NCBI GenBank assembly: GCA_021815825.1
Contig: JAKAZO010000004.1
Coordinates: 1 to 64,000 of the forward strand
Origin: Pseudomonadota bacterium
GTDB lineage: Bacteria; Pseudomonadota; Alphaproteobacteria; Acetobacterales; Acetobacteraceae
DNA length: 64,000 nt
Direction of reading: 5' to 3'
Part shown: piece by piece, positions 1-64,000 of the stretch
How positions within the stretch are numbered: the first letter of the stretch is position 1
How the letters are laid out: each line of letters begins with the position of its first letter
The notes under the pieces: model-generated
What the model was told of the DNA's origin: nothing
Seen by the model: the letters and a program-made list of their open reading frames with translations, nothing else
The model's database searches: none
Program-made: the position numbers and the translations under genes

Positions 1-694
1 TGGTCGTCGCCCCGCCCGGGGCGAATTTGGTGCGTGGCGCCCGCTCGGCGTCACTGAACCGGGCCGGCCAGCCGCGGCCGCCGAACTCCCCATCGCGCTC
101 GAACGGCGCGGACCAGAAATGCGGCCCGTCGCCGATCGTCGCGCTGCCGAGCGCGTTGACCGCGACGATCGCGCCGACCCGATGGCCGCCGCGGGTGAGC
201 TCGCTGGCCGAGCCGAGCCCGCCCTTGACGGTTGCCGTCGTCGCCCCCGTGCCAGCCCCGACGCTGCCGAGATCGAACGCACCGGGCGCGGCCTGCTGCG
301 CCGCTCTCTCGCCGAGTTCGCGATAGGGCGGGTAGCGGCCCCACGCCTTGTCGCCGCCGTTGAGCAGATCGAACAGGATCGCCTGGGCGACGATCGGCAC
401 GCGGGCCGCGCCGAGGGCAAAGCCCCGCCCGGCTGCGCGCAACACCGCCTGGACGCCGCTCGCGGCATCAAGCCCGAACGAGGAGCCGCCGGAGAGGACG
501 ATCGCGTCCACCCGCTCGATCGTGGCACCCGGAGCGAGCGCCGCCGTGTCCCGCTCCCCCGGCGCACCACCGGTCATGGCCACCGATGCGACCGCCGGGT
601 CGTCGAAGAGAATGGCGGTGACACCGGAGCCGAGGACGAAATCGGTCGCGTGGCCAACCGCCAGGCCGGGAATGTCGGAGAGCAGGTTCAGCAT
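1..694 (-). CDS. P1 family (S58) peptidase, DmpA-like, N-terminal part
   Basis: The frame starts at an ATG at 694 and runs off the left edge with no stop, so about 231 N-terminal residues are visible. They begin MLNLLSDIPGLAVGHATD and contain LSGGSSFGLDAASGV and later SVGAGTGATTATVKGGLGSAS. These blocks are characteristic of family S58, which includes the autoprocessing aminopeptidase/amidase DmpA and the BapA beta-aminopeptidases. In that family the proenzyme cuts itself before a catalytic serine or threonine in the C-terminal half, which lies outside this window, so catalytic competence cannot be judged. The gene diverges from an amidohydrolase across a 130-base gap. Substrate is unknown. 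Confidence 0.88.
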   Translation of the reverse strand, partial: MLNLLSDIPGLAVGHATDFVLGSGVTAILFDDPAVASVAMTGGAPGERDTAALAPGATIERVDAIVLSGGSSFGLDAASGVQAVLRAAGRGFALGAARVPIVAQAILFDLLNGGDKAWGRYPPYRELGERAAQQAAPGAFDLGSVGAGTGATTATVKGGLGSASELTRGGHRVGAIVAVNALGSATIGDGPHFWSAPFERDGEFGGRGWPARFSDAERAPRTKFAPGGATT

Positions 695-824
695 CGCCGC
701 AGAATGCCCGCCTCGTCACCTCTGTCCAGCCGCCTTCCAGGTCCAGCTGCACGACGATGGCGGCCTTGACGGCGGCGGGCGGGAAACGCGAGGCTGGCTC
801 CCCACCGAAACGGAGCCGATCGCC

Positions 825-2018
825 ATGGCACTCGCCGCGGGGACCGAGAAGCAGCAGGGCAAACTGGTCATCCGCCATATCGGGCTGATGCTCTCCGGCG
901 CGCTGGAGCGCCCGATCCTCGACGCCGACACGGTCGTCGCCGAGAACGGCCACATCACCGCGCTCGGACGCGAGAAGGACTGCGATACGAGCGGGGCGCG
1001 CATCATCATCGACGCGCATGGCACCGCGCTGGCGCCCGGGCTGATCGACAGTCACGTCCATCCGGTGTTCGGCGACTGGACGCCGCGGCAGAACCAGTTG
1101 GGCTGGGTGGAGAGCTGCCTGCATGGCGGGGTCACCACCATGATCTCGGCCGGTGAGGTCCATCTGCCGGGGCGGCCGCGCGACATTGTCGGACTGAAGG
1201 CGCTGGCGGTCACGGCCCAGCGCGCCTTCAGCGGGTTCCGTCCGGCCGGGGTGAAAATCCATGCCGGCGCGCCGGTGCTGGAGCAAGGCATGGTGGAGGC
1301 CGATTTCGCCGACCTGGCCGCTGCCGGCGTGACGCTGCTGGGCGAGGTTGGGCTCGGGACGGTGAAGGCCGGCGAGGAGGCCGCGCGCATGGTCGGCTGG
1401 GCGCGCAAATACGGGCTGCGCAGCACCATCCATACCGGCGGGCCGAGCGTCCCCGGATCGGGCTATATCGACGCCGACACGGTGCTGGCGGCGGACGCCG
1501 ACGTGATCGGCCACATCAATGGCGGCCACACGGCGCTGCCGCTGAACCAGATCCGCTGCCTCTGCGAGGGTTGCGGCCGCGCGATCGAGATCGTCCATAA
1601 CGGCAACGAGCTGGCCGGGCTATCCGCCCTGCGCTTCGCCCGCGAACTCGGCCAGCTCGACCGGGTCATTCTCGGAACCGACAGTCCGGCCGGCTCCGGC
1701 GTGCAGCCGCTCGGTATCCTGCGCCTGATCGCCTTCCTCGCTTCGTTCGGTGGGGTGCCGGCCGAGCAGGTGATCTGCTGCGCCACCGGCAACACCGCCC
1801 GCCAGCGGGGGCTCGATTGCGGTCTGCTCGAGGTCGGCCGAGCGGCCGATTTCCTGCTCATGGACCGCGCCCAGCACTCCGCCGGGGCCGACCTGCTGGA
1901 GTCCATCGGCAAAGGCGACCTGCCAGGCATCGGCATGGTGATCATCGACGGCATCGTGCGCTGCGGGCGGAGTCGCAACACACCGCCCGCGGACCGCATT
2001 CCCGAGCTGCTCGGTTAG
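825..2018 (+). CDS. Enamidase-like amidohydrolase (6-oxotetrahydronicotinate hydrolase family)
   Basis: This 397-residue metal-dependent amidohydrolase matches, from memory, the enamidase of Eubacterium barkeri along its whole length. That enzyme opens the ring of 1,4,5,6-tetrahydro-6-oxonicotinate to 2-formylglutarate. Visible metal-site motifs are DSHVHP (His77, His79), the bridging-acid region LLGEVGLGT, THTGG-like IHTGG, IGHINGG and GTDSP. HGGVTTMISAGEVH and the C-terminal SRNTPPA block are also shared with enamidase. The ATG at 825 was preferred to in-frame upstream codons because the family begins about here. The stop TAG lies at the edge of a dispersed repeat. No other nicotinate-pathway gene is visible, so the true substrate may be another cyclic amide. 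Confidence 0.85.
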   Translation: MALAAGTEKQQGKLVIRHIGLMLSGALERPILDADTVVAENGHITALGREKDCDTSGARIIIDAHGTALAPGLIDSHVHPVFGDWTPRQNQLGWVESCLHGGVTTMISAGEVHLPGRPRDIVGLKALAVTAQRAFSGFRPAGVKIHAGAPVLEQGMVEADFADLAAAGVTLLGEVGLGTVKAGEEAARMVGWARKYGLRSTIHTGGPSVPGSGYIDADTVLAADADVIGHINGGHTALPLNQIRCLCEGCGRAIEIVHNGNELAGLSALRFARELGQLDRVILGTDSPAGSGVQPLGILRLIAFLASFGGVPAEQVICCATGNTARQRGLDCGLLEVGRAADFLLMDRAQHSAGADLLESIGKGDLPGIGMVIIDGIVRCGRSRNTPPADRIPELLG

Positions 2019-2121
2019 CGTCTGTCCGGCGTAGGTGTAATCACCGTAGCCGGCTAAACAGACGCGCAAACAAAGAGCTGGAGTCTGTCAGGCGCCTCCA
2101 TCCGCGCCTGACAGACTCTAG
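2016..2121. repeat. Two-hairpin dispersed repeat, copy A
   Basis: This element of about 105 bp has a near-identical inverted copy at 60089-60193. It contains two hairpins. The first, 2019-2064, has arms CGTCTGTCCGGC and GCCGGCTAAACAGACG. The second, 2081-2118, has perfect 15-base arms beginning GAGTCTGTCAGGCGC around an 8-base loop. The left end TAG is the stop codon of the enamidase-like gene. The element probably also acts as a transcription terminator between two convergent genes. Confidence 0.85.
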
Positions 2122-2124
2122 GCG

Positions 2125-2562
2125 CTACTTGGTCAGCGCGCCCTCCCTCACCTGGCCGCGGATTTCGCCGCCCTTGTTGGCCGCCGTGTGGATGTTCACG
2201 TACCACTTGCCGGCCACGAGATCGGCCATCTGTTCCTTGGTCAGCTTGGCCTTGGCTTCGACCGGGCTGGTCAGCGGCGCCGGGATCGGCAGCGCCACGC
2301 CGGCGTTGCTGCCAGCGGCCGCGGGGCCGTGGAAATGCGCCGCCAGAGCCGGGCCGGTCAGGTTCATGAAGGTGAGCGTGTAGTGCAGCTCCATCGTCTT
2401 GCTGTCGAGCTCGGCGGTGAGCGTGCCGATGCCCGGGCTGGTGGTGCCCGGCACCTCATGGGCGCCGTCCAGATAAGCGTGGAATTTCAGCATCTCGGCC
2501 CGCGCGGCGGCAGGCAGCAGGAGTGCGGCGGCGGCAGCGGCGAAGAGCGTGCGGCGAAGCAT
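2125..2562 (-). CDS. Secreted CHRD-domain protein
   Basis: The product has 145 residues. A cleavable signal peptide (MLRRTLFAAAAAALLLPAAARA) is followed by one CHRD domain with the usual blocks FHAYLDGAHEVPGT, AHFHGPA and WYVNIHTAANKGGEIRGQV. CHRD domains occur in chordin and in many bacterial exported proteins; the bacterial function is unknown. The ATG at 2562 is preceded by a clear AGGGAGGA ribosome binding site, and the signal peptide fits this start rather than the longer upstream frame. The protein is expected in the periplasm. It converges on the enamidase-like gene and diverges from the RraA-like gene. Confidence 0.9.
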   Translation of the reverse strand: MLRRTLFAAAAAALLLPAAARAEMLKFHAYLDGAHEVPGTTSPGIGTLTAELDSKTMELHYTLTFMNLTGPALAAHFHGPAAAGSNAGVALPIPAPLTSPVEAKAKLTKEQMADLVAGKWYVNIHTAANKGGEIRGQVREGALTK

Positions 2563-2737
2563 GGTTCGTCCTCCCTGACTGTAATCCCCACCCCCAGTAA
2601 GTGCGCATAGGCGACGCATGCGCAAGGAGGCAAATGCCGGGCCCGCACGGCCCGTGCCCGAGGCGTCGATGTCACGATTGAAAGGTGATGGCGCCGGGTG
2701 CATAGCTCAGCCGACATAAGACGGGAAGGGAGACGTC

Positions 2738-3427
2738 ATGCTCGAGGAACCGCCGATCCTGCAGATCCGCCGTCATTTTCCGCGGCCGACCGCGGCCCAG
2801 CTTGCCGGCTTTGCCGGCGCGCCCACCGGGTTCCTCGCCGATTGCATGGACGGGCGCGGCGCCATGGATGCGGCGCTGAAGCCGGTCGATCCGGCCCGGG
2901 CCAGCTTCGCCGGCGTTGCCGTCACCTGCCTCTGCGGGCCGGGCGACAACCTGGCCATCCTCGCCGCGCTGACCGTGCTGCGCCCGGGTGATGTCATCGT
3001 CGCCGCGGCGGACGGGTTCGCCGGCCTGGCGGTCACCGGCGACCGTGTCGCCGGCATGGCCCGCAACCAGGGCGGGGTGGCGATGGTGGTGGATGGAATG
3101 GTGCGCGACACGCCCGGCATTCGCGGCGTCGGCTTGCCGCTGTTCGCGCGCGGCGTGACGCCGAATTCCTGCGCCGCCTCCGGGCCTGGCACGGTGGGCG
3201 AGCCAATCGTCGCCGGCGGGGTCGCCGTCGCGTCCGGGGATATCATCGTCGGCGACGTCGATGGCATCGTGGTCGTGCCGCAGGCACGGATCGACATGGT
3301 GCTGGCCAGGCTCGCCGAGATCCGCGTCGCCGAGGAGGCGATGGACGCCAAGGTGGCGGCCGGGCTCGGCATTCCGGGGCGGATCACGGCGCTGGTCGAG
3401 GCCGGGAAGGTCAGGTTCCTCGATTGA
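2738..3427 (+). CDS. RraA-like protein (HMG/oxaloacetate aldolase-type fold)
   Basis: The 229-residue protein has the RraA/DlpA fold: a GPGDNLAI loop, then DGMVRDTPGIRGVGLPLFARG and a C-terminal DVDGIVVVPQ. The family includes RNase E inhibitor RraA and class II 4-hydroxy-4-methyl-2-oxoglutarate/oxaloacetate aldolases. In the aldolases the R-D pair of the VRD segment helps bind pyruvate and the metal. The retained VRD motif makes an aldolase or decarboxylase more likely than a pure RNase E regulator. The start follows GGGAAGGGAGACGTC. Its 3' end overlaps the convergent DUF1192 gene by 17 bases. Confidence 0.85.
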   Translation: MLEEPPILQIRRHFPRPTAAQLAGFAGAPTGFLADCMDGRGAMDAALKPVDPARASFAGVAVTCLCGPGDNLAILAALTVLRPGDVIVAAADGFAGLAVTGDRVAGMARNQGGVAMVVDGMVRDTPGIRGVGLPLFARGVTPNSCAASGPGTVGEPIVAGGVAVASGDIIVGDVDGIVVVPQARIDMVLARLAEIRVAEEAMDAKVAAGLGIPGRITALVEAGKVRFLD

Positions 3428-3617
3428 CCGGCGTACGGAAGAAGGCATCGGCGGCCGCCCGGTGGTCCTGCTTGCGCGCGATGTCCGCCTCGACGCGGGC
3501 AATCTCGGCGCGCAGCTCCTCGATATAGGCGGCAAGCTCCTCCACCCCCATTGGCCCGAGGGGCGGCGGGATCAGCTTCGGCGGGCGGCGCTGTGCCGCG
3601 TCATCCTCGTCCTGCAT
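3411..3617 (-). CDS. DUF1192 family protein
   Basis: This is a 68-residue acidic, mostly helical protein. The segment MGVEELAAYIEELRAEIARVE, followed by KQDHRAAADAFF, is the pattern of DUF1192, a small family found in alphaproteobacteria with a short coiled coil and no known function. The 3' end overlaps the convergent RraA-like gene. The next gene on the plus strand is trcR. Confidence 0.85.
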   Translation of the reverse strand: MQDEDDAAQRRPPKLIPPPLGPMGVEELAAYIEELRAEIARVEADIARKQDHRAAADAFFRTPVNRGT

Positions 3618-3761
3618 GGGTCTCCCTCCTCGCGCGACCTTGACCGGCTAGGCTGGCGAGGTCCATATCGCGTTTTTCTCAAAGCAAGAACCGCTCGTCC
3701 CGCCGCGTGGCCGTGTCAGGCGATGATGCGGTCCACCCGGGACAGGAAAGTGAAACGAGAC

Positions 3762-4337
3762 ATGCCCCTTCCATTGATGCCAAAGGCGACGGCCGTCTGG
3801 CTGATCGACAAGACCGCCCTCACCTTCTCCCAGATCGCCGACTTCTGCGGCATGCACCCGCTCGAAGTGCAGGCCATTGCCGACGGCGAGGTGGCACAGG
3901 GGATCATCGGCTATGATCCGGTCGCCAACGGTCAGGTGAGCGCCGAAGAGATCCGTCTGTGCGAGGCCGATCCCAAGCGCCCGCTCCATCTCGCCGCCGC
4001 CGCTCTGCCGCCGCAGAAGCGGGCCAAGGGCGCGCGCTACACGCCGGTCTCGAAGCGCAATGACCGGCCGGACGCGATCGCCTTCCTGCTCCGGAACTAC
4101 CCGCAACTGAGCGATGCCCAGGTCAGCCATCTGCTCGGCACCACCAAGGATACGATCCAGAAGGTACGCGAGCGGTCGCACTGGAACTCGGCGAACATCA
4201 AGCCGCGTGACCCGGTCATTCTCGGCCTGTGCACCCAGACGGATCTCAATGCCATGATCGCGCAGGCGAATGAGCGTCTGGTGCGGGACGGCCAGACGGT
4301 GCCGGACGTGCCGCCGCCGGAAGAGGAAGCCGCTTGA
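3762..4337 (+). CDS. trcR: Cell cycle transcriptional regulator TrcR (DUF1013)
   Basis: The 191-residue protein belongs to DUF1013, which includes TrcR of Caulobacter, a conserved alphaproteobacterial transcription-associated cell-cycle regulator. Two helix-turn-helix-like segments are visible: LTFSQIADFCGMHPLEVQAI (residues about 17-36) and LSDAQVSHLLGTTKDTIQKV (about 115-134). They are followed by RSHWNSANIKPRDPV, typical of the family. The ATG at 3762 gives the family N-terminus MPKATAVWLIDKTAL after six residues; a much longer in-frame extension upstream was rejected. A strong inverted repeat lies downstream. Confidence 0.93.
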   Translation: MPLPLMPKATAVWLIDKTALTFSQIADFCGMHPLEVQAIADGEVAQGIIGYDPVANGQVSAEEIRLCEADPKRPLHLAAAALPPQKRAKGARYTPVSKRNDRPDAIAFLLRNYPQLSDAQVSHLLGTTKDTIQKVRERSHWNSANIKPRDPVILGLCTQTDLNAMIAQANERLVRDGQTVPDVPPPEEEAA

Positions 4338-4428
4338 GCACGCGGGCGGGCGGGCGTTCGTCACACCGCGTTGGTTCAGCGCTGCCAGCGGTCTGATGGG
4401 CCGGGGCGGCCTCATGCCCCGTGCCCGT

Positions 4429-4464
4429 CCGATCCGGAACCGAGGGATGCAGGTTCCGGATCGG
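4429..4464. terminator. Perfect 13-bp inverted repeat between convergent genes
   Basis: Arms CCGATCCGGAACC and GGTTCCGGATCGG flank a 10-base loop. The hairpin sits between the convergent trcR and ydcH-like genes and probably serves as a bidirectional terminator. No T-run follows on either strand. Confidence 0.6.
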
Positions 4465-4495
4465 CAGGGAATTTCAGGAGAGTTTCGGCTGGGAC

Positions 4496-4675
4496 TCAGG
4501 CGTGTTGATGCGCGCCGAGCAGGCGGTCCAACTCCTCCTTCACGTGCAGTTTCTCAACCTTCAGACGCATCAGCGTATCGGTATCCGGACGCGGACGTCC
4601 ATCTTCGTCAGCGATTCGCGATTCGAGGCTGGCATGACGCTCCTTCAGGCTCTCGATCCTGCCGTCCATGCTCAT
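4496..4675 (-). CDS. YdcH-like DUF465 protein
   Basis: This is a 59-residue charged helical protein, MSMDGRIESLKERHASLESR followed by RPRPDTDTLMRLKVEKLHVKEEL. The arrangement of two helices separated by a P/D-rich turn, with the LKxxKLxLKDEL-type end, is the DUF465/YdcH pattern. Function is unknown. The start at 4675 follows an AGAGGGGAG ribosome binding site; the longer in-frame reading upstream has no family resemblance. Confidence 0.85.
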   Translation of the reverse strand: MSMDGRIESLKERHASLESRIADEDGRPRPDTDTLMRLKVEKLHVKEELDRLLGAHQHA

Positions 4676-4815
4676 TGCGACTCCCCTCTTGGTGGAAAGG
4701 TCCCCGCTCGGGGCGACCCCAGGCTGTGCGGAACCGGGCGCTTCCACGTCCAGCCGCAACAGAAACGTAATCCACGAAGCCACCGATTTCCATGCCTAAA
4801 CGCACCCAGTGACCG

Positions 4816-4850
4816 CGGCGCCCAGAGCACGGCGCCCAGAGCACGGCGCG
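4816..4850. repeat. Short tandem repeat, 14-bp unit
   Basis: The unit CGGCGCCCAGAGCA occurs twice in perfect tandem (4816-4829 and 4830-4843), followed by a partial third copy. It lies in the 226-base gap between the ydcH-like gene and the methyltransferase gene, where no gene is apparent. Confidence 0.7.
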
Positions 4851-4901
4851 ACCCGATGCGATCATCAGGCCGGACGGGGCCATGCTCTACGCATAGACGT
4901 T

Positions 4902-5918
4902 CTAAAGCCGGCGCCCGACCACCACGGCTTCGTTGCCCGCGGCGAAGAGGTATGTCTCGGCCGGCATATCGACCGCCGCGAAGGCGGCGACGATCTCGTC
5001 GGGGCGAAGCAGGTGGTTGCCCTGCACGTGCTCGCTCAGGTTCTGGAAGGCCAGGCCGCGCCGCGCCGGCTCGCGCAGCGCGCTCCGCTCGGCCGGCCAA
5101 TTCGGCTCCCACATCACCGCCACACCGCCCGGCTTGAGATGGTCGCGGAGAATGCCGAACACGGCCTCGCGCCGGTCCCAGACATGGTGCAGGGCCCGGT
5201 TCATGGCGATCAGGTCGGCGGGCTCCTCGAGGGTGAAATCCATGATATCGCCGCTGGCGAAGCCGATCCTCTCCTCCAGCCCGGCTGCCTTGGCCAGCCG
5301 CCTGGCCTGGGAGACATTCTCCTCGAAGCCGTCCAGGCCGAGGCCGCGCAGGTGCGGGCAGCGCTGGGCGAGGGCCCGCAGGTACCAGCCATTGCCGCAG
5401 CCGAGATCGACCGCCAGTCCGCCGCGCGCATCCACCTCCTGGAACGCAGGCACGCCCGGGCATATCGTGCTCTCGAACAGTGGGCCGAAACTCGCCTCGA
5501 GCATGGCGCCGAACCAGGGCAGGATCGTCTCGCGTTCGGCGAGCACCTGCTCGCCCGGGCGGGCGCCGGTCTTCATCAGCCCAGCCGCACGCTCCGACAT
5601 ATGCGCGGCGAGCATCGCCTGGATCACCACCGGCATCACCGTCTCCGGCGCCTCGGGGCGCATCGCCGCGCCGGCCTCGGTCAGCCGGAAGCCGGCGCCG
5701 GCCTCGTCAAGATAGCCGAAGGCGTAGCCGGCGTCGCACCAGCGGCGCACATAGCCGGGATCGACACCGCAATGCTGAGCGAGGATCTCGGGCGAAGCGT
5801 CGCCAAGCGCGTGCAGGGCGGAGAACAGCCCGTTGACGATGCCGATATAGGCGATATCCAGGCCGGCCGCGGCCTGGGCCTGGGCTCGGAACTGCTGTTT
5901 CAAGGTCTCAACGCCCAT
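4902..5918 (-). CDS. Class I SAM-dependent methyltransferase with N-terminal helical domain
   Basis: This is a 338-residue protein. The N-terminal third resembles the dimerisation/winged-helix domain of small-molecule methyltransferases (GIVNGLFSALHALGDASPEI, CGVDPGYVRRWCDAGYAFGY). The C-terminal part is a Rossmann methyltransferase with motif I VDLGCGNGWYLRAL, an LGLDGFEENV acidic loop and motif IV ADLIAMNRALHHVW. The substrate cannot be deduced. The ATG at 5918 follows GAGAGG at a suitable distance; the frame extends further upstream without family support. Confidence 0.88.
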   Translation of the reverse strand: MGVETLKQQFRAQAQAAAGLDIAYIGIVNGLFSALHALGDASPEILAQHCGVDPGYVRRWCDAGYAFGYLDEAGAGFRLTEAGAAMRPEAPETVMPVVIQAMLAAHMSERAAGLMKTGARPGEQVLAERETILPWFGAMLEASFGPLFESTICPGVPAFQEVDARGGLAVDLGCGNGWYLRALAQRCPHLRGLGLDGFEENVSQARRLAKAAGLEERIGFASGDIMDFTLEEPADLIAMNRALHHVWDRREAVFGILRDHLKPGGVAVMWEPNWPAERSALREPARRGLAFQNLSEHVQGNHLLRPDEIVAAFAAVDMPAETYLFAAGNEAVVVGRRL

Positions 5919-5959
5919 GCGGCACCTCTCGAGTGACAGGAAAATATCGGACGCGCGGA

Positions 5960-6277
5960 TCAGCCCCGGCTGCGGTGCGAACGCGGCGCGCTGGAATTGG
6001 CCATGGTCACCGCCGCCCCGGCCGCGATCAGCCCGAGCGAGGCCAGGAGCAGCCAAGCCGGGCGGGTGAGCAGCGGAACCGCCAGCGAGGACCAGGCCCA
6101 GCCTGGCAGATCCCGGCGCAACGCGGCCTGGAGGCTCGCCGCCATGGCGTCGTCCAGAAGCGCCAGAAAGGCTGACAGGGGCAGGTCAACCGGCCAGGCC
6201 GTGGCGAGCGCGAATGCACCCACCAACAGCACCGCGGCCAGCAGGGCCAGTCCCCGCATCGTCACCGTCCAAGCCAT
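5960..6277 (-). CDS. Small membrane protein, two predicted transmembrane segments
   Basis: The 105-residue protein has a hydrophobic segment at about residues 7-28 and another at about 72-93. Between them is an amphipathic stretch (LDDAMAASLQAALRRDLPGWAWS). I do not recognise the family. It lies downstream of msrP on the same strand, 153 bases away, and so could be cotranscribed. It is too short to be the haem-bearing partner MsrQ, which has about six transmembrane helices. Confidence 0.55.
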   Translation of the reverse strand: MAWTVTMRGLALLAAVLLVGAFALATAWPVDLPLSAFLALLDDAMAASLQAALRRDLPGWAWSSLAVPLLTRPAWLLLASLGLIAAGAAVTMANSSAPRSHRSRG

Positions 6278-6430
6278 TGTGACCCCAAAACCAATCCGTC
6301 ACGGGCTGGAAGAGCCGTGCCGGCTTCGTCGCGCGGTCCCACCGCGCCCGATCTGCCGGACCGCCCCATCAGACCGCTCGCCGGTCAGCGGCCCCTGCAT
6401 GCGCAGGCGTGGCGTCGCCCCTGCCGCGCG

Positions 6431-7357
6431 CTACATGAACAGCTTCTCGGTCGTCTTGCCGGCATAGAGGCCGGCGACCTGGGCAGCATAGCCGTTGTAG
6501 AGCTGGGTTGGCACCCTCTCATCGCTGCCGAGGAGCCGCTCGCTCGCCTGGCTCCAGCGTGGGTGCGGGATCATCGGGTTGACGTTGGCCCAGAACCCGT
6601 ATTCGGCCGGCTGGATCGTCTCCCAGAAGGTCGCCGGCCGGGTCTCGGAGAAGGTCACCTTGACCAGCGCCTTGGCCGACTTGAAGCCGTACTTCCACGG
6701 CAGCACCAGGCGGATCGGACCGCCATTCTGCGGTGGCAGCGGCTTGCCGTACAGACCCGTGGCGATGAAGGCGAGCTCGTTGGTGGCTTCGGCGATGGTG
6801 ACGCCCTCGATATACGGCCACGGATACCAGAGCATGGCGAGGCCCGGCATGTGCTTGGCGTCCGTCAAGGTCTCGAAGACCACATAGCGAGCCTCCGGGG
6901 TCGGATCGGCGAGCTTTACCAGCGCCGCGAGCGGGAAGCCGGTCCAGGGAACGGTCATCGCCCAGGCTTCGACGCAGCGATGGCGATAGATGCGCTCCTC
7001 CAGCGTGACCTGCTTCAGCAGATCCTCGAGCGCGATCGTGCGTGGTGCGCGAACCTTGCCCTCGATCCGCACCGTCCAGGGATGCTGCGGCAGGCGCTGG
7101 GCGGCCTGCCAGAGGTCCTTGTCGGTGCTGAATTCATAGTAGTTATTGTAGGTAGTGGCGAATTTTTCCTCGGTCGGCGGCCGGCCGGGATCATAGCGTG
7201 GTGCCGAAGGCGCCGCCTCCGCCCGCGCCGGGCCAACATGGCCGAGCGCCAATCCGCCGATGGCCAGACCGACGGCCCGGCGTCGACCGAGCATGGCATG
7301 CTCGGGTGTCACCGCGGCCTCGGGAAGTTCCCAATCGCGCCGCTGACGGATCCACAT
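6431..7357 (-). CDS. msrP: Protein-methionine-sulfoxide reductase catalytic subunit MsrP (YedY)
   Basis: This is a 308-residue periplasmic molybdopterin enzyme that repairs methionine sulfoxide in envelope proteins. A twin-arginine signal (GRRRAVGLAIGGLALG, residues about 24-39) fits Tat export of a cofactor-loaded protein. The molybdenum-ligating cysteine lies in RHRCVEAWAM (Cys128). NGGPIRLVLPWKYGFKS and the NVNP(M)xPHPRW block near the C-terminus are standard for the family. The start at 7357 has GGGGAGAG upstream. The usual membrane partner msrQ is not adjacent, so electrons may come from an MsrQ encoded elsewhere. Confidence 0.95.
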   Translation of the reverse strand: MWIRQRRDWELPEAAVTPEHAMLGRRRAVGLAIGGLALGHVGPARAEAAPSAPRYDPGRPPTEEKFATTYNNYYEFSTDKDLWQAAQRLPQHPWTVRIEGKVRAPRTIALEDLLKQVTLEERIYRHRCVEAWAMTVPWTGFPLAALVKLADPTPEARYVVFETLTDAKHMPGLAMLWYPWPYIEGVTIAEATNELAFIATGLYGKPLPPQNGGPIRLVLPWKYGFKSAKALVKVTFSETRPATFWETIQPAEYGFWANVNPMIPHPRWSQASERLLGSDERVPTQLYNGYAAQVAGLYAGKTTEKLFM

Positions 7358-7460
7358 CGCATCTCTCCCCGTGCTGGCGGGCAACCCCCGGGAAATGGGG
7401 GCGCCTCAGCCTCTTTCCCCAATACGTCCAGTTGGGAGAAAAAGTTGCACCCACAAGCGC

Positions 7461-7496
7461 CACGGGCGCTGGCCGCATTCGCGGCCAGCGCCCGTG
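7461..7496 (-). terminator. Strong 16-bp stem hairpin
   Basis: Perfect 16-base arms (starting CACGGGCGCTGGCCGC) flank a 4-base loop. The hairpin lies just past the end of the secreted repeat protein gene and upstream of msrP, so it probably isolates the two transcripts. On the minus strand a run of five T residues follows about 20 bases later. Confidence 0.7.
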
Positions 7497-7528
7497 CCAA
7501 GGGGGGAGATCCCTAGGCCGCCGCGGGA

Positions 7529-7900
7529 TCAGACGGTCGTGGAGTTATCCTGAGTCCGCAGGGCCGCCGTGGTCGAATTCCGCTCGCTCCGCAGCGCCGC
7601 AACCGTGGAATTCTCCGGCGTGCGCAGAGCCGCGGTCGTCGCGTTATCCTGTGTCCGCAGGGCCGCCGTGGTCGAATTCCGCTCGCTCCGCAGCGCCGCA
7701 ACCGTGGAGTTCTCCGGCGTGCGGATTGCGGCGAGAACCGCGCGCTCCTGCTTGGCTTGCGCGCCAGCGGCCCAGTTCTGCTCGGTATGCACCTTCGCCA
7801 GCGCCGCGTTCATCCCGAACCCCGGCAGATGGTCGCCGGCAACGATGCCCGCGGCCGCCATGCCCAGTACAGTCGCGCCCAAAATAAGCATCCGGTTCAT
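7529..7900 (-). CDS. Secreted protein made of nested 11-residue repeats
   Basis: The 123-residue protein has a hydrophobic N-terminus (MNRMLILGATVLGMAAAGIV) that may be a signal peptide or anchor. Residues 51-123 form successive 11-residue units: a divergent QERAVLAAIRT, then PENSTVAALRS, ERNSTTAALRT and QDNATTAALRT, and these three units again, the last one cut short. The three-unit block is therefore duplicated as a 33-residue (99-bp) superrepeat. Hendecad repeats with AALR cores can form right-handed coiled coils. No known family is recognised. The start ATG follows GAAGGATATTG. Confidence 0.7.
   Translation of the reverse strand: MNRMLILGATVLGMAAAGIVAGDHLPGFGMNAALAKVHTEQNWAAGAQAKQERAVLAAIRTPENSTVAALRSERNSTTAALRTQDNATTAALRTPENSTVAALRSERNSTTAALRTQDNSTTV
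7532..7750 (-). repeat. In-frame 33-bp tandem repeats inside a 99-bp duplication
   Basis: Seven 33-bp units occur in tandem within the coding region. The EcoRI-like GAATTC at 7575 recurs at 7674, exactly 99 bases away, and the sequence around both is almost identical. This shows recent duplication of a three-unit block. The reading frame is preserved throughout. Confidence 0.9.
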
Positions 7901-7996
7901 GATCAATATCCTTCTCAATCGACCCCCCGATCCGGCGGGGGCGTCCAACCCGGTCGGTAGTGCAGGTGTGCCCGACCGCCGACAGGAGTGAATTTA

Positions 7997-8010
7997 GTAA
8001 CTCGCGTTAC
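7997..8010. promoter_or_regulatory. GTAAC-N4-GTTAC palindrome, possible operator
   Basis: A perfect 5-bp inverted repeat with a 4-base spacer lies in a locally AT-richer stretch about 100 bases upstream of the secreted repeat protein start. It could be a dimeric regulator site. The regulator is unknown. Confidence 0.3.
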
Positions 8011-8134
8011 CATTAGCAGTGCTATCAGAATGTAGCTGATCTGCAGGCGGCTCATGGCTGCGGCACCCCTCAGCCCTCCCGGCCGGGCGGCGGGGGCGCG
8101 GAGGCTGAAAGCGCTCGTCGGGCATCGAGAGCAT

Positions 8135-8154
8135 GCGCGGCCGGATGGCCGCGC
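8135..8154 (-). terminator. Hairpin at the end of the ars operon
   Basis: Eight-base arms GCGCGGCC and GGCCGCGC flank a 4-base loop, 5 bases beyond the arsH stop. It fits a terminator for the arsRC-acr3-arsH transcript, although no T-run follows. Confidence 0.5.
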
Positions 8155-8158
8155 GCCG

Positions 8159-8896
8159 TCACAGCGCGGCGGGCACCACGAAGGCGTCCTTGCGTTCGCT
8201 GTAGCGGTCGGTGAGATAGTCGGCGCGATCGCGCAGCAGCCAGGTGAACCGGACCAACTCTTCCATCACATCGACGACACGATCATAGAGCGGCGAGGCC
8301 AGCATCCGGCCGGCGGCGTCGAATTGCTCGTAGGCCTTCGGCACACTCGACTGGTTCGGGATGGTGAACATCCGCATCCATCGGCCCAGCAGGCGCAGTG
8401 TGTTGACGGCATTGAAGCTCTGCGAGCCGCCGCAGACCTGCATCACGGCCAGCGTCCGCCCCTGCGTCGGGCGCAAGGCGCCGTCCGCGAGCGGCAACCA
8501 GTCGATCTGGTTCTTGAACAGCCCGGTGATGGCGCCGTGGCGCTCGGGGCTGCACCAGACCTGCCCCTCCGACCACTGCGACAGGCTGCGCAGCTCCACG
8601 ACTTTCGGGTGCGTGGGGGGAACGCTATCGACAACGGGCAGCCCGCGCGGGTCGAAGACGCGCGTCTCGGCGCCGAGATAGCGAAGAATGCGCTCGGCCT
8701 CGAGAACCAGGAGACGGCTGTAGGAGCGCTCCCGCAGCGAACCATAGAACAGCGCGATCCGCGGCGGATGGGTGGCGCGCGCCGCAGGCTCCAACCGGGA
8801 GGGATCAGGCCGCGGCAGCAAATCCTGCACCAGTGCCGGCAGCGCGGCCTCTGGCGCCTCGACCGCCGGACCGTCCCCCTTGGCCGTGGCACTCAT
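8159..8896 (-). CDS. arsH: Arsenical resistance protein ArsH (NADPH-dependent flavin reductase)
   Basis: This is a 245-residue flavodoxin-like protein. ArsH enzymes bind FMN and oxidise trivalent organoarsenicals with NADPH. The FMN-binding loop [15 protein letters not shown], followed by [21 protein letters not shown] and [15 protein letters not shown], is diagnostic. The ATG at 8896 overlaps the acr3 stop codon in ATGA, indicating translational coupling. It is the last gene of a four-gene ars operon. Confidence 0.96.
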
Positions 8897-9984
8897 GCCG
8901 GGCGCGCCGCATGACGCCGCGCGCCGGCCTCGTACCAGCCGCGGCTGGCCCGCACGATGCGCACGACTGATAGCATCACCGGCACTTCCACCAGCACGCC
9001 GACGACGGTCGCCAACGCGGCGCCAGACTGGAAGCCGAACAGTGCGATCGCGGTCGCCACCGCCAACTCGAAGAAATTCGAAGCCCCGATCAGCGCCGAC
9101 GGTCCGGCGACGCACCATTCGGTGCCAAGCCGGCGATTGAGCCAATAGGCGAGCCCCGCATTGAAATAGACCTGGACCAGAATCGGCACCGCCAGCAGCC
9201 CGATCACCGCCGGTTGGCGAACGATCTCTTCGCCCTGCAGGCCGAACAGCAGCATGAGGGTGAGCAGCAGGGCGAGGAGCGACAGCGGCCCGAGCCAGGC
9301 CTGCGTGCGCGCCAGCGCGGCCGGCCCGCCACGTCCGAGCAAGGCACGGCGCCAGGCCTGGGCCACGATCACCGGGATGACGATATAGAGCCCGACCGAG
9401 AGCAGCAGCGTGTCCCACGGCACGCTGATCGAGGACAGCCCGAGCAGCAGGCCGACGATCGGCGCGAACGCCACCACCATGATGGAATCGTTCAACGCCA
9501 CTTGGCTGAGGGTGAAGTTCGGCTCGCCATCGAGCAGGTTCGACCAGACGAACACCATGGCCGTACACGGCGCGGCGGCGAGCAGGATGAGGCCGGCGAT
9601 ATAGCTGTCGATCTGGTCTGCGGGCAGCAATGGACGGAACAGGCCGCCGATGAACAGCCAGGCCAGCAGCGCCATGGAGAATGGCTTCACCAGCCAGTTA
9701 ACCCCCACCGTCGCGATCATGCCGCGCCAGTGCGCGCCGACCCCGCGCAGCGCCGCAAGGTCGATCTTCAGCAGCATGGGCACGATCATCAGCCAGATCA
9801 GCGCCGCCACCGGCAGATTGACCTGCGCGACGGTCGCCGCGCCGAGAATGTGGAAGGGCAGCGGCGCCACATGACCGAGCCCGATGCCGGCGACGATGCA
9901 GAGCGCCACCCACAGGGTCAGATAGCGCTCGAAAAGATTCAATGCCGGACGGACGGCGGCCGTCGTGGCGAGGCGCTGCTGCAT
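8893..9984 (-). CDS. acr3: ACR3 family arsenite efflux transporter
   Basis: The 363-residue inner-membrane protein has about ten hydrophobic segments and extrudes As(III), probably driven by the proton motive force. The conserved [20 protein letters not shown] block contains the essential membrane cysteine (Cys140), and ALNDSIM with [18 protein letters not shown] are further ACR3 signatures. It follows arsC by 16 bases and overlaps arsH by 4 bases. It belongs to the ACR3 group, not to the ArsB group. Confidence 0.96.
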
Positions 9985-10000
9985 GGGCTGGGCCTTTCTC

Positions 10001-10423
10001 TCAGGTCAGACGTCGCCCACGCGCATCGACCACGGCTTCACCATCCTCCTTGGCGAAGGCGCCGCGCTGCGGCTGGGGCAGGATGCCGAGCACGGTTTCC
10101 GAGGGCCGGCATAGCCGCACGCCGAGGGAGGTCACGACGATCGGGCGGTTGATCAGGATCGGATGCGCCATCATCGCATCCAGCAGCGCGTCGTCGGCCA
10201 GGGCCGGATCGTCAAGCCCGAGTTCGTCGTAGGGTGCGCCCTTGCGGCGCAGCAGGTCGCGCACCGGGACCCCCATGCGGGCGATCAGCGCGGCCAGTTC
10301 GTCACGGCCCGGCGGCGTTTTCAGATATTCGATCACCACCGGCTCGATGCCGGCGTTGCGGATCAGGCCGAGCACGTTGCGCGACGTGCCGCAGGCGGGA
10401 TTGTGGTAGATCGTGACACTCAT
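10001..10423 (-). CDS. arsC: Arsenate reductase ArsC, glutaredoxin-coupled type
   Basis: This 140-residue enzyme reduces arsenate to arsenite for export by Acr3. The N-terminal IYHNPACGTSRN contains the catalytic cysteine (Cys11), as in the R773-type enzymes that use glutathione and glutaredoxin. HPILINRPIVVT carries the conserved arginine of the oxyanion site. The ATG at 10423 overlaps the arsR stop in ATGA. Confidence 0.95.
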   Translation of the reverse strand: MSVTIYHNPACGTSRNVLGLIRNAGIEPVVIEYLKTPPGRDELAALIARMGVPVRDLLRRKGAPYDELGLDDPALADDALLDAMMAHPILINRPIVVTSLGVRLCRPSETVLGILPQPQRGAFAKEDGEAVVDARGRRLT

Positions 10424-10752
10424 GGCTGCACCGGCAGACGGGAAGGAGCGAGGCCGCACGCGAGGGGATCGCCGTGGCAGCAATTGGTGGTGAGGAAATC
10501 GATCAGGCCGTTCATGGCATCATACTCGGCGGCATAGATCAGCGAGCGGCCAGCGCGGCGGACGCGGATCAGCCCGGCCTGGCGCAGTTGACCGAGATGG
10601 AAGGAGGCCGTCGCGGCGGGCAGGCCGAGCCGCTCGCCGATCTGCCCGGCGGGACAGCCTGCCTCGCCCGCCTCGACGAGCAGGCGGAACATGTCCAGCC
10701 GGGTCTCCTGGGCCAGCGCCGCCAGCGCGGTGAGGGCATCTGACTTTTCCAT
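10420..10752 (-). CDS. arsR: ArsR family arsenite-responsive repressor
   Basis: This is a 110-residue winged-helix repressor. The DNA-recognition segment is LGLPAATASFHLGQLRQAGL. It lacks the classical alpha3 ELCVCDL arsenic site. Instead a cysteine pair and a third cysteine lie near the C-terminus (NCCHGDPLACG, Cys91, 92, 99), as in the alternative As(III) site of Acidithiobacillus ferrooxidans ArsR. It is the first gene of the ars operon and presumably represses its own promoter until arsenite binds. Confidence 0.95.
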   Translation of the reverse strand: MEKSDALTALAALAQETRLDMFRLLVEAGEAGCPAGQIGERLGLPAATASFHLGQLRQAGLIRVRRAGRSLIYAAEYDAMNGLIDFLTTNCCHGDPLACGLAPSRLPVQP

Positions 10753-10758
10753 ATCTCC

Positions 10759-10786
10759 GAAATAGTCGAATTGTTCGTCGCGTCAA
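10759..10786 (-). promoter_or_regulatory. Candidate ars operon promoter
   Basis: On the minus strand TTGACG (10786-10781) and TATTTC (10764-10759) are spaced by 16 bases. A start about 7 bases downstream would coincide with the arsR ATG, implying a leaderless or nearly leaderless transcript. CGAA and TTCG half-sites lie within the spacer and could belong to the ArsR operator. Confidence 0.4.
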
Positions 10787-10842
10787 CTGGACTTGCGGCG
10801 CCACGCCGACGCGGCCAATCATGGCCGAACGAGGCGCGCCTT

Positions 10843-10881
10843 GTCCGATGCCAACACCCTGCAGCGGGCGATGGCCGAATC
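10843..10881. repeat. 39-bp dispersed palindromic repeat, copy 1
   Basis: This 39-base stretch, starting GTCCGATGCCAAC and ending GAATC, resembles 49100-49138 at about 30 of 39 positions. The stem positions are conserved and the loop is variable. It lies just upstream of the hydroxyacid dehydrogenase ribosome binding site. Confidence 0.5.
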
Positions 10882-10901
10882 AGACCACCAGGGAGGATAA
10901 A

Positions 10902-11948
10902 ATGGCCAAATTCACCATCGCGACCCCGGCCGGGGTCAGCTTTTCCGTCACTGGCGGGGGCTACGAGACGGAAATGGAGCCGCTCGCAGGGCTGGATGCG
11001 GAGATCGTGGAAGTTCCCGCTCACTCCGAGGAGGCCTTCATCGCTGGCGCTCGCCACGCCGACGCGCTCTATGCCAAGGCGATCCCCATTACCCGGCGCA
11101 TTATCGAGGGGCTGGAGCGCTGTCGCGCCATCGTGCTCGGCAGCGTCGGCGTCGATTCCGTCGATGTCGCCGCCGCCACCGAGCGCGGCATTCCGGTGAC
11201 GAACTGCCCCGACACGTTCATCGAGGAGGTTGCCGACCATGCGATGACCCTCCTGCTCGGCGGTTTCCGCCGGCTCGTCGAGCAGGACCGCATGGTCCGC
11301 GAGGGGCGTTGGAAGGAAGGCCGACCCGCGCTCCTGAAGCTGCCGCGCCTGATGGGGCAGACCCTCGGCTTCATCTCCTTCGGCCATGTCGCCCGCGCCG
11401 TCGCCGTCCGGGCGCGGCCGTTCGGGCTGCGCATGCTCGCCTATGATCCGTATATCGAGGAACTGGCGATGAGCCCCTACGGCGTCGAGCCGGCGAGCCT
11501 CGGCGAGGTGCTCGAACGCTCCGATTTCGTCTCGATGCACGCGCCGGGCACGCCGGAGACCGGGCACATGCTCGGCGAGGCGCATTTCCGCCGCATGAAG
11601 CCCACCACGCTGTTCATCAATACCGGCCGCGGCGCGACCGTGGACGAGCCGGCGCTGATCCGGGCCCTGCAGGAGGGTTGGATCGCTGGCGCCGCGCTGG
11701 ATGTGCTGGAAACCGAGCCGCCGGGCCACAACAACCCGCTGCTTGGCATGGGCAACGTGATCCTGACCGCTCATGTCGCCTCGGCGTCGGCGCGCTTCGA
11801 TCCCGCGCGCAAACGCCATGTCGGCCAGGAACTCGCCCTCATCGCCACCGGGCGCTGGCCGATGAGCTGCGTCAACCCGTCCGTTCTGGTCGGCAGCGGG
11901 CTCAGGCGCTGGCAGCCCGTCTCGATGGAACGCGGGCCGAACAGCTGA
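10902..11948 (+). CDS. D-isomer-specific 2-hydroxyacid dehydrogenase family protein
   Basis: This is a 348-residue NAD-dependent dehydrogenase of the PGDH/CtBP type. The substrate domain contains GSVGVDSVDVAAATERGI. The nucleotide-binding loop reads GFISFGHVARAVAVRA, in which the usual first-loop glycines are partly replaced, so cofactor binding may be altered. Catalytic-site blocks INTGRGATVDEPAL (Arg), DVLETEPP (Glu) and LTAHVASAS (His) are present. The start follows a strong GGGAGGAT site. The natural substrate is unknown. It diverges from the ars operon. Confidence 0.87.
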   Translation: MAKFTIATPAGVSFSVTGGGYETEMEPLAGLDAEIVEVPAHSEEAFIAGARHADALYAKAIPITRRIIEGLERCRAIVLGSVGVDSVDVAAATERGIPVTNCPDTFIEEVADHAMTLLLGGFRRLVEQDRMVREGRWKEGRPALLKLPRLMGQTLGFISFGHVARAVAVRARPFGLRMLAYDPYIEELAMSPYGVEPASLGEVLERSDFVSMHAPGTPETGHMLGEAHFRRMKPTTLFINTGRGATVDEPALIRALQEGWIAGAALDVLETEPPGHNNPLLGMGNVILTAHVASASARFDPARKRHVGQELALIATGRWPMSCVNPSVLVGSGLRRWQPVSMERGPNS

Positions 11949-12000
11949 GGCAGCGGCGCCGCAGGGCCACATCGCGCCCGGCCTGAAGACCGTGGGGACC

Positions 12001-12822
12001 ATGCCGACCACCAGCCTGCTGCGGCATATCGAGGCGTGCCACACTGCCCGCCTGCCCGGATCGCGGCTGGCGCTGCGCGTCGGCACCGCGACCGTGGGCT
12101 GGATCCTGCCCGCCGACGCCGCGCTGCTCGAAGGGCTCGGCCGTGAACCCGGCGCGGTGGTGCTCGACACGGCGGCGCGCCTGCCGGAGCTTGCCGGGAG
12201 CCTCGCCGCGCGCGGGCGCTTCCGCCCGCGAGGCGAGGCGTTCGACGTGCGCGCGCTGCCCGGCGGACCGGTTCTGGCGCGCATCGACCGCGGCGCGCTG
12301 CCGGTGCTCGGCATCGCGGCCGAAGGGGTCCACGTCAACGGCCTGGTACGCCGCCGCAGCGCTGTGCATCTCTGGGTCGCCCGCCGCGCCGCCGACAAGG
12401 CGCTGGATCCGGGCAAGCTCGACCACCTCGTCGCCGGCGGCATCCCGGCGGGACTCACACCGGCGGAGACGCTGATCAAGGAAGCCGCCGAGGAAGCCGG
12501 GATTCCGCCGGCGCTGGCGGCCCAGGCGCGCGCGGTCGGGCAGATCACCTACGGCATGGAACGTCCCGAGGGATTGCGGCGCGATCGCCTGCATCTGTTC
12601 GACCTCGAACTGCCGGAGGCCTTCACCCCGGAGCCGATCGACGGCGAGGTGGCCGGCTTCGAGCTGTGGCCGCTGCCGCGCGTGATCGCGGCCATGCGCG
12701 AGACCGACGAGTTCAAGTTCAACGTCAATCTGGTCCTGATCGACCTCGCATTGCGCCTCGGCGCGATCGACCCGGCCGGTCAGGAGGGGCGGGCGCTGCG
12801 GGCCGCCCTCGATGCCGGCTGA
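12001..12822 (+). CDS. Nudix hydrolase with N-terminal DUF4743-like domain
   Basis: The protein has 273 residues. The N-terminal half (to about residue 115) resembles DUF4743, found in front of Nudix domains in thiamine-pyrophosphokinase-related proteins of fungi and bacteria. The C-terminal half carries the Nudix box GGIPAGLTPAETLIKEAAEEAGI, in which the usual REUXEE appears as KEAAEE. VHLWVARRAADKALDPGKLDHLVAGG is typical of this subgroup, which includes hydrolases of damaged thiamine diphosphate. The ATG at 12001 has GTGGGGACC upstream; a GTG at 11992 is also possible. Confidence 0.85.
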   Translation: MPTTSLLRHIEACHTARLPGSRLALRVGTATVGWILPADAALLEGLGREPGAVVLDTAARLPELAGSLAARGRFRPRGEAFDVRALPGGPVLARIDRGALPVLGIAAEGVHVNGLVRRRSAVHLWVARRAADKALDPGKLDHLVAGGIPAGLTPAETLIKEAAEEAGIPPALAAQARAVGQITYGMERPEGLRRDRLHLFDLELPEAFTPEPIDGEVAGFELWPLPRVIAAMRETDEFKFNVNLVLIDLALRLGAIDPAGQEGRALRAALDAG

Positions 12823-12834
12823 CCGCCGCTCGGC

Positions 12835-13491
12835 TCAGAAGTCGAGATCCAGCTCGTCGATCTCCTGCGGCTCCTCCAGCGCCGCGGCGACCCATTCGGC
12901 CATGTCCGGCCAGGCCAGGATGGTCGCGCAATAGCCTCGGCACGAATCGTCCAGCGCAACGTCGTAGCTCGTGAAGCGGGAGACGACAGGCGCATACATG
13001 GCATCGGCGATGCTCGGCCGGGCACCGAAGAGGAAGGGACCACCCCAGATTGTGAGGCAATCGCGCCACATGTCACAAATATGATCGATATCCGCCTGAG
13101 CGGCCGACCAGATGGTGAACCCCGGCTTGCGGAACCGGATGTTCATCGGCAACGATGATCGCAGCGCGGTGAAGCCGGAGTGGATCTCTCCGCTGATCGA
13201 CCGGCAGCGGGCCCGGGCCCGCCGGTCCTCCGGCAACATTCGCGCCAATGGTTTCGATTCGTTGAGGTATTCGGCGATTGCCAGGGTGTCCCAGACCGAG
13301 ACGTCGCCATGGATCAGGCAGGGAATGAGAATCGAGGATGTGCGCATCAGCAGTTCCGCCTTCGTTCGCGGATCCTCGGGCGAGACCCGCTCCTCGACGA
13401 AATCGATCCCCGACAGGCGGGCGAGCAGAAACCCGCGCAACGACCAGGAGGAATAGTTCTTGCTGCTGATGAGCAACGTCGCTTCGGCCAT
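12835..13491 (-). CDS. Glutathione S-transferase family protein
   Basis: The 218-residue protein has an N-terminal thioredoxin-like domain containing the ISSKNYSSWSLRGFLLA glutathione-site motif and the cis-proline region SILIPCLIHGD followed by VWDTLAIAEYL. An all-helical C-terminal domain includes FGARPSIADAMYAPVVSRF. It belongs to the bacterial GST group with the SSKNYSSWSLR start; substrate unknown. It converges on the Nudix gene, 12 bases away. The start at 13491 follows GAAAGGGGTTC. Confidence 0.92.
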   Translation of the reverse strand: MAEATLLISSKNYSSWSLRGFLLARLSGIDFVEERVSPEDPRTKAELLMRTSSILIPCLIHGDVSVWDTLAIAEYLNESKPLARMLPEDRRARARCRSISGEIHSGFTALRSSLPMNIRFRKPGFTIWSAAQADIDHICDMWRDCLTIWGGPFLFGARPSIADAMYAPVVSRFTSYDVALDDSCRGYCATILAWPDMAEWVAAALEEPQEIDELDLDF

Positions 13492-13628
13492 GCCTGAACC
13501 CCTTTCGCTGAATGCCGGCCCGTCCTGGCCAGCGCGCCGATGATCGGTCCTCGGCGAACGCCCCCCCGGATGACCTCCCATCGTAACGACGGCCGCGACG
13601 CGCGCGCGGTCCACGCCTGGATCGCCGG

Positions 13629-14924
13629 ATGATCTACGAACTCTACCAAGCCCAGGCCGACCTGGTCGATCCGCTGCGGCTCGCCGCCCGAACCGGCAGC
13701 ACGGCCCTCAAGCAGGTACGCCAGAGCGCGGGGTCGTTCTCGCGCGTCCTCTCCGGATGGCTCGCCGGCCCGATGCCCTGGCCCTCCTTCATGGCGCTCG
13801 ATCTTGGTCTGCGCCATGCGAGCGCCGCGCTCGACGTGTTCGCCCATGGCGGCACCACGCATGACCGCCCGAGCTTCGGGCTCGATCCGGTGATGGTCGG
13901 CGATGTCCGCGCGGAGGTGCGCGAGGAACCAGCGCTGCGCGCGCCATTCGGCACGCTCCTGCATTTCCGCAAGGAGGTGGACGGTGAGACGGTCGGCGCC
14001 GGGCAGCCGAAGGTGCTGTTGGTGGCGCCTCTCTCCGGTCATTTCCCGACCCTGCTGCGCCACACGGTCGAGGTGCTGCTGACCGAGCACGATGTTTTCG
14101 TCACCGACTGGCACAACGCCCGGGACGTGCCCCTCGCCGAGGGTCCATTCGGGTTCGACGATCATGTCGCCCATCTGATCGCCTTCATCGAGGCGCTCGG
14201 CCCGCGCAGCCACCTCGTCGCCGTGTGCCAGCCGACGGTGCAGGCACTCGTCGCCGTCGCGGTCATGGCCGAAGCCGCCAACCCCTGCACGCCGCGCAGC
14301 CTGACGCTGATGGCGGGCCCGATCGATACCCGCGCCAACCCGACCAAGGTCAACCAACTCGCCAAGTCCCGCCCGATCACCTGGTTCGAGGAAAAAATGA
14401 TCGGGGTCGTGCCGCAGCGCTATCCGGGCGGAGGGCGGCGGGTCTACCCCGGCTTCCTTCAGCTCTCCGCCTTCATGTCGATGAATCTGGATCGGCACCT
14501 GCTGGCCCAGATCAAATATCTCGGCGCGCTGGTGACGGAGGACCATCCCTCGGCCGAAAGCCATCGCCGCTTCTATGACGAGTATCTCGCGGTCATGGAC
14601 CTGCCGGCCGAGTTCTATCTCGAAACCGTCCAGCGGATTTTCCAGGACCACACGCTGCCGCTCGGGGCGCTCTCCTGGCGCGGTCAGCCCGTGCGGCTCG
14701 ACGCCATCGACGACACGTTCCTGCTCACCATCGAGGGCGAGCGGGACGATATCTGCGGCCTTGGCCAGACCGCAGCGGCGCTAGACCTCTGCACCGGACT
14801 GCGGCCCGCCTTCAAGCGCCACCACATGCAGACCGCGGTCGGCCATTATGGCGTCTTCAGCGGCCGGCGCTGGGAGCAGGAAATCTACCCGCTGCTCCGC
14901 GAGGTCATCCAGTTCCGCACGTAA
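13629..14924 (+). CDS. phaZ: Intracellular poly(3-hydroxybutyrate) depolymerase
   Basis: The 431-residue enzyme begins MIYELYQAQADLVDPLRLAA, as do alphaproteobacterial intracellular PHB depolymerases. The family uses a catalytic cysteine in place of the lipase-box serine. Here it is Cys200 in HLVAVCQPTVQALVAVA, with the catalytic acid and histidine expected in the C-terminal third (RHHMQTAVGHYGVFSGRRW holds the probable histidine). It hydrolyses native PHB granules. The 3-hydroxybutyrate dehydrogenase at 44.2 kb would continue the pathway. Confidence 0.94.
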   Translation: MIYELYQAQADLVDPLRLAARTGSTALKQVRQSAGSFSRVLSGWLAGPMPWPSFMALDLGLRHASAALDVFAHGGTTHDRPSFGLDPVMVGDVRAEVREEPALRAPFGTLLHFRKEVDGETVGAGQPKVLLVAPLSGHFPTLLRHTVEVLLTEHDVFVTDWHNARDVPLAEGPFGFDDHVAHLIAFIEALGPRSHLVAVCQPTVQALVAVAVMAEAANPCTPRSLTLMAGPIDTRANPTKVNQLAKSRPITWFEEKMIGVVPQRYPGGGRRVYPGFLQLSAFMSMNLDRHLLAQIKYLGALVTEDHPSAESHRRFYDEYLAVMDLPAEFYLETVQRIFQDHTLPLGALSWRGQPVRLDAIDDTFLLTIEGERDDICGLGQTAAALDLCTGLRPAFKRHHMQTAVGHYGVFSGRRWEQEIYPLLREVIQFRT

Positions 14925-14975
14925 AGCCCGCCCTCACAGCCAAGTCCCGGGGCGCGGCGACCGACGGCCGATCCG

Positions 14976-16010
14976 TTACTGCGCCGCCGCCGCCGCATGC
15001 GCGGCGAGCGCGGCGCGCAGCTCGTCGGGAAGCGTCACGGCCGTGCCGGGCTTGGCGGCGCTGATGCCGGTGGCGAGATGGGCGAGATGCACCGCGAGCG
15101 GCAATGCCAGACCCGCCGCCACTGCGGCCGCGAGCACGGCGATGATGGTGTCCGCGAGGCCCGACGGGTCATAGGGATCGTTCGGGATCGCCGGCAGGAA
15201 GCGGGTGCCCTCGTCGTCGCACAGGGCCAGCCCGGCCTCGCCGCGCTGGACCAGCACGGCGCCGAAGCCGTGGCGTTGGCGCAGCACGCCGGCGGCGGCG
15301 GCGAGCTCGGCGTCGGTCTCGGCCGCCAGCCCGGTCGTCTCGGTGATTTCCAGCGACGTCGGCATGATGAGGTCGGCGCCCGCGAACCGCTCGAGCCCGC
15401 CGCACGGGTCGACGACGACGCGCCGCCCGGCCTGGCGTGCCGTGGCGACGAGCTGGGTCGCTCCCTCGCCCGCCAGCACGCCCTTGCCGTAGTCGGAGAG
15501 GACAGTGACCGAGGTCGCCACCATCGCGTCACGCGCGATGCGCAACAAGCGTTCGGCGAGCTTGGGATGGATCGGGTCGGTCTGTTCCTGATCGGCGCGG
15601 AGCAGCTGCTGGCCGAGGGCGACGAAGCGCGTCTTCAGCGTGGTCTTGCGTCCACCCTGCACCAGCAGCCAGGGCTCGACGCCGGGCTGACCGCCGATCA
15701 GCCCGGTGAGGTCGGACCCGGTCTGGTCGTCGCCCACGACCGAGACAAAGGCGACGGCGACGCCGAGCGCGGTAAGGTTGCGCACGACATTGCCCGCGCC
15801 ACCCGGCAGCGCGACCTCGCGATCGACCGACAGCACCGGCACCGGCGCTTCCGGGCTGATCCGCGTGACCTGGCCATAGAAATATCGGTCGAGCATGGCG
15901 TCGCCGACGACCAGAACGCTGGCACGGGAAAAGCGCTCGATGGCCTGGCTGAGCGCCGCCATCGCATCGTCACGGCCCGGCGCGGACCCGGAAGGCGTGC
16001 GTGTGTGCAT
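14976..16010 (-). CDS. PfkB kinase, heptose-7-phosphate kinase (RfaE1/HldE N-domain) type
   Basis: The 344-residue protein carries the RfaE1 signature near its N-terminus: VVGDAMLDRYFYGQVTRISP, APVPVL and PGGAGNVVRNLTALG. Classical RfaE1 makes heptose 1,7-bisphosphate for the LPS inner core. Several conserved positions deviate. The DPKG segment reads VVDPCGG, TPN reads MPTS, and the anion-hole GAGD motif reads SGLAD, although the catalytic aspartate of that motif is kept. It has no cytidylyltransferase domain. Function as a heptokinase is plausible but not secure. The start has AGGCGG upstream; a later ATG at 15962 is possible. Confidence 0.75.
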   Translation of the reverse strand: MHTRTPSGSAPGRDDAMAALSQAIERFSRASVLVVGDAMLDRYFYGQVTRISPEAPVPVLSVDREVALPGGAGNVVRNLTALGVAVAFVSVVGDDQTGSDLTGLIGGQPGVEPWLLVQGGRKTTLKTRFVALGQQLLRADQEQTDPIHPKLAERLLRIARDAMVATSVTVLSDYGKGVLAGEGATQLVATARQAGRRVVVDPCGGLERFAGADLIMPTSLEITETTGLAAETDAELAAAAGVLRQRHGFGAVLVQRGEAGLALCDDEGTRFLPAIPNDPYDPSGLADTIIAVLAAAVAAGLALPLAVHLAHLATGISAAKPGTAVTLPDELRAALAAHAAAAAQ

Positions 16011-16081
16011 TGATACCGCCTAGCGCCGCACCGGCGGCGTGGCAAGCTGCCATCGATGCGCGCCGCGTCCGGCCCCGTCGC

Positions 16082-16801
16082 TCAGGCGGTGAGGAAGCCG
16101 AGCCGATCGGCCTCGAACACGCCGCAGGTCAGCGCACCGCCCATCACCGCTCCGGTATCGAGTCCGACGCGGTTGGCGCGCACCACCGGCGCGTGCGCCG
16201 GCGTATGGCCGTGCACGACGACCGCCCCGAACGCCTCGGTCGCCGAAAGGAAGGGCTCCCGGATCCAAAGCAGATCGTCGGCGGTCTGCGCCGCGAGCGG
16301 CACACCCGGTCGCACGCCGGCATGGACGAAGAGATAGTCGCCGGCGCGGTGGCGCAGTGGCAGTGCCCGCAGGAAGTCCAGATGCGACGGCGGAATCAAC
16401 CCGGCCCAGGCGGCCGGGCGCAGCCGCGGCACCACGCCCCAGCTCGACAACGTCGCGGCGCCACCATTATCGAGCCAGAGCCCGACCTCGTCGCCGGCCA
16501 ACGCGTCGAGCGCCATCTGCTCGTGGTTGCCGCGCAGCGTGATCGCCATCAGCGCCGGCGACGCGGTGTCCCGCAAGGCCAGCAGCGCCCGGATCACGCC
16601 AGCGCTATCCGGCCCACGATCGAGCAGATCGCCAAGATGCACCAGCTCCGCGCGCGCAACGGGGCGGGCGGCAAGGTCGGCCAACACCGCCCGGTGCAAC
16701 GCCGCCAACTGGTCCGAGCAGCCATGGATGTCGCCGATCGCGTAGACGCGCAGGCCCGAGGGCAGATGCCCCGGCGCCGGGATCGTCGCGGACAGGGTCA
16801 T
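16082..16801 (-). CDS. Metallophosphoesterase, serine/threonine protein phosphatase/ApaH-like
   Basis: The 239-residue protein has the calcineurin-like motifs in order: YAIGDIHGC, HLGDLLDRGPDS, TLRGNHEQMAL, LFVHAGVRPG and VVHGHTPAH. These provide the two-metal centre of phosphoprotein phosphatases and diadenosine tetraphosphatase. The size and the GVRPGVPLAAQ block are closer to bacterial PrpA-like protein phosphatases than to ApaH. The ATG at 16801 starts 18 residues before the first motif; the frame upstream is unrelated. It diverges from the degenerate GGDEF-EAL pair. Confidence 0.9.
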   Translation of the reverse strand: MTLSATIPAPGHLPSGLRVYAIGDIHGCSDQLAALHRAVLADLAARPVARAELVHLGDLLDRGPDSAGVIRALLALRDTASPALMAITLRGNHEQMALDALAGDEVGLWLDNGGAATLSSWGVVPRLRPAAWAGLIPPSHLDFLRALPLRHRAGDYLFVHAGVRPGVPLAAQTADDLLWIREPFLSATEAFGAVVVHGHTPAHAPVVRANRVGLDTGAVMGGALTCGVFEADRLGFLTA

Positions 16802-16991
16802 CGGCGCAGACAGAGCGGCGGAGAGGGCGCCGGTAACGCGGGAGTAATCATGCCAGCCCGATGATAGTTCGAATGCCCGCCGCGACGCCATGGCCGTACG
16901 CCGTGGCCGCGCCGGCGGGACGGTGCGCAGGCAAGACGCGGAGCCCAATGAACGCGAGACAGCGAGGTCGGCCACCTCGCGCGCGGCCAGA

Positions 16992-18335
16992 ATGGCCGAC
17001 GTGACCGTGGTCCCCCCCGAAGCTGGCCGACTTCTGGCATTGGCCCAGCGTGCCCAGCGTACTCCGCTGCCGCGGGTCGCACTCGTGCTGCACCTCTCGC
17101 GCCTCGCCTCGCCACGTCTGGCGCACCGGCGGATTGCGCTCGCGGTGATCCAGGAGGCCGCCGAACGGCTGGACGGGCAGATCTTTCCGCTCCATTCCGG
17201 CGACGTCGTTCTGGTCTGCCAGGACACGGCCAGTGACCTGGCCGGGTTGGCACAGACGCTGGCCCGCTTGTTTCGTGCGGCAACGGCCGATGGCCGCGCA
17301 CCGATCTCGATCTTCGCGCTTGCGACCGACGCGGCCGCGCTCGCCGACTATGCCGCCGCTCAGGCCGGCGCGGCGCAGCAGAGCCTGGAGGAGGATCCGT
17401 CCTGCCCCCCGGGCACCGTCGACGAGATCGAGGCGGCGCTGACGCCCTTGCCGCTGCCCACATTGCTGCGCCGCCAGAGCATCATTCGCCTGCTCCGCAC
17501 CCCAGGCGGGGGCCGGCGGCTGCAGCCCATCGCCCATGAGATCGGCTACGCGGCCGCCGCATGGCACCGCCATCACCCGCGTTCCGCTTCGGTGCTCGCA
17601 GATCCGGGGCTCTCGCGCCATCTCGGCGAGCGGCTCGACCAGCGGCTCCTGGTCGGCCTCACGGCCGCTCTCGGCACCGGCCAGCCGCTCGACGCGGTAC
17701 GCGCGCAGCGTGCCGGGCCGGGTTATCTGCTGCGCATGACGCTGACCAGCGTGGTCTCGGAGCGCTTCCTTGCTCTGGTGGCCGCTTGCCGCCCGCATGA
17801 GGTTCGCCTCGGCATCTCGCTCTCCTTCGTCGATGCCTGCGCCGACCCGGGCGGCTATGCGCGGGCACGCGCAGCACTGGCGGAGGCGGGCTTCTTGCTC
17901 CTGCTCGGCGCGATCACGCCGACCCAGTTCGCCCTCACCCGCCCCTGGACCTTGCAGCCCGACATGCTCGCCATCGACCTGCCGCCCGGCGCGACGGCAC
18001 TCGGCGGGGCCGAAGCCGAGCGTCTGGCGCAAGCGCTCGGCGCGCTGGGCCCCGAACGCGTGGTGCTGCGCCAGCTCGGCAGCGCCGCGGCCCTGGAATG
18101 GGGTCTCGGGCAAGGGGTGGAACTGGTCCAGGGCGCTCATGTCGAGGCGATGCTGGCGGCGCAGCGCATGCAGGTCTGCCCCCATGCGAGCGGCTGCAGC
18201 TTCCGCCAATGCACCGACCGCGCCGCCAGCCTCGACGAGGCCGGTCGCCGCGGCTGCACCAATCCGGCGCTGCTCGATCAGGCGGGATCCGCACCGCGGC
18301 CCAAAGGAACGGGGCCCAGGGGAACGACGCCATGA
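16992..18335 (+). CDS. Degenerate GGDEF-EAL-like protein with C-terminal cysteine cluster
   Basis: This is a 447-residue protein with no confident known family. An N-terminal segment (RIALAVIQEAAERL then IFPLHSGDVVLVCQ) has the spacing of a GGDEF core without its motif. The second half resembles an EAL domain that has lost its catalytic residues: MLAIDLPPG stands where EAL proteins have the lysine strand, and LEWGLGQGVELVQG where they have the conserved QG end. The extreme C-terminus has four cysteines (CPHASGCSFRQC, then GCTNP). The next gene is a paralogue and overlaps its stop. The start is uncertain: no good ribosome binding site is visible and upstream in-frame codons exist. Confidence 0.65.
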   Translation: MADVTVVPPEAGRLLALAQRAQRTPLPRVALVLHLSRLASPRLAHRRIALAVIQEAAERLDGQIFPLHSGDVVLVCQDTASDLAGLAQTLARLFRAATADGRAPISIFALATDAAALADYAAAQAGAAQQSLEEDPSCPPGTVDEIEAALTPLPLPTLLRRQSIIRLLRTPGGGRRLQPIAHEIGYAAAAWHRHHPRSASVLADPGLSRHLGERLDQRLLVGLTAALGTGQPLDAVRAQRAGPGYLLRMTLTSVVSERFLALVAACRPHEVRLGISLSFVDACADPGGYARARAALAEAGFLLLLGAITPTQFALTRPWTLQPDMLAIDLPPGATALGGAEAERLAQALGALGPERVVLRQLGSAAALEWGLGQGVELVQGAHVEAMLAAQRMQVCPHASGCSFRQCTDRAASLDEAGRRGCTNPALLDQAGSAPRPKGTGPRGTTP

Positions 18336-19531
18336 TGGCGCTGCTGCCCCGGCGCGACGACGCAGCGGCGTTGGCCGGCCTGATCCAGAGCTGTCTGGCC
18401 GCACGCATCAACCGCCAGGTTCTGCTCCTGCGTCTCGGCGCCCTGCCGGCGGAACTGACGCGCCCGCACCACCTCCGGCTGCTGTTCGCCGCGCTCGATC
18501 CGCTCCTCGGGGCCGACCGCGCCCAGCTGTTCCGCATCGCCGAACGCACCGCGGTCGTCGTCTGGCGTGGCCAGGCCCCCGAGCGGCTGGAGGCGGCGAT
18601 CGCCGGGCTGCGGCTGCTGCTCGCGGACATGCCGGTGGCGCTGCCGGATTTCTCCACCCTCATCGAGCGGCTGGAGCTGCCCGCCAACGCCGAGACGCTG
18701 GCGCAGGTGATCCGCGAAACGTCCCAGGATGCAGCGCTTTCGCCCGCGGACGGGGCGGCACAGCAGCGGCTCGATACCCGTGCCCTGGCGGCGCTCGAGC
18801 ACTCTCTGGCTCAGACCGATCTCGCCTCCTTCGCCCGGCGCAAGCCGGTCGGGGCGGTGGCAAGCAGCGGCGCGGTCCGGATCGCCTGGGAAAAGCGCTT
18901 CCTCGCGCTCGACGAGCTCGCCGCGACGATGGTTCCCGGCGTCAATCTGCGGGCCGAGCGCTCGCTGTTCCGCCGCCTCGTGCGCACGCTGGACCGGCGG
19001 TTGCTGGTTTTACTGGCCGAGCCGGCCGATCTCCGCCAGTCCGGGCCGCTGGCGATGAACATGCATGTCGGCGGGATTCTCTCCGCCGAGTTCCAGCGCT
19101 TCGATGCCGCCCTGCCGCCGGCGCTGCGCGGGCAGGTCGTGCTCGATCTCGCCGCACCCGACATTCTCGCCGACCCGCGCGGCTTCCTTTTCGCCCGTGA
19201 CTTCGCCCGCATGCGCGGCTATCGGCTCGGCCTGCACGGGCTGGCCCAGCCGTTGCTCGCGGCCCTGCCCGTGTCGGATCTCGGGCTCGACTACGTCCAT
19301 CTGCGCTGGTCACCCGAATTCGCCCGCCTGCCCGACGCCGGCCGTGCCGCGCTCGATGCGATCGGCGACCTCGAACGGGTCGTACTGGCCAGCGTGCATC
19401 ACGAGGCGGCGCTGGAGTGGGGGCTCGCTCAGGGCATCGGTCTGTTCCAGGGCAGCCTGATCCGCCAGGCGCTGCAGCACGGGCTGGTGATCCTGCCGGA
19501 ACTCACCCCGCCCACACCCCCAACGCCATAG
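18332..19531 (+). CDS. Second degenerate GGDEF-EAL-like protein, paralogue of the preceding gene
   Basis: The 399-residue protein starts in ATGATG overlapping the previous stop, so the two are translationally coupled. The N-terminal part contains AQLFRIAERTAVVVWRG, aligned with a GGDEF strand but lacking the motif. The C-terminal part shares with its neighbour the end pattern RVVLASVHHEAALEWGLAQG followed by LFQGSLI, which is the QGY end of EAL domains. No EAL, NE or DD catalytic motif is evident. It may be a c-di-GMP-binding or structural scaffold protein. It lacks the terminal cysteine cluster. Confidence 0.7.
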   Translation: MMALLPRRDDAAALAGLIQSCLAARINRQVLLLRLGALPAELTRPHHLRLLFAALDPLLGADRAQLFRIAERTAVVVWRGQAPERLEAAIAGLRLLLADMPVALPDFSTLIERLELPANAETLAQVIRETSQDAALSPADGAAQQRLDTRALAALEHSLAQTDLASFARRKPVGAVASSGAVRIAWEKRFLALDELAATMVPGVNLRAERSLFRRLVRTLDRRLLVLLAEPADLRQSGPLAMNMHVGGILSAEFQRFDAALPPALRGQVVLDLAAPDILADPRGFLFARDFARMRGYRLGLHGLAQPLLAALPVSDLGLDYVHLRWSPEFARLPDAGRAALDAIGDLERVVLASVHHEAALEWGLAQGIGLFQGSLIRQALQHGLVILPELTPPTPPTP

Positions 19532-19587
19532 GCCGGACCGCGAGGCGCCGCGGCTTTCTCCCCCGTCCGCATAGCGTATTGATACAT

Positions 19588-19616
19588 AATCGCAATCGTT
19601 GTCATTCTTGTATACT
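19588..19616 (+). promoter_or_regulatory. AT-rich upstream region with TATACT box and Fur-like sequence
   Basis: AATCGCAATCGTTGTCATT (19588-19606) shows partial similarity to an inverted Fur-type box. TATACT at 19611-19616 could be a -10 element 27 bases before the histidine kinase start. No convincing -35 at 17 bases was found. Confidence 0.3.
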
Positions 19617-19642
19617 GCTGGGTTCATCACTAACTCCGGCAG

Positions 19643-22300
19643 ATGGATGCAGAAAATTCGAGCAATCGCGCACGACCTCGTGGCTGGTTTAGCGCGGAGC
19701 TCGCGACGGCCGTAGCCGTGCTGCTGCTGGCCCTCACCGGGTGGCTTGCGGGCAACGATCTGGGCGAGGAGCAGGTCGGTCACCGCCTCGACGACCGGAT
19801 CCACGCGGCCGAGCTTGCGGGCAGCACCTTCATTCGCAGCCTGATCGATGTCGAGACCGGCGAACGCGGCTATCTGCTGACAGGGGATAACGCGTTTCTC
19901 GAGCCTTTCGAGACCAGTCGCGGCCGGGTTGCCGCGGAGCTGGACGACCTCGGCGCACAACTGGCGCCAATTCCCGAGGCTGCACCGAGGCTGCAGCGAC
20001 TGCGCGAACTCGCGGCCGCGAAACTCGAATGGACCGAGCGGAATATCGCCCTGCGCCGCGCCGGCGCGGGGCCGGAGGCCGTCGCACGGGTCGCCACCGG
20101 CACAGGCAAGCGGCTCATGGATGCCAACCGCGCCGAGTTGGCCGCGATCCACGCGGCGGCGGAGACCAGACTCATGGACCAGCGCCGGCGCCAGCATGAG
20201 GCCAGTATTCTGAACTGGGTCGCGGTGATCACGCTGAGCAGCTTCGCCAGCGTCCTGCTCGGACTGGCCGCCTTCGACCAACGCCGCATCCGCCGTGCCG
20301 TCGCGGCCGACCTCGCCCGGCTCCAGACATTCACCCGCGCCTTCGGCCTGGCACAGGGCTTCCTGCGCGAGCGGTCCGGGGTGATCACCCACTGGACCGA
20401 GGGCGCCGAGCGGCTCTACGGCTATAGGCGGGAGGAGGCGCTCGGGCAGCTCTGCCAAGACCTGCTCCGCACCAGCTACCCACGGCCGCGCGCGGAGATC
20501 GAGGCTGAGCTGACGCGCGAAGGGCGCTGGCAGGGCGAACTCGCTCGGGTCCGACGCGACGGCGTTCCGCTCACCGTCGTCAGCAATTGGGCCCTACACC
20601 AGGGCAACGGCCCGGGCGGCGAGGCGGTGATCGAGATGAGCAACGACATCACCGCGCTGAAACGCGCGGAGGAGGCGGCGGAGCGCGCCTCCACGCTGCT
20701 CCGTGCGGTGCTCGAAACGACGCCCTGCCCGGTCTACGCCAAGGATCGCGCCGGCCGCATCCTGCTCGCCAACAGCCAGTACCTGGCGACGATCGGCCGG
20801 GACTGGAGCACGGTCGCCGGCCGGAGCAGTGAGGACTTCCAGCACGACCTCGCGGAAGCGGCGCTGGCGATGGAAAGCGACCAGCGCGTGATGGCGGAGG
20901 GCCGCAGCGACAGCGTCGAAGAGCTGGTCACGGTCGAAGGCGGCGGGACACGGGTCCTGCTGGTCAACAAGACACCGATGCGCGGGGCGGACGGGACCGT
21001 GACCGGCCTGGTCGGCGTCGCCTTCGACATCACGGAGCGGCGCGCCGCCGAAACCGCCTTGAGCCGGCTCAATACCGAGCTCGAGCTGCGCGTCGCGGAC
21101 GCGCTCGCCGCGCGCGAGGACGCCCAGCGCCGTGCGGCGCAGGCCGAGCGTTTGCAGGCGCTGGGCCAGCTTGCCGGCGGTATCGCGCACGATTTCAATA
21201 ACGTGCTGCAAGCGATCGCCGGCGCCCTGGCGCTGATCGAGTTGCGTCCCACCGATCCGGATCGCGTGCGGCGCCTGGCCCAGACGGCTGCGACTGCGGC
21301 CGAGCGTGGCGGCGCGATTACCCGCCGCCTGCTCGCCTTCGCCCGCCGCGGCGATCTTCGCGCGGAAGCGATCGACGTCGTCAGGCTACTCGCCGATATG
21401 CGCGAGGTACTAGCGCATGCGCTCGGCTCGCGAGTCAACATCGAGGTGAGCGTTGCGCCAGGCTTGCCGAGCGTGTTTGCCGACAAAGGCCAGCTGGAGA
21501 CCGTGCTGGTCAATCTGGCGACCAACGCGCGCGACGCGATGCCGGACGGCGGCACGCTGAGGTTCCGCTGCGTCGAGGAAAACGTCGAAGAAGGCAGGAC
21601 GGCGCCGTCCGGACTCGCCCCTGGCCGCTACGTGTGCCTGAGCGCCACCGATACCGGGTCCGGCATGGACGCGGCCACGCTGGGGCGGGTGACCGAACCG
21701 TTCTTCTCGACCAAGCCGCCCGGTCAGGGTACCGGTCTTGGCCTGAGCATGGCGCGCGGCTTCGCCGAGCAATCGGGTGGCGCGATGCGCGTGGACAGCG
21801 CCCCCGGGCGCGGGACAACCGTGTCGCTGTGGCTGCCGGCAACCACGCGCCTGCCCGCCGCCGCCGCGACGCCGGCCGCCGCACCTGCGGCGACCGCGGG
21901 ACCGACACAGGGCTTGCTGCTCGTCGATGATGACGCGCTCGTGCGTCAGACCCTGGCCGAGCAACTCGAGCAGGACGGGTATGCCGTGACCGTCGCCGCC
22001 AATGCTGGATCGGCGCTCGAACGGCTCGCCGCGGATCCCGCGATCGCCTTGCTCGTCACCGATTTCTCCATGCCCGGCGACGACGGGATGGCACTGATCC
22101 GGGCCGCTCGCGACCTCCGCCCCGGCCTGCCCGCCATCCTGTTGACCGGCTACGCGGGCGGGGAGCCAGGGAACGAATATGCCACCGCCGCCGCGGGCGA
22201 CGGCGTCGTCGTGATGCGCAAGCCCGTCCGTGGCTTTGATCTTGCGGGCCAGATCGCGGCCCTGCTCGCCAACGACCCTGATGCCGCCTGGAGCGGGTGA
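19643..22300 (+). CDS. Hybrid sensor histidine kinase (CHASE3-PAS-PAS-HisKA-HATPase-REC)
   Basis: This is an 885-residue membrane kinase. A transmembrane helix at about residues 19-35 precedes a periplasmic CHASE3-type sensor (DVETGERGYLLTGD at about 72-85) and a second helix at about 190-212. Two PAS domains follow, each ending in an ITERR/ITALKR-type link, then a coiled coil. The phosphoacceptor is His516 in LAGGIAHDFNNVLQ. The ATP site has NLATNARDAMPDGG, DTGSGMD and GTGLGLSMARG. A receiver domain begins at LLLVDDD, with the phospho-Asp near residue 806 (VTDFSMPG) and a lysine in VMRKPV. No cognate response regulator is adjacent. The last three codons and the stop overlap tRNA-Gly. Confidence 0.93.
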   Translation: MDAENSSNRARPRGWFSAELATAVAVLLLALTGWLAGNDLGEEQVGHRLDDRIHAAELAGSTFIRSLIDVETGERGYLLTGDNAFLEPFETSRGRVAAELDDLGAQLAPIPEAAPRLQRLRELAAAKLEWTERNIALRRAGAGPEAVARVATGTGKRLMDANRAELAAIHAAAETRLMDQRRRQHEASILNWVAVITLSSFASVLLGLAAFDQRRIRRAVAADLARLQTFTRAFGLAQGFLRERSGVITHWTEGAERLYGYRREEALGQLCQDLLRTSYPRPRAEIEAELTREGRWQGELARVRRDGVPLTVVSNWALHQGNGPGGEAVIEMSNDITALKRAEEAAERASTLLRAVLETTPCPVYAKDRAGRILLANSQYLATIGRDWSTVAGRSSEDFQHDLAEAALAMESDQRVMAEGRSDSVEELVTVEGGGTRVLLVNKTPMRGADGTVTGLVGVAFDITERRAAETALSRLNTELELRVADALAAREDAQRRAAQAERLQALGQLAGGIAHDFNNVLQAIAGALALIELRPTDPDRVRRLAQTAATAAERGGAITRRLLAFARRGDLRAEAIDVVRLLADMREVLAHALGSRVNIEVSVAPGLPSVFADKGQLETVLVNLATNARDAMPDGGTLRFRCVEENVEEGRTAPSGLAPGRYVCLSATDTGSGMDAATLGRVTEPFFSTKPPGQGTGLGLSMARGFAEQSGGAMRVDSAPGRGTTVSLWLPATTRLPAAAATPAAAPAATAGPTQGLLLVDDDALVRQTLAEQLEQDGYAVTVAANAGSALERLAADPAIALLVTDFSMPGDDGMALIRAARDLRPGLPAILLTGYAGGEPGNEYATAAAGDGVVVMRKPVRGFDLAGQIAALLANDPDAAWSG

Positions 22301-22362
22301 AGGGAATCGAACCCTCGTATGCAGCTTGGGAAGCTGCCGTTCTACCATTGAACTACACCCGC
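22289..22362 (-). tRNA. tRNA-Gly (anticodon CCC)
   Basis: The gene folds into a cloverleaf. The 7-bp acceptor GCGGGTG pairs with CACCCGC, the D arm is GTTC-AATGGTA-GAAC, the anticodon stem GCAGC/GCTGC encloses the loop TTCCCAA, and the T arm is GAGGG-TTCGATT-CCCTT. The anticodon is CCC, reading GGG. The discriminator base is T and CCA is encoded. The 3' end overlaps the coding end of the histidine kinase on the opposite strand by 12 bases. Confidence 0.95.
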
Positions 22363-22388
22363 GCGACTGCGCTTATAGAAAGCCCGGG

Positions 22389-22417
22389 TTGACGATGCAA
22401 TCGCACCCTGGCAGAAG
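22389..22417 (+). promoter_or_regulatory. Candidate metZ promoter upstream of the riboswitch
   Basis: TTGACG (22389-22394) is followed after 17 bases by CAGAAG. The -35 is good and the -10 weak. Transcription from here would begin about 20 bases before the SAM-II aptamer. Confidence 0.3.
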
Positions 22418-22440
22418 CCCCTCCGGTGGTGGTGCCACTC

Positions 22441-22495
22441 CTCGTGATTTGTTCGGCCGGCTTGCGGCGAGGTGAAACAAGCGCGCTAAAGAGGC
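22441..22495 (+). promoter_or_regulatory. SAM-II riboswitch upstream of metZ
   Basis: The stretch has the SAM-II (metA motif) blocks in order: GTGATTTG, then the P1 hairpin GCCG-GCTTG-CGGC (22456-22468), then GTGAAACAAGC, then GCTAAAGAGG (22485-22494). The P1 loop GCTTG is exactly complementary to CAAGC at 22478-22482, giving the H-type pseudoknot that holds S-adenosylmethionine. The aptamer ends 81 bases before the metZ ATG. High SAM should lower metZ expression. Confidence 0.85.
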
Positions 22496-22575
22496 CCTGA
22501 CCCTCCCGCGCGGAGCGCATCCCGGGGCGGGGTCGCGGCTTCTCCGACGGCCGAGCTTGCGTCGAGAGGGCTATC

Positions 22576-23784
22576 ATGACCGATCAATCCGGCCTCCGTC
22601 CCGCCACGCTTCTCGTTCACGGCGGCATCGAGCGCAGCCAGCACGCCGAGACGTCGGAGGCGCTGTTCCTGACCTCGGGCTTCGTCTACGAAAGCGCCGA
22701 GGAAGCCGCCGCCACCTTCGACGGCAGTCTCACCCGATACCAATATTCGCGCTTCGGCAACCCGACCGTCGCCATGCTCGAGCAGCGTCTCGCGCTGATC
22801 GAGGGCGCCGAGGCATGCCGCGTCACCGCCTCGGGCATGGCGGCCGTCACGGCCGCGCTGCTCTGCCACCTCAAGGCCGGCGACCGCGTCGTCGCCTCGC
22901 GCGCGCTGTTCGGCTCATGCCACTGGATCGTCTCGACCCTGCTGCCGCGCTTCGGCATCGCCAGCGAGTTCGTCGACGGCACGGATCTCGCCCAGTGGCG
23001 CGCGGCGCTGGCCCGCCCCGCAGCGCTCGTGCTGCTGGAGAGCCCCTCCAACCCGATGCTCGAGGTGCTGGACCTTGCCGCCATCGCGGCGCTGGCCCGC
23101 GCCGCCGGAGCGATCACTGTGGTCGACAACGTCTTTGCCACGCCGCTCGGGCAGAAACCGCTCACCCTCGGCGCCGACGTCGTGGTCTATTCGTGTACCA
23201 AGCACATCGACGGCCAGGGCCGCACGCTCGGCGGCGCGGTCCTCGGACGGAAAGGCTGGATCACCGACACGCTGCAGCCCTTCCTGCGCAACACCGGTCC
23301 GGCGCTCTCGCCGTTCAACGCCTGGCTGCTGCTGAAGGGGCTGGAGACGCTGCAGCTCCGCGTCGACGCCGCCAGCCGCAGCGCCGCGACCCTGGCCGAC
23401 CACCTGGCCGCCCGCGCGGAGGTGGATTTCGTCTGGTATCCATTTCGTCCCGACCACCCGCAGGCGGCGCTGGCGCGCGCGCAGATGCGCGACGGCGGCA
23501 CGCTCGTCAGCTTCGCCCTGCGCGGCGGCAGGCCGGCAGCCTTCGCCTTCATGAACGCGCTCCGGCTGATCGCGATCTCGAACAATCTCGGCGATGCCAA
23601 GTCCATGGTGACCCACCCGGCGACGACCACCCACATGCGGATCGGTGCCGAGGAACGCGCCCGCCTCGGCATCGGCGATGGCGTCGTGCGGCTGTCCGTG
23701 GGGCTCGAGGATGTCGCGGACCTCGTCTCGGATCTCGAGCGCGGGCTGACCGCCGCTGGACAAGCGGCCGCCGGCGCGCTGTAG
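22576..23784 (+). CDS. metZ: O-succinylhomoserine sulfhydrylase
   Basis: This is a 402-residue PLP enzyme of the Cys/Met metabolism family that makes homocysteine from O-succinylhomoserine and sulfide. The PLP-binding lysine lies in VVYSCTKHIDGQGRTLGG, and YQYSRFGNPTVAMLEQRLALIEG and MVTHPATTTHMR are family blocks. TKHIDGQGR rather than a cystathionine synthase signature supports MetZ. The ATG follows GAGAGGG. An upstream SAM-II riboswitch gives independent support for a methionine-biosynthetic role. apaG follows after 36 bases. Confidence 0.95.
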   Translation: MTDQSGLRPATLLVHGGIERSQHAETSEALFLTSGFVYESAEEAAATFDGSLTRYQYSRFGNPTVAMLEQRLALIEGAEACRVTASGMAAVTAALLCHLKAGDRVVASRALFGSCHWIVSTLLPRFGIASEFVDGTDLAQWRAALARPAALVLLESPSNPMLEVLDLAAIAALARAAGAITVVDNVFATPLGQKPLTLGADVVVYSCTKHIDGQGRTLGGAVLGRKGWITDTLQPFLRNTGPALSPFNAWLLLKGLETLQLRVDAASRSAATLADHLAARAEVDFVWYPFRPDHPQAALARAQMRDGGTLVSFALRGGRPAAFAFMNALRLIAISNNLGDAKSMVTHPATTTHMRIGAEERARLGIGDGVVRLSVGLEDVADLVSDLERGLTAAGQAAAGAL

Positions 23785-23820
23785 TCGGGGTCTTCGCCCG
23801 CGAGCGCGGTTGCATTGCCC

Positions 23821-24225
23821 ATGACCGAACCTTACCGCCAGACCACGCGCGGCATCCGTGTCAGCGTCCGCGCCTTCTTTCTCGAGGACCAGTCCCGCCC
23901 CGAGGCGGGGCAGTATGTCTGGGCCTACAAGGTGACGATCGAGAACCAGGGCCGCGAAACCGTGCAACTCGTGCGGCGGACCTGGCATATCACCGATGCG
24001 CGCGGGCGCACGCAGCATGTGCACGGAGCCGGCGTGGTCGGGGAACAGCCGATGCTCGAGCCGGGGGAGAGTTTCGAATATACGTCCGGCACTCCGCTCG
24101 GGACGCCCTCGGGCTTCATGACCGGGCTCTATCACATGGTCGTGTCCGATTCCGGGGAGACGTTCGATGTCGCCATCCCGACCTTCAGCCTGGACAGCCC
24201 GCATCAAGCCGGTGGCGTGCACTGA
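23821..24225 (+). CDS. apaG: ApaG (DUF525) protein
   Basis: The 134-residue single-domain protein has a fibronectin-III-like fold. TRGIRVSVRAFFLEDQSRP, YTIRIENQG-like YKVTIENQGRE, LVRRTWHITDARG and PLGTPSGFMTGLYHMV are family hallmarks. ApaG is associated with Co/Mg resistance phenotypes and ApaH in enterobacteria, but its biochemical role is undefined. It is probably cotranscribed with metZ. Confidence 0.95.
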   Translation: MTEPYRQTTRGIRVSVRAFFLEDQSRPEAGQYVWAYKVTIENQGRETVQLVRRTWHITDARGRTQHVHGAGVVGEQPMLEPGESFEYTSGTPLGTPSGFMTGLYHMVVSDSGETFDVAIPTFSLDSPHQAGGVH

Positions 24226-24228
24226 TCG

Positions 24229-24297
24229 GGCCAGCCGATCGGGTTGCGCGATCCGGGGTCGGCGCCATATGCGCGATCGGGGGCAGATTGGCTGGCC
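24229..24297. repeat. Long-range inverted repeat between apaG and folE
   Basis: GGCCAGCC (24229-24236) and GGCTGGCC (24290-24297) are inverted. The intervening 53 bases contain two GCGCGATC copies. It could form a structured RNA in the folE leader or end the apaG transcript. Confidence 0.35.
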
Positions 24298-24410
24298 TCC
24301 GGTCCAAGCGCCCTGATGCTGAAGCGGCTCGCGTTTCAGGAGCTGGGCGCTGACAGCGAAGTGCCGGTGGCCTCGAAATTCGGGCGCGAATTTCCGGGAC
24401 GCGGGCCAGA

Positions 24411-25064
24411 ATGAGGGGATTCCGAGGCGTGAACATCATCCGACCCTTCGGATCGACGGTTGCGGCCGAGCCCGTGGCCCGGCCGAGCCGCGAGGAGGCC
24501 GAGGCAGCCATTCGCACCCTGCTGCGCTGGGCTGGCGACGATCCCACCCGGGAAGGTCTGCTGGACACGCCCGCGCGCGTGGTGCGGGCCTACGAGGAGT
24601 GGTTCGCGGGCTACGGCACCGATCCGGTGTCCCTGCTCGAACGCACGTTCGAGGAGGTCGAGGGCTACGACGAGATCGTGCTGCTGCGCGACATCCGCTT
24701 CGAAAGCATGTGCGAGCATCACATGGCGCCGATCATCGGCCGGGCGCACGTCGCCTACCTGCCGCACCGGCGCGTCGTCGGCATCAGCAAGCTCGCGCGG
24801 GTCGTCGAGGCCTATGCGCGGCGGCTTCAGATCCAGGAGAAAATGACGGCGCAGATCGCCAACACCATCAACGACGTGCTGCAGCCGCGAGGCACCGCGG
24901 TGATCATCGAAGCCGGGCATCAATGCATGACCACGCGCGGCGTGCACAAGACCGGCGTGACGATGGTGACCAGCCGCATGCTCGGCGCCTTCCGCGAGGA
25001 TGCGGCGACGCGCCGGGAATTGCTGGCGATGGTCGGCACCCAGCCGATGCCCAGCTTCACCTGA
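24411..25064 (+). CDS. folE: GTP cyclohydrolase I
   Basis: This 217-residue enzyme converts GTP to 7,8-dihydroneopterin triphosphate for folate and, in many bacteria, queuosine precursors. Zinc ligands are in [12 protein letters not shown] and in [38 protein letters not shown] is the conserved core. The presence of both zinc-ligand cysteines assigns type IA. The ATG at 24411 gives a normal-length N-terminus; a GTG at 24429 is an alternative. Confidence 0.96.
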
Positions 25065-25107
25065 CCCGGACCGCCTGCCGCCTGCGGCGACGCGACCGGG
25101 GCGCGTG

Positions 25108-25133
25108 CCGACCCGATGGGCCCATCGGGTCGG
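25108..25133. terminator. Perfect 26-bp palindrome downstream of folE
   Basis: The sequence reads CCGACCCGATGGG followed by its exact complement CCCATCGGGTCGG with no spacer. It lies between the convergent folE and pimD-like genes and probably terminates one or both transcripts. Confidence 0.55.
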
Positions 25134-25268
25134 ACCGTCCCGCTCGCTGAACATATCGGCCTGCAGCAACTCATCTCAGATCGACGCGGACGGGAACGGC
25201 ACGATCCGCTCGGAGGCCGCTTCGCTCCACGGCCGGGGGCGCCGAGGCGCATGGCCCCGGCGATCCGC

Positions 25269-26414
25269 TCAACCGAAGAGCCCGCCCAGCCGCGCCAGCG
25301 TGGCAAGGTGCAAGTCGGCATCGCCGAAGCGGCGGTCGATCATCGTCATGCGCTTGAAGTAGTGACCGACCTTGTACTCCATGGTCATGCCGATGCCGCC
25401 ATGGAGCTGGATCGCTTCCTCGCCGACCTTCCGCCCGGAGCGCCCGACCTGCACCTTCGCCGCCGCGATCGCGCGCCGCCGTTCGGTCGGGTCAGCCTCG
25501 CCGGCCATCATGGTGGCAAAGATCGCCATGCTGCGCGCCTGTTCGAGGGCGACGAACATATCCACCGCCCGGTGCTGCAAGGCCTGGAAAGTGCCGATCG
25601 GCCGGCCGAATTGCTGGCGGGTCTTCAGGTATTCGACGGTGATCTCGTGCATCGCCGACATCACCCCGATCGACTCCGCACAGAGTCCGGCGATGGCCTC
25701 GTCGGTGACGCGATCGACCAACGTCATGGCATCACCGGGCTCGCCGAGCGTATCGGCGGCGTCGACGCGAACATCCACGAGCGTGATCTCGGCCGAACGC
25801 AAGCCGTCCTGCGTCGGGTAGCCGCGGCGCTGCACGCCCGGCGCCGAGGCATCGACCAGGAAGACACCGATGCCGGCGCGGTCCCGCTGGTTGCCGGAGA
25901 GCCGCGCGGTGACGGCGATTTTGTCAGCGACATCGCCATGCAGAACGAGGCTCTTCTCGCCATTCAGGATCCAGGCGCCGCCGTCGCGCCGCGCCGTGGT
26001 CTTCACGTCGGCGGGATTGTAGCGCGATTGCCGCTCCATCCAGGCGAAGGCGAGCAGCAGCGAGCCGTCGGCGATCCGCGGAACCAGCGTCGCGCGCTGC
26101 GCCGCGCTCGCGCCATGGCGCACAAGCGCGCCACCGAGCACGACCGTTGCGAAATAGGGCTCGAGAACCAAGCCACGGCCGAACGATTCGAGGACGATCA
26201 TGGTCTCGACCGGCCCACCACCGAAGCCGCCATCGGCCTCGGCGAAGGGCAGACCGAGCAGCCCGAGTTCCGCATATTTCGCCCACAGCGCGCGGCTCCA
26301 GCCATCCGGTTCGGCGGCATAGCGCTTGCGGCGCTCGAACTCGTATTCGGTGGCAATCAGCTTGTCGACGCTGTCCTTGAGCAGGCGCTGCTCGTCGTTG
26401 AGATCGAAATCCAT
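25269..26414 (-). CDS. pimD: Acyl-CoA dehydrogenase, pimeloyl-CoA dehydrogenase small-subunit type
   Basis: The 381-residue flavoprotein begins MDFDLNDEQRLLKDSVDKLI. It retains acyl-CoA dehydrogenase blocks such as YLKTRQQFGRPIGTFQALQHRAVDM and AIQLHGGIGMTMEYKVGHYFKR. It is the last gene of a five-gene operon in the order of the Rhodopseudomonas palustris pimFABCD genes, where PimC and PimD form a dicarboxyl-CoA dehydrogenase. The catalytic glutamate position is not obvious here, consistent with a non-identical partner subunit. It follows pimC by 7 bases. Confidence 0.88.
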   Translation of the reverse strand: MDFDLNDEQRLLKDSVDKLIATEYEFERRKRYAAEPDGWSRALWAKYAELGLLGLPFAEADGGFGGGPVETMIVLESFGRGLVLEPYFATVVLGGALVRHGASAAQRATLVPRIADGSLLLAFAWMERQSRYNPADVKTTARRDGGAWILNGEKSLVLHGDVADKIAVTARLSGNQRDRAGIGVFLVDASAPGVQRRGYPTQDGLRSAEITLVDVRVDAADTLGEPGDAMTLVDRVTDEAIAGLCAESIGVMSAMHEITVEYLKTRQQFGRPIGTFQALQHRAVDMFVALEQARSMAIFATMMAGEADPTERRRAIAAAKVQVGRSGRKVGEEAIQLHGGIGMTMEYKVGHYFKRMTMIDRRFGDADLHLATLARLGGLFG

Positions 26415-26421
26415 GAGTATG

Positions 26422-27621
26422 TCAGAGCCCCAGGATCGCCTTGGCGATGATGTTGCGTTGGATCTCGTTCGAGCCACCGTAGATCGAGATTTTCCGCCAG
26501 TTGAAATAGGTCGGCGCCGCGGTCGCGGCATAGTCCGGCCCGACCGGGGGTTCGTTCCAGCCCTCCTCGCGCTCCTCCCGATAAGCCGTGACATAGGGGC
26601 CCACGACGTCCATCAGCAATTCGGTCGTCGCCTGCTGGATTTCCGAGCCCTTGATCTTCAGGATCGAGGAGGCCGGATCCGGCTTTCCCTTGGCCAGCTT
26701 TCGCTCGTTCGCGACGACGCGCAGCTGTGTCAACTCCAGGGCCTTGAGCTCGACCTCGACGGCGGCGAGCTTTTCGCGGAAGCGCGCATCCTCGATGAGC
26801 GGCATATCGCCGACGAACTCCAGCGCCGCGAGCTGCTTGATGCGGCGGATGCGCTCCTTGGATGTCCCGACACGAGCGATGCCGGTGCGCTCATTGCCGA
26901 GCAGGAACTTCGCGTAATCCCAACCCTTGTTTTCCTGCCCGACGAGGTTCGAAACCGGGACGCGCACCTCGTCGAAGAACACCTCGTTGACCTCACGGCC
27001 GCCGTCGATGGTCTGGATCGGCCGTACGGTGATCCCGGGCGATTTCATGTCGATGAGCAGGAAGGAGATGCCCTCCTGCTTCTTTGCCGCCATGTCGGTG
27101 CGGACGAGGCAGAAGATCCAATCGGCATACTGCGCCAGCGTCGTCCAGGTCTTTTGGCCGTTGACGATATACTCATCGCCATCGCGCTTCGCCGTCGTGC
27201 GCAGCGACGCCAGATCAGACCCCGACCCAGGCTCGGAGAAACCTTGGCAGAACCAGATATCGAGATTGGCGATCTTCGGCAGGAACGCGCGCTTCTGCGC
27301 CTCGTTGCCGAAGGTGGCGATGACGGGACCGACCATGCTGACGTTGAACGGCAGCGGCGACGGCACCGATGCCAACTGCATCTCGTCCTGATAGAAATAG
27401 GTCTGGATCGGACTCCAATCCTGTCCGCCCCATTCGCGCGGCCAATGCGGTACCGCCCAGCCGCGCCCGTTCATGATGCGCTGGGACGTCACGATGTCCT
27501 CGCGTGAAAGGTGGCGGCCCTCCGCCACCTTGTCGCGGATCGCCTGCGGGATTTCGGTGCGGAAGAAGCGCCGCGCCTCCTCCCGGAAGGCGCGCTCCTC
27601 GGGTGTGAAGCTCAGATCCAT
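26422..27621 (-). CDS. pimC: Acyl-CoA dehydrogenase, pimeloyl-CoA dehydrogenase large-subunit type
   Basis: The 399-residue flavoprotein has the acyl-CoA dehydrogenase flavin motif WFCQGFSEPGSGSDLASL and the QKTWTTLAQYADW strand. The C-terminal YFNWRKISIYGGSNEIQRNIIAKAILGL binds FAD. Length and sequence fit PimC. It should introduce the alpha-beta double bond into pimeloyl-CoA or other acyl-CoA esters. The ATG follows GAGGAGCACGCGTC. It is the fourth gene of the pim-type operon. Confidence 0.9.
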   Translation of the reverse strand: MDLSFTPEERAFREEARRFFRTEIPQAIRDKVAEGRHLSREDIVTSQRIMNGRGWAVPHWPREWGGQDWSPIQTYFYQDEMQLASVPSPLPFNVSMVGPVIATFGNEAQKRAFLPKIANLDIWFCQGFSEPGSGSDLASLRTTAKRDGDEYIVNGQKTWTTLAQYADWIFCLVRTDMAAKKQEGISFLLIDMKSPGITVRPIQTIDGGREVNEVFFDEVRVPVSNLVGQENKGWDYAKFLLGNERTGIARVGTSKERIRRIKQLAALEFVGDMPLIEDARFREKLAAVEVELKALELTQLRVVANERKLAKGKPDPASSILKIKGSEIQQATTELLMDVVGPYVTAYREEREEGWNEPPVGPDYAATAAPTYFNWRKISIYGGSNEIQRNIIAKAILGL

Positions 27622-27633
27622 GACGCGTGCTCC

Positions 27634-28815
<1,182 letters not shown>

Positions 28816-28834
28816 GCTCTGCTCTTCCCTGTGA

Positions 28835-30499
28835 TCAGTTCTGGGCTACGGGCTCAGCCCGCTCGCGCTCTTCCTCGACAAGTTCCTTGCGCGACAATTT
28901 ACCGACCGGGGTCTTCGGCAGCGCGGCACGGAACTCCAGCGCGGCCGGCATCTCGTGCCGGCCAAGGCGCTCGGCAAGAAACGCGCGCAGCTCTTCGAGG
29001 CTGAAGGCCGGGGCACCATCACGCAGCCGGATGAACGCCTTGGCCGCCTGCCCGCGATAGGGATCGCGGATGCCGATGACGATCACTTCCTCGACCGACG
29101 GATGCTCATAGATCGCCTGCTCGATCATCGTCGGATACACATTGAATCCACCCGAGATGATCATGTCCTTCTTGCGATCGACAAGATAGAAGAACCCGTT
29201 CTCGTCCATGTAGCCGACATCACCCGTGAGGAAGAACCCGCCGGCATAGGCGGTGGCGGTCTCCTCCGGCCGGCGCCAGTAGCCGCGCGTCACGTTCGGC
29301 CCACGAACACGGATTTCTCCCGTCTCGCCTGGCGGCAAAACGCGGTCAGGATCGTCGATGGCAACCACGTCCATCTCGATGCCGGGCAGCGGCACCCCCA
29401 CCAGGCCCGGCGCATTGGCCTGGCCCGGCAGCAAGCTGGTGCCCGCCGGCGAGGTCTCGGTCATGCCCCAGCCGCCGGCGAGCCGGTGGCCGGTGAGACG
29501 CTCGAGTTGCTCGGCGACCTCCGTCGGCAGCGGCGCGCCCCCGGAACTCATCGCGCGCAGCGAGGACAGATCCCGTGTCTCGATCCCGGGATGGTTGTTG
29601 AGCGCGATCCACATCGTCGGCACGCCGGGAAAGATGGTGGCGCGCTTGAGCTCGATGTCGCGCAGCGTGGTCTCCACATCGAAGCGCTGGCGCAGCAGGA
29701 TCTCGGTGCCCCGATGGATGCACAGCAACAGGATGGTGCTGAGGGCATAGATATGAAACAGCGGCAGCACGCAGATGACACGGTCGCTCGCATCGACCGT
29801 TCGTCCCGTGCCATCGTACCAAACTTGGTAGATGGAAACTGCACCAGTCAGATTCGCATGCGTCAGCATGGCGCCCTTGGGCAGGCCGGTGGTGCCGCCG
29901 GTATATTGCAGGACAGCCACATCCTCCTTGTCGATCACCGGCCAGCGCGGCACCGGCGCGGCCTCGCCCAGACGTGAGAAGGCCAGTGCGGCCGGCGGCA
30001 ATGGCAAGCCGCCAAGATCCGACCCGAACTCCTCCAACTCCCCGACGACCAGATGGTCGATCGCACCCTCGGCCCGCAGGCGCTCGGCGTTTCCCAACAG
30101 GCTCGCGATATTGGCCGTCACCAGAATGCGCGCCTCGCTATCCTCGAGTTTGTAGCGGAGCGCGCGTACAGGATCGAGCGGGCTGAGATGCACCACGCGG
30201 CCACCAGCCCGCAGCACCGCGAAGAAGGCGATCGGATGAAACGGCGTGTTGGTCAGATAGAGCGCCACGGAAACACCAGGGCGCACGCCGAGGGCTGCCA
30301 ATCCAGCGGCTGCGGCCCGGATACGCGCATCCAGCTCGCGATAGGACATGCGCCGGTCATTGAACTCCAGCGCCGGCCGGTCTCCGAAGCGCGCGACCGC
30401 GGCGTCGAACATCTCCGGCAGCGTGCTGGTGGCGATCGGCGCGCCCCAGTCGAGCGTCGGCGGGTAGGACTTCTCCCAGGCGAATGGTCGCCCGCTCAT
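28835..30499 (-). CDS. pimA: Acyl-CoA ligase (dicarboxylate/long-chain fatty acid--CoA ligase)
   Basis: This is a 554-residue ANL-family ligase. The ATP motif LQYTGGTTGLPKGAMLTH, GWGMTETSPAG, the hinge YLVDRKKDMIISGGFNVYP and the C-terminal catalytic lysine in KTPVGKLSRKEL are all present. The N-terminus [18 protein letters not shown] is like other fatty-acid ligases of this operon type. It activates the free acid for the downstream beta-oxidation enzymes. Its start overlaps the pimF stop by four bases. Confidence 0.9.
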   Translation of the reverse strand: MSGRPFAWEKSYPPTLDWGAPIATSTLPEMFDAAVARFGDRPALEFNDRRMSYRELDARIRAAAAGLAALGVRPGVSVALYLTNTPFHPIAFFAVLRAGGRVVHLSPLDPVRALRYKLEDSEARILVTANIASLLGNAERLRAEGAIDHLVVGELEEFGSDLGGLPLPPAALAFSRLGEAAPVPRWPVIDKEDVAVLQYTGGTTGLPKGAMLTHANLTGAVSIYQVWYDGTGRTVDASDRVICVLPLFHIYALSTILLLCIHRGTEILLRQRFDVETTLRDIELKRATIFPGVPTMWIALNNHPGIETRDLSSLRAMSSGGAPLPTEVAEQLERLTGHRLAGGWGMTETSPAGTSLLPGQANAPGLVGVPLPGIEMDVVAIDDPDRVLPPGETGEIRVRGPNVTRGYWRRPEETATAYAGGFFLTGDVGYMDENGFFYLVDRKKDMIISGGFNVYPTMIEQAIYEHPSVEEVIVIGIRDPYRGQAAKAFIRLRDGAPAFSLEELRAFLAERLGRHEMPAALEFRAALPKTPVGKLSRKELVEEERERAEPVAQN

Positions 30500-32604
30500 G
30501 TCCCCGCCTTTCCGGTGGCAAGCGAGGCGAAATCGCGCCCCTCCGCGACCAGCCGCTCCAGCAGCGGCGCCGGCCGCAGGCTGGCATCACCGCTGCGCTC
30601 GGCATAGGCGGCGAGCCGATCGCGGATCACCCGCAGCCCGACGCTATCAGCGTACCACATCGGTCCACCGCGCCAAGCCGGCCAGCCATAGCCATAAATC
30701 CAGACAACATCGATGTCGCCCGGACGCATCGCGATGCCTTCGTCGAGGATGCGCGCGCCCTCGTTGATCATCGGATAGATCATGCGCTCGAGAATTTCCT
30801 CGCGCGAGATGGTCCGCCGAGCGATGCCCGCACGCACCGCGGCCTGAAGGATGATGCGCTCCACCTCGGGATCCGGCGTCGGCGTGCGGCCATCATAACG
30901 ATAGTACCCGGCACCGGTCTTCTGCCCGAAGCGGCCCGCCTCGCAGAGCGCATCGGAGACGGCGGCCGTGATGCCCCGCCCCTTGCGAATCCGCCAGCCG
31001 ACATCGAGCCCGGCAAGGTCGCCCATCGCGAACGGGCCCATGGGGAAACCGAAATCGTAAACGACGGCATCCACATCCTGCGGCAGCGCGCCCTCGAGCA
31101 GCAGCCGCTCCGATTCCGTCGAACGGCGCGCCAGCATGCGGTTGCCGATGAAGCCGTCGCACACACCGGAAACAGCGACGATCTTGCCGATGCGCTTGCC
31201 GACTGCCATGGCGGTGGCGAGCGCTTCATGCGACGTGGCCTTGCCGCGCACCACCTCGAGCAGCTTCATCACATTGGCAGGGCTGAAGAAGTGCATCCCG
31301 ACGACATCCGCCGGCCGACCGGTCGAGCGGGCGATGACATCGACATCGAGCGTGGATGTGTTGGTGGCGAGCAGGGCGCCTGGTTTCGCGAGCCGATCGA
31401 GGTCAGCGAACACCTTCTGCTTCAGGCCCATTTCCTCGAACACCGCCTCGATGACGATGTCGCCCTCGGCGATCCGCGCGAAATCGAGGCTCGGCGTCAG
31501 CGCCGCCATGCGCTTGTCCATCTCGGGCTGGGTCAGATTGCCGCGCGCGATCGTGGTGCGATAGTTGTCGGCGATCCGCGCCATACCGCGATCGAGCGCC
31601 GCCTGCTCCGTCTCCAAAATGGTGACAGGAATGCCGACATTGGCGAAGCACATGGCGATGCCACCGCCCATCGTGCCGGCGCCGACGACCACCGCGCGGG
31701 CGATCGGCTTCGGCTGGATGCCGGCGGGCATGTCCGGTATTTTCTGCGCCTCGCGCTCGGCAAAAAACACGTGCCGGCGTGCGCGCGACTGGTCCCCCTG
31801 CAGCAGCTCCAGGAACAGGGCGAGCTCCTGCTTCTGCCCTTCCTCGAACGGCAGCTCGAACGCGCCGCGAATGGCGCGGGCACAGGATTGCGGCGCTTGC
31901 TCGCCGCGCGCCCGGCGCAGGAACGGCGCTGCCGCGGTCTCGAAGATTTTCGGATCGGCCCGCGCCGTATCGATCTTGTCGGTCACGTCCCGCGCGCGCC
32001 GCAGGGGCCGGCGATCGGCCACCGCCTGACGCGCGAAGGCCAGCGCGGCCTCCAGCAGATCGCCCTCCGGCACGGCATCGACGATGCCATCGGCCAGCGC
32101 GCGCGCCGCGCTCACGGGGTTGCCGGACAGAATGATCTCGACCGCTCGCGCCACGCCGGCGAGGCGCGGCATGCGCTGCGTACCGCCGGCACCCGGCAGC
32201 AGGCCGAGCTTGATCTCGGGCAGACCCAGCCGGGCCGAAGGGGCCGCCAGCCGCCAGTGGCACCCGAGCGCCAACTCGCAGCCGCCGCCAAGCGCCTGCC
32301 CATTCACCGCGGCGATCACCGGCTTGGTCATGGCGTCGAGTTCAGCGATGACGTCGATCAGCGACGGCGAACGGCGCGGCTGGCCGAATTCGGTGATGTC
32401 CGCCCCGGCCGAGAAGAACCGTCCGGTACCCGTCAGCACGACCGCCTGCACGGCCGCATCCGCCGCAGCCTTGGCCAAGGCTGCGACCAAGCCCGCGCGC
32501 AGCTCGTGCTTCAGCGCGTTGACTGGCGGATTATCCATCACGATCAGCGCAATCCGGCCCTCGTCGCGCGTGCTGAAATCGACCGATGCGTTGATGTTGC
32601 CCAT
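30496..32604 (-). CDS. pimF: Fused enoyl-CoA hydratase / 3-hydroxyacyl-CoA dehydrogenase
   Basis: This is a 702-residue bifunctional beta-oxidation protein. Residues 1-190 form the crotonase domain, with the oxyanion-hole segments [12 protein letters not shown] and [15 protein letters not shown] and the active-site [20 protein letters not shown]. Residues about 295-690 form the dehydrogenase, with the NAD loop [37 protein letters not shown] and GFIGNRM. As first gene of the operon it matches PimF. It is preceded by a GGAGA ribosome binding site and a 163-base gap containing a palindrome and 15-bp-spaced repeats. Confidence 0.93.
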
Positions 32605-32657
32605 GACGTCTCCTGGCCCGCTCCGTTCCCCGTCGGTGGGGATTTCCCCGTCTCGAC

Positions 32658-32673
32658 GCGCACCCTGGTGCGC
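32658..32673. promoter_or_regulatory. Palindrome in the pimF leader
   Basis: GCGCACC-CT-GGTGCGC is a perfect 7-bp inverted repeat 53 bases upstream of pimF. It could be an operator for a dimeric repressor or a leader hairpin. Confidence 0.35.
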
Positions 32674-32715
32674 TCTGGGAAGCTTGGACCGAACCCAGCG
32701 TCAGATCAACTCAGC

Positions 32716-32755
32716 CGATCGTATGTGTGGCGATCGTATGTGGGGTGATCGCGAG
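32716..32755. repeat. 15-bp-period direct repeats upstream of pimF
   Basis: CGATCGTATGTG occurs at 32716-32727 and 32731-32742, and a third partial copy (TGATCG) starts at 32746. The period is exactly 15 bases. The array lies 110-150 bases upstream of pimF. Confidence 0.6.
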
Positions 32756-32767
32756 CAACGCGCACCC

Positions 32768-33229
32768 TCACTCGATCGGCGGCAAGCCCCACTCCTCCTC
32801 GTAGCGGGCCCGGCGCGCGCGCAGCTCCGCAATCCTCGCGGTGCTGCGGACGTCGAGAACCAGGCGGACGAGGATCGGCGCCACCTCTGCCAGCAACCAC
32901 CCGGCCGCGCCGGCTGCCCAGGCGGTACCGAGCACCAGCGGGTCCGAGAGCTGGGCGAGGGCGGCGTCGACGCTCAGCCCGGCGAGCCAGAGCTCCCGCG
33001 CCGGCGCAACGCAGGCCGCGAGCCCGCTCAGCAGGACGGCGCGCGCGACCGGCTTGCCCGGGATGTGATCAATGGCGAGCGTTACCAGACCGGGCGCGAG
33101 CAGGCCGCCGAAGAGCAGCGCCAGCGCCGGGGAGACCATGATCAGCGCGCCGCAGAGCAAGCCCTGCAGCCAGGCCAGCGAGCGCGGCGGCCGAGGCGTG
33201 GTCTTGGCCGGGCTGCGGGAACGGGCCAT
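32768..33229 (-). CDS. Hypothetical membrane protein coupled to a pseudokinase
   Basis: The 153-residue protein has three to four hydrophobic segments (about residues 22-48, 60-75 and 95-120) and a charged helical C-terminus ([19 protein letters not shown]). I do not recognise a family. Its start lies 4 bases after the pseudokinase stop, so the two genes are almost certainly cotranscribed and their products may interact at the membrane. Confidence 0.7.
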
Positions 33230-33233
33230 CGGC

Positions 33234-35261
33234 CTAGCCCAGCGCCGCCAGGCCGAGCGTTATCGCCAGCGCGATGAGGCCGGTGGCAGCGGCCGTCTCA
33301 TGCCCCAGGCGGCGGGCGAGTTCGCCCCGCTCGGCGCCGCCGTCTTGAAGATGATGGAGCTCTCCATCGATGCGGGCGACCGCCTCGGTCGCCGCCCGCA
33401 GGCCCAGGGCGTCGGTGCGGCGGGCCTCGGGGTCATCGAGCAGCGCAAGCAAGCGGCCCAGCTGGCCGTTCGCCGCGCACGCCTGAAGCTGCCGACGCAT
33501 GGACTCCCGTCGCGTCCGGCTATGCCAATCCTGCAAGGTCGGCTCGGCCTGCTCGGCGAGCCAGGTCGCAAGCCCGGGGAGCGGGCGCGGATCGATACGC
33601 TGCAGGGCGGCGAGCGCGGCGATCTGGACCGCGAGCGGGGGCGGCGCACTGCTCACGGCATTGTCGGAGAGCAGCGCGCTGCCGCCGGCAAGATCCTGGC
33701 GCGCGACGAGGAACGCCGCGAGGTGGGCGTCGAGCGGCGATAGGCGCCGGGAGTCCGCGCGGGCGGAGATGCTCTCCAAGGCGCCGAGCACGTCGCTCAG
33801 GCGGGCGACGCAGCGGCCGGCGAAAAGCGGACTGGCGCAAGGCAGCAGGGGGTTGAGCGCGTAGGCGACACGCGCCATTCCGCCGTCCAGGCTGCGGGGC
33901 CGGAGCCAACTCCGCCACATGCGCGCCTGCTGGCGCAGCGCCGTGCCATCGGGGTGATTCTCGGCGTTGGTCAGCCAGGCGCCGATCGCTTCGACCTCAA
34001 GAATCTCCTGCAAGCGCGCCCGATCGTTTTGCGGCCCCGCGGTCACCGTCGACGCGATCGCCGGGCCGAACCCGTCGAGCGCCACCGCCAGACCGCGCCA
34101 GCAAAGGGGCGCCAACGGGTCGAGCGCGGCCACCGCGCGCATGGCCAGCATCGCGTCCGCTCGCGATTCGTCCTCGCCACTGTCCTGCCCACGCAGCCGC
34201 AGCGCTTCCTCGACGCGCGCCGACAGGATCGTATCCCCGAGGTAGCGCCGCAGCCAGTCATCCACCGCGCCGTTGCGCAGCAGTCTGGCCCCCTCCTCCG
34301 GCTGCACGGCCACGGCGAAGGCGAGACCGCGCGCATCCCAGGCCGGCATCGCCAGCACCTGCAGCGGGCGCGTCGCCCGCCGCGCCGGGCGCGCGGCGAG
34401 GCGCCGCTGACGCGCCGCGGCCGGATCGAGAAGCATCGAAGGTGGGGTTCGGTGTGCCGGATCCTCGGCCAGCATGCCGCGCAGCAGGTCGCCCAGCATC
34501 GGCGGCACCCGTGCGTCGCCCGTCAGCGCGGCGAAGCTGCCGACGTCCAGTTTGCGGCGGATCATCGCGATGTCATCGAGGTCGGCGAGGGGCAACCTGC
34601 CAAGGGCGAGCGTCAGCAGCGTGACCCCGAGGGCATAGACGTCGTCGGCGATGGTACCCTCGCCTCGGCCCGCCGGCAGACACATGCCGCTGTAGGGCGG
34701 CTCGAAGACCGCGGGTTGCAGGCAGCCCGGTGGTGAGGCCCAGGCACAACCGAGGACCGCCGGTTCCCCGGGGCCGGCGGAGAACAGATTGTCCGGACGG
34801 ATCGCCCGATGCGTAATGCCCTTGGCGCGCAACCCTTCCAGCGCGGCGGCCACGGGACGCAACACGAGATCGATCAGCTCCTGCTCGCTCCAGCTTCGTC
34901 CCGGTGCCGCCAGCGATGGGCCGGGCGGCGGGCGGCAGATCACGTAGTAGGCCTCGCCGCCATTGGCCGCTGGGCCGGGCCCATGCGCCAATGGCAGCAG
35001 CAGCCCCGGGATCGTCGCCGCCGCGAGCTGCGCGAGGGCTCCGGCCCGGGGTGGCCAGCCGGGCCGCACCTGAACCGCAATGAGGTCCGATTTTGCCGTC
35101 GTGTGATGCCGCGCCGCGAACGTGGCCAGGCCACCCCCGGCGCCATGCAGCGGCCGGGTGGCATCGACCGCGTACTCCAGCGCGATCAGACCGGACGATG
35201 CCCCGGCCGACGCGGTGCGATCGGTGGGGCCGGGCTCAGCGGCGTGAACGAGATCAGCCAT
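33234..35261 (-). CDS. Membrane-anchored protein pseudokinase
   Basis: The 675-residue protein has a eukaryotic-type protein kinase-like domain in residues about 25-275. The late kinase subdomains are easily seen ([21 protein letters not shown]), but the catalytic residues are gone: HRD reads HRA in [16 protein letters not shown] is replaced by VLGCAW, and no VAIK lysine is evident ([11 protein letters not shown]). A long helical region of unknown function follows, then a C-terminal transmembrane segment (about 657-674). It probably acts as a scaffold or sensor rather than an active kinase. The downstream gene is a small membrane protein. Confidence 0.8.
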
Positions 35262-35328
35262 GGCATGCCGAACGGTTGCGAATGCACGCGCATGCTAACG
35301 TCGATGTGGTTGATGAAATGCGAACGCC

Positions 35329-35348
35329 GCCCGCCGATGAAGGCGGGC
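35329..35348 (-). terminator. Small hairpin downstream of purA
   Basis: GCCCGCC-GATGAA-GGCGGGC forms a 7-bp stem 44 bases beyond the purA stop and may end the hisZ-purA transcript. Confidence 0.4.
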
Positions 35349-35391
35349 AGAACGGTCGTGGCCGCGCGTCCGCTCGGCTCGCCGCGGGGGT

Positions 35392-36681
35392 TCAGCCCTC
35401 GAAGGGATCACGCATCAGGATGGTGTCGTCGCGTTCGGGACTGGTGGAGAGCAGCGTCACCGGCGCCTCCACCAGCTCCTCGATGCGGCGGGCATATTTC
35501 ACCGCCTGCGCCGGGAGATCCGCCCAGGACCGGGCGCCGCGGGTGGAGCCGGACCAGCCTTCCAGCGTCTCGTAGATCGGCACCAGCGCGGCCTGCGCGC
35601 GCTGCCCGGCGGGGACGTGCCGCACGGTCTCCTCTCCCAGACGGTAGCCGGTGCAGAGGCGGAGTTCGGGCAGACCGTCCAGCACGTCGAGTTTGGTCAG
35701 CGCCAGGCCCTGGATGCCGCCCACCTTCACCGCCTGGCGCACCATCGCGGCGTCGAACCAGCCGCAACGCCGGCGCCTTCCCGTCACGGTGCCGAATTCA
35801 TGGCCACGATCGCCAAGCAACTGTCCCGTCGCGTCCGTGAGCTCGGTCGGGAACGGTCCGGCGCCGACGCGGGTGGTGTAGGCCTTGGCGATGCCGAGCA
35901 CGAAGCCGACCGCCGCCGGCGCAATCCCGGCACCGGAGGCGGCGGTGGCCGCGCCGGTGTTGCTGCTGGTCACGAACGGGTAGGTGCCGTGATCGACATC
36001 CAGCATCACCGCCTGCGCGCCCTCGAACAGGATCCGGCGTCCGGCCCGGCGCGCCTCGTCCAAACGCTGCCACACGGGCTCGGCGAAGGGCAGCAGCCGA
36101 GGAGCGAGGGCGAGCAGATCGGCGAGCAGATCGTCGCGGGCGAAGGTCGGCGCGCCCAGGCTGACGAGCAGCGCGTTGGCGTGGCGCAGCAATTCATCGA
36201 GCTTCTCGGCCAGCGTCTCCGGCTCCGCCAGGTCGCAGACGCGGATCGCCCGGCGCCCGACCTTGTCCTCGTAGGCCGGGCCGATGCCGCGCCCGGTCGT
36301 GCCGATCTTGCGTTCGCCACGCGCCGTCTCGCGGGCGCGGTCCAGCGCCGCATGGACCTTCAGGATCAGTGGCGCATTCTCGGCGATGCGCAGATTCTCC
36401 GGCCCCACCGCCAGCCCCTGGCCGTGCACTCGCTCGATCTCCTCGAGCAGCGCGTGCGGATCGACGACGACGCCGTTGCCGATGATGCCGAGCTTGCCAC
36501 GAACCAGCCCGCTCGGCAGCAGCGACAGTTTGTAGGTCTCCCCCCCGACGACCAGCGTGTGCCCGGCATTGTGCCCACCCTGGAAGCGGACGACGATGTC
36601 GGCGCGGCTGGCGAGCCAGTCCACCACCTTGCCCTTGCCCTCGTCGCCCCATTGGGCGCCGATCACGGTGACGTTGGCCAT
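35392..36681 (-). CDS. purA: Adenylosuccinate synthetase
   Basis: This 429-residue enzyme condenses IMP and aspartate with GTP to give adenylosuccinate in AMP synthesis. The N-terminal [23 protein letters not shown] holds the catalytic aspartate and the P-loop-like [33 protein letters not shown] and [10 protein letters not shown] are further hallmarks. The ATG at 36681 matches the family start; the frame upstream is unrelated. hisZ ends 4 bases upstream. Confidence 0.97.
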
Positions 36682-36685
36682 CGCG

Positions 36686-37849
36686 CTACTCCGTTGCCAC
36701 GGCGCTGAGGCCGTGCTCGGTGAGAATCTGGGCGCACTCCAGCCGGCGCGCCTCGGCCATGGGGTTTGTCGTCGGCTCGAACGCGACGACGGTGGCATAG
36801 CCCTGTCGCCGCAGCGCGGTCGCCGCCTCGGCCTCGATACCGAACGGGACGAAGACGCGCGGTCGCGGTGTCTGGCGGGGGGCCGCGCGCAGGACGGCCT
36901 CCGGGAACAGGGTCACGCCGGTCGCCGGCTCCGATTCGCCGCTGAGATAGCGGCCGCCACGGCCAAGCTCCTCCTGCCGGCCGGGCGCATAGACAGTGAC
37001 GCACACGCCGGTGTGATAGAGATAGCCGCGAAACTCGATCGGATCGACGGTGAGTTTCAGCTCCGGCGCGCGGGCGCGGATCGCCGCCACCGTTTCCTGC
37101 AGCCGCACCGCGAGGGGCCGGGCGGCGTGGGGCAGATCGGCCGCCTCCAGCGCGGCGAGCGCCCGATCCGCGGGGCCGGCGGCGAGGAGCAGCTCGATCA
37201 GCATCCTCGCCAGCGCAGCGCCGTCAGGGCCGAGATGGGCGCGGACCGCGGCGGCATCCTTGCGATCGAGCGCCCGGGCCAGCCCCCGTCGTAGCGCCTC
37301 GTCGAGGCCGGCGGCGGCGAGCACCGCCGGCACCAGCGGCGGCAGGGTGAGGTCGAAGCTGAACCGGGTCAGCCCGACGGCAGCCAGCGCGTCGGCGACG
37401 ACGAGCACGATTTCCGCATCGGCCGCCGGGCTGTCGACCCCGACCAGCTCGATGCCGGCCTGCGCGACCTGCCGGTCCGGCGCCAGCTGGGTGCCGCGCG
37501 TGCGCAGACACTGGCCGGCATAGGACAGGCGCAGCGGCCGGGGCGCAGCCGCCAACCGCGTGGCCGCGATGCGGGCCACCTGCGGGGTCGTGTCCGAGCG
37601 GAGCGCCAGCATCCGGTGGCTGTCGGGATCGAGCAGGCGGAACGTGTCCTCCGCCACGGCACCGCCGGCGCCCGCCAGCAGCGAGTCCTCGAATTCGAGC
37701 AGCGGCGGCTTCACCCGCTGATACCCATGCGCGGCAAAGCTGGACATGATCGCCTCGACCGAGGCAGCCTCGATCTCCGCGTCGGGCGGCAGCAGGTCGC
37801 GCAGCCCAGAGGGCAGCAGCGCCGGGTTCGGGGGTGGGTCATCGGTCAT
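36686..37849 (-). CDS. hisZ: ATP phosphoribosyltransferase regulatory subunit
   Basis: This 387-residue paralogue of histidyl-tRNA synthetase lacks the anticodon-binding domain. It pairs with short-form HisG in the first step of histidine synthesis. [43 protein letters not shown] and ELGRGGRYL follow the class II synthetase core in altered form, as expected for HisZ. The hisZ-purA order is common in Rhodospirillales. The start is the ATG at 37849. Confidence 0.93.
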
Positions 37850-37964
37850 GCGCCGGCGCCTATAGCACCGGCCCCGCCGTCGACAAAGGCGCCGGCGCAC
37901 CCGGTGACGTTGCTGTGCTCGCCCGGCGGTGGTTTGCTGCGCTCCGAACCGCGGGAGGAAGTCG

Positions 37965-38894
37965 ATGCCGAAAGTCGCAGTGGTCGGAGCCGGTCTGATC
38001 GGCCGTTCCTGGTCTATGGTGTTCGCCCGCGCGGGGTTCGAGGTCGCGCTCTACGATCCGGCACCCGGCGCGGGCGAGGCGGCGCTCGCCTTCATCGCCG
38101 AGCGCCTGCCGGAACTGGCGGAACTCGGGCTCGTTGCCGATCCGCCGGGCGCCGTGCTCGCCCGCATCCGGCCGGCGCCGAGCCTGGCCGATGCGCTGGC
38201 CGGAGCGGTCCATGTCCAGGAGAACGGGCCCGAGCGGGTGGCTGAAAAAGCCGATATTTTTGCCGAGCTCGACCGGCTCGCGGCGCCGGAGACCGTGCTC
38301 GCGAGCTCGACCTCCGGCATTCCGGCCAGCGCCTTCACCGGCAATCTCGCCGGACGCGGCCGCTGCCTCGTCGCCCATCCGGTGAACCCGCCCTATCTCG
38401 TCCCCATCGTCGAACTCTGCCCGGCACCCTGGACCGATCCGGCGACCGTGGCGCGGACCAGGGCGCTGATGGAAGCGGCGGGACAGGTGCCGGCGACCGT
38501 GAACAAGGAGGTCCCCGGTTTCGTCCTCAACCGGCTGCAGATCGCCCTCGTCGCCGAGGCCTTTCGTCTGGTCCGCGACGGCGTCGTCTCACAGGAAGAC
38601 CTCGACGCCACGATCAAGCACGGGCTCGGCCTGCGCTGGGCATTCATGGGGCCGTTCGAGACCATCGACCTGAACGCGCCGGGCGGGCTGGCGGATTACT
38701 GCGCCCGCTACGGCGCGCTCTACGAGCAGGTGCAGGAGGAGATGACGCCATGCCGGCTGACGCCGGCCCTGGTCGCCGAACTCGACGCCACCCGCCGCGC
38801 GGCGCTGCCGGCCGCCGCATTGCCGGCGCGCGCGGCGTGGCGGGATCAGCGGCTGATGGCGCTCGCCGCGCACAAGCGCACGCAGCCGACGTGA
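37965..38894 (+). CDS. 3-hydroxyacyl-CoA dehydrogenase family (lambda-crystallin/L-gulonate 3-dehydrogenase-like)
   Basis: The 309-residue NAD-dependent dehydrogenase has the loop VAVVGAGLIGRSWSMVFARAG, the VQENGPERVAEKADIFAELD helix and the catalytic LVAHPVNPPYLVPIVELCPA. NKEVPGFVLNRLQIALVAEAFRLV follows. The VNPP and EVPGFVLNR patterns suit the lambda-crystallin/L-gulonate or carnitine dehydrogenase-like branch more than fatty acid HADs, so the substrate is left open. The start follows GCGGGAGGAAGTCG. Confidence 0.88.
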   Translation: MPKVAVVGAGLIGRSWSMVFARAGFEVALYDPAPGAGEAALAFIAERLPELAELGLVADPPGAVLARIRPAPSLADALAGAVHVQENGPERVAEKADIFAELDRLAAPETVLASSTSGIPASAFTGNLAGRGRCLVAHPVNPPYLVPIVELCPAPWTDPATVARTRALMEAAGQVPATVNKEVPGFVLNRLQIALVAEAFRLVRDGVVSQEDLDATIKHGLGLRWAFMGPFETIDLNAPGGLADYCARYGALYEQVQEEMTPCRLTPALVAELDATRRAALPAAALPARAAWRDQRLMALAAHKRTQPT

Positions 38895-38957
38895 GGCGCC
38901 CCGTCGCCACGAGCCTGGACGAGCCGCGGCCGAGACATCACGCATGGGCTGGGTGAT

Positions 38958-39908
38958 ATGGGCCTTTTGATCGAGGGCGTGTGGCACGAACAGGAGCCGC
39001 CCGCGGCGACCAATGGGCGCTTCCTGCGTCCGCAGACGCAGTTCCGTGGACAGATCGAGGTTGGCGGAGCGCACCCGCCCGAGCCCGGGCGCTACCGGCT
39101 CTATGTCTCGCTCGCCTGCCCCTGGGCGCATCGGGTCCTGATCATGCGGGCGCTGAAGCAGCTCGACGCGATCCTGCCGGTCTCGGTCACGCACTGGCTG
39201 ATGGGGCCGCAAGGTTGGACCTTCGCCCCCGGCGAAGCTGTCGTGCCCGATCCGCTCTATGGCCTGCGCTATCTCCATGAACTGTACACCCGCGCGGTGC
39301 CGGCCTATACTGGCCGGGTCACCGTTCCGGTGCTGTGGGACAGCGTGCTCGAGCGCATCGTCAACAACGAGTCCGCCGAACTGCTGCGCATCCTCGGCAG
39401 CGGGTTCGACGCATGCGGCGCGCGGCCGGGCGACTACTACCCCCCGCCGCTGCGCGCCGAGATCGACGCCCTCAATGAGCGCATCTATGCGACGCTGAAC
39501 AACGGCGTCTACAGGGCCGGGTTCGCCACCACCCAGGCCGCCTACGAGGAGGCGATCGGACCCTTGTTCGAGACGCTGGACTGGCTGGAAGCCCGCCTGG
39601 CCGGGCGGCGCTACCTATGCGGCGAGCGGCTGACGGAGGCCGATATCCGCCTGTTCACCACCCTGGTGCGGTTCGATCCCGTCTATGTCGGCCATTTCAA
39701 GTGCAATCTGCGCCGGCTGGTCGATTATCCGAACCTTTGGGACTACGCGCGGGCGATTTTCCAGCTGCCCGGCATCGCGCAGACCGTCGATTTCACGCAC
39801 ATCAAGCGGCACTATTACATGAGCCACGGCGGCATTAATCCGACCAGGATCGTCCCCCTCGGCCCGCAGCTCGACTTCACCGCGCCGTCCGTGCGGGCTC
39901 GCGGTTGA
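38958..39908 (+). CDS. Glutathionyl-hydroquinone reductase (Xi-class GST, YqjG/PcpF-like)
   Basis: The 316-residue protein has the Xi-class active-site cysteine motif SLACPWAHRVLIMRALK, GWTFAPGEAVVPDPLYGLRYLHELY and ADIRLFTTLVRFDPVYVGHFKCN. This family reduces glutathionyl-hydroquinones to hydroquinones in quinone detoxification. The C-terminal HIKRHYYMSHGGINPTRIVPLGP is fully conserved. Its stop overlaps the start of the FkbM methyltransferase gene by one base. Confidence 0.96.
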   Translation: MGLLIEGVWHEQEPPAATNGRFLRPQTQFRGQIEVGGAHPPEPGRYRLYVSLACPWAHRVLIMRALKQLDAILPVSVTHWLMGPQGWTFAPGEAVVPDPLYGLRYLHELYTRAVPAYTGRVTVPVLWDSVLERIVNNESAELLRILGSGFDACGARPGDYYPPPLRAEIDALNERIYATLNNGVYRAGFATTQAAYEEAIGPLFETLDWLEARLAGRRYLCGERLTEADIRLFTTLVRFDPVYVGHFKCNLRRLVDYPNLWDYARAIFQLPGIAQTVDFTHIKRHYYMSHGGINPTRIVPLGPQLDFTAPSVRARG

Positions 39909-41158
39909 TGGCGGAGCCGGTCGCCGACCCCGCCGGGGCGGTGAAGCAAGCGCTGGAACAGGCCCTGGCAGCGGCGCCTGGGGATGGGCGGTTGCGCCGG
40001 ACCTATTTCGACCATCTCGCGGAGCTCTCCGCGTGCCATGTCGGGCTGGCCAGCGCGGTGCTGCCGGAACTTCCCTTCCCGCTGCATTTCCGCTGTGCGA
40101 GCACGGACTTCGCCGCCCTGCGCGCGGTGTTCGAGGGTGGCCGCTACGATTTCACCCCGGCCCGCCCGCCGCGGTGCATTCTGGATCTCGGCGGCTATGC
40201 CGGCTATGGCGCGGTCTTTCTCGCAGCCCGCTTCCCGACGGCTCAGATTCTCACCGTCGAACCGATCGCGACGAACTTCCGATTGCTGCTGATGAACACC
40301 CTGCCCTGTCGGCGCATCGCTCAGGTGAATGCCGCGGTGGGCCGGGTCACCGGGCGGGTCCGCGTCGCCGGCACACGCGACGGCGACCGAAGCTTCGAAC
40401 TCGCCGAGACGAGCGAGTCCGGCGTCTTCACCATGCCGGCCTACAGCGTGCCAGATCTGTTGCGCTTGCGCGGCTGGGACCAGGCCGATTTCGTCGTCTG
40501 CGACATCGCGGGGTTCGAGGCGACGCTGTTCGCCGATGTCTCCCCCGGCTGGCTGGACAGGGTCGAGACGCTGGCCATCGCCACGCAAGACCACCTCGTT
40601 CCGGGGGCGAGCACGACGGTCGCCGCCAGCCTTGGGCCGGAGCGGTTCGCCCATGTCCGCTGCGGCGAGATCGATCTCTACCGCCGCATCGATGCGCCGC
40701 CCGAGCCGGCCTTCCCCTCTCCGCCGGTGCTGCCCTTGCTGGATGCCGGACCGCGGCGGCTGACGCTGCGGCTGGAGCATGTCGCGGCGGAGCCATGGGC
40801 GCTGTTCCTGTTCGAGGATCGGGGGCTGCAACTCCATCCGAACGCGCCCGGCGCCCCGCCGGCGGCGGCGGTCTTCAGCATCAGCGGCAGCGGTCAGACA
40901 CGGTTCGCCGTCACCCTCGCCCATGCCGGCAGCGGCGGGGAGGATGTCGTTTTCCGGGTCATGATCCGTCGTCTGGCCGATGGTGCCTGCCTCCTCGAGG
41001 CGGCGCGGCGGGTGCTGCCCGGTGCGAGTGGGGAGTGGTCCGAGGCGCTGCCCCGGGTCGAAGGCGTGCACGAGGTGGTGCTGCAGACGGAAATGGCGCC
41101 GGGCAGCACGAGCCATCTTGGTGCCTGGGCGCGCTGGATCGAACCGCGGCTGACCTGA
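39908..41158 (+). CDS. FkbM family methyltransferase with C-terminal beta-rich region
   Basis: This is a 416-residue protein. The central domain has an altered SAM-binding loop ILDLGGYAGYGAVFLAARFP, the acidic TVEPIATNFRLL and a DFVVCDIAGFEATLFADV block of the FkbM family. FkbM enzymes usually O-methylate sugars or polyketides. About 140 C-terminal residues look like a beta-rich domain of unknown role. The start codon shares one base with the previous stop. Confidence 0.82.
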   Translation: MAEPVADPAGAVKQALEQALAAAPGDGRLRRTYFDHLAELSACHVGLASAVLPELPFPLHFRCASTDFAALRAVFEGGRYDFTPARPPRCILDLGGYAGYGAVFLAARFPTAQILTVEPIATNFRLLLMNTLPCRRIAQVNAAVGRVTGRVRVAGTRDGDRSFELAETSESGVFTMPAYSVPDLLRLRGWDQADFVVCDIAGFEATLFADVSPGWLDRVETLAIATQDHLVPGASTTVAASLGPERFAHVRCGEIDLYRRIDAPPEPAFPSPPVLPLLDAGPRRLTLRLEHVAAEPWALFLFEDRGLQLHPNAPGAPPAAAVFSISGSGQTRFAVTLAHAGSGGEDVVFRVMIRRLADGACLLEAARRVLPGASGEWSEALPRVEGVHEVVLQTEMAPGSTSHLGAWARWIEPRLT

Positions 41159-41323
41159 CCCAGCGCTGTCGCCGGCCATGAAATTGTCCCATTCGCCCGC
41201 CAGTCTGCCGAAATGGCAACGAAGATTAAGTGGATTTGTTCATCTTTCGACCATCAAAACGCAACCAGGTCTGACCTAGGATGCGGACGTTGAGGCAGGA
41301 CAAATTCAGAGGGGGACACGCCG

Positions 41324-41527
41324 GTGGAACAGGAACTGACGTTCGACACCCTGGTCAAGGATCCGATCACGCGGCTGGTGATGGCGAGCGACGGCGTCAG
41401 CGAGGCTGAATTCGTCGCCCTGCTCGCCGGCGCTCGGCGCGCGCTGGCGCTCCACGCCTCGGCGCGCGCGCCGCAGCGTGGACAGGCCGACATCATTCCG
41501 TTTCCGCTGCCAAGCTGCGCGGCCTGA
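41324..41527 (+). CDS. Small hypothetical protein
   Basis: A 67-residue frame with a GTG start is preceded by AGAGGGGGACACGCC. It is predicted helical, with LTFDTLVKDPITRLVMASDG and SEAEFVALLAGARRAL. No family is recognised. The ribosome binding site and an unusually AT-rich upstream stretch (41200-41275) support expression. Confidence 0.65.
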   Translation: MEQELTFDTLVKDPITRLVMASDGVSEAEFVALLAGARRALALHASARAPQRGQADIIPFPLPSCAA

Positions 41528-41628
41528 GGCGGGCTGCGCACCGCCAGGATACGCATCGTCTGCTGCGCATCCCGGGTTGCGCATCACTGAGGCCGGTATA
41601 GGCTTCCCGCCAAGAGCGGGGAGGTCGA

Positions 41629-42840
41629 ATGCCAGCCACGCGGAGCAGGGCCGCTGTCGTCGCGGTTATCGGCCTCAACCAGATTTTCGCCTGGGGCTCC
41701 AGCTACTATCTTCCCGCCGTCCTTGCCGGCCCGATTGCTGCTGACACCGGTTGGGCGCCGGGCTGGGTGCTTGGCGGGCTGTCTCTGGGTCTGCTGGTCG
41801 CCGGATTGGTCTCGCCATGGGTCGGGCGGGAGATCGAGCGCCTTGGCGGCCGCCCGGTGCTGGTGGCGAGCGCGTTGTTGCTCGCCACCGGGCTGATTCT
41901 GCTGGGACTTGCGCACAGCCTGATGACCTACGAGATGGGCTGGCTCGTGCTCGGGCTGGGCATGGGCAGCGGCCTCTACGATCCGGCCTTTGCCGCGCTG
42001 GGCCGCACCTACGGCGAGGAAGCACGCGGCCCGATCACGGCGGTGACACTCTATGCCGGGTTCGCCAGCACCATTTGCTGGCCGCTCACCGCGCTGATGG
42101 CCGCGCAGCTCGGCTGGCGTGCCACATGCTTCGTGTATGCCGCCGTGAATCTGCTGTTGCTTCTGCCGCTGTACGTCTTCGCGCTGCCACGCGAAGAGCG
42201 CCGCGCCGCGCCGCCGGCGCGCGTCCGCTCAGTGTCCGCCGCGAATCCCACATCCGTCGCCGAGCGTCTCGCTTTCGTCCTCACCGCCCTCACCTTCACT
42301 CTTGCCGTCGTGACGATGACGGTCGTGGCAGTGCACCTGTTGACCATTCTCAAGGCCTCCGGTCTCGACGCGGGCGCGGCGGTGGCGCTGGGCGCGATGA
42401 TCGGGCCGAGCCAGGTCGCGGCGCGGGTCATCGAAATCCTGTTCGGCCGCCGCTACCACCCGATCTGGACGATGCTCGGTGCGACGCTGCTGGTCGCGCT
42501 CGGCATCGGGGTGCTGCTGGCCGATCTCCGCATCGCCTGGCTCGGACTGATTCTCTACGGCGCGGGCAACGGGCTGCGCTCGGTCGCGCGTGGCACCTTG
42601 CCGCTCGCCCTGTTCGGCCCGCACGGCTACGCTGCGCTGATGGGTCGGCTCGCCCTGCCCGTGCTGTTCGCGCAGGCAGCCTCGCCCAGCGTTGGCCAGG
42701 CATTGCTGGCCGTCGCCGGACCACGCGGCACGCTGCTCGTTCTCGGCGGCGTGACCATCGCCAATCTCGCCGTCGCGGCGTGTCTGCTGCCCCTCGTCGC
42801 GCGGCGCGGCGCAATGGCCGGGGCGCCATCGCAGGGTTAA
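41629..42840 (+). CDS. MFS transporter
   Basis: The 403-residue inner-membrane protein has about twelve transmembrane segments and a major-facilitator loop motif at residues 63-74 (GREIERLGGRPV). The first helix contains NQIFAWGSSYYLPAVLAGPIA, seen in a widespread proteobacterial MFS subgroup of unknown substrate. A GGGGAGGTCGA site precedes the ATG. Confidence 0.9.
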   Translation: MPATRSRAAVVAVIGLNQIFAWGSSYYLPAVLAGPIAADTGWAPGWVLGGLSLGLLVAGLVSPWVGREIERLGGRPVLVASALLLATGLILLGLAHSLMTYEMGWLVLGLGMGSGLYDPAFAALGRTYGEEARGPITAVTLYAGFASTICWPLTALMAAQLGWRATCFVYAAVNLLLLLPLYVFALPREERRAAPPARVRSVSAANPTSVAERLAFVLTALTFTLAVVTMTVVAVHLLTILKASGLDAGAAVALGAMIGPSQVAARVIEILFGRRYHPIWTMLGATLLVALGIGVLLADLRIAWLGLILYGAGNGLRSVARGTLPLALFGPHGYAALMGRLALPVLFAQAASPSVGQALLAVAGPRGTLLVLGGVTIANLAVAACLLPLVARRGAMAGAPSQG

Positions 42841-42945
42841 AAATCTGCACAGAATGCTTCCCTCGCGGTGGCGGCGGCATCATATCGCATTGCAGCAGGC
42901 GCGCTTGCACCGCTGTGATCGCGCTCCGCCTTGGAGGACAGATGG

Positions 42946-44118
42946 ATGGATGCAACGCCGAAGCGCGCGAATGACGGGCCGGGTTCCCGGTCGGGGACAT
43001 GGCGCCCCGCCGAATGCGACCGCATCGCGCTGGTCTTGCAGGGGGGTGGAGCACTCGGCGCCTACCAGGCGGGTGTGTACGAGGCGCTGCACGAGGTCGG
43101 GCTGGAGCCCGACTGGGTCGATGGTGTCTCCATCGGCGCCATCAATGCCGCACTCATCGCCGGCAATCCACCGGAGAAGCGGCTGGAGCGGCTGCACGAG
43201 TTCTGGGAACTGGTGACCTCGCGCCACTTGCCGGACGTGTTTCCGCATGCCGATGATTCGCGCCGCGTGCGCAACAATATCCAGGCGCTGCTCACGACCC
43301 TCGTCGGCCAGCCCGGCTTCTTCACGCCCAACCTGCCCAATCCCTGGCTCAGCATGCGCGGGGCGAAAACGGCGACATCGATCTATGACAGCTCGCCTTT
43401 GCGCCGAACATTGAACCGCCTGATCGATTTCGACCGTATCAACGCCGGCGCGATGCGTTTCGCCGTTGGCGCGGTGAATGTCGAGACCGGCAATTTCTTC
43501 TATTTCGACAATGCCGCGACGACCATCGGTCCGGAGCACATCATGGCATCCGGCGCCCTGCCGCCGGGCCTGCCGATGGTACGCGTCGGCAAGAGCCATT
43601 ATTGGGATGGCGGGCTCGTCTCGAATACGCCGCTGGCGCATCTCCTCGATAGCGTGCAAGGTGGCAACACGCTGGTATTTCAGGTCGATCTGTTCAGCGC
43701 CCGCGGCGAGTTGCCGCGCGACATGCCCGAGGTGCTCGCGCGCCAGAAGGAAATCCAGTATTCCAGCCGCACCCGCATGGTCACCGATACCTACCGCTGC
43801 CTGTACCGCTATCAGGCAATGCTGCGTGAGACCCTGGCGATGGTGCCGGAATCGGACCTTACGCCCGAGCAGGTGGCGATGAAGACCGAACTCGCCGGGC
43901 TGCCGCGGCTATCCATCCTGCACCTGATCTATCACAAGGCAGCCTACGAGGATCAGGCACTCGACTACGAGTTCAGCGCGGTCTCGATGCGCGAACACTG
44001 GCGGCGCGGGTATCACGACACCCGCGAGACGCTGCAGCACCGCAAGTGGTTGGAGATACCCTCCGCTGCGGCCGGCATTGTCGTGCATGACGTCCATGAG
44101 CTCGAGCGCGCGCTCTAG
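42946..44118 (+). CDS. Patatin-like phospholipase (DUF3734 C-terminus)
   Basis: The 390-residue protein has a patatin core: oxyanion loop LVLQGGGALGAYQAGVYEAL, nucleophile GVSIGAINAAL and the acid in YWDGGLVSNTP. The C-terminal part, with QKEIQYSSRTRMVTDTYRC, YEDQALDYEFS and REHWRRGYHDTRETL, is DUF3734. This patatin class is common near PHB genes, and 3-hydroxybutyrate dehydrogenase follows it. The ATG at 42946 sits 8 bases after GGAGG. The stop TAG is part of a dispersed repeat. Confidence 0.92.
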   Translation: MDATPKRANDGPGSRSGTWRPAECDRIALVLQGGGALGAYQAGVYEALHEVGLEPDWVDGVSIGAINAALIAGNPPEKRLERLHEFWELVTSRHLPDVFPHADDSRRVRNNIQALLTTLVGQPGFFTPNLPNPWLSMRGAKTATSIYDSSPLRRTLNRLIDFDRINAGAMRFAVGAVNVETGNFFYFDNAATTIGPEHIMASGALPPGLPMVRVGKSHYWDGGLVSNTPLAHLLDSVQGGNTLVFQVDLFSARGELPRDMPEVLARQKEIQYSSRTRMVTDTYRCLYRYQAMLRETLAMVPESDLTPEQVAMKTELAGLPRLSILHLIYHKAAYEDQALDYEFSAVSMREHWRRGYHDTRETLQHRKWLEIPSAAAGIVVHDVHELERAL

Positions 44119-44183
44119 AACCATACGAGTCTAGAGCAACGTGTCTCCGATCTGCCCGAGCCGGAATGGTTCGATCTGATCGG
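44112..44183. repeat. 72-bp two-hairpin dispersed repeat (family 2), copy 1
   Basis: A first hairpin GCTCTAGA-N10-TCTAGAGC is followed by a second imperfect one starting CCGATCTG. The copy at 49285-49356 is 61 of 72 bases identical in the same orientation. The patatin stop codon lies inside the first hairpin. The element separates patatin from bdhA. Confidence 0.8.
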
Positions 44184-44225
44184 AGGTTGCGCTGGAGCGA
44201 TTTCAATCATCAGGGAGATACGGGA

Positions 44226-45011
44226 ATGAGCCTCAAGGGCAAGGTGGCCTTGGTCACCGGATCGACGAGCGGAATCGGGCTGGGAATTGCCCGGGCACTG
44301 GCCGCCGAGGGTGCCGACATCATGCTCAACGGGTTCGGCGAGGCCGCCGCGATCGAGCAGGTGCGGGCCGGGTTGGCCAGCGAGTTCGGCGTGCGCGTCC
44401 TCTACAACGGCGCCGACATGAGCAAGCCCGCCGACATCGCGGCGATGATCGCCGCCGCCGAGACGGCGCTGGGCGCGGTCGACATCCTGGTCAACAACGC
44501 GGGCATCCAGTTCGTCGCTCCGATCGAGGCTTTCCCGGCCGAAAAATGGGATGCGATCATCGCCATCAATCTCTCCGCCGCCTTTCACGCCACCAAGGCG
44601 GCGATCCCGGGGATGAAGCGGCGCGGCTGGGGGCGGATCATCAACATCGCCTCGGCCCACGGGCTCGTCGCCAGCCCCGAGAAGGTCGCCTATGTGGCGG
44701 CCAAGCACGGCCTGGTCGGCATGACCAAGGTCGCCGCGATCGAGCTGGCGAACAGCGGCGTGACCGTGAACGCGATCTGTCCGGGCTGGGTGCTGACGCC
44801 GCTCGTGGAGAAGCAGATCGCCGATCGCGCGCACACCAACGGCACCACCGTGGAAACTGAAGAGCGGGCACTGCTGGCCGAGAAGCAGCCGATGTTGCAC
44901 TTCACCCGCCCCGAGCAGATTGGCGGGCTCGCCGTGTTCCTGTGCTCACCGGCCGCCGCCACCATGACCGGCGTTCCGCTCTCGATCGACGGTGGCTGGG
45001 TCGCGCAGTAA
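44226..45011 (+). CDS. bdhA: 3-hydroxybutyrate dehydrogenase
   Basis: This 261-residue short-chain dehydrogenase begins MSLKGKVALVTGSTSGIGLGIARALA. It has NNAGIQFVAPIEAFP and the catalytic SAHGLVASPEKVAYVAAKHG (Ser, Tyr, Lys). CPGWVLTPLVEKQIADRA and the IDGGWVAQ end are typical of D-3-hydroxybutyrate dehydrogenases. It oxidises the product of PHB depolymerisation to acetoacetate. A CAGGGAGA ribosome binding site lies upstream. Confidence 0.95.
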   Translation: MSLKGKVALVTGSTSGIGLGIARALAAEGADIMLNGFGEAAAIEQVRAGLASEFGVRVLYNGADMSKPADIAAMIAAAETALGAVDILVNNAGIQFVAPIEAFPAEKWDAIIAINLSAAFHATKAAIPGMKRRGWGRIINIASAHGLVASPEKVAYVAAKHGLVGMTKVAAIELANSGVTVNAICPGWVLTPLVEKQIADRAHTNGTTVETEERALLAEKQPMLHFTRPEQIGGLAVFLCSPAAATMTGVPLSIDGGWVAQ

Positions 45012-45033
45012 CGGCTCTGCAAATGCGCGCAAA

Positions 45034-45064
45034 GGGGCCGCGGAGGTGTTGCCTTCCGCGCCCC
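45034..45064 (+). terminator. Probable bdhA terminator hairpin
   Basis: GGGGCCGCGGAGG and CCTTCCGCGCCCC pair with one bulge on each arm around a 5-base loop, between bdhA and the tRNA gene. It has no T-run. Confidence 0.5.
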
Positions 45065-45088
45065 AACCCCTTAGACGGGGACGCAAGC

Positions 45089-45163
45089 GGGCGCGTAGCT
45101 CAGTGGGAGAGCACCACCTTGACACGGTGGGGGTCGTAGGTTCAATCCCTGCCGCGCCCACCA
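45089..45163 (+). tRNA. tRNA-Val (anticodon GAC)
   Basis: The 75-base gene includes CCA. Acceptor GGGCGCG pairs with CGCGCCC, the D arm is GCTC-AGTGGGA-GAGC, the anticodon stem CCACC/GGTGG encloses the loop TTGACAC, and the T arm is GTAGG-TTCAATC-CCTGC. The anticodon GAC reads GUC and GUU. Confidence 0.97.
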
Positions 45164-45194
45164 TCAGGCCGTCCCCGCCTCGGCGCTGAACCCA

Positions 45195-45731
45195 TCAGGC
45201 GGTGGCCGACTGGATCATCTGCATGGCCAGCGCCCGCCGCGCCTCGACGCGGTTCAGCCACCCCCTCCCGTAGCGATCGAAATCATCGAGGCTGCGATAA
45301 TAAGCGGTCTGGCTGGCGGCAAGGCGGGTGATGATCGTCGCCGCATCCGCCGCCGCGGCCGCGGCCAGCGTTTTCGGCCCGACCGCGCCATCCACCGCCG
45401 CGCCGCTGAAGCCCAGCGCCTCTTGCAGCAGCCGGGCCGAACGCCCGGGACCGGCATTCACACCATGGTCGAAGACCATGAGATTGACCCCCGGCGGCAG
45501 GCTCCCGGCGCTGACCGGTAGCCAATAGCGGCTTTCGTAGATCTCGCGCACCGTCGCTTGCGCGATGTCGCGGATATCCGTCACACCGAGCGCGGGATTA
45601 TCGGCCCAGTCGCGGTAGGTCGCGAGCGTGATGCCGTGGCAGGTCGCCCCGCCGGGATCGTGCGGATCGTCGGAAAAGCCACCCTCCTGTTCGAGGGTGA
45701 AGGCGAGGCAGGTGTCGAACGCATCGGCCAT
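45195..45731 (-). CDS. Glycoside hydrolase family 108 muramidase (endolysin-like)
   Basis: This is a 178-residue protein. The N-terminal LEQEGGFSDDPHDPGGATCHGIT contains the catalytic glutamate of the EGG motif in GH108 N-acetylmuramidases. The C-terminal peptidoglycan-binding part includes AVDGAVGPKTLAAA and the FxxGWLNR-like YGRGWLNRVEARR. Such enzymes occur in phages, gene-transfer agents and secretion-associated loci. No signal peptide is apparent and no phage gene is adjacent. It ends 31 bases from the tRNA-Val 3' end. Confidence 0.9.
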   Translation of the reverse strand: MADAFDTCLAFTLEQEGGFSDDPHDPGGATCHGITLATYRDWADNPALGVTDIRDIAQATVREIYESRYWLPVSAGSLPPGVNLMVFDHGVNAGPGRSARLLQEALGFSGAAVDGAVGPKTLAAAAAADAATIITRLAASQTAYYRSLDDFDRYGRGWLNRVEARRALAMQMIQSATA

Positions 45732-45826
45732 GGCGGTCGTCTCCTGAGCGGCGTGTGCACCCGACACCAATCCTGCCGCGCCCGGCAGATCTCGTCAAAA
45801 CGGGAGCGTCGCTCGTGGACGGAGCG

Positions 45827-46732
45827 CTATGGGTCGTCCAGCCCGATCGCGCGCAACCGCGCCGTCTCCTCGTCCCAGCCCGCACGTTCCTTCACGTTGA
45901 GGAACAGGTGCACCTTGCGCTCGAGCAGCGCGGCGAGCTCGGCACGGGCGCGCGAGCCGATCTCCTTGATCCGCTTCCCGCCTTGGCCGATCAGGATGGC
46001 CCGCTGGTTGGCGCGGGTGACGTAGATGGTCGCCTCGATCCGCACCGAACCGTCATCGCCCTCGCGGAAACTCTCTGTTTCCACCGTCGTCGCATAGGGA
46101 ATTTCCTCGTGCGTCTGCAGGAATATCTGCTCGCGCACCAGTTCGGCGGCTAGCAGCCGGTCGGGCAGATTGGTGAGATCGTCGTCGGGATAGAGATGTG
46201 GCCCCTCCGGAACGGCCTCCGCCAGCGCGTCGAGCAGGTCCTCGACGCCGTCGCCGGTCGCGGCGCTGACCATGAACACGCGCTCGCACGGCACACGCCG
46301 GCTGAGCGCCTCGACGAGAGGCAGCAGCGCCGGCGGCGCCAGCAGGTCGATCTTGTTCAGAACCAGCCAGGTGCGGCGTCGGCCCACGGCCGGGCCGTCG
46401 GCGGAAAGGCGAGCCGCGACGGCTTCGACCTCCGCGGTCAGCCCGCGCTTGGCGTCGACGAGGAACAGGGCGAGGTCGGCGTCTGCCGCGCCCTGCCAGG
46501 CGGCGGCGACCATGGCCCGATCCAGCCGCCGACGGGGCGCGAAGATGCCGGGGGTATCGACCAGCAGCAGCTGCGCCTCACCGCGCGGCACGATGGCGAG
46601 CACGCGCGCCCGTGTCGTCTGCGGCTTCGGCGTGACGATCGAGACCCGAGCCCCGGCCATCCGGTTGAGGAGCGTCGACTTGCCGGCATTCGGCGCGCCC
46701 AGCAAAGCGATATGGCCGCAGCGCGAAGCCAT
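45827..46732 (-). CDS. era: GTPase Era
   Basis: This 301-residue GTPase acts in 16S rRNA maturation and 30S assembly. The G motifs are GAPNAGKSTLLN (G1), VDTPGIF (G3), NKIDLL (G4) and VSAATGDG (G5). The C-terminal KH domain has AILIGQGGKRIKEIGSRARAELAALLERKVHLFLNVK-type sequence. The start ATG shares one base with the rnc stop, as is usual in lepB-rnc-era operons. Confidence 0.97.
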   Translation of the reverse strand: MASRCGHIALLGAPNAGKSTLLNRMAGARVSIVTPKPQTTRARVLAIVPRGEAQLLLVDTPGIFAPRRRLDRAMVAAAWQGAADADLALFLVDAKRGLTAEVEAVAARLSADGPAVGRRRTWLVLNKIDLLAPPALLPLVEALSRRVPCERVFMVSAATGDGVEDLLDALAEAVPEGPHLYPDDDLTNLPDRLLAAELVREQIFLQTHEEIPYATTVETESFREGDDGSVRIEATIYVTRANQRAILIGQGGKRIKEIGSRARAELAALLERKVHLFLNVKERAGWDEETARLRAIGLDDP

Positions 46733-47469
46733 CAGCCGGCCCCCTCGCAGCCGAACTGCCGCAGGAGTTCGCTCGCCGCGCGCTGTTCGGCGAGGCGCTT
46801 GGTCCCAGCGCTGCCCATGCCGACATGCGCGCCGATGGCCACCTCGACGACGAAGAGCGGCGCGTGCGCCGGCCCCTCGCGCGTGGTCACGCTGTAGCTC
46901 GGCAGGCCGAGGCCGCGGGCCTGCGCCCATTCCTGCAGGGCGGTCTTGGCATCCTTGGGCGGCGCGGCCTGTGCTGCCATCGTCGCCGCAAAGGCGCGGC
47001 GGACGAAATCCCGCGCCTTGGCGATGCCGCCATCGACATAGAGCGCGCCGAGCATCGCTTCCATGGCGTCCGCCAGCACGCTGCTCTGCCGCTTCACTCC
47101 CGCCCGTGCCTCCCCGGGTGCGACGCTGAGCAGCGCGGCGATCCCGACCTCCGATGCGATCGCGGCCAGCACCGGCTGAGAGACCAGATGCGCGAGACGA
47201 CGTCCCAGACCGCCTTCGTGCTCCTCAGGGAAGCGCTCCGTCAACCATTCGGCCATGATGAGCCCGAGCACGCGGTCCCCGAGAAATTCGAGCCGTTCGT
47301 TGGAGCCGAGCCGGTCGCGTCGGGATGCGGCGGAGCGGTGGGTCAGGGCCTCGCGCAGCAGGGCCGGTTGGGCAAAGCGATGGCCGAGCAGCGTTTCGGC
47401 CGCAGCCAGCCCGGACTCGCTCAGTGGATCCCCCGGAACAGACGACCGAAGCGGATCTCGAATGGCCAC
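46732..47469 (-). CDS. rnc: Ribonuclease III
   Basis: This is a 245-residue double-strand-specific endonuclease. The catalytic signature NERLEFLGDRVLGL and the second acidic site LADAMEAMLGALYVDGG are followed by a C-terminal dsRNA-binding domain (DAKTALQEWAQARG to AEQRAASELLRQFG). The GTG at 47469 is preferred because GGGAGG precedes it by 7 bases; other in-frame GTGs lie at 47487 and between. The 5' end overlaps lepB by about 49 bases, which suggests coupled translation. Confidence 0.92.
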   Translation of the reverse strand: MAIRDPLRSSVPGDPLSESGLAAAETLLGHRFAQPALLREALTHRSAASRRDRLGSNERLEFLGDRVLGLIMAEWLTERFPEEHEGGLGRRLAHLVSQPVLAAIASEVGIAALLSVAPGEARAGVKRQSSVLADAMEAMLGALYVDGGIAKARDFVRRAFAATMAAQAAPPKDAKTALQEWAQARGLGLPSYSVTTREGPAHAPLFVVEVAIGAHVGMGSAGTKRLAEQRAASELLRQFGCEGAG

Positions 47470-48158
47470 TCCCACACCTCCCACCACGGCGCCTCGGCGT
47501 CGACGGAGAAGAAGATAAATTCGGCCCGACCGACCAGGTTCTCGATCGGGATGAACCCGACGGCGTTGAGGAACCGGCTATCCTCGCTGTTGTCGCGATT
47601 GTCGCCCATGGCGAAGACGTGGCCCGGCGGCACCAGATATTCCTGCGTATTGTTGGCGGAGCCTTCGTCGGTGGCCTTGAGGATATCGTGGCGGACGCCG
47701 TTCGGCAGGGTCTCGATGAAGCGCTTGACGATCATCGACGGACCATCGCCACCCACGGTGTAGTCACCATCGGGCGTCCGCGGGGCTTCGGTGCCGTTGA
47801 TATAGAGCCGCCCCTCGCGGACCTGGATCCGATCGCCGGGCAGGCCGATGATGCGCTTGATGTAGTCGATGCTGGGGTCGCGCGGCAGCTTGAACACGGC
47901 GACGTCGCCGCGACGCGGCTCGGCGCCGAAGATGCGGCCGGAAAACAAGGGCGGCGCCCAGGGCAGGGAATAGCGCGAATAGCCATAACTGTATTTTGAC
48001 ACGAACAGATAGTCGCCCACCAGCAATGTCGGTACCATGGAGCTGGATGGAATGTTGAAAGGCTCGAAGGCGAAGGTTCGGATGCCGAGTGCGATCAGGC
48101 CGGCGTAGACGACGGTCTTCACCGTCTCCATCAGGGCGCCTGGTTTTTGCTTGGCCAT
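47421..48158 (-). CDS. lepB: Signal peptidase I
   Basis: This 245-residue inner-membrane protease has one N-terminal transmembrane helix (about residues 13-30). The catalytic serine is Ser40 in IPSSSMVPTL and the general base is Lys101 in DYIKRIIGLPGD. GDNRDNSEDSR is the third conserved box. It cleaves Sec signal peptides. It is the first gene of the lepB-rnc-era operon. Confidence 0.97.
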   Translation of the reverse strand: MAKQKPGALMETVKTVVYAGLIALGIRTFAFEPFNIPSSSMVPTLLVGDYLFVSKYSYGYSRYSLPWAPPLFSGRIFGAEPRRGDVAVFKLPRDPSIDYIKRIIGLPGDRIQVREGRLYINGTEAPRTPDGDYTVGGDGPSMIVKRFIETLPNGVRHDILKATDEGSANNTQEYLVPPGHVFAMGDNRDNSEDSRFLNAVGFIPIENLVGRAEFIFFSVDAEAPWWEVWEWPFEIRFGRLFRGIH

Positions 48159-48326
48159 GCGGAGGAGAGTTCCGATCGGGGGCAGGCCCGGCGGCGCCAG
48201 GGCTTTGGGAATGGGGCAGGAGCGGATGGTTGAAGCCCGTTGAAGCTGTCACTGTCAAGCAAGGGGCGCACGACCCGTTGGATCAATCCATCGGGGGCAG
48301 GCCGCACGGAAGGAGACCAAGGCCGG

Positions 48327-49097
48327 ATGGATGGCGTTCACGTGGCGCTGGCGCTGCTCGGGGGTGGCGCGGTGGGGTTTTGCCTTGGACTGATCGGCGG
48401 CGGCGGCTCGATCCTGGCGACGCCGCTCCTGCTCTATGTCGTCGGTGTGCCCGAGCCCCATGTGGCGATCGGCACCGGGGCCCTGGCGGTGTCGGTCAAC
48501 GCCTTCGCCAACCTCGTCACCCACGCCCGATCGGGCAATGTGCGCTGGCGGGCGGCGGCGATCTTTGCTTCCGTGGGCGTGCTGGGCGCGAGCATCGGCG
48601 CCAGCCTGGGCAAGGCACTGGACGGCCACCGGCTGCTCTTTCTCTTCGCCATATTGATGATCGCCGTCGGCGCGCTGATGCTGCGGCCGCGACGAGCACG
48701 CGCGGGTGGGGCACCGCCGCCGAACCTGAGCCCCGCGCTGGTGGCGCGGCTGGCCGCCACGGGGCTGGCGGTCGGCGGTCTCTCCGGCTTTTTCGGCATC
48801 GGCGGCGGGTTTCTCATCGTGCCCGGGCTCGTCCTCGCCACGGGGATGCCGATGATCAACGCCATCGGCTCCTCGCTGCTCGCCGTCGGCAGCTTCGGCC
48901 TGACCACGGCGGCGAGCTACGCGCTCTCGGGCCTGGTCGCCTGGACCACCGCCGGCGTGTTCATCGCCGGCGGTGTGCTGGGTGGCTTCGGCGGGCTGCG
49001 CCTGGCCATGCATCTGTCGGTCCAGCGTGACACGCTGAGCCGGGTCTTCGCCGGAGTGATCTTCATCGTCGCCGGCTACATGTTGTATCGCGGCTAG
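48327..49097 (+). CDS. TauE/SafE family sulfite/anion exporter
   Basis: The 256-residue membrane protein has about seven to eight hydrophobic helices in two homologous halves. Each half carries a glycine-rich repeat of the family (GLIGGGGSILATPLLLYVVG and GFFGIGGGFLIVPGLVLATG). TauE/SafE proteins export sulfite, sulfoacetate or similar anions; the substrate here is not evident. AAGGAGA lies upstream of the ATG at 48327. Confidence 0.92.
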   Translation: MDGVHVALALLGGGAVGFCLGLIGGGGSILATPLLLYVVGVPEPHVAIGTGALAVSVNAFANLVTHARSGNVRWRAAAIFASVGVLGASIGASLGKALDGHRLLFLFAILMIAVGALMLRPRRARAGGAPPPNLSPALVARLAATGLAVGGLSGFFGIGGGFLIVPGLVLATGMPMINAIGSSLLAVGSFGLTTAASYALSGLVAWTTAGVFIAGGVLGGFGGLRLAMHLSVQRDTLSRVFAGVIFIVAGYMLYRG

Positions 49098-49099
49098 TG

Positions 49100-49138
49100 G
49101 TCCGATGCCAACGCCCGCTTCAGGGCGTTGGCTGAATC
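49100..49138. repeat. 39-bp dispersed palindromic repeat, copy 2
   Basis: This copy resembles 10843-10881 in the stem positions. Its inner part is a perfect hairpin, GCCAACGCCC-GCTTCA-GGGCGTTGGC (49107-49132), just after the TauE stop, so it may double as that gene's terminator. Confidence 0.6.
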
Positions 49139-49284
49139 GGCCAACAAAATCAGAGTGGTAGTCTGGCGTCTGGTGATAGATCCCAAAGTGTCAGAGGACT
49201 AGCGCCCCTGTTCGGAAATGCGCAAGCGGAATTCCGGGACACGAGAGCACGCCGCGACCGGATGGAACGATCAGGTCGGAGCGT

Positions 49285-49356
49285 GCTCTAAAAACATGTG
49301 CGTCTAGAGCGACTTGTCTCCGATCTGTCCGAGCCGGAACGGCTCGATCAGATCGG
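49285..49356. repeat. 72-bp two-hairpin dispersed repeat (family 2), copy 2
   Basis: Its second hairpin is near-perfect: CCGATCTG and CAGATCGG outer arms, CGAGCCG and CGGCTCG inner arms, loop GAA. The first hairpin has one mismatch. It lies between the TauE gene and the 3' end of the peroxiredoxin gene. The rest of the 292-base gap holds no apparent gene. Confidence 0.8.
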
Positions 49357-49389
49357 GGGGTCGCCCTCCGGCATGATCCGCGTCGAGCC

Positions 49390-49872
49390 TCAGAGCGAGG
49401 CCAGCACCGCTTCGGCCCGGCTGACGTCGAACCCGCCCGGCGGTTCCACCGCGAGCTTCGTCACCTTGCCGTTCTCGGTGACCATGGCGAAGCGCTGGCT
49501 GCGCACGCCAAGCCCACGCGCGATCAGGTCGAGTTCAAGGCCGAGTGCCTTGGTGAAGGCCCCCGAGCCATCGGCCAGCATGATGATCTTCTCGCCGACA
49601 TTCTGGTCCTTGGCCCAGGCGCCCATGACGAACGGGTCATTCACCGCCATGCAGACGATGCGGTCGACGCCTTTGGCGCGCAGGTCGGCAACATGCTCGA
49701 CGAAGCCCGGCAGGTGCTTGGCGCTGCAGGTCGGCGTGAAAGCCCCGGGCACGGCAAAGGTCACGACCTTGCCGGTGCCGTAGATCTCGTCCGTGCTCAC
49801 TTCCTTCGGCCCGTCCGCGGCTGCCGCCATCAGCTTCATCGATGGGATCTGGTCACCGACCTTGATCGTCAT
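49390..49872 (-). CDS. Peroxiredoxin, Prx5/AhpE-like (PMP20 type)
   Basis: The 160-residue peroxidase has the peroxidatic cysteine in FAVPGAFTPTCSAKHLPGF. VNDPFVMGAWAKDQ and LGVRSQRFAMVTENGKV follow, which is the Prx5 subfamily pattern. Most bacterial relatives use glutaredoxin or glutathione for reduction. The start ATG at 49872 gives the family N-terminus MTIKVGDQIPS. Confidence 0.95.
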   Translation of the reverse strand: MTIKVGDQIPSMKLMAAAADGPKEVSTDEIYGTGKVVTFAVPGAFTPTCSAKHLPGFVEHVADLRAKGVDRIVCMAVNDPFVMGAWAKDQNVGEKIIMLADGSGAFTKALGLELDLIARGLGVRSQRFAMVTENGKVTKLAVEPPGGFDVSRAEAVLASL

Positions 49873-50029
49873 GGAAACGCACTCCTCATCCGGTTTGTCG
49901 CCACCCCCCCAGGGGGACAGGCTGGAAGGGTGGGAGACTAGAACAGAATGACGACGGTGAAAACGCGGGCCGGCGCCGTGTTCGGCGCGTGGCTTGCGGG
50001 CCGGGGTCCACGCACCCAAATCCCTTCTC

Positions 50030-50611
50030 ATGAGCCAGCGTCCAACCGGGCCCGCGCCCGGCTTCCTCACCGGCCAGGTGCTCATCGCCATGCCGGGCAT
50101 GACCGATCCCCGCTTCGCGCAGAGCGTCGTTTTCGTGTGCGCTCACACCGAAGAGGGCGCGATGGGCATTGTCGTCAATGCGCCGCTTGCGGAGCCGAGC
50201 TTCGACGATCTGCTGCGGCAGTTGAAGATCGCGCCGGTTCCACCCGCGCGGCGGATCCGGCTTTGCGCCGGTGGCCCGGTTGATCATGGCCGCGGCTTCG
50301 TGCTGCACACCGCGGACTGGACCGGGGAAGGCAGTCTGCAGGTCGATGAGGCGTTGGCATTGACGGCGAGTCTCGATGTGCTGAAGGCGATTGCCGAGGG
50401 CGGCGGCCCGCGCGCGGGGGTTCTCGCGCTGGGCTACGCCGGCTGGGGCGCCGGCCAGCTCGACCAGGAACTGCAGCAGAATGCCTGGCTCTCGGCCCCG
50501 GCCGACGAGGCGGTACTGTTCGACGCCGAGCACCCCACCAAATGGCGCCGTGCGCTGGCGAAGCTCAAGGTAGACCCGCTGCTGCTGTCCAGCGCCGCCG
50601 GCCATGCCTGA
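50030..50611 (+). CDS. YqgE/AlgH family protein (DUF179)
   Basis: The 193-residue protein has GFLTGQVLIAMPGMTDPRFAQSVVFVCAHTEEGAMGIVVN near the N-terminus and CAGGPVDHGRGFVLH, LGYAGWGAGQLDQELQQNAWL in the middle. These are the family hallmarks. It was once proposed as an alginate regulator; its actual function is unknown. It diverges from the peroxiredoxin gene. Confidence 0.94.
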   Translation: MSQRPTGPAPGFLTGQVLIAMPGMTDPRFAQSVVFVCAHTEEGAMGIVVNAPLAEPSFDDLLRQLKIAPVPPARRIRLCAGGPVDHGRGFVLHTADWTGEGSLQVDEALALTASLDVLKAIAEGGGPRAGVLALGYAGWGAGQLDQELQQNAWLSAPADEAVLFDAEHPTKWRRALAKLKVDPLLLSSAAGHA

Positions 50612-50672
50612 GCCAAGGCACCGCGCCGAGGCATGACGGACCGGTGCCCGCGAATCGGAACATGGATGGGTC

Positions 50673-50987
50673 ATGAGGAGTTTACGGAGCGTCGTCGTGC
50701 TGGCTGTGGCGCTCGCGTCGCTGCTGGTCCAGCCTGGCATCGCGCTCGCCGCGGGGGGCGGCTCGCCGGTCTCGCTCGGCGTCAGCAACGTGCCATTCGA
50801 CAGCACCGATTCGTGCCAGCCAGGCTGGCCGTGCCACGTGATCGGCTCGGGGACCAACCCGACGACGACGGTGGGTCCGCAAGGTTGCAAGGACTGGCCG
50901 GATTTCCCGCTTTGCAAGTCGCAGGCCGGCGGGACCAGGCCGGGGGAGACGACTGGCGGCGACCAGCCCCGCGCCGCCGACCACTGA
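50673..50987 (+). CDS. Secreted four-cysteine protein, paralogue 1
   Basis: The 104-residue protein has a signal peptide (MRSLRSVVVLAVALASLLVQPGIALA). The mature part contains SNVPFDSTDSCQPGWPCHVI, then TVGPQGCKDWPDFPLCK, with four cysteines likely forming two disulfides in the periplasm or outside the cell. The adjacent gene encodes the same motif. The tail is polar and disordered. No known family is recognised. Confidence 0.75.
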   Translation: MRSLRSVVVLAVALASLLVQPGIALAAGGGSPVSLGVSNVPFDSTDSCQPGWPCHVIGSGTNPTTTVGPQGCKDWPDFPLCKSQAGGTRPGETTGGDQPRAADH

Positions 50988-51032
50988 GGTTGTGGCGCAG
51001 CTCGGGGACTCTCGTTCAGGAGGGCGTGTGTG

Positions 51033-51353
51033 ATGAATAGCGGCTTGGCTGGCCTGTCTTTGATCCTGGCGGTGACCATTCTCCCGGCGGCGCCGGCCCT
51101 CGCGGGCGGCGGCTTCGGCGGCGGCCACGGCGGCGGCCCGTCGATCGGCACCATGGGCCAGAGCAACGTGCCCTTCGACACGACGGATTCATGCCTGCCC
51201 GGCTGGCCCTGCCACGTGATCGGTTCGGCGACCAACTCGACCACGAAGGTCGGCCCGCAGGGCTGCAAGGATTGGCCGGATTTCCCGCTGTGCAAGCAGC
51301 AGGCGGCCCAGAGCGCGGCGGCGGCGAAGGCGCAGCAGGCGCCGACGCGCTGA
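51033..51353 (+). CDS. Secreted four-cysteine protein, paralogue 2
   Basis: The 106-residue protein has a signal peptide (MNSGLAGLSLILAVTILPAAPALA) and a Gly/His-rich linker. The same motif follows: SNVPFDTTDSCLPGWPCHVI, then KVGPQGCKDWPDFPLCK. About 37 of 44 core positions match the upstream paralogue, while signal peptide, linker and tail differ. The ATG at 51033 has AGGAGG 9 bases upstream; a GTG directly before it is also possible. Function unknown. Confidence 0.78.
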   Translation: MNSGLAGLSLILAVTILPAAPALAGGGFGGGHGGGPSIGTMGQSNVPFDTTDSCLPGWPCHVIGSATNSTTKVGPQGCKDWPDFPLCKQQAAQSAAAAKAQQAPTR

Positions 51354-51357
51354 GCGC

Positions 51358-52209
51358 CTACCAGGCGAATTCCGCGACGCTGGCAATCGGTGCCAGACCG
51401 GCGGCTCGGGCTGCTGCCTCGGCAGCCTCGGGCCGGCCGCGCAAGTCGTTATGGATTCCGCCGAGCACCCAGCAGGAGTCGATGCCGACGCTGGCCGCGC
51501 CGGCGATGTCCGTACGCAGCGCATCGCCGACCGCCAGCACCCGCGCCTTCGGCAGAGCGAGCCGCTCCAGCACCGGCGCATAGATGGCGGGGTCGGGCTT
51601 GCCGATCCAGCGGACGCGGCCGCCCAGGGCCTCATAGCGCTGGGCCAGGGCCCCGGCGCAGAGGGCGACGATGCCGCCGCGGATCACCTCGAGGTCGGGG
51701 TTGGCGCAGATCATCGGCAGCCCGCGCGCCGCGGCGATCTGCAAGGCGGGCTCGTACTCGCCGAGATCCGTGAGGCTGCGAGTCTCGTCGGGACCGGTAT
51801 TGACCACGAAATCCGCGCTCTCCGGGTCTGCCACGTCGATGAAAGGCAAACCCTCGAAGACGTTGCGGTCGCGCGGCGGGCCGAGATGGTAGAGACGCTG
51901 CCCGAGGCCGGCGATAAAGGGGTCGCGGCGGTCGCGCAGCGCGAGCCACGTCGCCTCGCCGCTGGTCAGGAGGTCGGTATAGAGATCATCGGCGATGCCC
52001 ATCTCCCGCATCGCCGCCTGCGCCACCGTCGACCTGCGCGGCGCGTTGGACAGCAGCACGACCCGCCGCTTTCCCGCGCGCAGCCGTTCCAGGCAGTCGA
52101 CGGCGCCGGGATAGGGCGTGACGCCATCGTGGATCACGCCCCAGAGGTCGAGAATGAAGCCGTCATAGCGTTCGGCGAGCGCGGCGAAGCCACTCAAATG
52201 CTGCATCAT
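51358..52209 (-). CDS. HAD-superfamily hydrolase, subfamily IIA (TIGR01459-like)
   Basis: The 283-residue phosphatase has the HAD nucleophile motif FILDLWGVIHDG, where the first Asp is the nucleophile. Motif II is VVLLSNAPRRS and the late motifs are WIGKPDPAIY and VLAVGDALRTDIAGA. A cap domain sits between. This IIA subgroup is related to NagD and p-nitrophenylphosphatases; the substrate is unknown. Its ATG overlaps the pyrD stop in ATGA. Confidence 0.9.
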   Translation of the reverse strand: MMQHLSGFAALAERYDGFILDLWGVIHDGVTPYPGAVDCLERLRAGKRRVVLLSNAPRRSTVAQAAMREMGIADDLYTDLLTSGEATWLALRDRRDPFIAGLGQRLYHLGPPRDRNVFEGLPFIDVADPESADFVVNTGPDETRSLTDLGEYEPALQIAAARGLPMICANPDLEVIRGGIVALCAGALAQRYEALGGRVRWIGKPDPAIYAPVLERLALPKARVLAVGDALRTDIAGAASVGIDSCWVLGGIHNDLRGRPEAAEAAARAAGLAPIASVAEFAW

Positions 52210-53282
52210 TGGGGTAGGGGAACCTTCACTGCCCGGCTGGCATCGGTGCCAACCGCGTCGTTGATGCTGCAAAAACCCTGGACCCGCAGGAGGGTGGCGA
52301 GCTCCGCGGCGAGACGGGGGATCAGAGCCGGGCCGGCATAGGCAAAGCCGGTATAGAGCTGCACCAGGCTCGCCCCGGCGCGGATCAACGCCAGCGCATC
52401 AGCCCCGCTCGCGACACCGCCGCAGCCGACCAGAACCAGCCGTCCGCCGGCCAGGGAATGGGCGCGGGCCAGAAGAGCGCAGGCGCGGGGCAGCAGCGGC
52501 CGGCCGGACAGGCCCCCGGCCTCGCCGGCATGGGGGGACCGCAGGCCGGGAGGCCGACCGGTGCTGGTGTTGGCAATGATCAGCCCGGCGACGCCCGCGG
52601 CCAGCGCCGTCTCGACGACTGCGTCCAGCCCCGCTTCATCGAGATCGGGCGCGATCTTGACCAGAACGGGCCGCGGCGCCGGCAGCGCGGCGATGATCGC
52701 GCCGAGGAGCGCGGCGAGTGGGGCGCGGCCCTGCAACGCCCGCAGCCCGGGCGTGTTCGGCGAGGAGACGTTGATCGTGAGATAATCGGCCAGCGGCGCG
52801 AGCGCCGCGGCCAGGGCGGCGTAGTCGCGCTCCGGATCGGCGCCCTCCTTGTTGAGACCGATATTCACCCCGAGCGGGACCGGATGCCGTCCGAGCCGGA
52901 CGAGGCGGGCCCGCACCGCGTCGAGTCCGGCACCATTGAAGCCCATGCGGTTGATGATGGCGCCGTCCGCGGGCAGCCGGAACAGGCGCGGGCGCGGGTT
53001 GCCCGGCTGCGGCCGCAAGGTCACGGTCCCGGTCTCGACGAACCCGAAGCCGAGCCGCATCAGCGGCCGGAGCGCCACCGCATCCTTGTCGAACCCGGCC
53101 GCGAGCCCGATCGGGTTGCGGAACTCGAGGCCCAGGAGATGCTGGCCCAGGATCGGATCAACAGTGGCGGCGCCGGGTCCAACGAGGCCGAGCCGCAACG
53201 CGGCCAAGGCAAGCCCATGCGCGCGCTCGGGGTCGAGCCGGCGGAGCAGGGGCATCGCGAGGGAACCGAGAGCCGACATCAT
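52206..53282 (-). CDS. pyrD: Dihydroorotate dehydrogenase (quinone), class 2
   Basis: This 358-residue membrane-associated flavoprotein oxidises dihydroorotate in UMP synthesis. The N-terminal amphipathic extension (LLRRLDPERAHGLALAALRLG) is the class 2 quinone-site feature. NPIGLAAGFDKDA, FVETGTVTLRPQPGNPRPRLFR and INVSSPNTPGLR (with the class 2 catalytic serine) are present. Two adjacent ATGs at 53282 and 53279 are equally possible starts. Confidence 0.96.
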   Translation of the reverse strand: MMSALGSLAMPLLRRLDPERAHGLALAALRLGLVGPGAATVDPILGQHLLGLEFRNPIGLAAGFDKDAVALRPLMRLGFGFVETGTVTLRPQPGNPRPRLFRLPADGAIINRMGFNGAGLDAVRARLVRLGRHPVPLGVNIGLNKEGADPERDYAALAAALAPLADYLTINVSSPNTPGLRALQGRAPLAALLGAIIAALPAPRPVLVKIAPDLDEAGLDAVVETALAAGVAGLIIANTSTGRPPGLRSPHAGEAGGLSGRPLLPRACALLARAHSLAGGRLVLVGCGGVASGADALALIRAGASLVQLYTGFAYAGPALIPRLAAELATLLRVQGFCSINDAVGTDASRAVKVPLPQ

Positions 53283-53376
53283 CACCGTGCTTCCTGCCGC
53301 AGTGCGCGGCGGATGGGAAGCCTTTCGCATCCGCCGCCCTTGCCGTGCCCGCCGCCGGCGCCAAGATCCGAGAACG

Positions 53377-53619
53377 ATGTGGAGCGAGCCCTATCTGGAG
53401 AGCTGCTGCCGGTCGGCGCTGCATCGGCTGGTGCTGGCGGGTGCGGCGGGCCGTCCGGTGGCATTGCCGACGGGCCAGGCAGGGGGCCCGAAGGACGGGC
53501 CATGCCTGGCCCGGCTCGCCGCGGATGGGCTGGCGCGGGAGCGGCAGGATCACCGTTTCGAAGCGACCGCAGCCGGGCTCGCCCGCCATACGCGGGAGGT
53601 GCTTCGGCAGGCGGACTGA
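53377..53619 (+). CDS. Small hypothetical protein
   Basis: This 80-residue frame begins MWSEPYLESCCRSALHRLVL. It contains an N-terminal Cys-Cys pair and a C-terminal segment (CLARLAADGLARERQDHRFEATAAGLARH) resembling the recognition part of a small winged helix. No family is assigned. It diverges from pyrD and ends 86 bases before paaA. No strong ribosome binding site is visible. Confidence 0.5.
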   Translation: MWSEPYLESCCRSALHRLVLAGAAGRPVALPTGQAGGPKDGPCLARLAADGLARERQDHRFEATAAGLARHTREVLRQAD

Positions 53620-53652
53620 AGGGCGAGCGGGCTGCAACGGGGCGGAATTCGG

Positions 53653-53681
53653 TTGACCGCCGGGTGACCGTCTCATAACCA
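53653..53681 (+). promoter_or_regulatory. Candidate paa operon promoter
   Basis: TTGACC (53653-53658) and TAACCA (53676-53681) are spaced by 17 bases, 24 bases upstream of the paaA ATG. GGTTGACCG and GGGTGACCG occur 11 bases apart across the -35 region and may be regulator half-sites. Confidence 0.4.
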
Positions 53682-53705
53682 CACCATAATGGCGGGAGGG
53701 CCGCG

Positions 53706-54758
53706 ATGTACACGCAGGGATTGCAGCAGGCCGACGCGGCCGATCGTTCGCTCCGCGCGGGCGAGGGTGGGATGCCCGAGGATGCCGCGTTGCTGGCGCA
53801 GTTCCAGGACCGCATCGACCGCGAGGAGCGCATCGAGGCGAACGACTGGATGCCGGCTTCCTACCGCAGGACGCTGATCCGTCAGATCAGCCAGCACGCG
53901 CATTCCGAGATCGTCGGCATGCTGCCCGAGGGCAACTGGATCACGCGCGCGCCAAGCCTCAGGCGCAAGGCGACGCTCCTGGCCAAGGTCCAGGATGAAG
54001 GTGGGCACGGGCTCTACCTCTACGCGGCCGCCGAGACGCTCGGCCGCAGCCGCGAGGAGATGGTCGATGATCTGCTGGCCGGTCGTGCCAAATACTCGTC
54101 GATCTTCAATTATCCGACCCTGACCTGGGCCGATATCGGCGCCATCGGCTGGCTCGTGGACGGCGCCGCCATCATGAATCAGATTCCGCTCTGCCGCTGC
54201 TCCTATGGTCCATACGCGCGGGCCATGATCCGTGTCTGCAAGGAGGAGAGCTTCCACCAGCGCCAGGGCTACGAGATCATGCTGACGCTCTGCCGCGGCA
54301 CGGCGGAGCAGAAAGCGATGGCGCAGGACGCGCTGAACCGTTGGTGGTGGCCGTGCCTGATGATGTTCGGCCCGCCGGACAGCGAGAGCGCGCATGGCGA
54401 TCAATCCACGAAATGGAAGATCAAGCGCTTCTCGAACGATGAGCTGCGCCAGAAATTCGTCGATGCAACGGTGCCGCAGGCGCATTTTCTCGGTCTCGCG
54501 ATCCCGGACGCGGAATTGCGCTTCGAACCGGCTACGGATCAGCCGGTCACCGATCAGCTGACCGGGGGGGCGCCACGCGGGCACTGGCGGTTCGGGCCGA
54601 TTCCGTGGGACGAGTTCCGCCAGGTTCTGGCCGGCAACGGACCCTGCAACGAGGAGCGTCTCGCCGCGCGCCGGCAGGCCCATGAAAATGGCGCCTGGGT
54701 GCGCGCGGCCGCCGCCGCCCATGCGGCAAAAGCCGCGCGCGACAGTGCCGCGGCCTGA
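53706..54758 (+). CDS. paaA: Phenylacetyl-CoA 1,2-epoxidase subunit PaaA
   Basis: This 350-residue catalytic diiron subunit of the ring-epoxidising multicomponent monooxygenase attacks phenylacetyl-CoA. Metal-site motifs are the EANDWMP region, [13 protein letters not shown] (E-x-x-H) and [13 protein letters not shown] (second E-x-x-H). [20 protein letters not shown] is strictly family-like. The start has GGGAGGGCCGCG upstream. It is the first of five tightly packed paa genes. Confidence 0.97.
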
Positions 54759-54769
54759 GGAGACACAAG

Positions 54770-55066
54770 ATGGATCAGCCCAAGACGGCGCCAGTGCCAC
54801 TCTGGGAAGTCTTCATCCGCAGCCGCAATGGGCTGGCGCACAAGCATGTCGGCTCGCTGCACGCGCCCGATGCGGCGTTGGCGATGCAGGCGGCGCGGGA
54901 TCTGTACACACGGCGCGGCGAGGGACTTTCGATCTGGATCGTCCCGTCGAGGTCCATTATCGCATCGGACCCAGCGGACCGGGACATGCTGTTCGAGCCG
55001 GCACTGACAAAACCTTACCGGCACCCGACCTTCTATGATGTGCCGGACGACGTCGGCCACATGTGA
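54770..55066 (+). CDS. paaB: Phenylacetyl-CoA 1,2-epoxidase subunit PaaB
   Basis: The 98-residue protein contains WEVFIRSRNGLAHKHVGSLHA, DAALAMQAARDLYTRRGEG and SIWIVPSRSII, typical of PaaB. PaaB is thought to bridge PaaAC heterodimers. It follows paaA by 11 bases after a GAGGAGACACAAG site. Confidence 0.97.
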   Translation: MDQPKTAPVPLWEVFIRSRNGLAHKHVGSLHAPDAALAMQAARDLYTRRGEGLSIWIVPSRSIIASDPADRDMLFEPALTKPYRHPTFYDVPDDVGHM

Positions 55067-55851
55067 GCCTCACCATGGCGACGAGTTCGATCACGGTGAA
55101 TGAGACGCCGCACATGCTCTACGTGCTGCGCCGTGCGGACGATGCGCTCGTGCTCGGCCATCGTCTCTCGGAATGGGTCGGTCATGCGCCGACCCTCGAA
55201 GAGGAAATGGCGCTGGCGAATCTCGGCCTCGACCTCATCGGCCAGGCGCGCGCGCTCTACGCGCACGCCGCCGCGCTCGAGGAGGCGGGCAACGATGAGG
55301 ACCGGCTGGCCTATCTTCGCGACGCGCCGCAGTACCGCAATCTGCTGCTGGTGGAATTGCCGAATGGCGACTTCGCGCACACCATCATCCGGCAGTTCCT
55401 CTATTCCAGCTTCGCCGATTCCTACTGGCGCGCCATGCAGACCAGCGCGGATGCGACCCTCGCCGCGATCGCCTCGAAATCGGAAAAGGAAAGCCGCTAC
55501 CATCTGCGCCACGCCACCGACTGGATGATCCGTCTCGGCGATGGCACCGAGGAGAGCCACACCCGTTCCCAGGCGGCGCTGGACCGCTTATGGCCCTATA
55601 GTGGCGAGATATTCGAATGCGATGCGGCCGAGCGCGGACTGGTCGACGCCGGCGTCGCCGTCGATCCGGCGTCGCTGCGTGCCGACTGGGAGGCCCGCGT
55701 GACGGCCGCGCTGGCCCAGGCGACGCTCGCGCGCCCGGCCGGCTCCTGGATGCAGACCGGCGGACGCAGCGGGCGCCATACCGAGCATCTTGGCCGACTT
55801 CTGGCCGAGATGCAGTATTTGCAGCGAACCTATCCGGGCGCCCAATGGTGA
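55063..55851 (+). CDS. paaC: Phenylacetyl-CoA 1,2-epoxidase subunit PaaC
   Basis: The 262-residue structural subunit pairs with PaaA. LGHRLSEWVGHAPTLEEEMALANLGLDLIGQARALY, FAHTIIRQFLYSSF and KEKESRYHLRH-like sequence are conserved. The start is uncertain: a GTG at 55063 overlaps the paaB stop, and an ATG at 55075 gives a protein four residues shorter. Neither has a clear ribosome binding site, consistent with translational coupling. Confidence 0.95.
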   Translation: MSLTMATSSITVNETPHMLYVLRRADDALVLGHRLSEWVGHAPTLEEEMALANLGLDLIGQARALYAHAAALEEAGNDEDRLAYLRDAPQYRNLLLVELPNGDFAHTIIRQFLYSSFADSYWRAMQTSADATLAAIASKSEKESRYHLRHATDWMIRLGDGTEESHTRSQAALDRLWPYSGEIFECDAAERGLVDAGVAVDPASLRADWEARVTAALAQATLARPAGSWMQTGGRSGRHTEHLGRLLAEMQYLQRTYPGAQW

Positions 55852-56345
55852 ACCCCGACAGCGATCGGGCATTGCGCGCACGGGCATTATGCGCCGTGGA
55901 GAGCGTGTGCGATCCGGAAATCCCGGTGCTGACCATCGCCGATCTCGGGGTTCTGCGTGATGTCACCGTATGCGACGGCACGGTCGAGGTGACGATCACG
56001 CCGACCTACTCCGGCTGCCCGGCGATGGACGTGATCCGCATCGAGATCGAGCTCGCCCTGGCACGAGCCGGCATCCAGGGCGCGCACGTGCAGAGCGTGC
56101 TCGCGCCTGCCTGGACGACGGACTGGATGTCCGAAGCCGGACGGCGCAAGCTGCGTGACTACGGCATCGCGCCGCCGCCGCCCGGTGCCGGCCGCGGCGC
56201 GCTGTTCGGATCGGGCCCCGTCGCGTGCCCGCGGTGCGGCTCGACCGATACCACACAGATCGCCGAATTCGGCTCGACCGCATGCAAATCGCTATGGCGA
56301 TGCCAGGCCTGCCGCGAACCGTTCGACGCCTTCAAGTGCCATTAG
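55845..56345 (+). CDS. paaD: Phenylacetate degradation protein PaaD (DUF59 with zinc ribbon)
   Basis: The 166-residue protein has an N-terminal DUF59/MIP18 domain (VCDPEIPVLTIADLGVLRDV, TPTYSGCPAMDVI). A C-terminal zinc ribbon follows (CPRCGSTDT and CQACREPFDAFKC). PaaD is needed for maturation of the epoxidase iron sites or the PaaE Fe-S cluster. The ATG overlaps the paaC end by 7 bases. Confidence 0.95.
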   Translation: MVNPDSDRALRARALCAVESVCDPEIPVLTIADLGVLRDVTVCDGTVEVTITPTYSGCPAMDVIRIEIELALARAGIQGAHVQSVLAPAWTTDWMSEAGRRKLRDYGIAPPPPGAGRGALFGSGPVACPRCGSTDTTQIAEFGSTACKSLWRCQACREPFDAFKCH

Positions 56346-56358
56346 CGACGGCCCCTCG

Positions 56359-57441
56359 ATGTCCTCCCCGCCTCCCCGTTTCCACAAGCTCCGCGTCGCG
56401 GATGTCCGGCGTGAAACCGCCGACGCGGTTTCGATCGCGTTCGAGATCCCGGCGGACCTGAGTGAGATGTTCCGTTTCGAGGCCGGCCAGTACCTCACGC
56501 TGCGGCGCACGTTCGCGGGCGAGGAGGTGCGCCGCTCCTACTCGATCTGCTCCGGCCCGGATGACGGCGCGCTGCGCATCGCCGTCAAGCGGATCGATGG
56601 CGGCCGGTTTTCGAGCTGGGCGAATGACGGGATCCGGCCCGGGGACATGATCGATGTCATGAGCCCGACGGGACGCTTCGGCATCGCCTGCGCACCTGGG
56701 TCCGCGCGCGTGCATGTCGGCTTCGCTGCCGGATCGGGCATCACGCCGATCCTGTCCATCACCCGCGCCCTGCTCGCCCGGGAACCGGCCAGCCGCGTCT
56801 TCCTGTTCTACGGCAACCGCTCGACCGGGGAGATTCTCTTTCGCGAGGAGCTGGAGGAACTGAAGGACCGATCCATGGATCGGCTCTCGGTGTTCCACGT
56901 GCTCTCGCGCGAACAGCAGGACGTGCCGGTGCTGAACGGCCGGCTCGATGCGGCGAAAGTGCGGCTGCTGCTGCGCCACGTGGTCCCGGCCAGCAGCATC
57001 GACCATATCTTTCTCTGCGGCCCGACCGAGATGAGCGAGGAAATCGCGGCCACTCTGCTCGAACTCGGGCTGGCGCCGAGCCAGATCCACACCGAGCGCT
57101 TCGTTTCGGCGCTCGACGGCGTGCCACGCCCGCGCCCCCAGCCCGCACCAACGGGAACGCCGTTTGCCACCGCCAGCGTGATCGCCGACGGCACCCGTTC
57201 GGAAATCCCGGTGGCGGAGGGTGAAGCGATCCTCGATGCCGCCCTCCGCGCCGGGCTCGATCTGCCCTATGCTTGCAAGGGCGGCATGTGCAGCACCTGC
57301 CGCGCGCGCGTGCTCGAGGGCACGGTGCGCATGACAACGAATTTCGCGCTGGAGCCTTGGGAAGTCGAGGCCGGCTACGCCCTCACCTGCCAGGCGCAGC
57401 CGACCAGCCGGCACGTCGTCGTCGACTACGATCACGTCTGA
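56359..57441 (+). CDS. paaE: Phenylacetyl-CoA epoxidase reductase subunit PaaE
   Basis: The 360-residue electron-transfer subunit has an FAD domain (RRSYSICSGPDD), an NADPH domain (GFAAGSGITPILSITRALL and IFLCGPTEM) and a C-terminal plant-type 2Fe-2S ferredoxin with cysteines in LPYACKGGMCSTCRARV and YALTCQAQP. It delivers electrons from NADPH to PaaAC. Its stop overlaps the convergent paaK stop region by 10 bases. Confidence 0.97.
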   Translation: MSSPPPRFHKLRVADVRRETADAVSIAFEIPADLSEMFRFEAGQYLTLRRTFAGEEVRRSYSICSGPDDGALRIAVKRIDGGRFSSWANDGIRPGDMIDVMSPTGRFGIACAPGSARVHVGFAAGSGITPILSITRALLAREPASRVFLFYGNRSTGEILFREELEELKDRSMDRLSVFHVLSREQQDVPVLNGRLDAAKVRLLLRHVVPASSIDHIFLCGPTEMSEEIAATLLELGLAPSQIHTERFVSALDGVPRPRPQPAPTGTPFATASVIADGTRSEIPVAEGEAILDAALRAGLDLPYACKGGMCSTCRARVLEGTVRMTTNFALEPWEVEAGYALTCQAQPTSRHVVVDYDHV

Positions 57442-58760
57442 GCCGGCTCGCGGGGCCGCCGGTCGATCACGCGCTTCACTTTGCCCAGCGAGCGCTCCAG
57501 CGTGCCTGGCGGCTCGACGACGACGTCGGTGGAAATCCCGATCGTGTTCTTGATCTCGTGCGCGACGAGCCGGCTCTCCTCCCGTAGCCCGGCGCCGTCC
57601 CAATGCTCGGTGCGGGCCTCGGCATGGACGATCATGCGGTCCAGCCGTCCCTCGCGGGTCAGTTCGAGCTGGAAATGCCCGCCGCACCAGGGGTGTGTCA
57701 GCAGCAGTTCCTCGATCTGGGTCGGGAAGACATTGACCCCGCGCAGGATCACCATGTCGTCCGAGCGGCCGGTCACTTTCTCCATGCGGCGGAAGCCCGG
57801 CCGCGCCGTGCCTGGCAACAGGCGCGTGAGATCGCGGGTGCGGTAGCGGATCACCGGCATCGCCTGCTTGGTCAGCGAGGTGAACACCAGCTCGCCGCGC
57901 TCCCCCTCCGCCAGCACCGCGCCGGTGTCGGGGTCGATGACCTCGGGATAGAACTGATCCTCCCAGATATGCAGCCCATCCTTGGTCTCCACGCACTCCT
58001 GGGCGACGCCCGGCCCCATCACTTCGGACAGGCCGTAGATGTCCACCGCGTCGATATCGAAGCTGGCCTCGATCTCCTGGCGCATCGCATTGGTCCAGGG
58101 CTCGGCGCCGAACAGGCCGACCCTGAGCGAACTGCCGCGCGGGTCACGCCCCTGTCGCGCGAACTCGTCGAGGATCGCCAGCATGTAGCTCGGGGTCACG
58201 GCGATGATCTCCGGGGAAAGGTCGGCGATCATGTGCACTTGGCGCTCCGTCATGCCGCCGGAGATTGGAATGACCGTGCAGCCCAGCCGTTCTGCGCCCG
58301 CGTGCAGGCCGAGCCCGCCGGTGAACAGCCCGTAGCCATAGGCGTTGTGGAGCTTCATCCCCGGCCGCGCGCCGGCGGCGTGGAGCGAGCGGGCGACGAG
58401 ATCGGCCCAGACATCGAGATCCGCCTGGGTGTAGGCGACGACCGTGGGCTTCCCGGTCGTGCCCGAGGAGGCATGCAGGCGCGCGACCCGGGCCGGCGGG
58501 ACGGCGAGCAGCCCATAGGGATAGGTATCGCGGAACGTGGCTTTGGTGGTGAACGGAAACTTCGCCAGATCCCCGACATCGCGGAAATCCTCGGGCCGGA
58601 CGCCGGCCGCGTCGAAGGCAGCCCGGTAATAGGGCACGTTGTCGTAGGCGTGCTGCAGTGACCAAGCCAGGCGCTGGCGCTGCAGCGTGGCAATCTCGTC
58701 GCGCGAGGCGCGCTCGATCGGATCGAAAACGGCATCGTCGCGACTGCTGATCCTGGCCAT
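57432..58760 (-). CDS. paaK: Phenylacetate--CoA ligase
   Basis: The 442-residue ANL-family ligase has HASSGTTGKPTVVAYTQADL as the P-loop, VDIYGLSEVMGPGVAQEC and YRTRDLTRLLPGTARPGFRRMEKVTGRSDDM. The C-terminal catalytic lysine lies in SLGKVKRVIDRRP. It activates phenylacetate for the PaaABCE epoxidase encoded convergently. The ATG at 58760 follows AGGGAGCAAACCTC. The remaining pathway genes (paaF, G, H, J, Z) are not in the window. Confidence 0.97.
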   Translation of the reverse strand: MARISSRDDAVFDPIERASRDEIATLQRQRLAWSLQHAYDNVPYYRAAFDAAGVRPEDFRDVGDLAKFPFTTKATFRDTYPYGLLAVPPARVARLHASSGTTGKPTVVAYTQADLDVWADLVARSLHAAGARPGMKLHNAYGYGLFTGGLGLHAGAERLGCTVIPISGGMTERQVHMIADLSPEIIAVTPSYMLAILDEFARQGRDPRGSSLRVGLFGAEPWTNAMRQEIEASFDIDAVDIYGLSEVMGPGVAQECVETKDGLHIWEDQFYPEVIDPDTGAVLAEGERGELVFTSLTKQAMPVIRYRTRDLTRLLPGTARPGFRRMEKVTGRSDDMVILRGVNVFPTQIEELLLTHPWCGGHFQLELTREGRLDRMIVHAEARTEHWDGAGLREESRLVAHEIKNTIGISTDVVVEPPGTLERSLGKVKRVIDRRPREPAQT

Positions 58761-58942
58761 GAGGTTTGCTCCCTTCGTCGCCGCCCTGCGACGGCTTGGT
58801 GAGGAATGATATACCGCGAACCGAGCGGGATTGCCGAATTTCCCGCCCATCCTCCCGCCCACGACGCTGGCCACGACTGTTCCCGGCCGGCTCCACCCGG
58901 CCTTGGGGACGACGCTGCCGGGGTTCCCGCGACCGATGACGA

Positions 58943-58971
58943 TTGACCCGGTCCGCGCCTGTGCCTACCTG
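58943..58971 (+). promoter_or_regulatory. Weak candidate hrcA promoter
   Basis: TTGACC (58943-58948) is followed after 17 bases by TACCTG. The -35 is good and the -10 poor. No CIRCE-like inverted repeat was found in this interval. Confidence 0.25.
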
Positions 58972-58996
58972 GAAGCTGAAGTCCTTCCATCCGGCG

Positions 58997-60091
58997 ATGC
59001 CCATGGACCAGCCTGCCAAGCCCCGTCCTGTCCGTCATCCGCTCCGGCCCACCACGCCGGCGCCGGTGCTCGACCCGCGCGCGGCGGCGGTGCTGCGCGA
59101 GATCGTCGAGCAGTATGTCGAGACCGGGGAGCCGGTTGGCAGCCGCACTCTCTCGCGTCGCCTGCCGATCGCACTGTCCCCGGCGACGATCCGCAATGTC
59201 ATGGCCGATCTCACCGATTCGGGGTTGCTCTTTGCGCCGCACACCTCGGCGGGCCGGTTGCCGACGGATCTGGGGCTGCGGCTGTTCGTCGACGGGTTGC
59301 TCCAGTTCGGCGAGCTCGGCGAGGACGAGCGCAGCGCCATCAGCGCCGCGCTGGAGGCGAAGGGGCGCAGCCTGGAGGATACGCTGGCGGAGGCGTCCTC
59401 CATGCTCTCCGGCCTGTCCGCCGCCGCCGGCCTCGTGCTGGCGCCGAAATCCGAGGGGCCGCTGCGGCATATCGAGTTCGTCGCCCTCGGCGCCAACCGG
59501 GCCCTGGTGGTTCTGGTCGGCGCCGATGGCCAGGTCGAGAACCGGGTGATCGAGACCCCGCCCGGCGTGCCGCCTTCGGCGCTGGTGCAGGCGGGCAACT
59601 ACCTCAATGCCCGCCTCTCGGGGCGGGGGCTGGCCGAACTGCACGCGCTGGTGGCGAACGAGATCGCCGCCAATCGGACCGAGCTCGATGCGCTGGCGAC
59701 CCAGGTGGTCGAGGCCGGGCTGGCGACCTGGACCGGGGAAGGGCGCGGCGGTTCGCTGATCGTCCGCGGCCAGGCCCGCCTTCTCGCCGATGTCACCCAG
59801 ATCGAGGCGCTCTCGACCATCCAGCTCCTGTTCGAGCGGCTCGAGCGGCAGGAGACGATGCTGCGCCTGCTGGAGCTGGCTGAAAACTCGGACGGGGTTC
59901 GGATCTTCATCGGCGCCGAGAGCGGCGCGTTCGGCGCCGCCGGGCTGACGACGGTGGTCGCGCCGGCCCGCAATGCGGCCAACCGCATCGTCGGCGCGAT
60001 CGGGGTGATCGGGCCGACTCGGATCAATTACGGGCGCATCATCCCGGTGGTGGACTACACGGCGCGCGTCATCGGCCGGCTTCTCGGCTAG
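58997..60091 (+). CDS. hrcA: Heat-inducible transcription repressor HrcA
   Basis: The 364-residue repressor of class I heat-shock genes has an N-terminal winged helix (LREIVEQYVETGEPVGSRTLSRRLPIALSPATIRNVMADL). HTSAGRLPTDLGLRLFVDGLL and the C-terminal VIGPTRINYGRIIPVVDYTARVIGRLL are diagnostic. Its usual partner genes grpE and dnaK are not visible on this side. ATGs at 58997 and 59003 are both plausible. The stop TAG lies at the edge of a dispersed repeat. Confidence 0.96.
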   Translation: MPMDQPAKPRPVRHPLRPTTPAPVLDPRAAAVLREIVEQYVETGEPVGSRTLSRRLPIALSPATIRNVMADLTDSGLLFAPHTSAGRLPTDLGLRLFVDGLLQFGELGEDERSAISAALEAKGRSLEDTLAEASSMLSGLSAAAGLVLAPKSEGPLRHIEFVALGANRALVVLVGADGQVENRVIETPPGVPPSALVQAGNYLNARLSGRGLAELHALVANEIAANRTELDALATQVVEAGLATWTGEGRGGSLIVRGQARLLADVTQIEALSTIQLLFERLERQETMLRLLELAENSDGVRIFIGAESGAFGAAGLTTVVAPARNAANRIVGAIGVIGPTRINYGRIIPVVDYTARVIGRLLG

Positions 60092-60193
60092 AGTCTGTCC
60101 GGCGCGGATGGAGGCGCCCGACAGACTCCAGCTCTTTGTTTGCGCGTCTGTTGAGCCGGCTATGGTGACTCCACCTACGCCGGACAGACGCTA
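60089..60193. repeat. Two-hairpin dispersed repeat, copy B (inverted)
   Basis: This is the inverted counterpart of the element at 2016-2121. The GAGTCTGTC hairpin spans 60091-60128 and the CGTCTGT hairpin 60145-60190. The two elements differ at only a few positions. Here both flanking genes, hrcA on the plus strand and cfa on the minus strand, use TAG triplets at the element's two ends as stop codons. Confidence 0.85.
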
Positions 60194-61453
60194 GCGACCG
60201 GCGGAGGCAGGCGCCGCCGCTTCATGGCGCACCGTCCGTTCGGTCTCGAACATATAGTCGCGTGTCAGCGGCGTTGCGGTGAGCGTGCGGGTAAGCTGGA
60301 GCTGGAAATTCATGTGGCCCTCCCGGCGGAACGCGAGCTCCGAGCCGGCGAGGTAGAATTCGAACATGCGGCAGAAGCGCTCGTCGTAGAGCGCGGCGAT
60401 GGCGTCGCGATTGGCGGCGAAGCGGCGGCGCCAGTGGCGCAGGGTTTCGGCGTAGTGCAAGCGCAGGACCTCGATGTCGGTCACGAACAGCCCCTGCCGC
60501 TCGACCACCGGCAGCACCTCGCTCAGCGCCGGGGAATAGCCGCCGGGGAAAATATACCTGCGCAGCCACGGATTGGTCGTGCCCGGCCCGTCCGAACGGC
60601 CGATCGAATGGACCAGCGCCACCCCGTCCGCGGCGAGGCAGCGCCGGATGGCGGCGAAGAAGCTGCGATAATGGCCGACGCCGACATGCTCGAACATGCC
60701 GACGGAGACGATGCGGTCGAAGGTCTGGTGCATCGCCCGATAGTCCATCAACTCGAAGCGGACACGGTCGGCGAGCCCCTCCGCCTCCGCCCGCTCCCGT
60801 GCCGCGGCGAGCTGCTCGGCCGAGAGCGTGATGCCCGTGACGCGGGCGCCGAACTCGCGCGCCAGCGTCAGCGCCAGTCCGCCCCAGCCACAGCCGATGT
60901 CGAGCACCGAGAGATCCGGTCGGTCCAGCCGCAGTTTGGCGGCGAGATGGTACTTCTTGGCGCGCTGGGCATCCTCCAGCGTCTCCAACCCGGTGGGGAA
61001 ATAGGCGCAGGAATATTGCCGGTCCCGGTCCAGAAACAGGCTGTAGAGCCGTCCATTGAGATCGTAATGGTGGGCGACGTTTCGCCGCGCCCGGCCGATG
61101 GAATTGAACTGGGCGAGCCGGCGGATGATCCAGGCGACGCCGTTGCGCAGCCGGTAGAACGGATGTGCCGCCTCGCTCTCCGCGAGGTTGGCGACGAGGA
61201 CATCGAGCAGCTCATAGATGCCGCCCTCGTCCGGCGCCAGGCCGCCATCCATGTAGCCCTCGCCGAGGCCCAGTGCCGGAGTGACCACCAAGCGCCGGAC
61301 CGTGCGCCAATCGCGCAACAGCAAGCCGGCCGAAGGTCCGCCGCCGGGCTCGACCCGCCCCTGATAAAGGGTGGTCGTCCCATCCGGCCAACGAACCGAA
61401 AGCCGGCCGACGACGACGAGACGCCGCAGAATTCGATCAAGAACCGGTCGCAT
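60191..61453 (-). CDS. cfa: Cyclopropane-fatty-acyl-phospholipid synthase
   Basis: The 420-residue SAM-dependent methyltransferase cyclopropanates unsaturated phospholipid acyl chains. An N-terminal lipid-binding region (GLGEGYMDGGLAPDEGGIYELLDVL) precedes the catalytic domain with NVAHHYDLNGRLYSLFLD, SCAYF, VLDIGCGWGGLALTLAREFG and FIFPGGYSP-like IFPGGYSPAL. FEFYLAGSELAFRREGHMNFQLQL ends the protein. Membrane modification of this kind is common in acid-tolerant bacteria. Its stop codon comes from the adjacent dispersed repeat. Confidence 0.95.
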   Translation of the reverse strand: MRPVLDRILRRLVVVGRLSVRWPDGTTTLYQGRVEPGGGPSAGLLLRDWRTVRRLVVTPALGLGEGYMDGGLAPDEGGIYELLDVLVANLAESEAAHPFYRLRNGVAWIIRRLAQFNSIGRARRNVAHHYDLNGRLYSLFLDRDRQYSCAYFPTGLETLEDAQRAKKYHLAAKLRLDRPDLSVLDIGCGWGGLALTLAREFGARVTGITLSAEQLAAARERAEAEGLADRVRFELMDYRAMHQTFDRIVSVGMFEHVGVGHYRSFFAAIRRCLAADGVALVHSIGRSDGPGTTNPWLRRYIFPGGYSPALSEVLPVVERQGLFVTDIEVLRLHYAETLRHWRRRFAANRDAIAALYDERFCRMFEFYLAGSELAFRREGHMNFQLQLTRTLTATPLTRDYMFETERTVRHEAAAPASAGR

Positions 61454-61707
61454 CGGCCACCGCGCCTCCCGTCGATGCCTGTTTCCGGCGGGGATGCCCG
61501 CACCTGCACAGCGAGATTACAAAAAAATGACTCCGGCGCACCATTTCGTCAAATCCGGCAGGCAACCGGGCGACCTCAGTTAACGCGGATGTGATCGGGC
61601 GGCGCGTCCGGCCGAGGGAACGGGATGGGGGGAGCACCCTTGGAAGCCGCGTGGCATCCGACTATCGTCAGGCCAACGCCGGGATTGGACCGGTCAGGGA
61701 GGACAGG

Positions 61708-62133
61708 ATGAACAGCTTTTCGGGCGCGTGCTTTTGCGGCGCGGTCGCGGTCGAGGCCACCGGGCAGCCGGAAGGCATGGGCTACTGCCATTGCCGGTCC
61801 TGCCGGTCCTGGTCGGCCGGTCCGGTCAACGCCTTCACTTTGTGGAAGCCGGAGAACGTCCGCGTCACACGCGGCGCCGAGCATATCGGCACCTACCATA
61901 AGACCGAGGCCAGCCATCGTCAGTTCTGCCGCCTCTGCGGCGGGCATCTGATGACCGTCCATCCCGGGCTCGGGATGATCGACGTCTATGCCGCCACGCT
62001 GCCGGAGCTGCCATTCCAGCCGCAACTGCATGTCAATTACGCCGAGACGGTCCTGCCGATGCGCGACGGGCTGCCGAAGCTGAAGGACTTCCCCGCCGAA
62101 TTCGGCGGATCAGGGGAAATGCTCCCGGAATAG
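61708..62133 (+). CDS. GFA family (glutathione-dependent formaldehyde-activating-like) protein
   Basis: The 141-residue zinc protein has GACFCGAVAVEATGQP, YCHCRSCRSWSAGP and FCRLCGGHLMT, which provide the cysteine zinc sites of the GFA/Mss4-like fold. Most members are not proven formaldehyde-processing enzymes. A strong CAGGGAGGACAGG site precedes the ATG. The SDR gene follows after 17 bases. Confidence 0.92.
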   Translation: MNSFSGACFCGAVAVEATGQPEGMGYCHCRSCRSWSAGPVNAFTLWKPENVRVTRGAEHIGTYHKTEASHRQFCRLCGGHLMTVHPGLGMIDVYAATLPELPFQPQLHVNYAETVLPMRDGLPKLKDFPAEFGGSGEMLPE

Positions 62134-62150
62134 CAGCGCGGAGACCGGAA

Positions 62151-62915
62151 ATGGACCTGCGGGTGGCCGGGCTGAGGGCCCTGGTGACGGGCGGTTCGAA
62201 GGGGATCGGGCGGGCCGCCGCGGAGGCGCTCGCCGCCGAGGGCTGCGCGCTGGTGCTGGCGGCGCGCGACGAGTCCAGGCTGGCGGCGGCGGCGACCGCG
62301 ATCCGCACGCGCCATCAGGTCGCCGTCGACACCGTGGCCGTGGATCTCTCGCGGCAGTCGGAGGTCGAGCGGCTGGTCGCGGCCGCCGGCGTCCCCGACA
62401 TTCTGGTCAACAACGCCGGCGCCATTCCACCGGGGACCTTGGTGGAGGTGGACGACGCGACTTGGCGCGCGGCGTGGGACCTCAAGGTGTTCGGGTTCAT
62501 CTCGCTGTGCCGGATGCTCTACCCGGGCATGGCGGCGCGGCGCTCCGGGGTGATCGTGAACGTCATCGGCGCCGCCGGCGAACGGTTCGATCCCGCCTAC
62601 ATCGCGGGATCTTCCGGCAACGCGGCGTTGATGGGCTTCACCCGCGCCCTTGGTCGGGCAGCACCGGCCGACGGGCTGCGCGTCGTCGGCATCAATCCTG
62701 GGCCGGTCGCGACCGAACGGATGGAGATGCTGCTGCGCGCGCGGGCGGAGCGCAGCCTCGGCGATGCCGGGCGATGGCGCGAGCTGTGCGCCCGCATGCC
62801 ATTCGGGCGCCCGGCAGAGCCGGACGAGATCGGCGCGGCGGTGGCGTTTCTGGCCAGCCCGCGCTCGGGCTACATCTCCGGCACCATCCTGACCATCGAC
62901 GCCGGCGGCGGCTGA
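62151..62915 (+). CDS. Short-chain dehydrogenase/reductase lacking the catalytic lysine
   Basis: The 254-residue Rossmann protein begins MDLRVAGLRALVTGGSKGIGRAAAEAL and has NNAGAIPPG. A G replaces the usual catalytic serine region (NVIGAAGERFDPAYIAGSSGNAALMGFTRAL-type order), and the YxxxK motif reads YIAGS, so the catalytic lysine is missing. NPGPVATERMEMLLRAR and the end ISGTILTIDAGGG are otherwise normal. It may bind NAD(P) without classical catalysis or belong to a divergent SDR group. It follows the GFA gene by 17 bases and its 3' end overlaps the convergent GGDEF gene by 46 bases. Confidence 0.88.
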   Translation: MDLRVAGLRALVTGGSKGIGRAAAEALAAEGCALVLAARDESRLAAAATAIRTRHQVAVDTVAVDLSRQSEVERLVAAAGVPDILVNNAGAIPPGTLVEVDDATWRAAWDLKVFGFISLCRMLYPGMAARRSGVIVNVIGAAGERFDPAYIAGSSGNAALMGFTRALGRAAPADGLRVVGINPGPVATERMEMLLRARAERSLGDAGRWRELCARMPFGRPAEPDEIGAAVAFLASPRSGYISGTILTIDAGGG

Positions 62916-64000
62916 ACCACCGGCTCGCTGGTGGCGGCGAGGACGCGGTTGCGGCCGCTCGCCTTGGCGCCGTAGAGGGCGGCATCCGCCAGCGCCACGA
63001 GATCGCCCATCACCGTGTCCGCCGTCGGCACCAGGGCGACGGCGCCGACGCTGACGGTGACATAGCCAAGGGCGCAGGCCGGGTGCGGGATCGCCAGGGC
63101 CGAGATGGCGGCGCGCACACGCTCGGCGACGAGGGCGGCGCCGTGGAGATCGGTCTGCGGCAGAACGGCCACGAACTCCTCTCCGCCATGGCGGGCGACG
63201 ACATCCTCGGGCCGGCGCAGCTCGCCGGCCAGAGCGGCGGCGACGAAACGCAGGCATTCATCGCCGCGAGGATGACCGAGCGTATCGTTGAACGCCTTGA
63301 AATGGTCGATGTCGATCAGCAGAAGGGCGATGCTGGCATGGGCGCGCTGCGCGGCCCGCCATTCCCGCGCCAGCGCCTCGTCGAAGCCGCGACGATTGGC
63401 AAGCCCGGTCAGCGCATCGGTGTTGGCGAGGGCGGCGAGACGGTCATTGGCGCTGGCGAGTTCGTCGTTGGCCGCGGCCAGGCGGGCGAGCAGCCGCGCA
63501 TTGTCCTCGCCCGCGACCAGGAGCTGGGTGGTCTGGCGGGACAGGAACCCCATGGTGCTCCGGGACGACAGGACGTGCAGCGCGATGAAGCCGCAGAAAA
63601 CGATGTAGGGAAGCTGGAGGGTCGCGATGCAGGCGACCGCCATCATGCCCAGGGTCAGCACGATCTGGCCGTGGGCGGCGGCCGGCAGCACGTTGTTCCG
63701 CGCCACCGCGCCGGACAGATAGCCGCTCTCGACCGAGATCACGACGAGGTTGATCAGGGGGTCATGCTCGGTGACGATGACCAGATTGCTCAGCCCCCAG
63801 AGTGCTCCGTTGACCCACGCTCCGATGGTGAAACGCCGCGCCCAGACAAAGGGGCAGTCCGGTTCCGCGCGGGCGTGATAGGCGCGCGCCAGCAGCAACC
63901 GCCCGGCCAGCGTCGCAGCGCTGGCGAGGGTCCAGCCGAGCATCCAGGCCTTCCCGGAATGCAGCCACACCAGCAGCCCGACCAGCAGCATCGCCAGGCC
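62870..64000 (-). CDS. Membrane diguanylate cyclase (GGDEF), 5' part outside the window
   Basis: The frame is open at the right edge and ends at a TAG at 62872-62870; about 376 residues are visible. At least five hydrophobic segments occupy the first 155 visible residues. A short coiled coil (LARLAAANDELASANDRLAAL) leads into a GGDEF domain starting DALTGLANRRGFDEAL. The active site is RHGGEEF, and an intact RxxD product-inhibition site (RPED) lies five residues before it. It should make c-di-GMP. The 3' end overlaps the SDR gene by 46 bases. Confidence 0.93.
   Translation of the reverse strand, partial: GLAMLLVGLLVWLHSGKAWMLGWTLASAATLAGRLLLARAYHARAEPDCPFVWARRFTIGAWVNGALWGLSNLVIVTEHDPLINLVVISVESGYLSGAVARNNVLPAAAHGQIVLTLGMMAVACIATLQLPYIVFCGFIALHVLSSRSTMGFLSRQTTQLLVAGEDNARLLARLAAANDELASANDRLAALANTDALTGLANRRGFDEALAREWRAAQRAHASIALLLIDIDHFKAFNDTLGHPRGDECLRFVAAALAGELRRPEDVVARHGGEEFVAVLPQTDLHGAALVAERVRAAISALAIPHPACALGYVTVSVGAVALVPTADTVMGDLVALADAALYGAKASGRNRVLAATSEPVVQPPPASMVRMVPEM

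Follow-up and report, generated by a model that had tools for sequence, protein, structure and literature searches.

Why should three of the four genes flanking two copies of a palindromic repeat end exactly on a TAG at the repeat's edge, and is it the repeat that provides these stops? The question arises in the window, by which we mean the whole 64,000-nucleotide stretch analysed here, part of an acetobacterial draft genome of 3.20 Mb in 150 contigs (G000). An earlier note, made from the letters alone, had described an element that recurs in inverted orientation at the other end of the window, with two adjacent hairpins in each copy, and with an enamidase-like gene, hrcA and cfa ending on its TAG triplets. 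So far as description goes, this holds: the two copies are 94% identical, the paired hairpins are recovered both by single-strand folding and by pairing statistics over many copies, and the three gene ends lie where they were said to lie (Table 1). The fold energy of copy 1 is -38.1 kcal/mol against a shuffle mean of -14.3 (z -9.9) and that of copy 2 is -35.5 kcal/mol against -17.0 (z -7.4), with 0 of 200 shuffles as low in either case. The element, 106 bp with its ends, consists of hairpin 1, the linker GCAAACAAAGAG and hairpin 2 in this order, and hairpin 1 is built of outer arms GCGTCTGT...ACAGACGC, then CCGGC...GCCGG, then an inner GGTG-loop-CACC. The hairpin 1 loop of copy 1 reads TAATC and lacks the GANTC site typical of the family at this place.

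Table 1. Positions in the window of the two element copies, their parts and the flanking genes
Feature	Position	Strand	Remark
Copy 1, match to model R1	2016..2121	+	121.5 bits
Copy 1, TA duplication	2016-2017 and 2119-2120	+	
Copy 1, unit	2018-2118	+	101 bp
Copy 1, hairpin 1	2018..2065	+	
Copy 1, linker GCAAACAAAGAG	2066..2077	+	well conserved family-wide (alignments A1, A3)
Copy 1, hairpin 2	2078..2121	+	18-pair stem; GAGTC at 2081, GACTC at 2114
Copy 2 (inverted), match to model R1	60088..60193	-	113.0 bits
Copy 2, TA duplication	60089-60090 and 60192-60193	-	
Copy 2, unit	60091-60191	-	101 bp
Copy 2, hairpin 1	60144..60191	-	GANTC in loop; GACTC on + at 60167
Copy 2, linker	60132..60143	-	
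Copy 2, hairpin 2	60088..60131	-	17 pairs and one mismatch; GAGTC at 60091, GACTC at 60124
Amidohydrolase ORF (enamidase-like)	348..2018	+	start codon provisional; stop TAG = target TA + element G
CHRD-domain gene	2125..2703	-	stop 3 bp outside copy 1
hrcA	58943..60091	+	stop TAG at copy 2 edge
cfa/CMAS-type methyltransferase	60191..61453	-	stop TAG (60191-60193) at other copy 2 edge

Copies in the genome, the family and the class

The expectation of many copies genome-wide, forming a MITE-like family often placed at gene ends, is supported by recurrence through G000 and by further copies in its relatives. A 126-bp query gave 20 matches in G000 at E<=0.001, of which the first 14 are long copies (at least 82 bp, 76-100% identity) and the other six are fragments, reverse-strand self-matches or members of a second subfamily. 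With the same threshold the element is present in 6 of 60 genomes, G000 included, and its exact core occurs on nine contig stretches of the metagenome-assembled genomes ‘Acetobacteraceae bacterium clean415’, ‘SKS5.bin74’ and ‘ZJ1.bin15’. The second subfamily in G000 is represented by L016 (G000:C119:7513-7617) and L017 (G000:C7:6225-6329), whose stem ends differ (GCGTGATGACC) and whose linker and loop are the same as those of the window element; both are full-length matches to R1, at 71.3 and 76.1 bits. Another arrangement is seen at L065 (G002:C28:125598-125828), where hairpin 1 and the linker form a 63-bp unit present in three tandem copies joined at CTAG, with a single hairpin 2.

Two covariance models find relatives in genera too diverged for plain alignment. 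Model R1 was built from alignment A1, which holds 39 of 50 copies from four genomes, the other 11 having been excluded because their ends were damaged or shifted or because the sites were orthologous (for L059 and L063 the exclusion was unnecessary); model R2 was built from alignment A3, which holds 49 copies from 16 genomes, hand-picked for diversity. Within the family, R1 has matches in 55 of the 120 genomes and in 46 of the 102 genera, frequently 20-32 per genome with 32 candidates scored (28 such matches in G000). In the class, R2 under strict filters has matches in 23 of 289 genomes, and the fixed linker pattern AAACAAAGAGCTAGAG, which is too strict, occurs in just 2 of the 289, each count including G000. 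On plasmid stretches, five of which were picked from blastn matches for R2 (R. etli p42a and an Ochrobactrum plasmid among them), R2 scores 80.8 bits in Azospirillum ramasamyi, 44.1 in R. phaseoli and 42.1 in Asticcacaulis excentricus, with no match on the Ochrobactrum stretch. By blastn, the window element has no match among phages and four partial matches among plasmids (E 0.006-0.9), and the L176 and L016 elements as queries gave one and nine weak partial matches, respectively. In 200 of the 1,683 kb of S. meliloti pSymB, a script found neither the linker nor the TAGAGC hairpin, R1 reached at most 19.8 bits and R2 found nothing at E<=0.01.

Empty sites, insertion target and candidate movers

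For 19 filled sites the two flanks were joined and used as queries against congeners, in a first set of five G000 sites (joined flanks were printed for 15) against G001 and G002, and a second set of 14 sites against G000, G001 and G002. The copy 1 site is empty in G002 and carries a diverged element in G001. In the first set, L001 is empty and contiguous in G002; the L003 flanks adjoin in G002 at 75% and the L004 flanks lie 10 bp apart in both genomes, the flanks of these two having also diverged; those of L002 and L005 are not contiguous in G001 or G002. In the second set, the flanks of nine sites adjoin, with no element between them, in one or more of the genomes (L049, L050, L053, L056, L059, L062, L067, L072 and L006). 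The element at L055 is present in both G001 and G002, and no contiguous empty match was found in the three genomes for L057, L065 or L007, the G000 flanks of L065 being ~140 bp apart with other sequence between them. At L054 (G001:C16) the element sits inside an IS5-type transposase ORF, at the TA of a TAC codon, and its flanks are contiguous, at 73-83%, in other copies of the transposase gene, a paralogous empty site. R1 finds the element in 0 of the 12 empty loci run.

What the junctions look like is informative about the target. A single TA, with spacing within one base of the expectation, remains at L001, L006 (in two genomes), L050, L056, L059, L062, L067 and L072, with substitutions at L001, L050, L059, L062 and L072; the spacing misfits the one-TA prediction at L049 (~16 bases shorter) and L053 (26 longer). 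At L067 the filled site reads CCGCC-TA-[unit]-TA-TATATCAG and the empty site in G000 reads CCGCC-TA-TATATCAG; at L056, filled TTCAC-TA-[unit]-TA-GCGCG corresponds to TTCAC-TA-GCGCG in G002; and at L006 the right side, TA-CGCGTCC, is the same as in G001. Duplication of TA only can thus be read on both sides at L067 (versus L250) and L056 (versus L248), and on the right side at L006 (versus L249). Since the base after the right TA at L067 and L006 is that of the empty site and not G, the duplication comprises TA rather than TAG or CTAG. Across the 50 copies, the left TA is present in 38, of which 34 have C or T before it, and the right TA in 35, of which 33 have G or A after it. The insertion target is YTA(R), with TA duplicated, and the precise empty sites in congeners establish the element as mobile and non-autonomous. 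Taken as a whole, our findings are, we are fairly confident, best explained by non-autonomous mobile DNA of the CIR kind, discussed below, which duplicates TA and leaves gene ends unchanged.

Several loci show more than one repeat at or near such a site. The L067 site is filled also in G001, where two further CTAG-bounded hairpins follow (L276, G001:C89), the loop of one of them containing GGAATC; CTAG junctions seem to be places where modules build up. At the gene end where G000 has a window-type element (L002), G002 has an L016-type element (L092, L090) and another hairpin at the other flank, and different repeats seem to use one target. In the window itself a TAG stop at 49095-49097 is followed, up to 49310, by CTAG-bounded hairpin-like repeats (TGGTCCGATGCC..., GAGCACG..., GAGCGAC...), and similar motifs adjoin elements in G001 and G002. 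At the copy 1 site of G001 (L093, L091) a diverged element occupies the same stop codon with an insertion sequence behind it; either the element's insertion is common to both genomes and has since diverged or undergone conversion, or the site was hit a second time.

That insertion sequence, with GGTCCTGTGGAC ends, is also found at L060 and, elsewhere, at L121; it is a resident IS5-type IS, which we take to be IS427-like. Could the element be a MITE of this IS? The IS, of ~0.85 kb, has CTAG junctions and lies at element ends at two G001 loci. A parallel exists in Brucella, where IS711 duplicates the TA of YTAR and is reported to prefer Bru-RS palindromes (PMC2266754). Yet the ends of IS and element share little beyond TAG plus CTGT at one offset, too short a stretch for the IS to be called the parent, and a common target would be possible; G000 has one PF13340 match, at which a script found no GGTCCTGTGGAC-type ends. 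Nor did a scripted search of 13 PF13340 loci in four genomes find an autonomous relative with the element's ends. We regard parentage by this IS as doubtful, while giving it more weight than the other alternatives below.

Paired arms and gene ends

The pairing of both hairpins is maintained through sequence change. Among the 39 copies of A1, standard pairs fill 95.8% of pair cells, and changes on both sides occur in 13 of 29 pairs, compared with 28.6-38.3% paired and 1-5 such pairs in register-slid controls. Among the 49 copies from 16 genomes, which were found with the structure model and whose kinship qualifies the pair counts, pairing is retained in 95.6% of cells and both partners have changed in 26 of 33 pairs (288 cells), compared with 23.2-46.6% paired, 4-13 pairs and 8-40 two-sided cells in the controls. 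In G017 the outer ends are just 0.54 identical and each hairpin is 0.83-0.94 complementary, so that the best-kept feature is the individual hairpin and not the two ends as a pair. The 5' and 3' outer arms are 0.52-0.97 identical depending on the group, with a mean of 0.69 within and 0.57 between groups.

Compensated changes of this sort might arise from copying of one arm onto the other during replication or transposition, instead of by selection. Within one genome hairpin 2 varies among copies yet remains palindromic, as is seen among the copies of G006 (L152, L195-L200) and G344 (L165-L174), and distinct compensated states outnumber mismatched ones in G006 (12 v 6), G344 (17 v 13), G001 (7 v 5), G355 (5 v 2) and G376 (3 v 2). 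The order is reversed, however, in four of the nine genomes counted, namely G000 (7 v 14), G002 (2 v 5), G017 (7 v 18) and G393 (0 v 7), and selection on pairing predicts similar patterns. We consider it rather unlikely that arm-to-arm copying accounts for the compensation.

Does the element then supply the stops, as had been proposed? Here the comparison with relatives speaks against the earlier note, because the same codon ends all three genes in relatives lacking this element: the G002 orthologue of the amidohydrolase, without the element, ends at the same codon with TAA; hrcA has TAG at the same codon in G001 and G002, in both of which other repeats follow; and cfa has TGA at the same codon in G001. 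As the TA belongs to the target, the element gives at most the third base of the stop, G. The following scheme would account for the coincidence. A transposase, presumably acting in trans, would insert the 101-bp unit 5'-GCGTC...GACTC-3' at YTA(R), duplicating TA, and because the unit starts with G and ends with C, TA-G reads outward on both sides. Insertion at the TA of a TAA or TAG stop, or of overlapping convergent stops (CTAG), would then leave TAG at the old position, and the stops of hrcA and cfa probably overlapped in this manner before copy 2 arrived. Depletion of YTAR, together with the occurrence of part of the remainder at stops, would make gene ends frequent targets, and neutrality is perhaps the reason for the location there. 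YTAR is indeed scarcer in the window than expected by a factor of about ten (35 against 382; CTAG 17 against 182), and by a crude ORF set 7 of the 35 sites lie at stops, 17 between ORFs and 11 inside them; with 7 of 35 at stops, gene-end targets are not the majority. Relatives without the element have TGA at the same place at L049 and L053 as well (the L053 gene was missed by the gene caller), so that, with cfa, a switch between TAA and TGA must be assumed at these sites; a TAA present when the element inserted would imply one transition.

Copy 2 lies between convergent hrcA and cfa, genes that are on different contigs in G001 and G002, both of which have another gene behind hrcA. The copy (60088-60193) thus sits at a site of gene-order difference from these genomes and may mark a rearrangement point.

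An alternative would make the element a gene-end device, a stop plus terminator or an mRNA 3' stabiliser, kept by selection at the RNA level. The strong compensatory changes fit this reading, and a crude gene caller takes the edge TAG or TAA for a stop in 15 of 50 copies, with 5 of 13 in G000; nor is the pattern peculiar to G000, given that in Asticcacaulis the annotated galB gene stops at the first TAG of a related element. But many other copies adjoin gene starts by the same crude caller, copies are present or absent between congeners with the protein end unchanged in the cases examined, and copy 1 has no U-tract terminator: the terminator proposed earlier did not materialise, a scan of 1900-2250 giving 0 terminator-like sites. 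Mismatches in hairpin 2 were of interest in the same connection. G-T exceeds A-C 68 to 29 in raw counts, and with repeated states counted once the figures become 34 to 23 (p 0.18), so that the mismatches show no clear preference for pairing as RNA over pairing as DNA, and we dropped selection on the RNA strand as a candidate. Overall, a gene-end device seems quite improbable.

The least probable reading by far, in our judgement, is that of a REP/BIME family, palindromic units moved by a RAYT (Y1) transposase: the element is palindromic, multi-copy and mostly intergenic, and L065 has its three tandem hairpin 1 units, but Y1_Tnp, which such a family leads one to expect, was found in 0 of six carrier genomes (drafts, 86-98% completeness) compared with 5 of 14 control genomes, which leaves this part of the earlier proposal unsupported, and REPs are characterised as units of 20-40 bp that carry an unpaired GTAG or CGTC at one end (PMC3733652), unlike a 101-bp unit with CGTC paired in the stem and TA duplicated.

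Relation to CIR and the GANTC site

Among known repeats, the closest description is that of the CcrM-associated intergenic repeats (CIR) of Caulobacter, reportedly first presented by Chen and Shapiro in 2003. In the sections of a 2007 review that deal with them, CIR of Caulobacter and Brucella are intergenic repeats of ~110 bp with two long inverted repeats and a linker, with GANTC at the terminal loop of one stem-loop and TA at the termini; its table scores them ‘-’ for TIR and ‘?’ for TSD, as partly MITE-like and of unexplained mobility (PMC2229807). They also appear in a list of MITEs (PMC10969869).

Our element agrees with this description as a multi-copy, ~110-bp intergenic repeat (14 long copies; L054, in a transposase ORF, is an exception), with two arms joined by a linker according to pairing and folds, with GANTC in the loop of one arm in 92 of 111 copies (copy 2 with it, copy 1 without), and with TA at its termini in the proportions given above. 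Its hosts carry the RAMA domain PF18755, which we take to stand for CcrM, in 4 of 4 genomes, whereas 1 of 14 controls, a Caulobacter, matches; the Asticcacaulis copy mentioned above likewise comes from the Caulobacteraceae. It departs from the description in that TA duplication, a MITE feature scored ‘?’ in 2007, is demonstrated here, in that some copies abut gene ends exactly, and in the position of L054. We file the element as a new acetobacterial subfamily of CIR, a placement made by the published descriptions, whose features fit, and not by the published CIR1-4 consensus.

Other repeats resemble it to varying degrees. The palindromic Bru-RS1 and Bru-RS2 of Brucella, given as 103 and 106 bp (PMC10800456), are by description alike in length and palindromes, and Bru-RS is the reported target of an IS of the TA/YTAR type. 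The one match that touches Brucella is sub-threshold, that of hairpin 2 of L049 (1981-2030, minus strand) to Rfam BASRCI27, a Brucella sRNA, at 27.7 bits (gathering 59.8); in all, seven loci run against Rfam 15 gave 12 matches at E<=5, none above gathering. RIME of Rhizobium is said to have been reported by Osteras in 1995 as a repeat of ~108 bp with two palindromes, and R2 matches, full-length at 50.8 bits, a 107-bp repeat on R. etli p42a that is presumably RIME1; a class relative of the latter, L231, has matches in 159 plasmid records, 145 of them from Rhizobium and 59 with at least 80% of the query. RUP of Streptococcus pneumoniae (107 bp) and Correia share TA ends and target duplication with our element; as the review passages on them have it, their stem comes from end-to-end pairing and the ends of RUP resemble those of IS630-Spn1 (PMC2229807), unlike the two separate arms, with no known parent, found here. 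The repeat strings as text had no match in openly licensed papers.

The GANTC site deserves separate consideration. Of 111 copies, 92 have it in the hairpin 1 loop, 82 at a second hairpin 1 site and 106 at one or other of the two (the set being A1 plus 72 of 73 further matches, the second L215 match omitted; 109 passed a hairpin 2 filter). In the window as a whole GANTC is depleted, at 86 against 182 expected, which would favour a selected site. We rejected this candidate nonetheless: changes from GAATC number 2, 7, 8, 10 and 5 by position in the 111 copies, and with N no freer than its neighbours, selection for methylation is unsupported by the GANTC variation. One may still speculate, by analogy, that CIR transposition is timed by the cell cycle, in that CcrM-methylated GANTC in the hairpin 1 loop and beside the TA ends would hold the element and the hemimethylated state after replication would free it; we think this improbable. 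Dam acts comparably on IS10 and Tn5. If it were true, methylation timing would explain the class-wide retention, in a mobile repeat, of a site that the genome avoids.

Irrespective of this, a widespread alphaproteobacterial repeat gains a mobility signature in the precise TA duplication at empty sites, and its TA-G ends offer a simple account of the stop codons that repeats of this sort appear to bring with them.
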